Positions 1 to 64,000 of a stretch of DNA of 64,000 nt are shown here, piece by piece. Positions within the stretch are counted from its first letter, which is position 1; every line of letters begins with the position of its first letter. This stretch comes from Gordionus sp. m RMFG-2023 (lineage: Eukaryota > Nematomorpha > Gordioida > Chordodea > Parachordodidae): the NCBI RefSeq assembly GCF_954871325.1, contig NC_088775.1, positions 51,871,561 to 51,935,560 on the forward strand. Reading direction: 5' to 3'. Below the pieces are notes generated by a model. The model was not told where the DNA came from, ran no database searches, and was given only the letters and a program-made list of their open reading frames with translations. The position numbers and the translations under genes were made by a program.

Positions 1-60
1 AGATTTTCCCCACCACCTATACATCTATTCTTAAAAATAGAAGTAATTTAACACATTTTA

Positions 61-913
61 ATACTAATGATATTCACTTAATAACTGAACATACTTGCGG
101 GCCTATGAATATCATATGTCAATTTTGTTTTTCCAGAATTTCATAGCTGAGAGACCGACCGACGGTAAATTCACACAGTGCTGTCATAAAGGGAAGGTTA
201 TCCTTACCCAAATACCATATCCTCCTTATTTAAAAAATCTTATATCAAACCCTCAAGATAAGTTACATAATAATTTTATGAAGAACATACGTTCTTATAA
301 TTCAGCAGTAGCTTTTGCATCGATGGGCGCAAAAATTTCGGAGCTTACAGGTAGTGGCCCTTATTGTTTCAAAGTGCACGGCCAAATATATCACCGCACA
401 TCTAATTTATACCCACCTTCTAATGCTTTGCCTACTTATGCCCAGTTATACGTGTTAGATACGACACAGGCTATAGATAAGCGTATACACCATCCAGCAA
501 ATAGTAAATGTAATAAAGATATTATGAAGCAATTAGATCAGTTAATACGACAAATTAACCCCTATGCTCTTAGTTTTAAGACATTAGGTGAAGTCCATCA
601 ATCTGCATTAGAATTAGCAACTACTTCTAATACAAAACTCCCAACCATTAATATGATCTTTAAAGGAGATCGTTCTAGCGATCGACGCCGTTATAATTTA
701 CCATCTATGGATGACGTAGCTATGATTTTCAATAATGAAGATGGAGAGCCTCCTTTCAAAAGAGATATTAAAGTCTATCCTAAATCTAATGACAACGATC
801 TCATTATTCTTAATGTATTGAGCCCAAATTTAGACCCCATGGTTTATCCTATACTATTCCCTCATGGTGAACCTGGTTGGTCTCCTAATATGATCGCTGA
901 CAATTCTGACTAA
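61..913 (+). pseudogene. Helitron replicase N-terminal (Helitron_like_N) domain
   Basis: The frame starting at the ATG at 95 encodes 272 residues ending at 913. The order of motifs matches the Helitron-like N domain: CCHKGKV, then NIRSYNSAVAFASMGA, GSGPYCFKVHGQIYHR, AQLYVLDTTQA, NPYA, DRRRYNLPSMDDVA and DPMVYPILFPHGEPGW. Upstream of the ATG another frame carries the preceding conserved residues (HTCGPMNIICQFCF, about 85-130), so the frame is shifted near 135 and the true start is further left. The protein stops just after the HGEPGW motif, well short of the usual 1,300 or more residues. A dead, truncated gene. Confidence 0.85.
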
Positions 914-985
914 CAGGAGCTCTGGTAAATAATGATAGTATTTAGGGTGCTACTAAGAGATATTGTTTCATTAAAAATAATATTC

Positions 986-1015
986 CCCGTCATTTTTGAC
1001 GGGTTATTCAACTAG
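986..1015 (+). other. Helitron 3' terminal hairpin and CTAG end
   Basis: A perfect 7-bp stem CCCGTCA / TGACGGG with a TTTT loop (986-1003) is followed by nine spacer bases and CTAG (1012-1015), then T. A short GC-rich hairpin about 10 bp before a CTRR end is the Helitron 3' hallmark. The same stem occurs at 21954-21982. Confidence 0.8.
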
Positions 1016-1119
1016 TAATATAATATAACCGATGCAAAATTAACTAATATAAAAATAAATTAAATATGGTAGAAATTTATTGTAATTGAATAATAAATAT
1101 AACAATTATAATATATTTA

Positions 1120-3330
1120 TTTATAATTAAAATTAGCTTTTAATAATAAAATTTTTTCTAAATTATCATCATTTAAACATCCGCGTCTTTCATTTAGAAC
1201 ATGTTTAGCTTTAAAGGTGTATTATATTCAATAAATATTTTTTTTAAATTAATATAAGTATTAAAAATATTCATGGAATCATCATTTGAATAAAATTTTT
1301 TTAACGGAACAAGCATTTTGTACAGTATTTTTCTCCCAAAAAGCATAAATGTCATCCATACATTCATTTGAGGTATCCGCATATGGTTGTTCCTGCATAT
1401 TTTCCAAATGGGCAACTAATCTTTCTTTTACCATCATATTTTGTGGCAGATTAATATAAGACCAATTAAGTTTAAATTTAGGGTGAATCATGGCTGCCAA
1501 AATGTTATGTTTTCATACAGCGAAGGAAATCTATATTATGAAATGATAATTAATTTATTATTAAATAAGTGTTCATTTTATTCATATAAATCAAATCAAG
1601 TATCTGCAAAACTTAACCCTTTTAAATTTTAACATCATTTGTATAGTATTTATTTATATTTGAGTCATATCATAAATATTGATTAAATGTAAACTTAATA
1701 CTTAATATACGAAGAAATTAACATTGTAATTTATTTACAAAGAATATTAATCAAAATATTAGCTTAAAATTCAAATAATCTAATAAATTTTTAATGTCTT
1801 CAAAGGCCCATTAATATTTTACTAGATATCAGAGGTTTAGTAGAACTGGCCTGTTAAAAATATTTTACTAAATTTGCCAGATCTTTGCAATTTTTTAATA
1901 TATTTTGCAGATATCTGATAATATAAAATAATTGCATAAAAAAATATTACCTTTTATCAATACCTCTAAGAACACTATCTACAAGGGGCTGACAATACCG
2001 CAGGCAGCTAAATTTCGTTAATTTATCTATCAATATCGATAGAACGGGAGTTAGATTTCCCTGCTCCATATTATCCTCCCGTTCCAAGATTTTTAACGAG
2101 ATCGCCAAAGGTTCCACAACCTATAAAATTTAAATTTATTTAGAGAAATCATTGTATTACTGTTGCATACTCTTTAACAAAAAAACATTCCTCTTGCCTA
2201 AATATTGCAAATCCAATTTGATCACATACTTGTTCTACTTCTGAAAACTTTTCAGAAAGCATCTTATCTATTAATTTCATGGATTGGTAATAAGAATTCC
2301 ATCTTGTCTTGTTGCGAGATATTAAATATCTTCCCAATTTCTCCAATAAAATATCCGCCATTTTTGACGACATATTTTGTTTATTAACTAAAGCAAAACA
2401 TTTTGCAAAAGTGGATCCAGATATTCATTTATAATTGAGATCACTATCTGCCATCTCCGCATCTGTTGTTGCAATAAGGTTAAGATTATGGCAACAACAA
2501 CGTTGATGTTTTGGTAGGCTGATAGTAGGAATAATTGGGTCATCAACGGATAATATGTCATCCAAATTTATAAATTCCATATCACTACTATCTTCTTCAT
2601 TCTCCAAAAACTCTAGAAAAAATAAATTTATTTAAATATTTTTTGCTAAATATAAATATTACTTAAATGCCTTGACAAAGTTGGTTCCATTGTCAGTCAC
2701 CATCTTCACCACCTTATCATGAATTTTATAGAACTTGTGGATGCCCATGATTTCGTTGGCCAAAACATCATATGTTTGCCTCCCAGTGATCCTCCTCAGT
2801 GCTAAAGCGGCTGACCTTCTCTCGAGGGTTAACAGACCCAGCCAATGTGCAGTAAGTCCAATAAAAGCCCTAATAAAATAAACATTATAAAATTCATATA
2901 AATATAATATACCTTCGATGACCACTCCAACAATCAGCAGTGGTGCAACATAAGAAACTTCAGACAAATCTCTTATAAGATTTGTCGTCATATAAGAGAA
3001 GGAAGTAGATATCCTGTGGCCCAGTGTTTGGCGAAAAATAATTTTTGTCGCATGAGGAAAAGTTTTAATCATTTTTTCAAGTTAAGGATCATCAACCAGA
3101 GACAGTGGTTGGAAGGTGTCAATAATAAAATCCATGATAACCTTGTCTGCTGTTTTTTGCGATACAGCTGGAATGTTTAGATTGTTAAAATTTAATTTAG
3201 ATTGTCTGGATTTGCAACCAGAACCACTTTGGTTTTGCAGTGATATATTTTTTTGTGTAGAGAATTCGTTGAGGTGTTTAATAATCTCATTTTTAAATTC
3301 ACTGTGCTTTTTCTTTATAAAAGAAAAAAA
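1120..3330 (-). pseudogene. hAT transposase body (RNase-H-like and dimerisation parts)
   Basis: Reading down the minus strand: QKTADKVIMDFIIDTFQPLS (about 3150), the VVKMVTDNGTNFVKAFK block (2659-2710), a HNLNLIATTD block (about 2470), KLGRYLISRNKTRWNSYYQS (about 2300), a region with LVDSVLRGIDKR (about 1990), PKFKLNWSYINLP (about 1470) and an RRGCLNDDNLEKILLLKAN C-terminus (about 1130-1190). This order is that of hAT transposases and matches the family at 58147-61594. Frames change repeatedly; some breaks look like small introns and others are decay. The PSSAPVERLFS-like core of the dimerisation region is missing. Confidence 0.8.
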
Positions 3331-3466
3331 TAGTATGTATCAAAGTTGGATGAAAATAACTTCTCCTGAATCAAATTTCATTTTTTAAATTTTATATGGA
3401 AATTTAAAGTAAAAAAAAACAATGTACAGGCTGAATGTAAAACCTATATAAACAAAAAAATGATAA

Positions 3467-3900
3467 AGGGTTCAACACAAATTTTGTTAAACATATTAAA
3501 GTATATTATTTAATTTATATATGGTTAAAAAATGTTAATATAGGTTATTTTAAATTTTAAGTAATATTGTCTTTGTCTATCATTATTAAAAGTTGCCCAA
3601 GATAATATGGGCTAAAGATTTTGATAAAATATTTTCCTATATATGAATATAATTAGCCTTTTTGGCATTTAAGAACTATGGATTAAGGGTTCAACAAATT
3701 TTGTTAAACATATTAAAGTATGTTTTATTAGTGGTTAAAAGGGGGTAGGTTATCTTAAAAATTTAAGTTTACAATATTGTCTATCATTATTAAAAGTTTC
3801 CCAAGATGATATGGGCCAAAGATTTTGAAAAGTATTCCTATTATGAATATAATGAGGCTTTTTGGCATTTAAGAACTTATGGATTGAGTCAAATGATACA
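3467..3900 (+). repeat. Tandem duplication, about 215-bp unit, two copies
   Basis: Two head-to-tail copies share landmarks in the same order: GGGTTCAACA, TTTTGTTAAACATATTAAAG, TATCATTATTAAAAGTT, CCCAAGAT, GATATGGGC and TTTTTGGCATTTAAGAACT. The first starts near 3467 and the second near 3685. Visible divergence is roughly 10-15 percent plus small indels. It lies in the presumed intron of the hAT, and no coding signal was seen in it. Confidence 0.75.
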
Positions 3901-4439
3901 AAAAATACTTTCAATTCAAAATATATTATTAAAAAAAGCCTTAAAAATGTTGTCAAGAGGATTAAATAATCAAGCTCAAACTGAAACTATAATACTAATT
4001 AATTAGATTTAACATATTATAATAAAGAAATAATAGAATAGATATTTATTTTTCTTTTGGTGAAACATTGTTAAGTTCAATACAAATAACATTGAACTGG
4101 ATGTTTTAATTATATTAAAGAAAGTCAAAATACATTATAAAGGCTTAATTATTAGTTATTACACTTCCATTTATTATAAATACTCTTCTTTTGAAAATTA
4201 AACTAATATAATAGTAATATTAAAAAATAAATGCCTAATTATTATATATAAATAACAAAACCAAGATTAACTCTTCATCAAATATTTTATTAATTATACT
4301 GTGTCTAATAATTCATTTTTTTATAAAGAATCTGTATCTAGATTCTATTTCTGTAGGACCTGCTCAACTCAATAATGTAATAAATTAAATTTAAACATGT
4401 TGACATTAAGATTATCAAATAAAAAAAATTTAAAAGAAT

Positions 4440-4670
4440 TACTTGTAAATGTCTCTTTAAGTTCGAGGATTATATTTTGGAAGATGATATTATCTTCTTA
4501 CAGAGACGGCATTTGGTGCTGATAATATTACAAGAGTTGCTTTCATCCATTTCACATAAAGTAAAATACTTACGTAATTTCAAAAATGGTAAAAGATTCT
4601 CATTCTCACTTATATCTGCTGTTACATCAATAGTAGAAGCAATAGAATCGTCTAAATCTATAATGAACAT
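4440..4670 (-). pseudogene. BED zinc finger exon of the 1.1-5.1 kb hAT
   Basis: The minus strand encodes LRKYFTLCEMDES, then CRLCKKI and, after one in-frame stop, SSNLKRHLQVI. That gives the C-x2-C and NLK-x-H pattern of a BED DNA-binding finger at the N-terminus of hAT transposases. It is separated from the transposase body by about 1.1 kb containing a tandem duplication, probably an intron. Confidence 0.65.
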
Positions 4671-5061
4671 TTACATTTACCTATTAAAATAAATATTAAT
4701 ATATTATTATAAATTTATATTATATAACTTGTAAGAGCTCTAAATCTCGTAAAATTTAGGAAATGAATAAATATATCTATAAAATAAATGGTGGAATGGA
4801 AGTTGATAATGGAAATTGATAAAATATAAAGATAGATATTTTTTTTTAATAATATTTTAATTTAATTTTCAAAATTTTTATTTTATTTATTGCTTTTTAA
4901 GTATAAAATTAACTTTTAAAAAGATCGGGATCGAATTTTAAACAAAATGATCTCGATCTCGATCCTCAATTTAAGTCAGAATGATAAATCTCACAAAATT
5001 GACAAATTTGCGATCGAATCCAGGATCGTCGATCTTTTGATTCGATCTTTTAACAACTCTG

Positions 5062-5511
5062 AATCTCAGACTATGAAATTTTAACTTTATTATATATATA
5101 TGATTTTATTTGGAATTGTATGCCTTTTCTAAATAGTGTATTATTAACAATAAATAAAGTCAATGTACATTTTTGTTAATCCAATACTGTAGATCCTAAT
5201 GGTCTACCACTTTACTTTAATTTTTGACGCAATTAAATTTCTTTCACGATATTATTTGTACATCCATTTTCTTCATTAAAAAATATTGGGCCTGAAATAA
5301 ACTTCGTTAATATATCTTCATAACTTTTTATCGACTCGGAAATACATATAAATAAATAAAAATAGCATTTATTTCTTAATAGGCGATTTGGCGTAAGTCT
5401 ATCATCTACCAACACAGTCATCATTTTGGTATTATGAGTTAACCAGCATTAAGCAGTCAATGTATCTTTTCGTTTTTACTATTCGGTGGCTAATATAATA
5501 TACAATTTCTC
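5062..5511. other. AT-rich stretch without recognisable feature
   Basis: A 63-codon minus-strand frame at 5233-5424 has no recognised motif. No terminal repeats were seen. It is probably old transposon or intergenic DNA. Confidence 0.4.
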
Positions 5512-5905
5512 AAAATCTAATAAATCCTTATCTTTGTTGCATAGCCTTAGCTAACCCTTTTAGACCATTCTTAACCTTAATGTAGTTTGGCAAAAACTAA
5601 AGGAAACTTATTGGCATGATTTTACTAATTTTAGTGGGTTTGGTGTTTAATAAAATAAGTATTTCTCGTCATCTAATATCAATACTAACCCTAATCTTTG
5701 TAGAACCTGAACCGCATAGTTTTCTAAAAACAAAAAGAAACTTATTGGCTACTTCGCGCTACTCATTAGCCCTAAAGATCTTTTAGATTTTATCAAATAT
5801 AGTGGATTTGATGTCTAATAAAATAAGTATTTCCCATATTCTAATATATGCACAAACCCTTATCTTTATAGAACCTGAACAGCATAGTTTTAAAATCAAA
5901 TAGGT
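5512..5905 (+). repeat. Tandem repeat, period about 165-170 bp, about 2.4 copies
   Basis: Landmarks recur with a spacing of roughly 165-170 bp: AATAAAATAAGTATTTC (about 5650 and 5815), GAACCTGAAC followed by GCATAGTTTT (about 5703 and 5871), and AAACTTATTGGC. Copies differ by scattered substitutions. No ORF is conserved between units. Confidence 0.7.
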
Positions 5906-5929
5906 ATGCAGCACAGTAGATATCTGGTT

Positions 5930-6219
5930 TTATAACATAATTAAATAAATAAATATTCCTAAATTTAAGTTCTTATGAATGATTATAAATATTACTAAGT
6001 TTTTAAATCTAAATTTTTATTAAAATATTGCATAAATTTTTATAACAATATGAATTGTAGAAAAAATGTTGATCTATACTCCTGAAATCCCAATAATTAT
6101 TAATACTATTCAATTTCAAATGATTTTAATTATTCCTAAATTTTAACTCTTAAAAATAATTATTATTCCACCAAAATGTAAACTCATAAGAATGATTATT
6201 AATATTAAGTTTTTAAATC
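5930..6219 (+). repeat. Satellite-like array (about 210-bp unit), left part
   Basis: The unit carries ACTCCTGAAATC, ATTCCTAAATTT, ACTCTTA and AAGTTTTTAAATC. The AAGTTTTTAAATC landmark ends a unit near 6008 and again at 6219, giving a period close to 210 bp. The array resumes at 18100 beyond the Gypsy insertion, so the LTR element landed inside it. The last five bases (AAATC) are the left target-site duplication. Confidence 0.7.
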
Positions 6220-6371
6220 TGTAATAAATTAATAAAATATTATTTATAGATATTATATATAAAAATAGAATAGAATATTCGAAAATTAATTAATATAAAT
6301 TTGATGTTTGAAATAAATTGAAATGTAAATTAGTAGTCGTATTGTTTATAAATAGTAGTGGTATTATTACA
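6220..6371 (+). repeat. 5' LTR of outer Gypsy
   Basis: It begins TGTAATAAATT and ends ATTATTACA, with 152 bp between flank and primer site. It matches 17966-18099 through most of its length, the two differing mainly by two indels. The primer-binding site follows at once: TGGCGACGATAAATGG at about 6374-6389. Confidence 0.9.
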
Positions 6372-6461
6372 AATGGCGACGATAAATGGAGAAAATAATT
6401 CCTTAAATGGAGATTCAAAAAAATAGCGGATTTATCTAAGATTAAATTTGATAAATTCGAG

Positions 6462-7290
6462 TTGGACACTTCAATTTATAGATACTTTTCTCAATGGGAA
6501 GCCAGTTTTTGGTTAAAAAACGTAAGTCCATTTGAATGTCAAGATAAAGATATATTTTTAACATTTTTTGGCAATAAGAATATTGAGTTGATGGACCGTT
6601 TTTGTTATCCTGATTCGATCGAAACTTTATCTTTTAAGGAAATTAAGTCAATATGTTTTAAACTATTTAAACCGACGTCAACAGCTTTTGCTTCTAGATT
6701 TGATTTCGTTAGATTACGGAGAACAACTGAAACCATAACTGAATTTTCAGATAAAATTAGAACAATTGGCAAGCGTTGTCATTATCTTAATGATATTGAC
6801 GAGCGTTTATGTGATCAGTTTATGGTTGGCATGGAAATACCGGGATTGGAAAGAGATCTTAGAGCTCTATATCCCGACGGTCTTGATAGAGATAATAATG
6901 TACTGACTTTTCATATACTTGATATGGCATTAGCTTCTGAGCGAGCAGATAAAAAAATGGCAAATAAAAATATGGCTGTTGTTAATAAGATAAATGATAA
7001 TAACAAAATAAATGATAATGATTATAAACATACAATTAAAACGACGACTACATTTGATAAAGGCTACAATAAAGTCAAGTATAATAATACATTTGATAAA
7101 GAGAATAATAAATACAAATATAATAATGATAAAGATTATAATAAACTTAAATGTTATAAATGTGGTTTTATTCATAACCGAGAAGTGAGATGTCCAGCTA
7201 CAAATACGGCATGTAATAAATGTAAAAAAATTGGTCATTTTGCAGTTTGCTGTAAATCAAAGAATTTAAATTATATAAGAGTGTCATCAA
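6462..7290 (+). pseudogene. Outer Gypsy gag region
   Basis: The first part of a long frame running from 6462. It has a capsid-like N-terminal region rich in aromatic and acidic residues, then an Asn/Lys-rich stretch (about 6950-7150). Two Cys/His clusters follow at 7150-7250, the second with the full zinc-knuckle pattern (CNKCKKIGHFAVCC). Such knuckles bind the element RNA during particle assembly. Fossil; described only as a part of the element. Confidence 0.8.
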
Positions 7291-7329
7291 GTGATTCTAT
7301 TCATATTATTTGGAAGATTCAACAAAATC

Positions 7330-8270
7330 GAGAGAATCGAGCAAAACTAACTGCAGAGATAAATGGGTTAAATGTTGAATTTGATTTTGACACTGGTGCA
7401 CAAGCGTCATTGATAGGAATTGATATATGGACAAGTATTGGGCGACCAAATATTAGGCCAACCAGTCCATTGACTGCATATGGTGATCATCCGTTAGACG
7501 TTAAGGGCGAGACCCAAGTCAATGTTAGGATTGGATCACAGACAAGGACCCTATCAGTGGTAATAATGAATACAACTGGGGTGCCTCTTTTCGGATTACC
7601 ATGGATTATAGCATTCAATTTAGAAATGCCTCGTCAGGTTATGATTAAACAAGTACGTAATTTGGTCAACAATATTCAAAAAGAAAAATGTTGCATAACA
7701 CTTGATTCTAGAATTCGAGATTTGATTAATATACATCAAGAAATTTTTGATGATAAGATGGGACTTATACGTGATTTTGCAGTGCGAATACATTTAAAGG
7801 ATACCGTTGTACCAAGATCGTTTCCAGCCAGTAGGGTACCATTTCCACTTTGCAAAGCAATTGAAATTGAATTAGACCGATTAGTAGCTGCAGGAATTAT
7901 CGAAAAGATTGATTCGACTATAACCAGGGTACAGTGGTCAACCTCAACCGTAAATGTACGCAAGAGTAATGGCGATATTCGAATTTGTGCTGATTTCAAA
8001 GTTACACTCAATCAGTGTTTATTGTATGACCATCATGTTATTCCTACCTTAGACGATTTGTTAGAGAAAATCCAAGGTGATGATAAATATACCGTGATAG
8101 ATCTGAAAGATGCTTATTTACAGATGAAAGTAGAATCGAAATCCCAGGAACTACTAACGATAGTGACTCATAAGGGCTATTTCCGTTACCGACGATTGCC
8201 TTTTGGATTGGCAAGTGAACCAACTATATTTCAAAGATATATGGATGAGTTACTAAAAGATTGCCAAATG
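7330..8270 (+). pseudogene. Outer Gypsy protease and first part of reverse transcriptase
   Basis: An aspartic protease is marked by FDTGAQASLIG (about 7387). Reverse transcriptase follows with VRKSNGDIRICADFK (about 7955), a DLKDAYLQM block (about 8100) and RRLPFGLASEPTIFQR (about 8195). It ends where the inner Gypsy is inserted at 8271-8275 (GGTGT). Confidence 0.88.
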
Positions 8271-8275
8271 GGTGT

Positions 8276-8420
8276 TTTTGAGATACTCTTTTATTTTCCA
8301 AAATTCAAACTTTTATTTTCTTTTTAAAACCAATAAAAAAAAATCAATAATATATTTTATACATTAAAAAAATCAATAATATTTTAATAATAATAAATAA
8401 ACAAACATATGCCTAGAACA
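8276..8420 (-). repeat. 3' LTR of inner Gypsy
   Basis: 145 bp, beginning TGTTCTAGGC and ending ATCTCAAAA in the element's orientation. It is about 98 percent identical to 15662-15806. Confidence 0.93.
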
Positions 8421-9824
8421 CCTCCCTTATTTTTAAGAGGCATTCTCAGGACACGAATTCAAAATTTTTTTAAAAAAAAACTATTATTCTTTGTAATATG
8501 TCAATTTTCATATTGTTGTTGACACCATTAATTGATCGGTCGTATTGTTCATCATTTTTTCATCGTCGAGTTATCGGTCTTTAGCAATTTCGTTAGTACA
8601 TCATAGCATAATGGATCATTTGCTTTGCATCATCTAAAGTTATCGTATTATCGATCACTAAGTTGGTAGTTAAATGATTGGCTGCATCCGAACTTGAAAG
8701 TTGATTATCGCGTCATTGTGGATAGTTTGATAGTTGGTCTTATTATCGCTTATTCTGAATCATTGGTGTAATATTCTCGAAATCATTGTAAATAGAATTT
8801 TCCTCAGTCATAATCAACGATTATATTTTTCCTTGAAACAAAATAATCTATCCTTCAATTTTCATTTATTTTTATTATTAATTTAAAATAATTAATATAT
8901 TTTACCATTTCAATTTTTCACAAACATACCTTTTTAATCGACTCGCGAACTTCTTTTTTTTTTAAAAATGTACTTTACCATTTTTCAATTTTACTAACAA
9001 ACTCCCTTATTAACTTTTCTTTTTATTCCAACTTATATTTAATTATTATTTTCACAATAAACAATTAATTTGATAAACAAATAACATTACCCTCATTATT
9101 TATTTCAAAACATATATTTTCCAAACTTCATTAAATCAACCTCTTGCTGCATAAATTTCATTTTTTCAATAATAATCCATAAGTTGTTTAATTTATTTTT
9201 TTCTTTATCGATTCTTCACCAAATAAATTGATTTCTTATCTTAACATTCTATCAATTTAAAAAGTTAACACAATCTACATTACTATAAAATAATTTCCCT
9301 TTTCAACTTTTCCTTTTATCTCTCAACTGTTTTTTTTAACACAAGAAAAAAAAACTATTAACCACGATATGCTTCACTTCACTTAATAACAAATATTTAA
9401 TAAAACCAAAAAAATGACTTGCAATATACATTTTTGTTAAACCAAACGAATTATCAACATATTCAGTTATATTATCTCATATACTAAGACAATTCTTACT
9501 TTTACCTTTACATACTTCTAACTATTCAATTATATATATACATATATACCAAACTATATCTCAGTTTTTTTATGATCCTTAAACAAATATTTTAATAATC
9601 ATAACTCGAACCGAACAAATATTTTAATAATCACAATTCGAAATGACCCGAACAAATATTTTAATAATCATAACTCGAAATGACCCAAACAAATATTTTA
9701 ATAATCGAAATCGACTCAGATATTCCTGTCCCAATTAATTTAATAATTAAAATGGTTTAAAATATTTAAATTAAATATAATCTTTTATTCTATTCTATAT
9801 TTCTAAATTCTATATATATATTTT
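8421..9824 (-). other. Noncoding 3' tract of inner Gypsy
   Basis: About 1.4 kb between integrase and the 3' LTR with no supported ORF. It is AT-rich and contains a short tandem repeat (9575-9712). Whether a further gene once lay here cannot be judged from the sequence. Confidence 0.55.
9575..9712 (-). repeat. Short tandem repeat, unit about 38-44 bp, four copies
   Basis: Four successive units share AACAAATATTTTAATAATC, spaced by AACTCGAAATGACCC-type linkers. It is contained in the 3' noncoding tract of the inner Gypsy. Confidence 0.75.
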
Positions 9825-10636
9825 TTATTCTATTCCACTTATTTCCCCCTTTTTTTTTAATTGATCACCATGTCTCATTTCTACACTTTTATTTTCCATT
9901 ACTACTGAACATAATTTATTCCCCAAATTCTCTATCACCACTCCTTTTTCCCATTTTTTCCCTTTTCCATACATTCTAATCCAAACCAATTGATTCACTA
10001 TATACTTCACCTGTTTTTCCTTCTCCTGTACCTCCACAATTTCTCCAGGTTTCAACATATCCAAAAATATATTTATTTTTCGACCAAACAATTTTTCCGC
10101 AGGCGATTTACCATCTTTGCCTTGCAATACCCATATTTCACTTCGGTTATCTTTAGTTTTCATTAACCAACTTTTAACAATCGCCACCATCCTTTCCGCC
10201 TGTCCATTCGAACTAGGATGGTACGGTGGTGTAACTATATGATTTACATTTAAATTGATACAAAAATTTTTAAATCCCATACTAACAAATGCTGGACCTC
10301 CATATCCGATACCATAACTTTCGGTATTCCAAATCTCGAAAATATTTTTTTACAAAATTTTATTACAATTCCCGTGGTTAATCCATGTACCTCCACGAAT
10401 TCTATCCACTTCGAAAACGAATCAACCATTAAAACAAATTTTTTCCCTTCCCACTCGAAAAAGTCCAAATGAATTCTTTCCCAAGGTTCTTTAGTTCTCG
10501 GCCAACTACTATTTTTATCTCTAGGGGGCATATTGGCACAGGCATTACAAACCTCACAATTTTCCCCTAATTTATCAATTTCTTCATTCATCCCGGGCCA
10601 CCATATGTATTCACGTCCCCATTGTTTCATTTTCGT
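9825..10636 (-). pseudogene. Inner Gypsy integrase
   Basis: Minus-strand frames show the H2C2-type region (YIWWPGMNEEIDKL, then CEVCNAC, about 10550-10610), the catalytic core start HLDFFEWEGKKFVLMVD (about 10440-10490), FGIPKVMVSD (about 10310), PPYHPSSNGQAERMV (about 10190-10235) and a C-terminal RNA/DNA-binding tail. Part of the fossil described at 8276-15806. Confidence 0.85.
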
Positions 10637-10807
10637 AATTCATTGATGACCCGCATGTAAAACATCTAAAATTTTTCCTCTTAAATTACGAGGAATAACC
10701 GCTCTATTTCCTCTCATAATACATTTATCTACTATAGTTAATTCCGCTTCCACATTTTTAAATTTCTTTCCCTGATCACTCCATGGTTTTTTCCCAGTAA
10801 TCCGCAA

Positions 10808-12271
10808 TTATACCAAATTCAATTCTTTATCCTTCATAGTATATCTCTGAATATCCTCCCATTTGGTGGGACTACCCTTTAACACTTTAGTTAATATCCT
10901 GATAAGAGCTTCCTCTCCATTTTCTTCATCAATTTTCCCCTCTTGTTTCTCATCAATGATTTCTAATCTAGACATAATGTCCGGCAAATGATTCTCTTTT
11001 CCCTGTCTATACTTCAACTCCAAATCAAAACTTCCTACCAGCAGTAACCACCTTTGCAACCGAGGCGACATCATTAGCTCCTTATTATCTTTTTTGAAAA
11101 GATGTATTAAGGGTTTATGATCTGTGTACACTACAAATTTCCTCCCTATCAAATATTCCCTGCATTTTGTCAATCCAAAAATAACTGCCAAAGCCTCTTG
11201 TTCTATCACCGAATATCTTGTTTCTACGTCTCTGAACACCCTCGAAAAAAATATTACCGGTCTCTCTATACCCTCTATCAAATGCAATAAAGCTCCTCCA
11301 ACACCTTTATTCGTTGCATCTACCGCCAAAATAACCTCCAATTCACTGTTAAAACACACTAAAATAGGCTCCTTGCTAATTTGTAATTTTAACCATTCAA
11401 ACGATAATTCTTGTTTATCTTTCCACTCAAAAGATACATTTTTCCGTAATAACTCATATAAGGGAGCTGCTACCCTTGCAAAATTTTCAATAAATCTATG
11501 GTAATAATTTACCATTCCCATAAATGATTGAATCTCCGCCTTATTCGTCGGCTTTCTCATATTTGCAATACTTATCAAATTTTTATCCAATGGTTTTACC
11601 TCTATTCCATTTATCTTATGTCCCAAATATACCACTTCGGTAACTCCCATAACACTTTTTTCACTACTCGCACGCAATCCTTTAATTTTTATTCGTTCAA
11701 AAACCTCTTCCAACCTTCTATTATGTTGTTCTACCGTTATTCCCGTAATTAATACATCATCCATATAATAAAAAACACCTTCTAACCCTTGGAAAACCGC
11801 GGCCATTGTCCTTTGAAAAATTGGTGCCGAAATACTTAATCCAAATGGCAATCTACAAAACGTAAACAATCCTTTAAACGTCGTTATGGTCAAGAATTTC
11901 CTCGTAGATTCTTTCATATGTAATTGCAAATACGCACATGAAAAATCTATTTTTGAAAAATACTTCGCCCCCTTTAAATTCGCTAAAATCTCTTCAATTC
12001 TCGGTAACGGATACTTTACTTCCACAACCCATGGATTTAAAGTTACTCTAAAATCCGCACAAATCCTTAACTTGCCATTAGCTTTCCTCACCGGAACTAA
12101 TGGAGTCGCCCATTCGCTATATCCAATGGGACAAATTATTCCATCTCTTAACCAATTATCCAATTCTTTTCCCATTTCTGCTCTCCACTCAAAAGGTACC
12201 CCCCTAACAGCACAATATTGTGGAATATATCCTTCTTTCAAACGTATATCTACTTCATAATCTACTAAACG
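10808..12271 (-). pseudogene. Inner Gypsy reverse transcriptase and RNase H
   Basis: One long frame carries the reverse transcriptase landmarks (VRKANGKLRICADFR, KIDFSCAYLQLHM, FCRLPFGLSISAPIFQR, FYYMDDVLI, YLGHKI). The RNase H domain follows (VILAVDATNKGVGGAL, YSVIEQEALAVIFGL, FVVYTDHKPL, LQRWLLLV, LPDIMSRL). The upstream edge is the hAT inserted at 12272. Confidence 0.92.
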
Positions 12272-13070
12272 CAGGGTTGGCAAGTCGGTCAATTGACCAG
12301 TCAAATTCAGTCAATTGACCGGTCAATTGACCGGAGGAGTATTTGACCTGTCAAATACGGTCAAATACTCTAAAAAATTTAAAGGAAAAATAAATTAAAA
12401 ATATGTTTAAAAAAGGGAAAAAAGATGTAAATACATGTGATCACAATGTTTGCTTATTTTTCGGGTCCACAATATCAAGAGGAGAACTCACTAGTAGTGT
12501 AATTAATGAAGTATGTGATATAATTCAAGAATTAGCTATTTTACAAGGTAGTGATGACCAAAATATTTTAAGTGATATAATTAATTTCAGAAGCAAAAAC
12601 AGCATGTTTAATATAGCAAAATATGTGGAAAGTAGTAATTTCCAGAAACAATCAATTCCGACCTCAAGTTAATAGATTAAACTTTGTCTACCCTGCCCAT
12701 TAAGAGACTAACAATTCCTAGTTCTACTTCTTCTTTAGAAAGAAATAGGTCGATTTGGGTTAATACTCTTATGAAAATAGAAATCGATTTAAGATCTAAG
12801 ATATCAGGAAAATTGTTTAAAAAATATTAAAGAAAATGATAATATTGAATATGAATCAGAACAAGACTCTGATACAGATAGCTACACGTTAGTTACTGAA
12901 TGAATTTAAAAAATTAATATTATAGATTCATTTTACTATTATATTCAAAATAAAGTTAATATTAACTTTAAAAAAATATATTTGAATTTGACCACATTTG
13001 ACCATATTTGGCCGGTCAAATATCGGTCAATTGACCGAAACGTATTTGACCGGTCAAATGCACAACCCTG
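12272..13070 (+). mobile_element. Non-autonomous hAT element (799 bp) inside the inner Gypsy
   Basis: Flanked by a perfect 8-bp duplication ACTAAACG (12264-12271 and 13071-13078). Ends are CAGGGTTGGCAAG and GTGCACAACCCTG. Both ends are packed with palindromic GGTCAATTGACC and GGTCAAAT motifs, typical subterminal transposase-binding repeats. The interior keeps only scraps of transposase, so it would depend on an autonomous relative. A diverged copy lies at 48336-49191. As it interrupts the inner Gypsy it is the youngest of that three-level nest. Confidence 0.92.
12403..12672 (+). pseudogene. hAT transposase scrap
   Basis: An 89-codon frame (MFKKGKKDVNTCDHNVCLFF...). Beyond its stop another frame continues with TIPSSTSSLERNRSIW and DTDSYTLVTE. 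Part of this sequence recurs in the 48-49 kb copy. It looks like linker sequence of a hAT transposase, with no catalytic motif. Confidence 0.5.
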
Positions 13071-13078
13071 ACTAAACG

Positions 13079-14100
13079 TCCCAATTTTTCATCAAAAATT
13101 TCTTTATATTTTTCTTTTAAATTAATCATGGCCTTCTTTAACAACACTAAATCCTCGTTATTTTCATTTTCTATTTTTTTTCTCACCAATTTCACCGGAA
13201 AATTTTGTGCTACAAGCAATTTTTCCCTTTCCCAATTCAATTCTTTGTAAATTTCATCACCATTCATATAACTATCCTCCAATCCCATTTTTTTTGGAAT
13301 CAACTTTTTGTCTACCTCAAAACTAAAATTTTCATCACTTGTTTTCAAAATATTATCCATTTCTACATCCACAAAAATATCATCAACATTCAAATCAATA
13401 TTTTCCTCAGAATCATATATTACAACTTGTTTATTATTCATACACTCAGGCTCCTCCTGAATCATTTTTTTTATTTATAATTATTTCATTTCTCTGAATT
13501 TCCTCAAAATCATTTCTCAAATTCTTAATTTCCTCAATTTTTAATATTCCAATTTCCGAAATTCCATTAATTTCATTATCACAAATTTCCTGATTATCAT
13601 TTTCCATATTTTCCACTTTAACATTTTCTAAAATTTCAATTCCCACTATTTCATTTTCTACAAATTCATTTTCCCGATTTTTCATATTCACCTCCTTTAC
13701 AGATGTTTCCAATACTTCAATATTTTTATCATCCTTTTTCCCTTGAAATATATTCAAAAATTTACTTTCTAATCCAAATTTCGATATCCAATTCCATCCC
13801 AAAATCGCACCCACCTCTTCTTTTATTATCCACAAATCCAAGAACTGCACTTCCCCCCATTCATTAACACCGGCAAATTCACTTTTTCCAAAACCGAAAT
13901 AACAGTCCATTTAACTGCTTAATTATCATTTTATCATTTATTAATCGCTCATTCGGCCATAAATTCGAAAATTCCCTATACCCCATTACCGATATAGTTG
14001 CTCCCATATCTAACAACATTATAATTTCCTTATTTCCCACATTAATTTTCACGCGCGGACATTCATCATAATTAATATCTTTTTTCATCGAAACTGGCAT
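13079..14100 (-). pseudogene. Inner Gypsy protease and linker to reverse transcriptase
   Basis: An aspartic protease is marked by EIIMLLDMGATISVMG (about 14010-14060). Downstream is an unusually Asn/Glu-rich linker (13100-13900) rich in short repeats of the ENVEN and NEIVGIEIL kind, leading to the reverse transcriptase. Part of the fossil at 8276-15806. Confidence 0.75.
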
Positions 14101-14271
14101 AACACAAATTTATATTCGCCCTGGGCCACTCATTCCCCTTATTTTTCATCACTAATTCATTACTATTTTTCTTTTCTTCAATTTCCAAATTATTTTCAAT
14201 ATTTAGTACATTCCCTAATAATAAAATTTTTCCCTTGTCTACTGGGTTTTCCGATGTAATAGCCCCACATA

Positions 14272-15345
14272 TTAATTCCTGTCCACCATATAGTCATGTG
14301 ACCGGACAATCTCTCGCATAATGTCCAAACGACAGTTGAAACATGTTACATCTTCGACTTTCCTTTTTTCATAGATATTTTTTTCCCCTTTTTTTATATA
14401 TTCTACCGCCGGAAATGCTTTAGAATCTTCTTGTTGATTCTTAAAACACTTATCATGACCATGACCAAAATTTCCACAATTTCCACAAGCTTTTTGAATT
14501 TCATTCACCAATTTATACGTAGGAACATAACATTCCTCAGTTTTATGCCCTTTATTTCTACACCTTTTACAAATTATAGTTAACACATTTGGATTTCTCC
14601 TTTCATTACATCCTCTACTTATATGTCCAAACTTCCCACAATTATAACACTTTTTATTTTCCCTTTCATCATTCCCATACACTCCTTTTCCTTCACTTTT
14701 CTTTTCCAATTCTTCTATTTTAATTTTATTTCTGTCATTTCTGTTCTCAACATCTCTTTTTCCCTTTCAATCAACTCCATTTTTTCCCTTTTCCTCCTTT
14801 CTTCCATTTCTTTTTTCTCTATCTCTTTCCTTTCATTTTCCCATTCTTCCCTCATTTCTCTTCTTATTTCTTCAATATTAATCTCCTTTTTTTTATGTTC
14901 CATTTTTCCAATTTCATTTTCCTTTTTTTTTTCATTTTCCTTTTTTTTTTTCATTTTCTCCAATTTTTCCATTTTCTCTTTTTTCAGACTCTCTAACGAA
15001 ATCTGTTTTATTAATATCAATATCACATACCTTTTTTTTAGAATCTCTGACGATATCTGTCTTTAATATTTCCTTTTTTTCATTTTCATTTTTCATCATA
15101 TATATTTCATTAAATAAATTTTCAATATTCCTCTTAAATTTTTCAATTTTTTTATTTTTCTCCCTTTCCACTTGCTCTAACATTCTTACTCGATTTATAT
15201 CTTTATTTCCATTTCTTTTCTTATACCAAAAATATATTATAACCCACAATATAAAAACCATTAATATTTCAAAATACATTTTTAACGGCTCAACATTTTT
15301 GACCTCAAAATAATTGTTGGTCTTAATATTTTTGCGATTTAGCAT
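14272..15345 (-). pseudogene. Inner Gypsy gag region
   Basis: From the N-terminus (about 15345): a hydrophobic stretch of about 20 residues (ILMVFILWVIIYFWY), then a long Lys/Glu-rich coiled-coil-like tract (14715-15200). At 14330-14660 there are zinc-knuckle motifs (CYNCGKFGHISRGC, CKRCRNKGHKTEEC, CGNCGNFGHGHDKC). The knuckles fix this as gag. The N-terminal membrane-like stretch is unusual, but its function cannot be inferred. Confidence 0.75.
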
Positions 15346-15661
15346 TTCCTTAAAATTATTTTTAATTTAAACTCTTAATTTTCAAATTTCAAATTCTTTA
15401 ATTCTATAATAAACTTATCAATAACTTTATCAAAAAAATTTTAACTGACTTAAATGATAAAATATACAATATCGAAATTATTACGAAAATCCCTAATACA
15501 CAATAATACATAAAATTTCAACAAAAATATAAACTTTTACCTTATTTTTACGAATTTCCTTTTTCCTTTTTATAAATCTTTGGCCTGTTTCGTAATAGTA
15601 GTCATTGTTGTTCCGAATTAATTTTTTTTTATACAGGTATCTTTTAAATTAGAGGCACCAC

Positions 15662-15806
15662 TTTTGAGATACTCTTTTATTTTCCAAAATTCAAACTTTT
15701 ATTTTCTTTTAAAAACCAATAAAAAAAAATCAATAATATATTTTATACATTAAAAAAATCAATATTATTTTAATATTAATAAATAAACAAACATATGCCT
15801 AGAACA
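15662..15806 (-). repeat. 5' LTR of inner Gypsy
   Basis: The near-identical partner of 8276-8420. In the element's direction it is followed immediately by GTGGTGCCTCTAATTT, the likely primer-binding site. Confidence 0.93.
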
Positions 15807-15811
15807 GGTGT

Positions 15812-16640
15812 CTATTTAGATGACGTAATTATTTCTGGTCGAAATGATGAGGAGCACTTAAATAATTTGCGAATAGTGTTAGACAGATTACATGCAGCAG
15901 GTCTTAAGGCGAAATTGACAAAAGTGAGATTTTTACAAAAATTTCCATTTTTTATAGGTGATAATTGATAAATTAGGTATACACCCTAACCCGGAAAAAG
16001 TGAAGGCTATCCGAAATGCACCTAACCCTAAAAATATACAACAACTTAGATCTTTTCTAGGACTAGTTAATTATCATGAACGTTTTATTCGCACTCTACA
16101 TTGTAAAGCGGCGCTATTACATAGATTAACGAGCGTGAAAGTACCTTGGCGGGTCGAAAGATGAACAAAATTCCTTCGATGAGGTTAAGAAATTATAGTC
16201 ATCAGAGGAAACGTTAATTCCTTATAACGCGCAGTTCCCTATAATTTTGGAATGCGACGCATCTGATTCAGGATTAGGGGCTGTGTTGTTACATCAATTA
16301 GTAGATGGAAGGACAAAACCTATTTCGTTCGCGTCACGTACTTATTAGAATCAGAGAAACACTACGCTCCAATTGATAAAGAAGCTCGAGCACTTTTATT
16401 TGGTATTGAAAAATTTCTTTCATTTATTTATGGTAGAAATTTTTTTACTTCGAACTGATCATAAACCATTAGAGCGATTATTTGGGGAGAAACGCGATTT
16501 ACCTAAAATTTCTAATAATCGTTTGACACGTTGGGCCTGGAAGATGGCTTCTTATGATTTTACAATAGAATATAGACCTGGTAATAAAAATGTAATCGCC
16601 GACGCATTATCAAGGTTTCCGATATTAGACACGGAAGAGA
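15812..16640 (+). pseudogene. Outer Gypsy: end of reverse transcriptase and RNase H
   Basis: After the insertion the outer element continues with YLDDVIISGRNDEEHL (about 15815), a connection region with LRSFLGLVNYHERFI (about 16045), then RNase H motifs (LRTDHKPLERLF about 16450, LTRWAWKMASYDF about 16525, NVIADALSRF about 16590). Fossil; broken. Confidence 0.85.
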
Positions 16641-16799
16641 ATCAAGATTCAAAACATGCTTTGGATATTCGAAGTATTAATTTGGATGATATGCAATTGT
16701 TAGAAAATATGCTACGAAAAGAGTCGAAGCAAGATTTAATATTAAAAAAAAGTAGCAATACATATTCAGCAAAGTTGGCGAAACTTTTATCGTCATAAA

Positions 16800-17944
16800 G
16801 ATAAAAAAATAGTTAATTTTTATAATCGACGGGAAGAGCTTTCTGTCGATCGTGATATTATAGAATGGAATGGGAGATTGGTTATTCCTAATAAATTAAG
16901 AAATGCAGTGTAGGAATGATTCACCGGGGACATCCTGGAGAAAATATAATGAAATCTATTTTTAGATTGTATTGCTGGTGGCCCAGATGTGAAGTTGATA
17001 TAGAAAATTTTATCAAAATATGTTCAGGATGCTAGAAAAATAGACCTAGTATTCGAGAAGTACCTCTATATTCTTGGACTGTTGGGAAGGAATCTTGGGA
17101 GCGAATCTATATTGATTTTGCTGGACCAGTAGATTCGCGATATTGGCTAAATGGTGTCGATTCCTACTCCAAATGGTTAGAAGTTGATCTAATTCAAAAT
17201 ACCTCTGCTGATGCTATGATAAAACGACCAAAAAAATGGTTTGCTAGGTTTGGAATATCAAAGTACATTGTGTCAGACAATGGACCATAATTCTTATCTG
17301 GGGAATTCCGTAGGTATTGTGATTTAAATAATATACGTCATATACGTTCGGCACCCTATCATCCAAAAACTAATGGATTAGCTGAATGTACAGTACGAAC
17401 TTTGAAAGGTCGGTATTATGCGACGAGTGATTCAATTAGCGATCCCGAAGAAGCTATGACACAGGTTTTAACAACCTACCGATTGGGAGAGCATAGCTCC
17501 ACAGGGAGATCTCCTGCTAAAATTATGTTTGGGAGGCAATTGAAAACAAGTCTGGATTGGATCCAACCAAATGCCGAACACAAAATAGTAAAGGCCAATG
17601 ATAGACAAAACCTTCATCATGATTTACATTCAAAGGAAAGAGAATTTGAAATCTCACAACCTGTATGGTTAAATAATGAAAATACCAATGGTTGGAGAGA
17701 GGGAGTAATTAAAGAAAGAATAGAACCTTATTCTTATATTGTTGAATCTTCCGGGAAAACATTACGGAAGCATGCAGATCAGTTAAGAAATCGTTTAGTT
17801 ATCCCAAATCATGAAAGTTCTTTGGAAGTTAGAGAAATGGTTGTGCCAGTGAATGAAGAAAATACAAATACAAATACAAATACCACATTACGTTGTTCAT
17901 CAAGAAACCGTAAACCTACAAAGAGGTTTATTAAAGAAATCTAA
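16800..17944 (+). pseudogene. Outer Gypsy integrase
   Basis: Contains an H2C2 region (MIHRGHPGE, about 16915), the core opening (ERIYIDFAGPVDS, about 17100), FGISKYIVSDNGP (about 17250), APYHPKTNGLAE (about 17350) and a C-terminal part in one frame from 17402. That part includes a GPY/F-like module (IEPYSYIVESSGKTLRKHAD, about 17725-17785). Ends at the 3' LTR. Confidence 0.85.
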
Positions 17945-17965
17945 CTTTAAAATGTTTGAAGGAAA

Positions 17966-18099
17966 TGTAATAAATTAATAAATTAATAAAATAATATTTA
18001 TAGATATTATATATAAAAATAGAATAGAATATTCGAAAATTAATTAATATAAATTTGATGTTTGAAATAAATTGAAATAATAGTAGTGGTATTACTACA
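17966..18099 (+). repeat. 3' LTR of outer Gypsy
   Basis: 134 bp from TGTAATAAATT to ATTACTACA, preceded by a purine run (GAAGGAAA) acting as polypurine tract. The AAATC duplication follows at 18100-18104. Confidence 0.9.
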
Positions 18100-18545
18100 A
18101 AATCCTTATTATATTTATTAAAAATATTACATAATATATTTCTAATTACATGAATTATAAAAGAAATGCTTATCTCTACTCCTGAAATCACGATAATTTT
18201 TAATATTCAACTGCAAATAAATATAAATTTTTATAAATTTTAACTCTTAAGAATAATTAATTTTCCTAAATTTAAACTCTTAGAAACGATTATTTATTTT
18301 AAGCTTTTAAATCTTTATATATTATTCAAAATATTTTATAATACATTTCTATGAATTGCAGTAAAAAAGTAATTTTCTAATTACATAAACTGAAGAATAA
18401 ATTATAATATTTTTTAGAAACATATTCAAGAAATATCAATAATTATTCAAATTCTTCAAACTATAACTCTTAACTTGATTGATATTATTCCTAAAATTAA
18501 ACAAATCATAAATATTTAAGCAAAAGATTTAAAAAATATATAGTC
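18100..18545 (+). repeat. Satellite-like array (about 210-bp unit), right part
   Basis: Continues the array of 5930-6219: ACTCCTGAAATC (about 18179), ACTCTTA, TTCCTAAATTTAAACTCTTA, AAGCTTTTAAATCT (about 18301-18314), then a further unit to about 18545. With the Gypsy removed, units are contiguous at about 210-bp spacing. Confidence 0.65.
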
Positions 18546-19479
18546 ATATCTTATAAAAAATCAAATTTTTTCTAAGCCTGATTTGCTTTTTATTAACGAT
18601 GATTGTCTGAAACAGTCTATTAAGGTATTCGATTAATCAGGTTTCCAAGCTACCCCACGGTATTTGGAGGATTTAACGCAATATATATAAATTTTAACAT
18701 TAAATTAATTTTACAAAATATTCATAAATAATATTAAATTATTTAACAAAATTTTTATAAATGATATTAGACATAATGTTTTAAATAATTTTATTTACCG
18801 CGATATAATAGACCAATCAGAAAATGGACAAATTTACGATCGACTTTACGATTCAAATCTAATTTTTATGATGATTATATGGGGCATAATTATAACTAAT
18901 GTCTGTCAATAACATTCGATCATGGCTAGCGAGATATAAAGTAACGTAATCATTCATATTCTTAATAATATATTTAAAATATGTTATGCGGTTAAGATTA
19001 TTTAATTTTTATTTTAAAATTAACATTTTTTTTAGGCAATCACGCTATATGAGTATCTTATATCATGAATATAACAATATAATATATCTTTTAATTTGAA
19101 TTACATTTAAATTATTTTATATAATATCAAATTAAATTATGCTATTTTATAGAACAAAGTATACTTTACTAAATTATATAAGACTCATTTTAATTTTAAG
19201 CTTATATTTACTCATTACCTTTTCACTCTATGCTTACGAATTCGATTTTCACTTTTATATATTGGCTGATCTTGAAATTATCATTATAGAAAATAAAATG
19301 TTTATCATGTATCAGGATATAAAATCCTGATCTCAATTTTAATTATTTTACTGATGGCATTATATTATAATTTATTTTATAAGATGTCAAAAGTATTTTT
19401 TTTTCAGATGAAGTTCATATAACTTTGCCATGTCCCAAGTATGAAATACTTTTTTTAACACAAATAAAGAAAATTTAAG
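18546..19479. other. AT-rich stretch without recognisable feature
   Basis: Contains a 63-codon hydrophobic frame at 19139-19330 with no recognised family. Nothing here supports a gene. Confidence 0.35.
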
Positions 19480-19860
19480 GCAATAAGTTAACACTTTGTA
19501 ATTTGGATTGCTCCCTAATTCAAATATTTTAACCTTGTTGTCTAGCAGCTCAAATCTAAAAAAACTTAATAAAAATATAAACTTAGGTTAAATTCTGATA
19601 AATATAAATGAGGATCTGAATGAAGATTCTTATGAAGATGATCTAATAAGATTTTTTATAAATAAAGGTCATTCCTTAAATATTATAAATAAATTACCTT
19701 AATTAATTTTTATTTATTTATTATATATAATACAACCCTTCCTTCCTTTGCCTGTTGAATAATTTTTAGCAAAGCAAAAGCTGAGTTGAGCACTAAACAC
19801 TCTTTTTCATCTGATCAAAATTTAAAATCAATTGTTGCTAAAAATAAAAAATTATAGCTA
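19480..19860 (+). mobile_element. Internally deleted hAT relic (BED finger joined to C-terminus)
   Basis: 19500-19570 matches the BED finger end of the 58-61 kb hAT (shared TTGTCTAGCAGCTCAAAT-like text). 19740-19860 matches its C-terminus (AAGCTGAGTTGAGCACTAAA, then ATCAATTGTTGCTAAAAATAA). About 2.5 kb of transposase that should lie between is missing. Ends were not found. Confidence 0.6.
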
Positions 19861-19869
19861 TAATATATT

Positions 19870-21160
19870 ATTTTTATATATAATGTTAGTATTAACAATT
19901 TTTAATAGCAAGTAACATGTTCCTTTTTTCAAACATGATGAGTTATTTAATCCATGAATTGGGATAGTAGACCAAAAAGATAATGGGAAGAACACAATAT
20001 TCACCATAACGAATATTTTTCAATATTTTTAATAATATTAATTAAATGTTTTCTTTATATTGTTTGCAGACCTGTAATTGTCAGCAACCTTTTAATATAT
20101 ATGAATAAAATTCCACTGTGTTTATAATCATCAAATTGGAAATATGTTTTTTCATAAGACATTCAGCCAAATCTGTCATAATGACATTCTGAAAGCTATG
20201 CTTGCATTTGATAGTGATGCACAGAATTATGCTAATACAATTTTGGAACTCTTTCAAATCATGAGCCATTTATTAATTTCATTTTTATCATCAATGTATT
20301 TCCTCATCCCATTTATTGCAAGATGCACATTGAGCTTTTGTCAGATACAAAATCATTTAATACACTAACATAATGGAGAAGGTCTGCAGGTGAGTTATCT
20401 TTTCTTTAATATTACCAGATAAGATAATAATAAAGGCTAAATTATATAATTTATATAGTATTTTTATTACTAATTATCTCAATTAGCATCTATTAACCTA
20501 TTTGCATATTGTGTTTTAAGGCAGTAATGAATTAATTTCCTTTGATACCAGTCTGACTTCTATTTTCCTTCAATTTTATGAATCAAAATTTATTTATTTT
20601 CCTAGCTTCTTAAGCTTTTATAATTTAGCTTTTTGAAATATTAAATAAACATTCATTTAGAAATTATAAAGAGATTTAGAACATACCTTGCATATCCTTA
20701 AACAATTGTAGAATACAAATCTCTCACTTTATTGATTTTTCTGTCTAGGTAAACTGATTGTTCTTTACTAAAGCCTTAAAGATATATTGGACAATTCAAA
20801 TAGAACATCACAAATTTAGGTGAGATCTGATAAGAGATCACAGCTTTATTATCGGATCAACATCAAGTTAAATTTTACACTTTTGTTAGATTCTGTTGAA
20901 TTTTCGAAATGCAAAAAGCCTCATAATTATTCTAAAGGCTAAGTGATTGTCATGATTACACTTATTATTGCATTGGATACCACTAATTCTGAACAGTTAT
21001 TTAAACAATACAGGGTATAATCGTCAAATACAATGTGCAAAAGGTGTGTTGCTAAAATAGGGAAGGGTTAGTTTTTAGAATTAAATGTACTATTAATACT
21101 ACAATTTTGTTTATAAAATATCTTATAATGTTAATTTTGTTATAAAAAATATTAATTGGA
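19870..21160. other. AT-rich stretch, no clear feature
   Basis: Short frames at 20081-20368 on both strands have no convincing family motif; they may be old hAT debris. No terminal repeats, splice-bounded ORF or RNA gene was seen. Confidence 0.35.
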
Positions 21161-21165
21161 AATAC

Positions 21166-21325
21166 CAGAGTTGTTAAAGTATATAGAAACAAGTATATAG
21201 ATACTGTATCTAAATTTAAAAATGTGTATCTGTATCTATATTTAGATAGATTTTTGATTAAATTATCTGTATCTGGATATTATTTTAGATATATCTGTAT
21301 CTGTTTTAAACAGGAAATTTGGGAT
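21166..21325 (+). mobile_element. hAT-type left terminus and TATCTG-rich subterminal region
   Basis: CAGAGTTGTTAAAGTATATAG begins at 21166 and shares its first 13 bases with the termini ending at 5061 and 57681 on the other strand. It is followed by many TATCTG/TAGATA repeats (21180-21320), as expected for subterminal hAT binding sites. No partner end was found. Confidence 0.5.
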
Positions 21326-21499
21326 AAAACAATTTATGAAATGTTCACGAAATTTGCTATTGAAAGCATTTTTACAGTCTACTTTGATAATAGCTATGTT
21401 AGGAAAAGGATTTTAGAATACAAATTGCAAGCAAAGCTATGTCTACTCCCTTAATACCAAATCCTAATAAGTATACTTAATAACTTAAGACCCTGGGTT

Positions 21500-21982
21500 T
21501 TGACCCATGACAATTATTTTTGCCAATAATCTTCTAAATAGCCCATTGCTCTGGGGTGGATACCACCACAGTGTTCGTGAGATAATTAGGTGCCCTCATA
21601 ATTGATTCAACCTATGATGGCAGGTCTTTTTTTTATAAGAGTATTTAGGAAGGTTAAGCATTTAAGTTATTTTTTGAGAATGTAGATTTTAAACGAAGTG
21701 AGAGAGCAAAAACCATTGCGTTTGGATGTGGAAAATCTCTTAAAATAATTGATATATATCATAACTCACAAATCATATTTTTTCTATTACATATTTTTCA
21801 TAATATATTTGGCCTTTTCTCTAAAAATTTATAGAATTTTTGGAAGGATGAATACGGATAATCTATTTCTCTCATTTGACTATTATTCTGATTCATCCAT
21901 CGTCAAATGAAGGTAAAAATTATTATTTATCCATATGGAGAAAATTCTGATTACCCGTCATTCTTGACGGGCTATCAGCTAG
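21500..21982 (+). mobile_element. Non-autonomous Helitron, 3' end
   Basis: A stem CCCGTCA / TGACGGG (21954-21971) is followed by CTATCAG and CTAG (21979-21982), then T. The stem is identical to that at 986-1003. No coding sequence precedes it and the 5' TC end cannot be placed, so the start given is only nominal. Confidence 0.6.
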
Positions 21983-22352
21983 TATAAAATAATAATTTAA
22001 AAAATTACATTAAACAAATTCAATATAATAATAAATATAAAATATAAAAAATGATCAATCCTTATTTTTATGTTATTTTTTAAAAAAATTAATATATCAT
22101 TTTTTTAAAGATATTTTAAAGCAGCTGGTTCCGATTATTTAATATCCATAGTATTTTTTTTTTAAAATGAAATTTTTAAAGTAGGTGTTATACTCAAAAT
22201 GATAAAGCAACTTGTGAATGAGTTTTGTCTAAATAACCAATTATTATCGTCAGGAATACAATACGCTTTTTGAAACTTCATAATGCGGGTAGAAAAAAAC
22301 AAGAGTCTGCCATACCGATGCAATATGTGTCCTAGATCTTTTTTAATTATGG

Positions 22353-22935
22353 GAGCTTCCTTTTGGCTTGAGCCTCGGTCAATTTTTGACTCAAAAACAA
22401 GCTGAATTTAGGGCTAAGCCGGCTTGGCCCGACGTTTTACAACACTAACAAAAAATAAATTTCTGCTCAAAAGTCGGCTTGAGCCAAGTCATGAGCCGAC
22501 TCAAGCCAGCCGACTAATTTAGCTCAAAGAGCTGGCTTGAGTCAATTTTCGACTCAAAAACTAGATGAGTTTAGGGCTCAGCCGTTTAACAACAAAAATA
22601 AATTTTGGCTAAGACGGCTTGAGGCAACTCCTTAGCAGGCTTGAACCGACTCGAACCAGCCGACTAAAATGGCTTAATGAGGTGGCTTGAACCTTTGTCA
22701 ATTTTCGACTCAAAAACTGGCTGAGTTTAGGGCTAAGCCGGCTTGGCTCAGCGTTTAGCAACACTAACACTAATCTCAAATAAATAAATTTCGCCTCAAT
22801 AATCGGCTTCAGGGAGCCAACGGCTGAGCCAGCCGGCTCAATGAGCCGGTTAGAGCCTGAGCCGAATTTTTGGCTCAAAAACTGGCTGAGTTTTCGGCTA
22901 AGCCGGCTTGGCTCAGCCGTTTAACAATACTAATC
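22353..22935 (+). repeat. GC-richer tandem array, period about 160 bp, about 3.5 copies
   Basis: GGCTAAGCCGGCTTGGC-type landmarks recur near 22412, 22574, 22731 and 22896. Each unit ends in GTTTAACAACACTAAC or a variant, and contains GACTCAAAAACTGGCTGAG and many GGCTTGAGCC palindromes. The unit ends equal the TIR (TAGTGTTGTTAAACGG on the other strand) of the small hAT MITEs at 32778, 49580 and 54746, so the array seems to be a tandemly amplified MITE. It stands out as GC-rich in this AT-rich window. Confidence 0.8.
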
Positions 22936-23114
22936 ACAACCACGTTTTAGGCTGTGTCCTAAATATTATATATAATAATTAAATTTATTAATTTTGAAGA
23001 ATAAAATAACATAAGATATTTATAATGTAAAAATAAAATGTTCTTTTAAATCATTTTTCGTCATTTATTAAAATTTATTTTTGAAATATTAGAAATAAAT
23101 AAATTTTTTAAAAT

Positions 23115-25260
23115 TTTATTTGAATTTTACTATTTTTATAAATAAAAAAATGCAACATAGATGGTGTTATATTAAAAATTATTTATAATATATAATTTTT
23201 AATAAAAATATGAATAGTATTGTGATTAAAAAATCAATTGAGTATAACCAAGAATGATGTCCTGGGGCGATATATAAGCCGTCAGCCCATACAAATATGA
23301 TTTTATTAGGACGCTAATTGTAAAATAAACATATTTTAAAATTTTATACACTAACAATATAAAAATAAATACCTCTTATTTTAATCTTATCTCATTTTGT
23401 GCTTATTAATAGAATTTCTTGAGACGATAATTTGTAGGTACGTCCTGTCACTGTAATAGGATCTACTATTGTTATTATTTGATTAATGGGTAACCATATC
23501 TTTTCCGCAATTGAAGGCTAAAAGAAGGATGGTGATGGTCCATGGGAATGTAAAAAGGAAATATATATCTCCTCAGTAATTTCATTCTTTTCTAGTACTG
23601 TGGCTAACCACCAAAAATCGTCATAAGCACATGTTACGAATCCTTTAATATCGGCAAAAGACAAATTATCGGCATTTGAGATATTGTTAATTTGAAAGTC
23701 CTCTGCATATGAATATATTTTTGATTTAAGTTTACTTAAACTTAAAGGAAATATAGCATGTATTTCCCGAGTTCCTGGAATGGGACTAGCGAAATTAAAT
23801 CTTTCTCGTAGTTTAATCTCTTGTAAATTGTATGGTTCGTTGGTTATATACGTAAAATTTACTGATGGCATGTTTTGTTTTGCAAATTGATATAAATCAA
23901 CTGGCATTAAAATGTGTCCAGAACTGATGCGCTGAAGGCTTGAACGTGCTGCTAATATTTTTAATGTTCCGCCAAGGCCATAACATGGACCTTTTCCATG
24001 GGATGAAGCTGAAAAATGCCATTCAGTTGCTACAAAATCTGATTCATGATATCACAGATTTATAAAAAAATTTCTGTTTTTATATTGCGCAGCTGATCCG
24101 TCAGAGCAGTAATATATTTTATTTGACTTTTTGCTGAATTGATTGGTTAAAAATTTTATCATTTTAGTCTGGTATAAATGTACTGCAATAACATTATGTT
24201 GAAGTGACTCTTATATTACCACATAATTAAGGTTTTCTATATTGCCATTATTATTATATGCTATCATAGGATGGATAGTGGCTTGATTATTATTCCAGTG
24301 GAATCCTTGAACAGCGTCTTGGATTATAAATGCATAATTTTCAGAGAATCACAAATTATCATAAATACATTTGGTTGTAAAAAATGTTTAAGTTTTGAAA
24401 TATATGATGATTGATTGGTAGCGATGATAGGAATAAAAAAAATAAAATAAGCTGATAAAATCGTTATTTTCAAATAATAACGATAGTAGATCCACAACAA
24501 TGAAAGGATATATCTACAAATTATGGCCTTAGGAATTTCTATTAATAAGCGCAAAATTATAATAGTTTGAATATAAAATTTTAAAATATGTTTATTTTAC
24601 AATATAGCGTCAATAAAATAATATCTGTATGAGCTGCCTGCTTATATATCGCCCCAGGACATCATTCTTGGTTATACTCAATTGATTTTTTAATTTTAAT
24701 CATAATACTATACATATTTTTATTAAAAATTCTATATTATAAAAAATTTAATATAACGCCATCTATATTGCATTTTTTATTTATAAAAATAATATAAATT
24801 CAAATAAAATTAAAAAAACAAAAACAAAAATGGCTATCGAGATTTTTTATTAAATCGTTTAATATAAAGGTAATAACATTTTTAGTGAATATTAACACCC
24901 AAAAAAAATCCCTTCCTAACAATGTTAATTTTTTATTTAAATAAGATAACACCTGTAATTTTTTAATTTATTTTTTATATTTTCCAACGTAAAATTTTAA
25001 GGGCTATAAATTGATATATAATTTGTAACTATCTTAAGTATTTTTTAAAATAACAAGATTTAATGAAATCTCGCATTTCGCGATTTTCGTCTTTGAAGGC
25101 GTATATCTTTGGATCTGGTTGAGCTATCACTCTAAAATTTAAATTATTAACATTTACAACATAAATAACTAACATGCCAAGTTTCATTCATTTTTGAGAT
25201 GGTCGGCCGAAAATCTCGTTTTTTGGTCGATTTAACGTGGAATCAATCACCCATATCCAA
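23115..25260 (-). mobile_element. Family X transposon relic, copy a
   Basis: Holds a C-terminal transposase-like frame bracketed by inverted repeats of about 200 bp (23120-23330 and 24625-24815). These share AATGCA(A)CATAGATGG, TTTTTAATAAAAATATG, AATCAATTGAGTATAACC and ATGATGTCCTGGGGCGAT. To the right, 25085-25260 matches the right end of the larger X copy (44822-44965): TTTGGATCTGGTTGA, ACTCTAAAATTT, ACATAAATAACTAACATGC, GATGGTCGGCCGA. The N-terminal half of the gene is absent. Confidence 0.7.
23518..24365 (-). pseudogene. Family X transposase-like protein, C-terminal half (copy a)
   Basis: From about 24345 downward: IIQDAVQGFHWNNNQATIHP, YYCSDGSAAQYKNRNFFINL, ATEWHFSASSHGKGPCYGLG and GGTLKILAARSSLQR. 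A 129-codon frame (23518-23907) then ends with CAYDDFWWLATVLEKN and FLHSHGPSPSFF. This order of motifs recurs in uncharacterised proteins of insects, cnidarians and other animals (from memory, not searched). Asp and Glu in conserved positions suggest a DDE-type transposase, which is inference. Two in-frame stops (about 24340 and 24055) and a break near 24210 show it is dead. Confidence 0.65.
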
Positions 25261-25346
25261 AAGTTCCCATAGAGAATCAGCATAAGTTTCAACCCGACCC
25301 CATCAGATTTTCTAAAAATTTTACTAAAGTTTGCATATATTATAAC

Positions 25347-26088
25347 TAGGGGGGTATCGATACCACTTTTTGGAGGCCGATCCGATATTCCAGATATTAA
25401 ATTGATATCGGCCGATAACCGATCCGATATCTTATCTAATTTTGTATTCTGTAAAGATACCTATGGTTTTAATTTTTAATATACTTTTTATTAGTATAAC
25501 ATCTATAATTTTACTTTACCATAACATATGTCATTTAAATATATTATAATGATCAGTTATAGTTTATATTCAATTCAATTGCAATTCTAAAAGTATATAA
25601 AATATTTTTATTGATATAAATTACTTATTTATATAATAAATAATAACATTAATCTATTTACATAATTAGTAATAAACAAATATATTATGAAATGTGAAAT
25701 TAATATTTAAAATTAAAATATCGAAGATTTCTTTTTAGAAATACCAAAATTTCCAATTTATCAGATGTCATTATCTCTAGCATCACTAAAAACACATTCT
25801 GAAGATTATTGAACACTTTTAATCAGAATGCGAAAAAAAATTACTATATGGCAGAATGTTTATTAACTAATTAATATATTAAAAAAATTAAAAATAAAAA
25901 TGAATTTCGATTTTATTTATAAAAATAAATGGTTTTAGATATAACTTTTTCTAAAAAATTTTATATTTTATTTTTGTTAAAAACGCCATTTATCGGATCG
26001 GAAAATTTTATAATATATGCCGATAACCGATATTTTAAAATGGATGAAATATCGGCCCGATCCGATATTAAATATCGGTACATCCTTA
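25347..26088 (+). mobile_element. hAT-like non-autonomous element, 742 bp
   Basis: A perfect 8-bp duplication ATTATAAC flanks it (25339-25346 and 26089-26096). Ends TAGGGGGGTATCGATACC and GGTACATCCTTA are imperfect inverted repeats. Subterminal regions are dense in CCGATCCGATAT and TATCGGCCGATAACCG motifs. No ORF of note. Diverged relatives are at 46258-47035 and 27850-27960. Confidence 0.88.
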
Positions 26089-26379
26089 ATTATAACTAAT
26101 AAAATATTACCTACCAATTCTGAACAGCGGCTGACATACGGGCCTCTAAAGGTCCATAAAAAGAGGCATTTTTGACAAATTGTTTAATTTTAGATATCTT
26201 TGGATAGAATTTTTATATTAAATATATAAATATAGATATTGAGAAAAGCCTTTTTAAAAAAATCTTATTCCATTTTATGTTTATTAAATAAATTTTCTGA
26301 TCGAGTATTTTATAATTATCCTCATCTACATATATAATTTATCAATATTATGACTATCAACTTCTGAATATAATTTTCT

Positions 26380-27500
26380 TTTAATTTTATTCAAACCCAA
26401 AGGAATTATCATGTGCATTTTTTGAATTTCGGGAATTGCGGGAGCTTGTCTGAATTGTTCTTACACTTCATATCTTCTACATTATATTTTCCATTAGTCT
26501 CATATGTAATTAATAGCTAACATAATTTCTTTAACAAAATTATATAAATCAATCGATTTTATAATTTGCCCAGAAATGGGCTGGAACGTGGAACCAATCT
26601 TTTTAATGTGCCTCCAAGACATGATGTTGCTGTCCGATTCACGAAAACATAGACTTATAAAGTTTTTCTTTTATATTGTGCGGCTGTCATCAGTACATTA
26701 ATATATTTTGCTAAGTTTGTGGCCAAATATATCAGTCAAAAAATTTATTATTCAATTGTGATACAAATGAACAGCAATAATGTCATGATAATGCAATTAT
26801 GAACGATGTAATTAATATTTTGTACTTTAACAACATTATTATTATAAACTACCATAGAATGGATTGTCGCTATATAATTATTCCAATGGAATCCTTCAGC
26901 AGTATCTTGGATCACCAAAGAATTATTTTCCGAAAAGCCACATTATCAATATATTTATATTTCGAACATATAAAAAAATGTCTGAAAATGGGTCAAATAG
27001 ATTTACAAACTCTTCAGCCGGTTTTGTGTTTTCAGTATGTTCTCGAAGTTATAAAAAAATGTCTGAAAATGGGTGCAATTTTTTCTGTAAAAAGATTTAC
27101 AAACTCTTCAGCCGGTTTTATGTTTTCAGGGTGGTCCTATCAACAGATGCTCATTATTATAATGTTATATGATCTATATCCTTTCTTTAAATTTATATTT
27201 ATAGTTGTTTTGAATTGAAAACTTACTGGGGGAATAATCGCATTCACCCAAATAGCAACTATAGAGTGATGGGTTGCATATATTTTTTGCTAATATATTT
27301 TATAATGGCTCACCCTGTTTAGTTGTTAATTTTTCAAGGTTACCATCGATATACATCAACTTTAAATTTTGATGTATTGCACAGACACATGAGTTCTGCT
27401 AGATCCAGCTAATACTTAATTTTTTGCATAAATCCGGGTTTCAAAAAGCTGACTTTTATATTAAGATACACTTCTTTAAATCCTTTCAAATTATTTGGAA
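26380..27500 (-). mobile_element. Family X relic, copy b
   Basis: Noisy but collinear with copy a on the same strand: ATTATTCCAATGGAATCCTTCAGCAG-like text (about 26878, compare 24290), ATATTGTGCGGCTG (about 26673, compare 24084) and AATTTGCCCAGAA (about 26563, compare 23907). No frame is open over any length. No ends were identified. Confidence 0.6.
26967..27135 (+). repeat. Tandem duplication, about 80-bp unit
   Basis: TATAAAAAAATGTCTGAAAA, GATTTACAAACTCTTCAGCC and GGTTTTRTGTTTTCAG occur twice in succession with an insertion in the second unit. It lies in X copy b. Confidence 0.85.
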
Positions 27501-27849
27501 CTAATATTTTGTGGAACCTTGTTTTCCCCCTTTCTGCCTAGCATCACACGACCTGCTTCATTCTAAGAATAAAATTTTTCTATGATTATCAACAGTGTTT
27601 ATAATTATTCGCCACATTTTAAATATGGGGATGACATAACTTTAAGTTTTTTGGATCTTTTCACCAAAGCAATTTTTTTTTGTTTTTAATTTTCGACAAT
27701 CTCATCCTTTTAATTATATTCTACTTAATCTTCTGCTCCTAATACAAGGCTTAAGGCTTTTGTTATTTATCTTAGTTTTCTTGTATTTTTTTCTGCTATC
27801 TTTTTTTTAATTGGTGGCTCACCTAATTAAAAACGATTAACATGTTTAG

Positions 27850-27960
27850 AGAATGCAAAATCAGATATATCGGATTGGTAATCGGGCGATATCTATTAAA
27901 TATTGGTAATATCGGATCTGATCGCCTCCAGAAATTATTAGCACTATCAACATTGTTTTC
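27850..27960 (+). mobile_element. Scrap of the CCGATATCGG hAT-like family
   Basis: Short run with CGGATTGGTAATCGGGCGATATC and ATCGGATCTGATCG-like text resembling the subterminal repeats of 25347-26088. Ends not recognised. Confidence 0.4.
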
Positions 27961-28169
27961 GAACAAAAGAAAAAAAATTTTAATAGATGAGCTTAAATTT
28001 AGGATTTTTATAAGGTTAATTTTACCATATAAGATTTGGAAAGTAGGTTAATGATGGATACTGCATAGTCAATGTAAGTAATTTTCTAAATAACAACCTA
28101 ATTTGCTAAATACCGACCAAAATTTATTAAATTGTAAGACCTTCTTATTATTTAACATATTAACGGAAT

Positions 28170-28325
28170 CACATGTTCGAGTCCGATCTCCTATATTATC
28201 ATCCTCCAAGGATGGAACTACCAAGTTGGATTAAGGAAAAAAACATGACCTTTGCGCAAATTCTAACCTAGAACCATTGGTTTGGCAAGCGACGCTCTTG
28301 TCGACTAGGCCACAGACACTTTCCA
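28170..28325 (-). mobile_element. tRNA-derived SINE
   Basis: On the minus strand, GTGTCTGTGGCCTAGTCGAC at 28325-28297 holds a box A match (TGGCCTAGTCGA). GGTTCTAGGTTAGAATTTGC follows about 30 bp later with a box B match (GGTTAGAAT). The head is tRNA-like but lacks an acceptor stem and CCA, and an unrelated body follows (to about 28170). Box B is degraded relative to GGTTCGAATCC. Confidence 0.6.
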
Positions 28326-28689
28326 AAATTCACGAGTTTTCAAATATATATTAGGGGAGACCGGGGTTATATTGTCCATAAAAAATTGAGAGGCTGTGAA
28401 AAGGAGGAGAAATAATTTATCAAAATAATTTTGATGTTATTTTATTCTTTATATAATTATCTACGGTAGAAATTAATATCTAATAAAAAAATATTATATA
28501 TTTTTTTAAATTTAAATTTAAAAAAAATGAAAATTTTTGAGTCATGAAAAAGAGACGGGGGATGTATTATCCTTTTGTGGGGCATGTTTTAGACTATCAT
28601 TTTCTAAGCATTTTATTCATTTTTTTCATATAAAAATCATAAAAATCACAACAAACATATAATATTAACATACAACACATTTATTACAT

Positions 28690-30579
28690 ATAAAAAATGG
28701 ATTAAAATCACAATATGATCCATGTGCCCATAAATGACAATCCAATCTTCATTATGGTGGTGAGTTTGATAGTTTTTGTGGCACACTAAACAAAATTCTT
28801 TTTTGCCAGCATTCATATTTAAACTTTTTTTATTGTTGGTTTGATTTTTTTTTCAGATTATTAGCCCTAGATCTGGCTATTTTTTTGTAAGGTGAAGAGG
28901 GGAGGGAGAGTCAATAGAACTATACCACTGTCAGAGCACAGCTCAATGACTTCAATAGATTGATGAGATTTATGATTATCTAATATAAGCAAAACTTTTT
29001 TATCTTGACTGGGCTTAGTGTATTTTATAAAATGATTTTAAAAATATATAAAATCTTCAGCCAGCATCCACCCAGAACCATTAGACACGCCAATGCATCC
29101 TACAGGGCCATCTCTTAAATAATGATCATAAAATTTTTTCCTGGGATATATAAACATAGGTGGAATAGAATTTCCTAGAGCATTGACAGCAATTGCCAAG
29201 GTCATAAGTGTACCACATTCTGATGTAGTAATTGCCAGAACCTGTTTTTCGCCTTTCCTTGCAAAAACTTTATTAGGCCGTTGAACTGTTGTTAATCCTA
29301 TGAAAATATTAAAGATTTGCTATCATTTATATTTTAATTAACCAGTTTCATCCATATTATATATATCACATGGTAGAAAGTTATTTTCCCTCGTGACAGT
29401 CAAATAATTAAAAAATAAATCAACCATTTTCATATTAAAATTGGTAGCCCTGGCTATACTTGTAGCCTCTGGTGTTCTCAAAGAAATGGTTGGATTTCTT
29501 TTAATAAATGCTCCAACCCAGTCTTCACCAGCTGATTGAGTTATTTCACAAGATTTTGGTACTTGTAAACTATACCTCTTGGCCATTTGATAAGCTAAAA
29601 TTCTAACCTAAATTTAAACATAAGACATTAAATTATTTATATATTAAGGCAATCTAATTAAAATCCTAATTCTTAAATTTTATTCTGAATTTATTTAATA
29701 ATTAATATAATAAAATATATCATACATAATTAAACCTCTAATGTATAGGTAAGAACCAAAATATGTTTTAATGCATGATATAATTTAATGCTAAATCAAT
29801 GAATAAATCATTTTAAAATTAATATACATGGCAGCATCATTTTATTTTAAATATATATCATACACACATAATTAAATCTTTAATATATAGGTAAGATATG
29901 ATTTAATGCATGATATAATATATATAATGCTACATTGAATAAATCATTTTAAAATTAATATTAATACATGGCAGCATCATTTTAAAATTAATATATATAT
30001 ACATGGCAGCATCATTTTATTTACATATATATCATACACACTTAAATAAATATCATTCTAATGTATAAGTTAAATTCTTACTTTAAAGTATTTTAAAATT
30101 AATAAAGATGTTTCATTAACATATAATGTAAATAATTTAAAAAAATTTTCTCAAGTTTATTATTATTTAACTAAAGAAATACCATGGCATAAATTAAAGA
30201 TTATAAAAAAAATCATTTTACAGAGATATATGATATAACAAAGGATTAAAATACTTGATTAGGGCATAATCCTGAAAATAATCTTGATCCTTTAATTAAA
30301 TAATCTGTTAATTTAGCTTCTTGAATAGGAGAAAATACTGATCTGTAAAGATATCGCTCTTGAAAATCTTCATTTCTTTTGAACAATTTATTATACCTCT
30401 TAATGCTTAGTTTCTTAAATATATACTAATTTAAATATATAAATATACCTCCCATAACTTAAATTCGTATTCATGGTTATAACTGTCAAAGGTATCTAAT
30501 ATTTCAGCATTTGAAGAATATTTGCCTTTTGATTATCATTATTTTCTTTGTTAGTTTTTCTAATATATGTTCGAACCAT
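28690..30579 (-). pseudogene. pogo-like transposase gene
   Basis: Starts MVRTYIRKTNKEN at 30579, the usual N-terminus of this family. Next comes a helix-turn-helix part (ERYLYRSVFSPIQEAKLTDY, about 30290-30360). A CENPB-type HTH follows with the first catalytic Asp (GAFIKRNPTISLRTPEATS to IYNMDETG, 29338-29600). A 43-bp GT-AG-like intron near 29295-29341 leads to the DDE core (QRPNKVFARKGEKQ, GPVGCIGVSNGSGWM, KKVLLILDNHKSH; about 28850-29290). The expected LQPLD-type third block is replaced by degraded text with stops. One in-frame stop interrupts the core near 29035. Confidence 0.85.
29706..30040 (+). repeat. Tandem repeat in an intron of the pogo gene
   Basis: Units carry ATATATCATACA, ATAATTAAA, TAGGTAAGA, AATGCATGATATAAT, TTTTAAAATTAAT and ACATGGCAGCATCATTTTA. 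Two near-complete units of about 120-130 bp are followed by partial ones. It lies between the HTH pieces of the transposase. Confidence 0.7.
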
Positions 30580-32777
30580 TTTACAAAATCAGAACCAATA
30601 TTTTAATGAATGTATGTAAAAGGAAAAGACGCACCCCGCTAATACCTTCCCCAGGTCCACAGGATCATTTAAAAATTAAATTTAGAATATTAAAATAACA
30701 TAATGATTGTCAATATTTTTATATATGATAAAATGGAGATTTTTTTATCATTTAGAATTTATATTAAGTCTGAACAATATAAAAAAAGTTATTCGTGAAA
30801 ATGTAAAATTTAAAAAAGTTACTTTGGGTATGTTGAAACTTAAATTTGCATTTAAAATTTTTCATGAGCAATTTTGTCCGAAACAATTTTGGATCTACTT
30901 AAGCACCTTATTATAATACATATTTGGCTTAAATTACAAATCTTAAACTTTATTAATTTTTAAATTATTTGAGAAGGAAATACTTACCCCGGGAACACAC
31001 TATCCCCGGTCTCCCCTATAAATAAATTTAGCAGTACCTATTCAAAAAATAAAAAAATACAAGATATCATTAACCTGGAAAATAGGGGTTATACCATGTT
31101 AAATGAGCAAGAAAACCAAGATTTTCGGCCGATCCCTTTCAATTTCTATAAAAAGTTGTAAGCTGGTTATATATGTTCGCATTAAATCATAAACAAAATT
31201 CAAGATCATTAACAACTATATGGAGATAATCGAGGTTAAAGGTCTAAAAATCATCTTTTTTAGCTTTGATGTTAAATGATTAGTTTTTAATTTTAAACTA
31301 AATTAGATGAATACTGAATCTAATATTAATATATTAGGTCAATAATTGAAAATTTTTGTGAAAAAATCAAATTTTTTTTTTTTAAAAATATAAGTCATCT
31401 TATGGTCAGTAGAAAATTTGAAATTAATATTTCGAAATGAATATGATCTCCAATTTTTAATTTTTTAAGAAATATTATTCGTTTAGTATTTTTTTAATAA
31501 TTTCTTCAGCAATTAGCATGGCTGGATATTTATTTAAAAAAAATATTGCGAATTTTATACTCTAAAAAATAGATGTTTCTATATATAATAGTTTTAATAT
31601 GATAAAAGTCATTTTAAATTGCTTACAACTCATGTATAACATATCATGCAAAATTGATTATATAATTTGTAAACCTCATTCCCCTGAGATATTTGCAGGA
31701 TATAAATTTTTAATAGTTTTTTTTGTTTAAATGTAAAGTGAAAATAATTAAAAAATCTGACTAGCACACGAATAAAAAGTAGGCTTAAAGAAGTACAATA
31801 AAATTATTAAGGGAAAAATCGAAAATCACATTTATAACCAGGCCTAAGATTCTTTTATGGAATTGTCATAATCTTAAATTAATAAAAAAACCAAATCAAC
31901 AAAATTTAAGTTTTTTTCGAAGGTCAATTTTTTTTGCTAAAAATTTATGATTTCAATTTGATTTTTTTTAATCAATATATATAACTAAAAATTTACTTTA
32001 TAAAATTTTGGTTATCAAATGAATTTGAGCAAAAAAGATTTCTATGATCAATGTCTTTGAATTTTGAGCAAATGTTAAACACTGAAAAAAATATTAAAAT
32101 AAAAGTCAGTTGTTTTTTTAAAAAAATAAGCTGATTAAATAAATCGTGAAAACCCTAATCAATAAATCGCAGTTGCTAAAAATATTAATTGATTACTTTA
32201 ATATTTTTTCGCAAATTCTAAAAAAATAATATTAATTTATTTAACATTTTTCTTAAATTTTTTTAAAAATTAATTTTATATTTTTACATGCCTTTAAAAA
32301 TAAAGAAATTTTTATAAATGAAACCTTTATAAGATAAGCTAAGGTGTATTGTGAATAAACCAAAACATAAAAATTTTAAAAAGAATTTATATCCTGTACT
32401 ACCTTAGATACTTAGTATAAATAGCGATTTATATATTCAGGAAAAAATATGTAATACGTGCCTCCACCAGTTAAGTAAATTTGGCTAAGACATTCCTGAA
32501 GAATTTATATTTCCAATGACCTATAATCAGGAGTAGAGGTCTGCATTGGGCGCGATTTCGGCCTCTAAGTGGGCAAGCAAATGGGCGGGTAAAATTTTTT
32601 TGAGAATTGGCAAGCGGGTGGGCGAGTTAAGAAATTTAAACAATGGGCGGGCGGGTTATGGAAATTTAAAATTTTTGTTCAAAAACAAACTAAAGAAAAA
32701 TCATAATTAATTAAATGATCAATAACAATATTTCTTTTTTTATTGTACCAATCGTTTTTTTAAGTGAAGAACACTAC

Positions 32778-33000
32778 TAGTGTTGTTAAACGGCTCAATT
32801 TCAGCCGATTTTTAAATACGGCTAACTCAATATTTTAAATAGAAAAATATTTCATAAGCCTCGGAATTTCACTAATAAATGTCTAAATGTTTGTGCTATC
32901 TATGAGCGAAGTCGTTAGGCTTGCATAAAATTTTTATGGATAAAATATCGAGTTAGCCGTTTTTAAAAATCGGCTCAAATCGAGCCATTTAACAACACTA
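32778..33000 (+). mobile_element. hAT MITE, TAGTGTTG family, 223 bp
   Basis: Duplication AACACTAC (32770-32777 and 33001-33008), exact. Terminal repeats TAGTGTTGTTAAACGGCTC / GAGCCATTTAACAACACTA extend inward as imperfect inverted repeats of about 60 bp. Noncoding. Confidence 0.93.
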
Positions 33001-33039
33001 AACACTACTATTTTTTCGACATCTTTATTTTTCCCAACA

Positions 33040-33880
33040 TATATAATGTCTCGTAATGGATTTAATTGTTGTACCCGGATGTCCCGTATGCAATATATGC
33101 AAAACTCTTTTTTGAAGTGAGTACGGAATGATTAATCTGCCATTTCAAAATAAAATACCGTCATCATTTTCTATTTCATCTATTCTTGTTCTAAAAGCTT
33201 GTAATTCTGGTGCTTGATTTTGTATATTTGTACCATTTCTTTTCTTGATAGAGTTAATGTGTCATAAGTAAGGTTTCTTATATATTTTACTGTTTTATTT
33301 TCACTTGTTATTCTACATTTTTCTCTATGGGTTTCGCGATAAAGCATCTGCAATTATATTATTAGCGCCATTCTTGTACATTATATTATAATCATATGCA
33401 GATAATTTATAAGCCCAACGTAATAATCTTTGGTTTGTTAATGAGCTTAAATCTCTGTTATTACCATATATCTTTATTAAAGGTTTGTGGTCTGTTCAAA
33501 TTTTAAATTTTCGTCCATACAAATAGTTATGAGATTTTTCTACGCTGTTTATTATTACTTTTGCTTCTTTGTCTATTGTAGAATAATTCATTTCAGCGTC
33601 TTGTAAAGTTCTTGAGGTGTAAGCTAGGAAATTCGTTACCATTATCATATTTTTGCATGAATACAGCTCCAAATCCTTGGTTATATGCATCTGTTTCTAA
33701 TATTAACTCGAGGTCTGGTTTATAAAACTGTATAGTAATTTGTTCTGTTACTATTCCTAATAGCATGAAACGATTACGAAAATAGCACGATATTTTATTT
33801 TGGAATGACAGATTAATCTTCGTACTCACTTCAAAAAAGAGTTTTACATATATTTCATACGGGACATCCGGATCTCACTT
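33040..33880 (-). mobile_element. Gypsy fragment (RNase H region) inside the hAT
   Basis: The minus strand shows ELILETDAYNQGFGAVFMQK (about 33690), a KEAKVIINSVEKSHNYLYG stretch (about 33540) and the flank leading to an H2C2 region (about 33070). No LTRs. Edges 33071-33165 and 33791-33875 are inverted copies of one another (CGGATGTCCCGTATG, GAGTACG landmarks), so the fragment was captured or rearranged rather than inserted whole. Fossil; broken. Confidence 0.7.
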
Positions 33881-34105
33881 GCAGGAAGAGGATATACTTC
33901 AGACGAATATCCTACTTTGGTGGAAACGACAAGAGATTTGACAAAGCTATCAAGACTAGCAATAAAAATTTTGGCAATTCCTGCAACTAGTGCTTCTGAA
34001 CGAGGATTTAGCATTGCTGGAAGGTTTTTAGAACAAAGAAGAACGTGTTTGAATCCAGAAAATGTCGATTCATTATTATCTTTGCATTATAATTACATAT
34101 AATAT
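33880..34105 (+). pseudogene. hAT transposase C-terminal dimerisation domain
   Basis: LVETTRDLTKLSRLAIKILA followed by IPATSASERGFSIAGRFLEQ and RRTCLNPENVDSLLSL is the classical hAT dimerisation region, ending at a stop at 34102. It is the only coding part left of the element at 32534-34428. Confidence 0.88.
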
Positions 34106-35566
34106 CAATTTTATATTTATTTCATAAATATTCAGTTTGATCAAATAAATTGTTCAAAATTTAAATGAATATTTTTTTTATGCTTAATTTAATTTCCTAA
34201 ATTATAAACTTTTTGTAGAGGTGTAATGCTCAAATATTTTTATTAGATGCTTAAAAAATTGAAAGAATGGCCATTATTAAATTTTATAAGTGGACTTGGG
34301 TTAAAATTTTTTATAAATAATGGGCGGGCGGGTAAAAAATTTTAGACTAATGGGCGGGCGGGTTAAATTTTTTTAAAACATTGGGTGGTCGGGCTTTAGT
34401 CCAAAAACCCGCCCCATTCAGACCTCTAATCAGGAGGCCTTTGAATCTATTCATGAAACATTACACAATATTTGAGAATCACCTTTAAAGGAAAACGTTT
34501 AATGAAGAAAAAAAATATCCTAAAAATAAAATTTATAAGATTGAAAAAGCAATAAAGAGTAAAGTTTGAGAAATATCTGATTCCGAGAAGGATAATCCAA
34601 TTAAAGATGAAAATTCTTATTATATTAAAGGATATCTTTGATAAATTATCAACAATATTAAATTCTTACAATTTTGCCACAAAGATAGAGGTCAATAAAA
34701 TTCAAAAGGAATTAAACGTGACATACCTGGCAAGAAATATGATGGTCAAAGAAACTGGAATTCTCTCATTCTCATAACATAAGGCAGGAAAGACACTAAA
34801 CAAAATTTTAATTTGTCAAGGATTTTTAAAGTTCTGATGAAATAAGCTAACTCATACCTGGAATAAAAGATGTTGCATTTGTTAAAGGCGAGAAATAACC
34901 AGACCAAAAAAGACTAATATTGAATAATCTTAAAGAGACATTCAAGATGTTTAAAGAATAATACCCATATATATCAATTGGATTCTCTAAATTTGGCGAA
35001 CTTAGGCCCTAAAACTGTATTTTAGTTGGAGCTAGTGGCACACAGTGTTCAGAATGTGAAATTAATGCTAATGTATTAGCTGAAATCACAGCGGAGAAAA
35101 TTACTGTATAAATTCTTTATCTTTTGTTGACGCAAATTATTTGTAATCCCTCTCAGTCAGTTTAAACAAATTGTGATCAATGCCTTAGTATAAAATATCT
35201 TATTTATATCAATCAGAGAAATCGTGTAGAATATGTCACTTTTAAATAATGGATCACGGTGGATAGAGCAAATTTTGAAAAAATTATAAAGTCCGTTGAT
35301 AATTTTTCTATTGGAAAAAGTTCAAATTTTACTTCACTCGTTTATAACTAAACAGCAAACTTTTGAAGAGCTCCAAAGAAAATTTAAAAGATGGTGAATT
35401 TTTAACAATTATAGATTATTCTAAAAATTATTCATATATTTTACAAGATGAAGTGTAAGGATTTCACTGGAACAACGTGCAAGCTACTATACTTCCATTT
35501 GTGGCCTATTATAAATCTGGAGAAGATTTAAAAATATTAGTTTTGTTATCTTTTTAAATTATATTA

Positions 35567-36959
35567 TAGGGTATCCCATTCAAAAAAGGAAAAGTCCCAA
35601 TCAAAAAAGGAAAAGGGTCAATCATAAAAGGAAAAAGTTCAATCAAAAAAGAAAAAGTGTTAATCAAAAAAGGAAAAGTTCCAACCCATTCATGAAAGAA
35701 AATATTTTTTTCTTGTCAATTTTTCTTAAATTTTTATTTATTATATTATTCCTTCTTATTTTATTTCTAAATTTTTGTGATTTCTTTACTTTATTTTTTC
35801 TTATTATCTTTTCTCAGTTTATTTTTCTTCTCATTTTTTTTGATTCTTTTGTCTTTTTAATAATAATTTGTGCATTTTCCCTGTTATTTTTATCTTTACA
35901 CAATTTTTTAAACAATTTTTTCCTTTTTACATCATACATATTTATATTTTTATCTTTTACATTAATTTCTAAGTCTTTTCTCAATTTAATTTTCTTCTCA
36001 TTTTTGATAATTCTTTTTTGTAATTTTTAATTGTCACAGTTTTTATTTCTCAATGGCAGACAATAAAATTTTAAATAATAATTTAAAAATGATTATATTT
36101 TAGTAATTTACATATCGTTTGGTATTACAGTTCAAACTATTTAATTTTAAAAAGGTTCATTATAACCAAACGATTAATTTAATTCAGCAATTGTAATTAA
36201 ATAATTTGATATGTAAAAAATTCTAATAAATAAATATCTGCCATTAAGTAATAAAAATTAAGTGAAAATTAAAAATAATTACAAAAAAGAATTATTAAAA
36301 ATAAGAAGAAAAAAAAATTAAGAAAAGATCAGAAAAATAAAAATTAAAAATGACTTAAAGAGATTGGAAAAATTAGAAATATATGTAAAAGAATACAATA
36401 TAAGGAGAAAAAATCATAAAAAGTCAAAATATTGATATGTATGATGAAAAAAAGGAAAGAATTGTTTAAAAAATGGTGTAGAGGTGAAGAAAAATAACGG
36501 AAAATTTTTAAGTTATTTTTAAAAAGACAAAAGAATTATCAAAAATGAGAAGAAAAATAAATTGAGAAAAGATATAGAATTAAGTAAATAAATCGAAAAA
36601 GGTTAGAAATAAAATAAGAAGGAATACTAAAAATAAATAAAAATTTAAGAAAAATTGACAATAAAAAAAATTTAAAAAATAATGATTTTCCTTTTTTAAA
36701 CAAGAATTTTCCTTTTTTGATTGACACTTTCCTTTTTTCTTTGACACTTTTCCTTTTTTGATAACCTTATCCTTTTTTGTTCGACACTTTTCCTTTTTTG
36801 TTCGGACCTTTTCTTTTTATGATTGACCCTTTTTTCCTTTTTTGTTCGAATTTTCCTTTTTTGTTCGGACCTTTTCCTTTTTTGATCGTACATTTTCCTT
36901 TTATGATTGAAATTTTTCCTTTTTTAAGGACTTTTCCTTTTTTGAATGGGAAACCCTGT
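35567..36959. mobile_element. Foldback element, 1.4 kb, with 19-bp-scale repeats at both ends
   Basis: The two halves are inverted copies of one another around about 36150. The left end, GGGTATCCCATTCAAAAAAGG, and the right end, CCTTTTTTGAATGGGAAACCC, pair. Both ends carry runs of AAAAAAGGAAAAG units with short spacers (35575-35690 and 36690-36945). Further in, TTGTCAATTTTTCTTAAATT (about 35714) pairs with its complement near 36640. TA lies at each edge, so a mariner-type MITE is possible. No protein is credible; long Lys/Gln-rich or Phe-rich frames come from the repeats. Confidence 0.85.
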
Positions 36960-38577
36960 ATCTGTTTTATATATTGTTTTGCGGCTTATAAATCAATTTA
37001 AATTATCGTTAAATGTAAAAGTTAAATAATGGAAAATTAAAGATTACAATTATAAATTAGTATATATTAATTTAATTGAAAATTTATATAATATTAATAA
37101 TTTAAGTAAGGGAAAATTTGTGAATTCTTCATCTAAAAAGTAGCATTAACTTTGCTTTGGCCTGTACATCTTTATTCGCGTTTTTGTTTTTGTCATTAAT
37201 TTTTGCTGTCTGTTATCGCTTGAGATCCAAGTTCCTTTTTAGCGCCAACGTTATAATTGTGAACAAAATAGTCTAAGCCTACTATGCACAGGGGTTTCCA
37301 TCATTGAAAGTATAAAACTGAGATGATTACACTTAATTATGTTTAGGGCCAACCTTTGACGTAATTAATATCCATCGTTGAGATCCTCACTCCTAGTAAA
37401 GATCCGATGCCCTAGGTCTTTAAAAGATGCCAGGGCATGATAGCCGAACGATGTTTAAGTAATGATGATATATGGTAGAAATGCATAGTTGGCAGGTAGC
37501 GATGGCGAATATTAAGCGATTTTTTTTCCTCGGCGTCCAATAGAGCATCCCTATTTATATTGGAAGGGGCTAGAGAATCTATATGAGATCCCATGTTCGG
37601 AATTCCCCCCTTTTCCAGATGGTTGAACTATCAGGTAATGACAAAGAATACAGTGATAGGGTATCACCATATCGCAAATGAGTCTAAGACCAATGGCATG
37701 ACGTAGCTCATCGTTGCTTACGAGCTGGTTAAGATTTCGCAATGGAAAGCCTCGAGCTGCGGAAATTCCTCGGGTTGGCTCCTCTATTTAAAGTATGCAA
37801 CGGAGTTGACAACTAGAGGCTTATCCCAGTCCTTCTATAGTGCCGATGAGGCAAGATCGATTAATGAGAGAAATTTCCAGAGATCAATTGCCTGCAGAAG
37901 CAAGGGGTCAGGATGTTTTGTGAGTGTGTGTATGATTGGCTCGTAAGATAGGCAAGAGTACATGAACGCACTAACGGAAAGTAGTGAGGGTGACCTTATA
38001 CCAATGTCAGGCGCGTACGCAGGAATTTGGTCTGGGAGGGGATAATAAAATTTTTTAAGAAATATTATTGTTTTTTAAAAATATCAAGCATAAATTTATT
38101 AGAACTAATAGCTATTTCTAATACACAATTTTAAATTAATGTGAATTATAAAAAAATTATATATATAAATCATCATATAAAAAACTATAAAATAAATGTG
38201 AATTAAAAAATATTAAACGGATATAACTGGCGGTATAGAAAAACTATAAAATAAATGTGAATTATAAAATATAAAGTGAATATATCCACTATATGAATTA
38301 TTTAAATGACCCAAAATAGAAATTTGAATTTTTTGAGCCTTTAAAATTTATATAAATAAAAAATTTAAATGTTGGAAATATAAATTAATACACAAAATGT
38401 TTCTTAGGAATAATTGTATTTTATATGTTATATATTTATATGTAAAATCCAATCTTCGTTGGGATTGAGCTAATTTTTCAATTATCTCATCCTTGCTTGT
38501 GTCAAATGCCTATGAATATTCAAAATATTCAAACCTTTCAATCTACTTTCAGAAGTTGTACTTCTTGGTATGTTTTT

Positions 38578-38936
38578 CAGAGACCTGCAGACCCGGCCCC
38601 TGGACAGGACCGTATTTTAATTTTTTAAATATACCCGGGCCTGGCCCGATTTTTTTAAAAAAAACATCCGGGCGAGGCCTGAATTTTTTTTAAAAAAAAT
38701 ATCCGGGGCCGGGTTGTATATTTTAAAACAGCATATATTTGAAATCGTTATTATTAGCTAACAAAATCAAAAAGAAATATAATTTATTATAAAAAAATCC
38801 GGGCCGGGCCTGAAAATTTTATTTAAAAAAAGCCGGGGAGGGCTTAAAGATTTTTTTAAAAACCCGAACCGGGCCGTTAAAATTTTTTAAAAAAAATCCG
38901 GGCCATGGCCTGCAAATGGTACCTCTGCAGGGCTCT
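38578..38936 (+). mobile_element. Small hAT-like MITE with GGCCCGG repeats
   Basis: Ends CAGAGACCTGCAGA and TCTGCAGGGCTCTG form imperfect inverted repeats. The interior alternates GGGCCTGGCCCG-type motifs with A/T runs. The flanking 8-mers do not match well, so the duplication has decayed. Confidence 0.7.
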
Positions 38937-38999
38937 GTTATTCTTAAAAATGAGAATGTTCTCTCATTAGTTTACTAATGGGAAGAGTTGCTAATATAT

Positions 39000-39840
39000 A
39001 TAAACCCTTTTAAAACATTGGGAATATAATTTAAATGTGTTTGATATGCAAGGCATCCATAGCATTTTTGGGACTATATCAACCATAGTTAATTTTATAA
39101 ATATAGTTATTCAGCTAATAAGGCATCATAAGATACTTAACATCTTCATGATAAAAATCTAACAAAATTATATTTTTTCTATCACCATCTGAAAAAGGTT
39201 GGTAAGGCTTTTATGGAAGTAATATCTGAGATAAGTGCTGCATGATGAATTAAAATAATTCATTTATTTGGGTTATAAATGTATCTAAGAGAGGAGACAT
39301 TTGTTTTATAATACTCTTCTACTCATCCTATATTAATGTTTTAACGATGAGCTTGCCTTGCTGCAAGTCGAAGGATACAAATATTAAACACATATAGCTC
39401 TGCTTTTGACTCAACAATAACATATAAAATATGAAATTCTTCATCAACATTAGCCCTAATTTCCTTGAGTTCTAATAAAATGCTCTCCGCTATTCTCATC
39501 TTCTTAATCAAGTCAATGTCATGTTTTTGAAAAGTATTACTGTAGTTGTATAATTAAATAATACATTATAATGAGAAAAAAAAATTGGAATAAGCATTGA
39601 ATCCAATAATTTTATTGCTTCTGAGGAAATATTTCTTTCAGGCCATTGTGATATTTCAGTAATAGCAAATAATCGGCTCTTCTAACTCCATGAAAGCTGT
39701 TACTGCTTGAAGCTTGCAATTTCTTTCTCCCTGTTCGACAAGGAATTTCAGAAACAATTATTATTTGACTAGAAATTTGAAAATGGTAGATTATTACGCC
39801 ACTAAAAATTTGAAAATAATAAGTAAATATCACGCCGGAA
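39000..39840 (-). pseudogene. hAT transposase remnant
   Basis: The minus strand reads IRLAARQAHR-like text near 39350-39390, preceded by KKMRIAESILLELKEIRANV (about 39440-39500). These resemble the C-terminal part of hAT transposases of the DUF4371 type. Frames are broken throughout. Confidence 0.5.
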
Positions 39841-41127
39841 AACTTGAAATCGAAATTAATTGATAAAATAACTTAGTAGATGAATGTGATAAATAAATGT
39901 AATTAAATATTTAATATGAGATAGGAATAAATATTAACAAATATAAATTAATATAAACAATAATATTTTTGATAAATATATCCGACTACTGCATTTTTTG
40001 GCTGGGAGGGGTTTGTCCCCTTACCCTTCCCCCCCCGCTGCGTACGCGCCTGACCAATGCTACCGGATTTATTTGGTAAGGTAACCTGTAACCAAGATAG
40101 ATCGTCAAATTTAAGTTTGAGTATATCTTCTGTGAGGCGTTTAATCTCGAGCTCATACGCAGCGAGGATGACATCGTATTGGAAGAATAGTCACGATAGC
40201 AGTGTATATAAAATTCTTAGAATTAGAAGGTAGTTCTTCAATAGGAAGAAATCCTGGTGGGCTTGTCAATATAAGAATCGCAAAAATTTTCTATAAATAT
40301 GCCTTCATAAATACGATTTTAATATTCCTGCCGAATGACTTTTCTTCGGCAGCAAAAATGCGTATGACGGGATAGGAGGAATTGTCAAAAGATTAATTGC
40401 CAGATCTTCAAAGGCCATACAAAAATTAATCCTAACCCCATTAGAATTATATAATTATGTAAAAGAAAATATTAATGGAATTCTTGAAAATATATCAAAT
40501 CTAGTATACATCGAAGGGGAATTAGCCCTTCGTAAAAGATTTAATTCTGCAATCCCACATGGGACCCAAAAAATATATCAAAATAGACTAAACACAAATA
40601 TATCAAATTTCAAAAAAACTAGCATAAATCAAGTTTCGTTTTTAAATGAGGAAATTATATAAAATATTAATGGATATGCAACATGTATATATGATGATAG
40701 AGGTGGTTAGGATTTATAATCGGAAAAATGATACAAATGAAGTAAAAACCCGATTTTTACACCCTTGTGGACCTTCAGCCTCATTTAGATTACCTTTGAC
40801 TAGACCTGTGCGCCGCCGGCAATTTTATTCACGCCGGAACAGCCGCCGATTGAGATCAGCGGCGTGAGCCGGCTAGCCGCCGATTTTTCTTATGGGGGCG
40901 GCACGGCGTGTATAATATTTAGAATGTTGTTTAATTATATTTATATATTACATATTATATTTAAATATGAATATTAACATTAATATAATAAAACATGAAT
41001 TGTATTCTATTGCTTTATATAATAGAATAGTGTATATCATTTAAATTCATTCATTAATTATTTTTATGGATTTGTGCGTTTTAAACCACCCTATATACAA
41101 TTATGAAATAACAACTCTCTACTAATC

Positions 41128-43911
41128 AAAAATCAAGTTATGTGTGGAAGTACTTTGGAAATCTTATTTTGAAGAATGAGAATAAGAAAAGCACGATAAT
41201 GCCTGATTATATTTATTGTGAACCTTGTTTAAAATTGGGGAAAAAAGATGAGGAAGATTCGGATAAAAATAATCCATTTTCACAGTAATTTATTTTAATT
41301 TTAGACTTATATTTATATATAATTTATATTTTAGTTATGATATCAAATGTTATAGCAAAAATATAAGTACGAGTAACCTTTTTCGTCACTTAATTAATGT
41401 GCATAAAATATCAGAAAAAACTAATAATAATAAATCCATTCAAACTCTAAAAATGTTTCTAAAGCCAACGCCAACATGTAGCAAGAATATAAAAGATAAA
41501 AAATGGCTCTTAGGTTAGTATTAATGTTTATTAATATTCATTTTAAATTTTTAAATGGTTTGTTAAATTAATTTTATTAAGCTCTATTTGTTCAAAACAA
41601 CTAAATTTTTTAGTTTGTTTTGTCAGCTCTTATTTTGAGAACTTTTTAATGTACAAACTTAATATATAATTTATTAAAATAATTATGTAAAACTTTAAAA
41701 CAACTAAATTTTTAGTTTGTTTATTGTCAGCTCTATTTTGAGATCCTTTTAATGCATAATTTAAATTTATTAAAATAATTATGTAAAACTTTAAAACAAC
41801 TAAATTTCTAGTTTGTTTATTGTCAGCTCTACTTTGAGATCCTTTTAATGTATAAACTTAATATATAATTTAAATTTATTAAAATAATTATGTAAAACTT
41901 TAAAACAACTAAATTTTTAGTTTGTTTATTGTCAGCTCTATTTTGAGAACTTTTTAATGTACAAACTTAATATATAATTTATTAAAATAATTATGTAAAA
42001 CTTTAAAACACTAATTTTTTAGTTTGTTTATTGTCAGCTCTATTTTGAGATCTTTTTAATGAATAAACTAAAAATATATTTTATTAAATTATGTAAAACT
42101 TTATTTTGAAAGTTCAAAACTAAATCAAATTTTTTATTTGTTTCTCTTTTTTAAATATCTTTTTTCTAATAGGGCGAAATTATGTTTTGATGTGCTGCTT
42201 AGATTTATTGCCATTTGATTCTATTAGCAATAATGGGATGACAGATTTTCTAAAGGTTTAAAATTTAAATAAAATGATTATTAAAAAATAAATTGCCTAA
42301 AAAAATAGAAATATAAGATAATTGATTCCTCATCAGAATTGCCTAATAGGACAACTATTAGTCGGGGAGCACTTGATGATGTTTATTGTTCTATAAAGGC
42401 ACATGTTTTAAACCTGATTGATTCTGGTCCAAAATTCTGTTCCATTACTTTTGATTTATGGACCGATCATTTCAAGCGGCGAAATTATATTACATTTAGT
42501 CTTCATCATTTAGATGAAAATTTTGATTTAGAATATTTTACCCTGGCAACCCGAAATGTGACTCAAAAGCATACTGGGGAAACCATATTATCGGAGATTG
42601 ATGGTATCGAAGAGGAGTTTCATTTAAAAGCCAAAATAATACAAATGGTAACTGATGCAGGGGCAAATGTCAAAAGAAGCGTCAGATTGGGGGATTATGA
42701 GCATCATTTATGCTTAGGCCATGGATTACATAATTTGGTTACAGTTGATGGCATAAAAAAAGTTGCCAGAATTGATAATCTCCTTAAAAAAATTAGAGAA
42801 ATTATTTCAGCCCTCAGATATCGAGTAGCTGATTTGGAATGTGAAATTGAAGATGAGCATCTTAAATGTCTCCAATCAATTTATGAGACAGGTCATATCT
42901 TGGATATTGATGATTCTGATCCATACCTTATCATTTTGATAACGAAGCGGATAATAGAAATGTCATTACACCAACCAATCTATATAATACAAAAACGTTA
43001 AAATTAAATTGCCCTACCCACTGGCACAGCATATTAATTATGCTAGAAAGTGTTCGTAGCGTGAACAAAAATCCTATTAATAATGTTTTGAATAAAATAG
43101 GAAAACAATGGTTAAAACTTTTTAATAATGAATGGGATATGATTGACGAGCTTTATGCCGTATTAATTCCATTCCGAGAGTCGGTGGAATTTCTTTCCTC
43201 CCAAAAGGGATCGACTATAAATCTAGGGTTATTATTTCGCAGTGAAATAGAAACCCACATACAGATCAATATATCTGATTCCTCAGATATTATTTGTTTA
43301 AAAGAAAATATGCAAAAAAAGCTTGACCATAGGTTTCTAATTACTGAACTTCAAGTTATTTTATATTTTTATTAATAAAATTATATTTTGAACATTAGAT
43401 ATTAGCGACTCTCCTTGATCCCAGATTTCAAAATCTGAAAATTGTGTCAGAATATTTTAATTCAAATTCTACTACATCATTGCAATTTTTAACAAGACAT
43501 TTAAAACTTTTAGAAAATGATAAAAATGCACAAAGTGAAATCCAAGTTGAAGATAATGGGGAGACTTCCAGTTCTTATATCGCCAAAATAGCTCGTAAAC
43601 ATTCCATTCCAGGCAGTGATTATAACAATATAAGTAATTTAGAACAAGAATGCCATATTTTGCTAAGCCAAAATAATATCTCAGAAGAGGATGCATTAAC
43701 CTTTTGGAAGAAAAAGCAACTGGAACTTCCTAGGCTTGCTAATTTAGCTAGGAAGGTTCTTTGTATACCTGCAACCAGTACACCCAGCGAAAGAATTTTT
43801 TCCATTGCTGGATTAATACTCAATGCAAAAAGGACTTCTTTATGTCCCACCAATCTTGATAAAATTCTATTTATTCATGATAATTATAATTTAGCTAAAT
43901 CTGAATTCTAA
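41128..43911 (+). pseudogene. BED-hAT transposase gene with introns
   Basis: The first recognised exon (to 41284) has YVWKYFGNLILKNE and CEPCLKLG. A 50-bp intron (41285-41334) joins in frame to ISTSNLFRHLINVHK, completing a BED finger. A 660-bp intron (41513-42172) then joins in frame to YVLMCCLDLLPFD. A further exon from about 42336 has LPNRTTISRGALDDVY, CSITFDLWTDHFKRRNYITF, KIIQMVTDAGANVKRS and CLGHGLHNLV. Near 42940 one frameshift precedes TLKLNCPTHWHSILIMLES. An intron at 43354-43402 leads to ILATLLDPRFQNL, and the dimerisation domain LCIPATSTPSERIFSIAG ends at 43911. The start codon was not identified: a stop lies just upstream in frame, so an earlier exon is likely. Confidence 0.85.
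41594..42105 (+). repeat. Minisatellite in a hAT intron, unit about 100-110 bp, five copies
   Basis: Five head-to-tail units each carry AAAACAACTAAATTTTTAG, TTTGTTTATTGTCAGCTCTA, TTTTGAGATCCTTTTTAATG and TTATTAAAATAATTATGTAA, at about 41595, 41696, 41791, 41901 and 42004. All lie inside the 660-bp intron, so the intron grew by tandem duplication. Confidence 0.9.
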
Positions 43912-45145
43912 TTTATTATATTTCTTACTTAATATTTTGTTTGCATTCCAAATATATATTTGTTATAATAAAAATCAATAGAATATTACTAATATGTGTT
44001 GTTTATGTGACTCTGATCTGAGTGAAAATGCAATTTCTTAGTCTATTTCTGAGAATGAGAAAATACATGAATTTAAATGAAGTGAGACAGGAAATAATTT
44101 AAGAAATAAACTATGTTAACAATGTGTTAGAAAAGAGCGCCAAATTATAAAAAAATGTAATACATTGATTTATAAATTAAATTTATTAAAAATTTTTTTA
44201 AATAAATATCGCGCCGCCACCGGCGACAATTTAGTAGGCGGCGGCGAAATCCGCGCGCCGCCGAACGCCGATAAAAAATTAAAAAAAACCGCCGCCGTCA
44301 ATTGAGACATCGGCGCACAGGTCTACCTTTGACAGATGATGTTTTAGTTTTTCTCAAATCTCATAATGCTGGTTAATCCTTCTATTCCCACCGGTTGAAC
44401 ATATATTATCTCCTGAAGAAATCTTACAAGCTAGCCAGGCTTTGTATTCCTTTAGATATAGTAAGATTTAATTAATTTATAAACTCTCTTAAAGGCAAAA
44501 TTTGGGAAGATTTCAATGATATATACATTAAAATATATTTAAGCAACAAAAAAATGAATTTTAACATATTAAAACTATTTTATTTAGCGCCATCTATTTT
44601 TTAAAGTATAAAAATAACAATATTTTTTTAAATAAATATCCAGCTATGCTAATTATTGAAGAAATTATTAAAAAATATAGCAAAAAATTAAAAATTGAAT
44701 ATCATATTCATTTCGAAATATTAATTAAAAAAATTAATTTTGATGTTTTTGCCATAATTATCAATTATTGACTTAGCTATTAATATTAGATTCAATATTC
44801 TATCTTATTTAGTTTTAAATTAAGGCATATACCTTTGGATCTGGTTGAACTAGCACTCTAAAATTTTGATTTTCTTAACATTTACAACATAAATAACTAA
44901 CATGCAAAGTTTCATTCATTTTTGAGATGGTCGGCCGAATCGGTCGATTTGTCATGGAATTACCCATTAATAAAAAGCAAAAAAAGACGATTTTTCCACC
45001 TTTAAACCCGATTATCTCCGTTAACCAATGGGCTAAAAATTTTTTTAAGATATGTGAATATATAACCAGCCTACAATTTATCTAAATCGAAAAGGGTCGG
45101 TCAAAAGATGGTTGATTTGAAATGGAATGACTTAAATACGGAATC

Positions 45146-46257
45146 TAATTATTTTAATGAAGGAGGTTTGAAAGAATGATATCAAATAATTTCTATTCTA
45201 AAAATATCATCATTGTGCCATCTTGAGATCACTAAAAGGAAATTTGTTCATTCATACAAAAATTTTAATTAATAAATATTTGAAACTTGGAAGACTTAAT
45301 GACATTTACTTTTTATAAATATTTTTTTAAAATGTATGAAAAAAAATTAACTATTACATTGAAGGAATATATAAATCCTTGCTTAGACATGACGTCCAGC
45401 TATAAATTTTTAAAGAATATTTCGATTCTTTTTATGCGATATCATTGATGCGCAAAATTATATAAATTAAATTTATTTATTTAGAAATTAAAAAAAATAA
45501 TTTTATGAATATTCAGTTGATTTTTATTTAAATAAATTATAAGTTTATTGTAAAAATTATATTTTTTAATAATTATTCGTTTTGGAATTTCTTGGAAAAA
45601 ATGATAAAAATCGAGGTATTGATATTTTTTTTAAATATAAAAAAATGATGTTTATGTATTTTTGCTGTCATAATAATAATAACAGTTGCAAACCCTGTAT
45701 AATCAGTGTTTAGCAGATTTGATGAGAAACATTTCCATATTTAATTTATTTGCAAATAAAATTATTTGATTTGCTAAAATAGTATATCTATATATTCTAT
45801 CAATTTTTACAAGTTAAATAATTTTTGGAAATGTTTTCTATTAAATCTGTACAATACTTTAAAACAATGATAAAATAGGATTTGAAATATAAATAATATT
45901 AACAATTTTCATCTGATATGCGAGAACGTTTTGCAGTTAAAACGGAATTTACTACTTGAAATGGCGTTTACAGAACCTTAAAGTAGGATTGCCGTGTTCT
46001 ATTTAATGAATAAAATTTTTATTATAGGAAATTTATAATGTTTATCTAGTGAAAGCCAATCAGAACCAATTCAAAACACTTTACAGCCAAAAGAATTATT
46101 CAATAAAGTCGTCTGAATTGGTCCTGGTTGAAGGTAGTTTTGTTTCTTAATTCACCTCGAGAAAAGCGAGATTTCAGAATTGACATTTTGTTCATGGGCT
46201 TCTTCAATTCTAGATTTTTCTATAGATTTCTTTAAATATGATAATATGTTTTGTAGG
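45146..46257. other. AT-rich stretch with one imperfect palindrome
   Basis: An inverted repeat pairs CAGATTTGATGAGAAACATT (45714 on) with its approximate complement at 45828-45853, making a hairpin of about 140 bp. This may be a small MITE. Nothing else was recognised. Confidence 0.4.
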
Positions 46258-47035
46258 GTTGTGCCGACCCACAAATTTTTCATAGATCAGATCCGATATT
46301 ACTAAAAAACGGATCCTATGCCGATCCGATATTTATATTGATTTTTATTTACCATCTATCTTTGTATAACAATGTCATAAAAATATCAATATTTGCTATT
46401 TAAAAAAAAACTGACTAATTTCACTAATGAAAGTGTATTTATTTTTTTTATTCTCCAAAAGTTAATAATCTCATTTTAAATTTTTGCAATGTTTATAGGT
46501 GAATATAGTGTTAACAGCTCCATTTAGCCAATTTTTAAAAAGGTCTAAATCAAAATTTTAGCCAAAATATTACCTAAACCTCGAAATTTTGCCAATATAA
46601 GTCAAATCCTTTCTGCTATCTCTGGGCAAAATCAATAAGCTTGAGTAATTTACTTTTGACCAAAATTTTGAGTTAACTTTTTTAAAATTGGCTAAATCGA
46701 GCAATTTAGTAAAACTAGCTGAATTCATTATTAGATTTAAATTCCTTTTCTTGTTGCATATAATATTACAAAAAATAGTGTAAAATTTTAAAATATTTTT
46801 TTTAAACCTTACAAAAAATAATTTTTTTTTTTAAAGTTAATAAATTTTATTAAGTATTATGGAATTGTTTATTAAATAAAAAAATTGCATGATTATATAC
46901 ATAATTATAAAATAACCCCAAAACAATAAAAAATATTTGATAAGATCGGGTTTTTAAAAAATATCGGGCTGATCCGATATTTTCTGAAAACGCTAAATTG
47001 GTGCCGATTTAATTCGATATTTAATATCGGCGTTC
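46258..47035 (+). mobile_element. Diverged copy of the CCGATATCGG hAT-like family
   Basis: The left end TAGGGTTGTGCCGAC and the right subterminal region (GATCCGATATTTTC, AATTCGATATTTAATATCGG) match the organisation of 25347-26088. No 8-bp duplication is visible. A decayed TAGTGTTG MITE (46508-46722) is nested in it. Confidence 0.6.
46508..46722 (+). mobile_element. Decayed TAGTGTTG-family MITE
   Basis: Begins TAGTGTTAACAGCTCCATTT and ends CGAGCAATTTAGTAAAACTA, both diverged forms of the family ends, with the central CCTCGAAATTTTG and AAGCTTGAG text also diverged. It is the oldest-looking copy. Confidence 0.55.
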
Positions 47036-47072
47036 ATTTAGTTGAAACCTTATCCAAATCCATTGGGATATA

Positions 47073-47290
47073 GGGAAGACGGGAGTACACTGGGCATGCT
47101 TTTGTAATCCTCATAAAAACTATATATGTTAACTAAGAAGAGCTAACTAACTATAATATAATATGTATTTAATTTTTAGAAATAATATAAACTTGAAAAT
47201 ATTAAAATTTTTAAGTAGAAATGGTCACATTGGACATAGTTGTAAGGGGATAATCAAATGAGCCCCATATGACTAACCACACGCTTGTCC
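47073..47290 (+). mobile_element. Probable decayed pogo/Tigger end
   Basis: TAGGGAAGACGGGAGTACACTGGGCATGC (read in two parts, 47072-47100) resembles the left end of the element at 28354 (GGGGAGACCGGGGTTA, then TTGTCCA). A second G-rich patch is at 47225-47270. No partner end was found. Confidence 0.35.
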
Positions 47291-47875
47291 CTTTTACTTA
47301 TTTACCGATCTCTCAATTAAAAATATGTTAATTATTTTTAAAATCTCTTATCTTATACCTTAATTGTTTTATTTCTTCATCAATATGATAATATGTAAAA
47401 GACAATAAACGCACAACGTCATTAAATGAAACGTTATTAGCATAATAATGCCGCAAATTTATGATCTTTTCATAATTATATTTTTTTTTATAAATGTTTT
47501 AGAGTTTAAAGAAAAGCGATCTCGCTAATTTCGCTTGTGATATACATTCCCACGATGCCCTGATAAATGATATATTCTACGTTTTAAACGATCCCAGGCA
47601 TCAAGTAAAACATTATTTATTATTATTACTTTCAAATATATTTTTTTTAAAAACAAAATATATTTATCTGTGTATGACGAAACCGCTATTTCTAAAATTT
47701 ATATATAATTTATCTGAGTTGTTAACGCTTCTTCAAAGGAGCTAGCTCTCGCTCATAACATTTCAGAATCATCTAACTCCTGTTTTCGATATTGGGTTTT
47801 TAAATAGTGCCCCCCCCCCCCCACCCACTATTGAAAAACACAAAATAAAATCATATCTTTCTATATATTTTAATA
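47291..47875. other. AT-rich stretch with a 13-base C run
   Basis: An uninterrupted C run at 47810-47822 is flanked by AATAGTG and CACTATT, a small inverted repeat around the run. No coding or element signal. Length of the C run may be affected by sequencing error. Confidence 0.4.
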
Positions 47876-47879
47876 ACAA

Positions 47880-48060
47880 AAATGAGGCTAAAAAAATTTA
47901 TAATCCTTTATTTGCTTTTAAAAGTAGCAAAGTTTCTAAATTTGAATCTGTCAAGCATCCACGCCTCTAGCCTAAAACCTCTATAGCAATACTAAACAAG
48001 CGCTCAACAAGAGCATTAGAGGGAAGAGGGGTATTGTATTTAGAAAAAATATTTTTTAAA
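47880..48060 (-). pseudogene. hAT transposase C-terminal scrap
   Basis: The minus strand reads IFSKYNTPLPSNALVERLFS followed by LETLLLLKAN, the hAT dimerisation motif. Upstream (to about 48330) is degraded text of the same kind. The 48336 element lies directly next to it. Confidence 0.7.
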
Positions 48061-48335
48061 TCATTATAATTATTAAATATATTTATTCAGGTATTGTTTG
48101 TTAAAAAAAATATCTTTTATATTCTCTTCCAGATATCTATTTAATTGAATCCAAAAAGATCTTCAATCATTTGAAGGATATTTTCGGTGTAATTATAGGT
48201 ACTTTTATGTTAGGAATTTTTTTTAAAATAAAATTAATTATGTTTTGAGTCCCTATTTTAGTAGCTGCTTTTCCACTCTCAATTCAATTTGAATGCAAGA
48301 ATAATAGCAGTATAGATATTATCATCATTATAAAC

Positions 48336-49191
48336 CAGGATTGTGTATTCTGCCAAATATGGGCAAATTCAAATATATGTTTTTTCAAGTCCATATTAAC
48401 TTATTTTGAATATAATAATAAAATAAATCTATAATATTAATTTTTTAAATTCATTGTCATTCAATAACTAACGTTTAGCTCTCCTTAACAGAGCCTGTTC
48501 TGATTCATATTCAATATTTTCATTTTCTTTAATATTTTTTAATCAATTTTCCTGATGTCGAGATCTTCAATCGATTTCTATTTTCATAAGAATATTAATC
48601 CAAATCGACCTATTTCTTTCTAAAAAAGAAGTAGAACTAGGAATTGTTAGTCTCTTAATGGGCATGGTGGGCAAAGTTTAATCTATACATAAATTGTTAT
48701 TAAACATGGTATTTTTGCCTCTGAAATTAATTATGTCCCTTAAAATATTTTTTTATTGTTCTTTCCTAAAAACAACCCATGTGATCTTTTTGTTCTTTCC
48801 TAAAAACAACCCATGTGATCTTTTTGTTTTCCTCCCATCCACTAGGAAAACTAAATCCCATGTCAGAAAATAACTGACATTTGATGTATTATATTAAATT
48901 TATTTCTTCTTTTTTTCAACAGCTACAACAATCACCATCTAAAATGGTTTCTTGAATTATATCACATACTTCATTGAATTCACTAGTAGTGAGATGCTCC
49001 TCTTGATATTGGGGACCCAAAATATTCAACATTTGTGATCACATGTATTTATATCGTTTTCTCCTTTTTTTAAACATATTCTTTATTTTTTTCTTAAGAT
49101 TTTTTTAGAGTATTGATATTTGACCAGGTCAAATACTCCTCCGGTCAATTGACTAAATTTGACCGGTCAATTGACCGACTTGCCAACCCTG
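48336..49191 (-). mobile_element. Second copy of the CAGGGTTG hAT element
   Basis: The inverse-oriented relative of 12272-13070. The left end CAGGATTGTGTATT and the right end GACTTGCCAACCCTG match that element's ends. Internal landmarks match in order (CTGATTCATATTCAATATT, AAATCGACCTATTTCTTTCT, GTAGAACTAGGAATTGTTAG, CTCTTAATGGGCA). The flanking 8-mers do not match. There is a local duplication of AACAACCCATGTGATCTTTT (about 48770-48830). Confidence 0.88.
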
Positions 49192-49579
49192 AAACAGTTG
49201 AAAATTTGCAATAAAGTTATGAAAAAATATATAATTTGTTTTTATAAAATTATAAACCTTTCTGTAGTTATCAAAATTCTAAATCTGTAAGATCATTTAA
49301 TTTTCAAGGGAGTCTAGAAATAATTGGAGTTAAAATAACCCATAACTATATTAAGATCACCTTCAAGGTTTTTTTTCAAAGATTCTTTACCTGAAATTTA
49401 TTAATTTTCTAAATTTTTTTAATAAATTTGCATTACTTTGAGTAAATTGTATATATGGTTTATGTTATCACATAATCTTTCTTTCTTTCTTTAAGATCTT
49501 TTTCGCTTAATATTTTATCGTGGTATTTGAATATATCAAATATCTTCCCTTTTAAAATTATATTTACAATATTTAAGGG

Positions 49580-49754
49580 TAGTGTTGTTAAACGGCCCGA
49601 TTAAAATATTAGTCAAAATAATATGATGTAAGTCTCGAGATTTGGCATATAGAGGTCCAAACCGTTCTGCCACATAAAAATCTCCAGGCTTACATATAAT
49701 TATTTTGGTTAAAATCTTAATCGGGCCATTTATAAAAATCGGGTCATAACACTA
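49580..49754 (+). mobile_element. TAGTGTTG-family MITE, 175 bp
   Basis: Ends TAGTGTTGTTAAACGGCCCG and GGGTCATAACACTA. Flanks TTTAAGGG and TTTATGGG match at 7 of 8. Noncoding. Confidence 0.88.
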
Positions 49755-50478
49755 TTTATGGGTATATTTTGTTAATTTCATAGAGACTGACGAGTAGGAT
49801 ATAATTTTAAAGCTTGATTTTCTAAAGCTCTACATCAACGGTGACTGCTAAATTGATATTATAGCAGATACCACGTAATTGCTTCGATTCTAGGAGCGGT
49901 TATACATAGGGATATGATGTTTGGGAATTTCTCTTATAGTTTCCTCAATTTTCTTAATGTGTTTTTAAATCAAATAATCACGATTTATTATATCATATTT
50001 TGCTAAAATATTTTTTCCTCGTGGCTCATAAATCATAATATATTTATGCATACGTTCATTCTCGATAATATAATAATAGCGTAACTCAAGTAATATTCAT
50101 TTTATGTAAATTTTTAAATTAGCAGAAATATATTTCATGTAATAACTGAGGTAAGATAAAGGATATTAATTATTAAAGATTAGAGAGATATGTAACAGGG
50201 TTGGTGGTTAATTGAATGTATGGGAAATATGGATTAGGTAGGGTTAATTCATTTTTTAAATAGAAAATTTGACAAGTCATGTAATTATAGATTAACTAAT
50301 AAAAATTCTAATGATGTAACGGCAATTTCCTTGAGTTAAGTCTAAATTTTTTAATATAAAATTTTAAACTTGTCTAAATTAATCATTATTCTATCATTAA
50401 AATTTTCTAAATTAATTACCTAGAATATTTTGTATATTTTCCAATAATATTATTTGTGTTCGAAATTGTCATTTAGTT
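49755..50478. other. AT-rich stretch without recognisable feature
   Basis: No terminal repeats, ORF or RNA gene could be supported. The block 49200-49350, just left of the MITE, has a diverged relative at 55340-55510, so an unnamed dispersed repeat is present. Confidence 0.35.
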
Positions 50479-51656
50479 AATTTTTTTTTTTCTCTTTAGC
50501 TTTCACCTTTTCTGGTGGTAACCTCCTTCAACATCTCTCTATACTTCTTTATATTGGCTCTAACTTTATGGCCCCATTGAAGTTTTGGCCTTCCTCTTTT
50601 ACGTTTGCCCATCACTTCCAAACTCTTAACTTTATTTCCTATGTAGTTCATAGGCCTTCTCATTGTGTGCCCATACCACCTAAGTCTGTTGGCACTACCT
50701 TTAAACTACTTAGTATTCTTGTACTGCGCACTTTATCCTTTCATGTTACCCCAGCCTCATCTCCATGGTTTGTAGACTTCTCTCGTCTGATTCTTTGGTT
50801 GGCCATGTTTCCGAACTATATAGAATAGTTGGTTGTACTATGGAACTGTAAATTTTTCCCTTTAATTTGTGTGGGATTCTTTTATCAAATAGCACTCCAG
50901 ATAAAGATCTCCACTTTAGCCACCCTTGATTAATCTTACTCTTTATCTCTTTTTCTATTGTGCCGTTTGTTTGTATAGTGTAGCCCAAATATTTGCAGCT
51001 TTCAATTGCCGATATCTGCCATTCATTTATATCAATACTCTCTGTTTTATCTCCTCCTATCACCATATACAAGGCTTTCTATTGGAATATCGTCTGGACC
51101 CCTAGCTTTGTTGTTTTTCATATGCTTGAGGCATGTGATTATTTCTTGTTGTTTTATTGGTTGTACAAGGTTTTGACATGGGGAGTGTTCGTCTAGATGC
51201 AGTATGTGCGGATTAAAGTTGAGAAGCTCCTGAAAATATTCTCTCCATCTATTCATTATTTCTTTTTCCTTTATTATCAATTTCCCATCTTTATTTTTGA
51301 TTACTTTCGGAGCTCCGTTTATATCCCAGAGTTCTTTTCTCGCTGTTTGGCTAATCTGTATATTTTATTTTGCCCTTCTTTGGTATGTAGATCTTCGTAC
51401 TCATCGTATGCCATAGATTTGGCTCTAGACACCGCCTTTGTAGCTAATCTCTTGGATTTTTTGTATCTTGTCTTGTCATCTGCGTTTTTGGATTTGTACC
51501 ATATTTTATAAATAGTTCTTTGTATGATTTGTTGCCTCCTCTTGTCAAGCCTAGTGTCGATTTGGCAGTGTCTATTAATCTGGATGAAAGGTCTGTCCAC
51601 ATTTTTTCACTGACTTGTGAGGAATCTATTGTTTCAATTGTTTGCATTGATTGCAA
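50479..51656 (-). mobile_element. RTE-type LINE, internally deleted and 5'-truncated
   Basis: Reading down the minus strand: a region before the reverse transcriptase (SSQVSEKMWTDLSSRLIDTA, 51600), a RYKKSKRLATKAVSRAKS tract, then the start of the reverse transcriptase (WREYFQELLNFN, IKQQEIITCLKHMKNNKARG and PDDIPIESL, about 51060-51240). Next is an abrupt jump to its C-terminal region (SIDINEWQISAIESCKYLGY, 51010) and on to MRRPMNYIGNKVKSLEV and KRKRGRPKLQW (about 50590-50670). The catalytic YADD region is lost in the jump at about 51055. An A-rich tail on the minus strand (T run at 50480-50491) marks the 3' end. Confidence 0.88.
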
Positions 51657-51830
51657 ATAATAATTTGACCCTCATTAGTGATGCCTGGACAAAGAGTAGA
51701 ATTTATTATAATTTTATAGCAATGGCAAGCCCCATATTCTATAAATTATTGAAACAGGCACCATTATGAAAGAATAACACAAAAAATAATACCATTCACA
51801 ATAACTGATAATAGAGTAATTTGAAATAAG
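51657..51830 (+). pseudogene. hAT (DUF659-type) transposase scrap
   Basis: NNLTLISDAWTKSRIYYNFI, then AMASPIFYKLLKQAP and, in another frame, ERITQKIIPFTITDN, resemble the DUF659 region of some hAT transposases (SDGWS, then IFYKS). It directly adjoins the truncated end of the LINE. Confidence 0.55.
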
Positions 51831-52029
51831 CATGGACAGTATAAGAAATAAGCATTTAACAAACGAATACATCGGTTCATGGACTTAATTAGTTTTGAAA
51901 GAATTTGGCAAATAAAATATTGCCAATTAAAAATTAATAGCTAAGGCTAAAAATTTATGAAAATATGCAGAATTAAAAATAATCTTTTATCATTTAGTAA
52001 ACTAGTTTTATAAGAGCAAATCTCCAATT

Positions 52030-52450
52030 TAGGAAAAACAACTTATTGGACATTTCATGTCAAATCGATCAAAGAAGGCATATTTTCGGTCGAAATTGTA
52101 AACAATTTCTGGAATTATTTAGGTTAAAAACGAGGGAGCCATTTATATTAGCTCGCTAGCACACCTGGCTCGAGAAACAGGGCCTTAAAGGTGAGAAAAT
52201 AGTGACTTTTGAATCTGTAATTTTAAAATGCTTATATCTCAAAGACTATTTATCGCAAAAATAAATATAATATATTATCATTGTAGGCAAAAGAATCTCT
52301 AAAGACCTTTCATAAGAAGAAAAAAATTTGAATAATTAACTTCGAGTTTACTTATATTGTGTTGGTTTTCTAAATCGGCTTTACCGGAATAGCCATTTTT
52401 ACCAAAGATTGAAATCTTTATTTGCATGAAATAGATGGCGATATATGAAA
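52030..52450 (+). mobile_element. Family X terminal region, relic
   Basis: CATTTCATGTCAAATCGATC followed by CATATTTTCGGTCGAAATTG matches the X end consensus. ATAGATGGCGATATATG (about 52430) resembles the inner edge of the X arms. Noncoding. Confidence 0.55.
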
Positions 52451-52537
52451 CTACGGATTATGGTTAAAATTTTGTTGCTTATTTACCAATAACGGGATAT
52501 TTTTATTTTTTATACTAAAATATTCCTTATTTCTGGG

Positions 52538-52935
52538 CCATTCCATGTCATATCAATCAAAAAAGGTACATTTTCCGTCGACCCCTTTTGTAATTGTTTA
52601 AAATTGCTGCAATAATTTAAATAGGTGAAAAATTAAGAAAACCTTAAATAATAACTCGCTACATTTAGTTCACGAGATTCAGAGCCTCAATTGCGAAAAA
52701 CGAAGAATTTCGCACCTTTAAAATTTTAAAATTGCTTTTATTTCAAAAACTTTTTAAGGCATTAATTCTATTAAAATGAATTTAAATAAAAGAGAATACA
52801 TCGTTCAGGCAGATTTTTCTTTGTGATTCAAGATGAAATACTAGGATTTCACGGGACTAACCGCATACCATGTATCCTTTTGTGATTTATTACAAGACAT
52901 ATAATAATTTAAATCATTTATATTATATAACTTTT
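52538..52935 (+). mobile_element. Family X, internally deleted copy
   Basis: Starts GGGCCATTCCATGTCATATC, the clearest X end in the window. About 280 bp later it enters the core motif FFVIQDEILGFHGTNR (52828-52875), a decayed form of the QDEVQGFHWNN motif seen in other X copies. Confidence 0.6.
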
Positions 52936-52939
52936 TTCC

Positions 52940-53720
52940 ATATAAAAATTCTTTGAATATTGTAGCCCTAAATATGATGGCAAGAGTTTCTCTTTCTATT
53001 TGGCTATAGTTTTTCTCTGCCGCATTTAGCGCCTTGAGGCGAATGCAGGTCTTTCTTACCCCCTTCTATATGTTTAATTCTGGTGATTTTTTTACTGTCT
53101 CAGTATTTATCTGTAGTTCTAATCCCGTTTTTAAAACATTATGTCCTAAGTACACTAAATTTTGTTTGAAAAATTTATATTTTTCTATCTTTAGCCTGAT
53201 TCCGTTTTTACCAAAAGGTAGTCTTGAATATTTAAATAATCTTCTATGCATATTGATTTCAAGATATTTTTAGACTCCTCCCCTACTTTAATTTGAAAAT
53301 ATGATCTGAGAGATCCAATATTGAAAATTCCTCTCCTTTTCTCAACTGTCTAATAAATCTTGGATTCTTGGATTGGGTATGAATCAACATTAACATTTTG
53401 ATTTAGTCCTTTTAAAATCCCTACAAATTATTTTTTCTATTACTCTTATTTTTAGCAATATGTATAAATCTTTTTCAACTTTTTCTTTTAATGTATATGA
53501 TATGGGACGTGATTTATAGAAATTTAGTTTCTCTTTTTTCATATGTATATTTGTGCCTTAAAATCTTTCAAACAGCCCAATATATTAATGTTATTTATTT
53601 GTATGGCTCTTTCAGGTATTTCAGTCATTTTTGGAAATTTAATTATCCAGTTTCTTCCAATTAGATTTTTTATATATCCTTTTCTAATTATGAGAGGTAA
53701 TTCTAATGTTATATTGTAAT
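52940..53720 (-). mobile_element. Gypsy fragment (reverse transcriptase and RNase H region)
   Basis: The minus strand shows LKIEKYKFFKQNLVYLGHNV (about 53160) and RNase-H-like text near 52990. No LTRs found. Fossil; heavily broken and old. Confidence 0.6.
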
Positions 53721-53727
53721 AGTGATA

Positions 53728-54289
53728 GGGAAGAGGGTAAAACGATAGGCATTTTGCATATTTACCATAAAAATTTTAAACTAGAGTCAAACACAACAAA
53801 TTATAGATCAATATGTAGTCCCATCCCTCATCTACAAGATAAAAAAAGTGTAGCCCTCTATCTATAATATTTTAGGAGCTATGATTAGTTATGTCAAACT
53901 ACTCATTTTCGTCATTTTACCCTGAGTTCGGGGTAATAAGCACTAGGGTAAAGTGGTTAAAATAATATTTGACACATATTTATTATTTTATTTAACAAAT
54001 ATGACAAATTTATGATTTTTATTTACTAACTAATCAATACATAAGGATATGAATAATTTTAATAATTACCAATACCAGTTCTATAGACTTAAAATGATAT
54101 AATTAATTAAATAAATTCAATTAATTTCATAATTTTTATAATGCTCAATTCAAATAATTTGGTAACACTTTATTAGTAATGCTAAATTCAAATATATATT
54201 GTATTTCATAATTTTAATAATACTCAATTCAAATATCAATATTAATTTGGTAACTTTAATAAAAATGCTCAATTACCGTTTTTCTCTTA
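53728..54289. other. AT-rich stretch, possible mariner-type MITE at left
   Basis: GGGAAGAGGGTAAAACGATA (53730) and a related GGGTAAAGTGGTTAAAA (53953) resemble the pogo-type ends at 28354 and 47073, but no proper inverted partner is visible. Confidence 0.3.
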
Positions 54290-54514
54290 GATTTCTCATG
54301 GGGTAGGATTTTATCGGATAATTTGTAAAGGGAAGACGTAATCCCCAACGATTACAAATGGCATAGCTTCATTAAAACTTGGAAAAGGCTTAGGAGGGAT
54401 CAAATTCTCCTCAGATATTTCTCTCTCTCCATGCTCTATAAAACAAATTAATTCTTCCTCGTTATTAGGATTTGGTTTCTGACAAAATCTTCCTCTGAAA
54501 AAATACATTTTCAA
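54290..54514 (-). pseudogene. PIF/Harbinger (HARBI1-like) transposase fragment
   Basis: The minus-strand frame contains ISEENLIPPKPFPSFNEAMP followed directly by FVIVGDYVFPLQ. Harbinger transposases have a PPPxPL, VPYVxVGDxAFPLxxxLxKPYP block ending with the second catalytic Asp region (GDDAF); here the second Asp is Tyr. Only this block survives; the minus strand upstream (54515-54745) is degraded. Confidence 0.65.
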
Positions 54515-54745
54515 TGGGATTATAATAAGGGCTATATGTTGGTAAATATATCCTTTCTATTTATTCTCTATTTGTATGGATATTATGAAATGGAATATTA
54601 TCCATCTCAAAAATCTTAATCATAATGATTTTATTTTCATTCACAAAGTGGCAGTGTATAACGTTGCAACTCATGAAGAACCTCAATCTGAATATTTCCG
54701 CAATCGTTTAGAGCTGCAATGATAGTATAATTCATTGTCTTTATC

Positions 54746-54965
54746 TAGTGTTACAATGGCTCGATTTGAGCCGATTTTTAAAAAAGGTTAACTCAATATT
54801 TTAGCCGGAAAAATATTAAGCAAGCCTGAAGATTCTGGTCATACATAAATGGCACAAAGGTTTATTTTATTAACGAAGTCTCGAGGCTTAAGCAATTTAT
54901 CTGCCTAAAATATTGAGTTAGCCATTTTTAAAAATCGGCTCAAACCAAGCCGTTTAACAACACTA
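54746..54965 (+). mobile_element. TAGTGTTG-family MITE, 220 bp
   Basis: A perfect 8-bp duplication TCTTTATC (54738-54745 and 54966-54973). Ends TAGTGTTACAATGGCTCG and AAGCCGTTTAACAACACTA. About 60 bp at each end form an imperfect inverted repeat containing AGCCGATTTTTAAAAA. Confidence 0.93.
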
Positions 54966-54973
54966 TCTTTATC

Positions 54974-55980
54974 CCTTGAACCTTTTTAATAATCTTTTTA
55001 TTTTATAAAAATCCTTATAACCCTCTCATTGATACTGAAAACTGCTCTCATTGAAATAATTTTTCTTTCATATAATCTACATCCACAAACCAATTTGCGT
55101 ATTCTTTGCGATGTATAATATAAACCCTATAAATTTCGGACTATGAACATTTAAAATTATTTTAATTCAAAATGCAAAACCTACTGCGCATGTCGGGAAA
55201 ACCTATTAAACTATCGCCTTACCGAAAAATGACAGGGAAATTAATAAATTATTTAAAAAAAACAAAAGAGAATGATCAAAAATGAAAAGATAAAATTCCC
55301 ATTTAATTTAAATGTAGGATGGATATGAGGGGCATTGATATTATCATTAGAAATGTATAATTTATTTTTATAAAATTATAAACCTTTTATCAATGCCGCT
55401 TAAGTAACACTCTAGAAGAGATTAACAAAACTCAAAATCTGCAGAATAATTTAACTATGAAATGAGTATAGAAATAAACAGAGTAAAAAACCTATATTCA
55501 TAACTTTGACTCGTCAATTTAAATAGGAAAATTATATAAAATCTACAGTTCTACGGAACCATTCTAATTCAATCCGACCCTAACTGGATTGGTCAAATTC
55601 GGACCGACAATTTCGAGGCTTAAATCCGAATCGCCCTTGATTTTAAAATTTATATTGGACTCGGAGCCTTATAAAAGTTTAAGAAATTTTGTTTTCCTAA
55701 TATTTATAAATTTTACACCAAAATTGTTTTATTCTTTAGTTCTTAAAATTTTGCCACTTGCGTAAAATATCGTACTTTTTCAATAACCCCTCAAAAATCG
55801 GATCGTTCTCGAACCTATTTCTAAAATACAATTTTGAATTAGGCTCTAATCTTTGAAATAAATACATAAATTGCATCGATCGGATAAAATTATTTTTTCG
55901 AATCGGGTCATTTTTGAAAAGTGGATCTAATTAAACCTATTTAAATTTATTTTAAACCATTTTCGAAACTTTAAAAACAG
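54974..55980. other. AT-rich sequence upstream of the hyccin exons
   Basis: No further exon of the gene was recognised here. A 37-codon frame from about 55168 (MQNLLRMSGKPIKLSPY) has no known relative. 55500-55980 contains TCGGACC and CGGATCG motifs possibly from a MITE. Taken as intron. Confidence 0.4.
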
Positions 55981-56279
55981 GAATACGATCCTGTGTATCA
56001 TCAGCTCTACGATTTTTACCGTTCCGAAGAACATAAATTGCGTCTGTTCTGTGTTCAGTTTATTCCCACCCTCGTGTATACCTATCTCAAAGAACATTCC
56101 AGGCTAAAAGGGTTCGATGCTGAAGTAAGATAAGGGCATGAATTTAAGAATATAATTCCTTTTATTTACCAGTAACCATTTTATTTGCGATATATATATT
56201 TAAAAAAAATGTAAATATATTTATTCTCCCAAAGATTTACTCGAAGCTAGAATCCTTCCTTGTGTCTATTCACAACTTG
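55981..56279 (+). CDS. Hyccin (FAM126)-like gene, two internal exons
   Basis: Exon 55981-56124 (48 codons, phase 0) encodes EYDPVYHQLYDFYRSEEHKL, RLFCVQFIPTLVYTYLKEHS and RLKGFDAE. It is preceded by ...AACAG and followed by GTAAGA, both good splice signals. A 110-bp intron (56125-56234, GT...AG with a pyrimidine tract) leads to exon 56235-56279, IYSKLESFLVSIHNL, followed by GTAAAA. Vertebrate hyccin has the same order: EPVCHQLFEFYRSGEEQL, then LQFLPELIWCYL, then CIEALLLGVYNLE. Hyccin is a cytosolic partner of the complex that brings phosphatidylinositol 4-kinase IIIalpha to the plasma membrane. Intact frames and intron argue for a living gene. Other exons were not found in the window. No symbol is given because the organism is unknown. 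Confidence 0.72.
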
Positions 56280-56509
56280 GTAAAAATATTATTTATTATA
56301 ATATTAATAATTTTTATTTATTATTTTTTGTACAAACGATTTGAGTTTGATATTTGAATTGACCAAAATTTTGAATTAGACATGATAGTGCTCCCTAAAA
56401 TAATCGTTGTTTTCTAATAATTTGGTGCGTAGTTAATGGGCCGTTGATATTCTCTTAAATTTTATAAAAGTGAGGCCCTAATCGTCTTGTAAATAGGTTT
56501 CGATTAGAG
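56280..56509. other. Intron-like AT-rich sequence after hyccin exon
   Basis: Starts with the donor GTAAAA at 56280. No exon continuing the EVVDKQG-like part of hyccin could be recognised in this stretch. Confidence 0.4.
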
Positions 56510-56830
56510 GCCTTCTATGGGTGGATTTTAACCCGAAAGCCCCCTCACTTTTAAAACAAATTTAACCAACTCCCAGCCCAATGTTTAGGTTTGGACATCT
56601 ATTAGCGAAATGGCGAGGTGTAGGCAATATTTTACTTGCTATAATATTGAGTTAGTTTTTAAAAATTGGTTCAAAACGAGCCGTTTAACAACTCTTAATT
56701 GAAGTCAATTCTGCCTATTTCGCCCGAAAGATATTTAAAATCTGCCCGCCAATTGGTTTAAAAATATTTGTTAACCCGCCACCTCACATAACCCGCCCAA
56801 TGTTTAATCTTTAGAAATCTCTCACTTTAT
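56510..56830. mobile_element. Relic of the GGGCGGG hAT family with a MITE scrap
   Basis: AGGCCTTCTATGGGTGGATT at the left and AACCCGCC repeats at 56715-56800 match the subterminal repeats of 32534-34428. In the middle, GAGTTAGTTTTTAAAAATTG followed by GAGCCGTTTAACAACTCTTA (56650-56700) is one end of the TAGTGTTG MITE. Confidence 0.5.
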
Positions 56831-57089
56831 CCATTAAAATATAAAAAAAATATTTTTAGTCTTTAGCAAATGGAATATTGCAATGTGATACGAGCGATAT
56901 GCAAGGATGCGAGATTTTCTACCCATTGAACCATCCCAGTATTTATCACAATGTATTATTTTTTAAATAAATTCTCAAAGTTTTATCTTTTGATTTCGTA
57001 AAAACATCATTAGTTATATATCTTGTAGCTTGAGTATAGGTGGGACCTGATTAAATTTTTAGACAGTAAATTATTAATTTTGTTTTGTA

Positions 57090-57681
57090 TTAATTTTCTC
57101 ACATTCTTGATTATTATAGAATTCTACTTCACTCATCAATTTTGCTGAATAGAGATTTAAATATATTTACTTGGCTATACTCTTTAATAAATTTACGTTC
57201 TTGAGAGTTATATAACGTATAAGCCCATGGACACCTAACTCATCAAGTTCTTTTTGTTTTCACATAATATTTTATTTAACAAAATCATAGATTCATAATA
57301 CGAATTCCATCTAGTGGAATTTTGGCAAATCAGATACCTACCCATTTTTTTGATATTATCTGCCATATTATTAGACATAATTTGTTTATTCCATAAAGAT
57401 TGACACTTTTGGAAGGAACTTATATTTTAACTGATAAAATAAAAAACCAATATTAAACTCAGTTTAACATTTTATATTGCATAAATTTAAATAAAATAAA
57501 ATTTCATTTTTATTAAATTTTTTAATTATCAAATAAGTAGATTTATTAATATTTAAAAAATAATTTAACATTAAATTTAAATCCACTCCAACCCTAAAAG
57601 GAGCTATCTACCGCTCCCGCACCTGGATTTAGGTGTTTTTGAAAAAGTGTAGGGCGCTCCAGGAGCGCCTTAACAACTCTG
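57090..57681 (-). mobile_element. hAT fragment with CAGAGTTGTTAA terminus
   Basis: The minus strand encodes MSNNMADNIKKMGRYLICQN and STRWNSYYES (about 57270-57385), collinear with 2250-2370 of the first hAT. The right end reads CAGAGTTGTTAAGGCGCTCC on the minus strand (to 57681), followed by GGAGCG palindromes. The C-terminal part and left end are missing. It directly adjoins piggyBac sequence. Confidence 0.65.
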
Positions 57682-58146
57682 GCAAAAACCAAATTATATC
57701 ATAAAATATATTTTGATAATTTCTTTACCTCATTCAAACTTTTGTCATACTTAAAACAAATGGGATATTTTACAACTGGAACTGTGAGGAAGAATAGAAT
57801 AGAGCATTACCCAGTTGAATCTATAAAGGCTGTAGCAAAAAAAGAAAGAGGATATTATGATTATTAATTCGAAAAATTAAATGAAATAATTATAGTTCGT
57901 TGGAAGGATTATTCGGTGGTGACCGTTGCATCGACATGCCACACCATCTATTTCAAGTAATTTCAAGAAAATATCTTCAAGATAAAAATTCCTCAACCAA
58001 ATATGAACACTGCTTGTAACAAACAAATCGGAGAGGGAATGATGGTGACCAATATTCACCAATTTTATCGATGTAGTTTTGGTAAATTCGTGGAAAATCT
58101 GGAAATTCGTGAATCAAGATGAGTAGAAGAGTTTGCTATATTCAAC

Positions 58147-61100
58147 TAGTGCTGTAAAGTAACGTCAAAAAACGTCTTACCTTTTTTTTAAGAAAAGAAA
58201 CGTCATACCTTATCATTTTCTAGAAGTAACGGTAACGCGTTTCTTTTTTTTTTGGGTAACGGTAACGCAAAACGTTACTCGTTACTTTAAATTTTTTCTT
58301 AAAAAAATATTAATAAAAAAACATATTTTATTGTGCTATAAAATTACTTTTATTTATTTTTAATATAAATAATAAACCGAGTTTTTAATTCATATCAACC
58401 ACCCCTTTATTTCTTATTTAAATTTTCGCTCATTATTTTCAATCAAATTTTAATCTAACTAATATTCAATCAAAATTCAAAGTATATATTAATATTATTA
58501 TTCTATATTATAATTTATTTTAAGAATATATGCCAAACTCTATAATAGTTGATTCATCTGATGAAGAAAATTTAACCCTTCCTTGGCCTCAATTTGAGAC
58601 ATATTTTATTCCAATAAAGAAAATTAAGGGTACAAAATCGACACTTTGTAAATGTAGATTATGTCCTATCACAAATATATCAACCTCGATGTCTAGCAGT
58701 TCCAATTTAAAAAAACATATGAAGGTAAAAAGATGAAATAATATATTATTATTTTTAGATTTTAATAATGATATTAATATAATATACTATTATTTTAAAC
58801 ATGTGTATTATAAAATAACCATTAAAATAAGTATACTTTCATAATATTTTGAAAAGCTTAATCATGAAATTTAGATATAAAACAATTGAATTATACTATA
58901 GTATATAGGACTGGGAACCAACATTAAAAACGTAAGATTAACAAAATATCTAATGCATTGGGTTTAAACAATATCTTCTATTTCTTGTTTTAGTCTTGCT
59001 ATTTGTTTAATATCAAATTGTTAATAAATTTAAAGAATAAGATAGTGATTTTAATATATATTTTAAACATATGTTAATTAAAGAAATTTTCTCTCATAAT
59101 ATTTGAAAAGCTTAATTATGAAATTAAAATATAAGCAATTAAATTATACTATAGTATATAGTGCAGGAAACCTACATTAAAAACTCAAGATTAATAAAAT
59201 ATAATTATTGCTAGATATTTTTCCTGATTCCTTTTTAAATGATAATTCTGAATTATGAAAAAAATAAGAAATTGAAAAACCTTTGGCCATCAGAATATCA
59301 ATTTTTAATTTTTTAGTGAGGGATTCAAAATGCAGTTAAATTTTTAATCTACAATTATTAAAAAAGCTTAGTTATTTTTAATAAAAAATTCAGTAATAAA
59401 TAATTATATTAATTATATTTTGTTTAAAATATAGGCTTTACATTCCTCATGTTTGAAAGAAATAAATGAAAACTTAAATAGTAATAAAAGAAAAAAAATT
59501 GAAACTAATCAACTCACAATCATTAATATGCAGAATCCATCTACATCAAAGATCAATATAACTCAATCAACTGTTGATGAATTAGTTTTTAATTTTGTAA
59601 TTGAAGAATTACAACCATTTTCAATTGTAGAAAGCCCTGCATTTATTAATATTATCAAAAAATTGCAGCCATTTAAAAATGTGATATCAAAACCTACCCT
59701 TGTATCAAAAATTAACAAAGCTGGTGAAACCATGACAAAAAAATTAGTAGATTTATTGCGTATTCCAGAAATTGTTTGTACAACTTTGGATTCTTGGTCA
59801 GCTTATCATCGGTATATAAAATATTGTTGTAGATTGATAATATTGCCTTTTAAAAAGTTCTTATTTAGGGGTGACTGTACACTGGCTACACCCAGACACA
59901 CTTGAGAGGGTTTCAGCTTGCCTAGCTTGTAAAATGCTAAATCAAAAACACACATTTGATTACCTAGCAAAAATAATCTTTGAAATTTTTACCAATTATA
60001 AGATACAAAATAGTGACCAAATGCATTACAGATAATGCAAGAAATTATATAAAAGCTTTCAAGTAAACAAAAATTATTATATATTTACTAAAAATTTATT
60101 AGAGTATATGAACAAGAAGAAGAACCGGATGATGAAATAGTTCATCTGCTATTATGTGATCTATTTGAGAATCATAATGATAGTATTGTATACCTACCCA
60201 AGCATCATTCCTGTTCAGCACACACTTTAAATCTGATTGCAAGTGTTGACATTGAAAAGGCAAATAACGATGTCCATTTTAAAGCCATTTCAAAAATTAA
60301 ATTTTCTAAATGTAAGCTATTGTGGAATAAACATGGGCAATCTTCAAATTGTGCAATCATTTTTAAGGAAAACATGAGGAAGATATCTTATTAAACCGGT
60401 TATAACAAGATGGAACTGTTTTTATAACTCCTTGAAATTAATAGATGGTCTTATTAAGGAGAATTGCCAAAAATTTGATGACTCTTGTGATAAATCTGAA
60501 TTGCAGATTTTTAGATAGCGACAAGTCGTTCATGGATGAATTTTGTATGGTTAGTGTAAATTAAGAAATATTATATGTATATATATGTTTTATAGGTTAT
60601 GGACCTAATTGCTACGTCTCTTTCTATTTTAGAGAGCGAAGGAAAAATGTATTTGGGATATCTCACTCCCACAATAACCATTATAAAATTAAAACTTAAA
60701 AAAATGGCTTTAAATCATTATAAGTTTTGTAAGCCACATATTGACTCAATCCTGGAAGGCATAGATAAGAGGCATACATTTCAAATATTGCTTATATTTT
60801 GATTTTATTTTCAATAGATTCAAACACATCTACAAAGATGAATATATACTATCAGCAATGATTCACCCACTATTTAAATTAGATTGGCCTTGGATAAAAT
60901 CAGAGATGAATAAACAAAGAATGCAAGATCTTATTTTCATTTTGAGAAAAGATCTTGATAGAGAAAGAGCAGACCTGATTCCCTTATCCAAAACAAATAC
61001 CAAAATATTTTCTGATAAAGATAAATTTTTTTTTGATGAGGAAATTAATGAAAATCCTTGTGAAGATGTTTTATTAAATTTTTTTTCAAAATAAAGATAC

Positions 61101-61594
61101 TTCTTTAAATATTTTTAATAAATTCCCCGAGTTAAAATTTTTATTTATTAAATATAATACCATCTTCCCATCCTCTGCTCCAATTGAACGTGTGTTTAGC
61201 ACGGCGAAGGCTGTGTTGAGCACTAAGCGCTCTTGTTTGTCTCATGAAAATTTTCAAAATCAATTATTGCTAAAAATAAATAAAAAATTATTACAAAAAA
61301 ATGTTATCTTATGATTATATATTATATATGAAAATTTTTATAATAAGATCTCATCATTTTATGTATTATTTTTTATAGTTTTGTCTATATTATATATTGT
61401 AAGAAAAAATAAATATATTTTTGTATATAATATTTAATTTTTTTTAAGTAACGAATAATACGTTACTTTTTTGAAAAGTCAGTAAAGCGCGTTCCTTTTT
61501 AAAAAGGTAACGAGTAAGGGTAAAGCATTCTTTTTTTCCAATGTAACGAGTAACGGTAACGCGTTTCTTTTTTGAGTTAACGTTTACAGCACTA
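58147..61594 (+). mobile_element. hAT transposon with GTAACG-rich ends, 3.4 kb
   Basis: Ends TAGTGCTGTAAAGTAACG and AACGTTTACAGCACTA are inverted repeats. Flanks TATTCAAC and CATTTAAC match at 6 of 8. Many copies of GTAACG fill about 130 bp at each end, probably transposase-binding repeats. It encodes a BED-hAT transposase in pieces and is inserted in the piggyBac C-terminus. A 47-bp exact copy of part of it occurs at the window's right edge. Confidence 0.9.
58530..61310 (+). pseudogene. BED-hAT transposase gene (decayed)
   Basis: Exon 1, 58530-58724: MPNSIIVDSSDEENLTL, then CRLCP and SNLKKHMK, a BED finger. A 710-bp GT-AG intron (58725-59434) joins in frame to ALHSSCLKEINENL and STVDELVFNFVIEELQPFSI, ending at 59905. 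Then come DTLERVSACLACKMLNQ (about 59905), HSCSAHTLNLIASVD (about 60205), HIDSILEGIDKRHTFQ (about 60740), MIHPLFKLDWPWIK (60858) and the dimerisation motif SSAPIERVFSTAKAVLSTKR (about 61160). Frames change several times after 59800, and a deletion near 59820 removes residues after the WSAYHR-like DIWTAH motif. Confidence 0.82.
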
Positions 61595-61790
61595 CATTTA
61601 ACTACCTCCCTCAAACACCAGTAAAAATTGAGAAATATATTAGTACAGGGCACGCAAGCCAGTTAGCACTAAGGAGTGAAAACACTACTGCATCTGGACA
61701 TTATTTATCCAAAATTATAGATGGGAAAAGACGCAGATGCAGATATTGTCATACGCACTTATGATATATGTTCCAAACATGCTAAATCGT

Positions 61791-62765
61791 ACCTCATATT
61801 AAATGTAAGGATTTTCATAATATATACATTTCCCTTTTTTATTATATATTACAAAAAAGAATAAAGATTTCTGTTGTTTTTTGATCTTATAGTATTATAC
61901 ATAATTTTTATCTTTTTTAAACTCATGGTGGTTAGATATGCACCTGGCTAAATTTTCTATTTAGGATTATTTTTTTGGCTGATTTTTTTAGAATATCATA
62001 TTTGAGCATTAATAAATATAATATATTTAATAAGCGAGAATCACGTTGAATAAAAACCCACTAGAATGGTGAAAACTTCACAGAGATTGTTTTCCCGTTT
62101 TATCTAATATGGCGAAAAATATATTATTAATACAGGGATCTTCAACCCCATGGCGACTCTTTTCTGTTGGCGTGCATATCTTTACCAAATATAGAATGTC
62201 GTTAAAATAAGATATAATCGGAAAAACTTTGGATATGAATATTATATTGATTTTTCTACATTATATTTAAATATACTCTATATGCATGCTTCTATTTTAA
62301 CTTACTAATAAAATTTTTTATCTTTTATCCATTTGATCTTATTTGATTTATGGAAAAATAAAATTTTCGAATCGAATAATTATTTTATTATTCCTACGAA
62401 TAATGAATTATTCGATTTAAACGTATACGAATAATAAATCGAATACGAATAATGCAATCATTTGATTCGTATTTTATAGGTATAATCTTGAGCAACAAGT
62501 AACATAATAATTGTTTATAATTTTTTTGAGCAGTAAATTAATCAGAATAAGCAGTATTTTTATTATCAAAGAATTAATCTATTGGCCATTATTTATATAG
62601 TTCTATTTTAACAGCATTTTTATTTTTTCTTAAATCCAAATATCTGCTGGATTTTTTGGTTCTCAACTCTTAGCATTATTACCAGGTTCATCAGAAATCC
62701 ATTGTTAAGGTTTAAAAAAAATTAGAAACTTCCCAAGTTAATAGTAATGTTAATTATTGATATGA
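61791..62765. other. AT-rich stretch with possible hAT end and palindromic patch
   Basis: CAGGGATCTTCAACCCCATGG at 62132 resembles a Charlie-type hAT end but has no partner. 62355-62475 is rich in ATACGAATAAT and its complement, a small palindromic cluster. No ORF is supported. Confidence 0.35.
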
Positions 62766-62769
62766 AGAA

Positions 62770-62850
62770 TTTTGCCAGGTGGCCTAGTGGGTTATGATGT
62801 AAGCTTGGAAACAGAAGGTCCCAGGTTAGATCCTGGTAAAGAACGTAAAA
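62770..62850 (+). mobile_element. tRNA-like SINE head upstream of RTE sequence
   Basis: GGTGGCCTAGTGGGTTA (62778-62794) has a box A match. CCAGGTTAGATCCTGG (62821-62836) has a box B match about 30 bp downstream. The overall text resembles a tRNA with AGCTTGGAAAC in the anticodon region, but the arms do not pair fully, so it is a SINE rather than a tRNA gene. RTE-related sequence follows with no clear boundary. Confidence 0.6.
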
Positions 62851-62984
62851 ATTTCCGGGTTTTTGTTCGATGAATGATGTGTAAAGACATATGGTAAGAT
62901 GAATTTTGGAGCTTAGAGATGACACCCCGGTCACCGACAAGCTTGGACAGCCGGGTGCTAAGGATATTTATCCAATAAACAAAA

Positions 62985-63953
62985 ATGAAGGACACAAATG
63001 AAAATACGAATATGAAAGCTTGTGCGTTCCCTCCAAGCGACGCGCAGGGTGTAGACATCCATCATGCGAAAAGTAAAATAAAGTTCAAAGCAAAGAAGAC
63101 AAGGTTAGCAAATTTGAATATTGGTACACTTAAAGGTAAGACGAGTGAATTGGCACCAATGTTGAACATGAGATGGAAAGGTCAGAAGACTTTAATGATT
63201 GGAGATGGGTATAAATTGTACTATAATGGAATTGTTAGCAATAGGAACACACCATCCTCAGTCAAGATCTTACCTCCTCAGTAGTAGAAGTCAACAGGAT
63301 CTCTGATAGACTAATGAAGATAAAACTCTGCATTGGTCAATCAATACTACACATCCTTCCAGTATATGCTCCTCAAACAGGATGAAGGAAGAAGAGAAAG
63401 ATGACTTTAGAGCTATCCTAGATGAAGCTGTAATGGAAATCCCTAAGGATGACCTACTCATAATAGATGGTGACTTAAATGCTCATGTGGGAAAAGCAAG
63501 AGACAGCTAAAAAAAGCATCATGGTGGTTTTGGATATGGAGGAAGAAATGATGAAGGAGAGCACATACTGAAATTTGTGCAAGCCTTTGACCCTGCCATA
63601 ACCAACACCTACTATAGGAAAAAGACAGTCATTTAATAACATACGAAAGTGGTACAAGGAAAACACAGATAGATTACATGCTAATCTCTCGCAGAAGATT
63701 AAAAGATGTGATAGACTGCAAAGTCATCCCAGGAGAAGATAACTCCGCACAACACAAGCCACTAGTCAAAGATTTACACATCTCAAATAAATCCACTTAA
63801 AACAAAATATAACTGGAACCATGCATCAAATGGGGCAAATTTAAAACAATGACAGATGCCTTTGCAATCAATGCAAACATTGAAACAATAGATTCTTCAC
63901 AAGTCAGTGAAAAAATGAGGACAGATCTTTCATCCAGATTAATAGACACTGCC
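62985..63953 (+). mobile_element. RTE-type LINE, endonuclease region, truncated
   Basis: TRLANLNIGTLKGKTSELAP (63103), then MRWKGQKTLMIGDGYKLYYN (63170), SDRLMKIKLCIGQSILHILP (about 63302), LLIIDGDLNAHVGKA (63450) and AITNTYYRKKTVI (about 63595) follow the order of the RTE apurinic endonuclease. The Gln-Glu-Thr motif normally just before RWKG is missing through a small deletion. Near the right end, SSQVSEKMRTDLSSRLIDTA matches the LINE at 50479-51656, so both belong to one family. Frames are broken several times. Confidence 0.85.
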
Positions 63954-64000
63954 ATTGTGGGAGTGAGATATCCCAAATACATTTTTCCTTCGCTCTCTAA
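63954..64000 (-). mobile_element. hAT piece joined to the LINE at the window edge
   Basis: 47 bases to the end of the window are the exact reverse complement of 60629-60675 in the GTAACG hAT, inside its transposase gene. It begins directly after the LINE codons for RLIDTA, with no terminal repeat at the joint. Confidence 0.85.

Follow-up and report, generated by a model that had tools for sequence, protein, structure and literature searches.

The window, by which we mean the whole analysed stretch of 64,000 nucleotides of Gordionus sp. DNA, contains a whole, shattered element of a transposase-like family, here called X, at 31086..45133 on the forward strand. It belongs to subfamily A and has the termini GGGTTATACC.. 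and ..GGAATGACTT. An earlier note on this DNA had read a single X copy as split across a 14-kb nest, and this reading is borne out by genomic copies of X, which are uninterrupted at the breakpoints of the window. The pieces are colinear with the full-length copies L090 and L093 and with L061, L063 and L064, following L090 in the order 31422-32532, 34427-35549, 40266-40794, 44338-44823 and 44965-45100. The nest is one old X copy, which two hAT-type insertions, a mixed insert block and decay have since broken up.

The left long inverted arm (31086..31660, +), recognised in the arm alignment, is 81-83% identical over 31122-31660 to the opposite arm of L061, L063 and L064, and matches with complete copies start at 31079-31086. 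The interior and the N-terminal start of the coding region (31661..32533, +) are placed by DNA colinearity only, with 74% identity between 31422-32532 and L090 1-1089. The next coding piece (34437..35549, +; 34427-35549 against L090 1081-2280, 83%) holds the helix-turn-helix region, the Cys-rich region, the first catalytic Asp (DYSKNYS) and GFHWNN. Coding sequence from the third Asp (NAYDGIGG) to the C-terminal region follows at 40266..40800 (+), where both DNA match and tblastn place it (40266-40794 against L090 2410-2988, 82%). The C-terminal end of the coding region and the non-coding sequence after it, identified by DNA match, lie at 44334..44515 (+; 44338-44823 against L090 2996-3609, 70%). 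The right long inverted arm (44516..45133, +) closes the element: its parts 44516-44823 and 44965-45131 align with arms found in genomic copies, and 44965-45100 corresponds to L090 3625-3775. The long inverted arms described earlier for this copy are real, as 31287-31615 aligns with 44823-44551 at 72% identity and the alignment extends outward to both ends.

At the first break, where L090 is uninterrupted and its positions 1081-1089 are common to both sides, lies a hAT-like insertion (32534..34428) with ends TAGAGGTCTG and an 8-bp duplication, ATCAGGAG, at 32526-32533 and 34429-34436. It probably contains another insert (~33075-33871), which is flanked by an inverted 51-bp repeat; open frames at this place look by eye like retrotransposon polymerase. 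The mixed insert block (35550..40265) marks the second break. Here L090 jumps from 2280 to 2410, and ~130 bp of X including the second Asp motif were lost; because this catalytic motif is missing, the window copy is dead. Within the block, an inverted-repeat element at ~35569-36953 has the ends GGGTATCCCATTCAAAAAAGG and repeated "AAAAAAGGAAAAG" units; the flanking TATA and TGTA suggest that it, too, may have a 4-bp duplication, and it could be of the same kind as X. Inverted sequences around GCGCGTACGC in the same block, at 38005-38045 and 39980-40065, may mark the ends of another insert.

The third break is made by a hAT transposon (40801..44325) with ends TAGACCTGTGCGCCG and the 8-bp duplication CCTTTGAC at 40793-40800 and 44326-44333; positions 884-890 of L061 are matched from either side of it. 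Its ends are GC-rich, its open frames (42309-43911) are spread over more than one frame, and it includes a tandem array of ~100-bp units at 41591-42143. Inside the right arm sits a 147-bp terminal piece of subfamily B (44822..44968), 93% identical to the very end of the L066 element and lacking from the left arm in the arm alignment. This unit occurs in all 40 best-scored genome places, the window included among them. An initial interpretation of the ~145-bp right-arm repeat as unrelated to X was dropped, since this repeat is a terminal fragment from a sister subfamily in which X is likewise present.

The right end of the window copy is decayed, reading GACTT instead of GACCC. The AATA duplication proposed for the ends of the nest is obtained only if each end is moved by one base; when the termini of other copies are applied, the flanks are ATAG and AAAT. 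The 4-bp duplication of X is proved on other copies and uncertain for this one.

Further X sequence is present elsewhere in the window. Using eight relatives as queries, tblastn located X pieces at five places, among them the nest coding pieces 34824-35563 (+) and 40261-40816 (+). Together with a piece at ~44330-44475, found via DNA colinearity with genomic copies, these make up the six sites counted in the earlier note. A second X copy, of subfamily B, lies at 23104..25245 (-) with one end kept and the other truncated; it is 89% identical to the L066 element over 23387-25245, and tblastn places its coding sequence at 24348-23383 (-). The third copy is an old fragment (26329..27389, -; tblastn pieces, best E 1e-17), and the fourth a small, weak fragment of the first Asp motif region (52761..52929, +; tblastn E 1e-4 to 0.04). 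A motif scan of both strands recovered the protein landmarks listed previously for the family: GFSKFGELRP (34980-35009), GASGTQ (35028-35045), SKNYS (35420-35434) and GFHWNN (35459-35476) on the forward strand, and SDGSAAQYKN, EWHF, SHGKG and YDDFWW on the reverse strand within 24105-23608. The window has a G+C content of 28%. A scan of it with Rfam at gathering cut-offs gave no match, and neither did a plasmid search with 34900-35520.

Copies of X were sought by DNA search in the genome of 287 Mb (267 contigs), and the places seen include five large contigs. The DNA searches scored the best 40 of 311 first-look candidates for the window arm, the best 40 of 955 for the arm stretch holding the end unit and the best 40 of 188 for the N-terminal coding DNA. 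Both ends could be read in 28 copies (4 of 6 long stretches, 17 of 20 tried and 7 of 9 tried), while L062 and L065 yielded no pair of ends. The copies with ends read have the fixed ends GGGTYATTCCATG at unrelated sites, and 26 of the 28 are surrounded by a perfect 4-bp duplication, the exceptions being L040 and L051. The 4- to 5-bp target duplication proposed for X is hereby confirmed with a length of 4 bp, and copies without consistent ends and duplications, which the earlier note had named as the outcome speaking against its proposal, are not the pattern observed. A second count, made with a less strict end pattern, gave 25/28, because a second right end of L037 was picked; with the single right end of the first reading, L037 has TAAA on both sides. 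In the recount, 6/28 copies match at a length of 2 bp, 2/28 at 3 bp and none at 5 to 8 bp. Shifted positions match in 0-2 of the 28 copies, and re-dealt flanks average 1.6. In composition the duplicated tetramers are mainly A/T, and they have no fixed motif in common.

Evidence for empty sites comes from L043, whose joined flanks match 40 of the 40 best-scored places over all 240 bases; the two places read have TATT once. Judging from its flank, L043 sits in a gypsy-like repeat. For L112 and L113 a young repeat was seen, which we likewise read as gypsy-like, the 40 best of 397 candidates being 95-99% identical to the 240-base query.

Five copies measure 4.15-4.30 kb and the others 2.4-3.5 kb. 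The arms of L061, L063 and L064 are 582-595 bp long with 91-95% identity, and those of L066 651 bp with 79%. Between columns 51 and 550 the arms of L090 and L091 agree in 43-50 of every 50 columns; in the outermost stretch only 38/50 and 33/50 agree, which indicates that left and right termini are slightly different. In 27 of 29 arm-A loci the nearest relative is 98.2-99.9% identical (gaps ignored), in a sample that leans toward similar copies because the best-scoring matches were taken; L039 and L057 have no such near relative among these loci. Copying of X has been recent. X ends accompany X coding DNA at 28/29 and 24/29 loci, compared to 0/58 in shuffled sets.

None of the copies examined contained an intact transposase frame, and in every copy whose frames were inspected the coding sequence is either interrupted or shortened. 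Among 86 loci, many of them partial, the longest X frame has 256 aa; L095 has an X frame of 503 aa that lacks the N-terminus. L090, L091, L093 and L094 have the same frame break in common, which we interpret as an indication that broken copies multiplied, probably in trans.

The transposase is ~780 aa long in full-length relatives. Its three Asp are conserved in 37/39 and 44/45 sequences, with a spacing of D-81-D-40-D in P0030, and predicted models together with structural matches assign the core to the RNase-H/integrase fold. The fold with three acidic residues that had been suggested for the protein is thus present in the predicted structure. The guess of a DDE-type transposase likewise agrees with a DDE/D-type enzyme having three Asp, long inverted arms and a 4-bp duplication. 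N-terminally the protein has a zinc finger and a helix-turn-helix, followed by a second, Cys-rich domain; at the C-terminus there is perhaps a Tudor/SH3-like domain. A Tudor_4 match in 3/39 members (best E 0.00099, below its cut-off) serves as no more than a hint; other weak Pfam matches, scattered and below cut-off, were discounted. Foldseek against PDB gave nothing at E 1e-3 or better, the best match being TnsB (1.2e-3), and its weak matches comprise TnsB, Hermes, RAG1 and P-element transposase alongside unrelated folds. VIA-align covers listed families only and barely covers the N-terminal domains; its rows reaching the C-terminal domain have an rmsd of 14-19 and so represent no match of that domain.

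The X proteins scanned have no match in Pfam above cut-off, none in NCBIfam and no significant one in PDB, so that "under-described" is a fair term for them, and a sequence profile against PDB returned only two chance matches (E 0.35 and 0.73). The likeness to uncharacterised animal proteins, noted before, reflects a large animal family with relatives in rotifers, insects, starfish and hagfish, whose names among the matches listed are uncharacterized, unnamed, hypothetical or "Cc8L18.2-like". Nine pattern matches in viral contigs include no X relative, and a literature search with the terminal sequence of X led to two unrelated papers. X and Pfam DUF7869 presumably have a GHxK..CD motif in common.

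Fixed inverted ends, a fixed 4-bp duplication and a predicted RNase-H fold with three acidic residues, as generally expected of cut-and-paste elements, are all found in X. We have very little doubt that X is a cut-and-paste DNA transposon with its own three-Asp transposase, of which the nest is a broken full-length copy. The N-terminal zinc-finger and helix-turn-helix region of the transposase would probably bind the long inverted ends, and the integrase-like RNase-H core with its three Asp would excise the element. The transposase would then join X to the target with a 4-bp stagger, the repair of which would leave the duplication observed, while the possible SH3/Tudor-like domain at the C-terminus may contact DNA or chromatin. 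The near-identical, shortened or frame-broken copies probably spread in trans by means of an enzyme made elsewhere.

X is likely a new family of the Sola superfamily (Sola1, 2 or 3), which Repbase already catalogues, since its anatomy fits and a family so common in animals would hardly be absent from that collection. In PMC10741241, Sola elements are described as occurring in a range of organisms, metazoans included, and as having DDD transposases, 4-bp duplications, sizes of mostly 2-9 kb and inverted ends of 11-1124 bp. X shares every trait described there, with a DDD transposase, 4-bp duplications, a length of 2.4-4.3 kb and ends of ~590 bp; moreover, Sola groups are among the insect MITEs reported in PMC5199201. 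The link is one of anatomy, X having been set beside the published description of Sola. The AWWT duplications given for dictyostelid Sola2 in PMC3627910 are not followed by X, in which only 6/26 duplications fit.

It is conceivable, if rather doubtful, that X represents a DDD transposon superfamily without a name in Repbase or Dfam, distinguished by an integrase-like core with a third catalytic Asp, a zinc finger plus helix-turn-helix, a Cys-rich domain and perhaps the Tudor/SH3-like one. The missing database matches and the uninformative names of the relatives would be consistent with this. However, an absent Pfam model carries little weight, and the anatomy of X fits Sola.

That the X protein is a passenger, moved via the element's ends by another transposase, appears very improbable. 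The broken state of the copies examined does imply that something acts in trans, but no other frame of at least 100 aa lies beside X in nine coding-region loci (bounded inside the outermost arms). Furthermore, the X core has a predicted integrase fold with three conserved Asp and belongs to a large protein family in animals. A host gene family duplicated by chance along with flanking repeats, as the annotation of relatives as host proteins in several animals might suggest, is ruled out for practical purposes, since the ends are exact, 4-bp duplications flank the copies and empty sites exist; chance was rejected as an explanation on account of the duplications and empty sites.

These results connect a large protein family of animals, one that lacks a Pfam model, with exact transposon ends, a 4-bp duplication, an integrase-like fold and empty target sites. 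Annotators could thereby reclassify thousands of "uncharacterized proteins", now listed as genes, as parts of transposons, and structural work on the X transposase has a defined starting point. If X is absent from transposon libraries, a superfamily is added; if X is Sola, the transposases of that group gain a predicted structure.

Among the other known systems, Kolobok resembles X in its DDD/E transposase, 4-bp duplication and termini beginning with two purines, as stated in PMC9587614. It differs in its duplication, which is TTAA according to the same paper and would be TTAA for piggyBac too, whereas none of the 26 X duplications is TTAA. The 2-bp TA duplication of Tc1/mariner is likewise distinct from those of X, which are 4 bp long and mostly not TA-centred. 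hAT elements have an RNase-H-type transposase as X does, and Hermes is among the weak Foldseek matches; by contrast, their duplications are 8 bp long, as in the two hAT-type insertions of the nest, and no 8-bp match exists in the 28 X copies. Retroviral integrases and the Mos1/mariner transposase are like X in fold only, with 7-13% sequence identity and other N-terminal domains. In integrases the third catalytic residue is Glu, whereas in X this position is taken by Asp.
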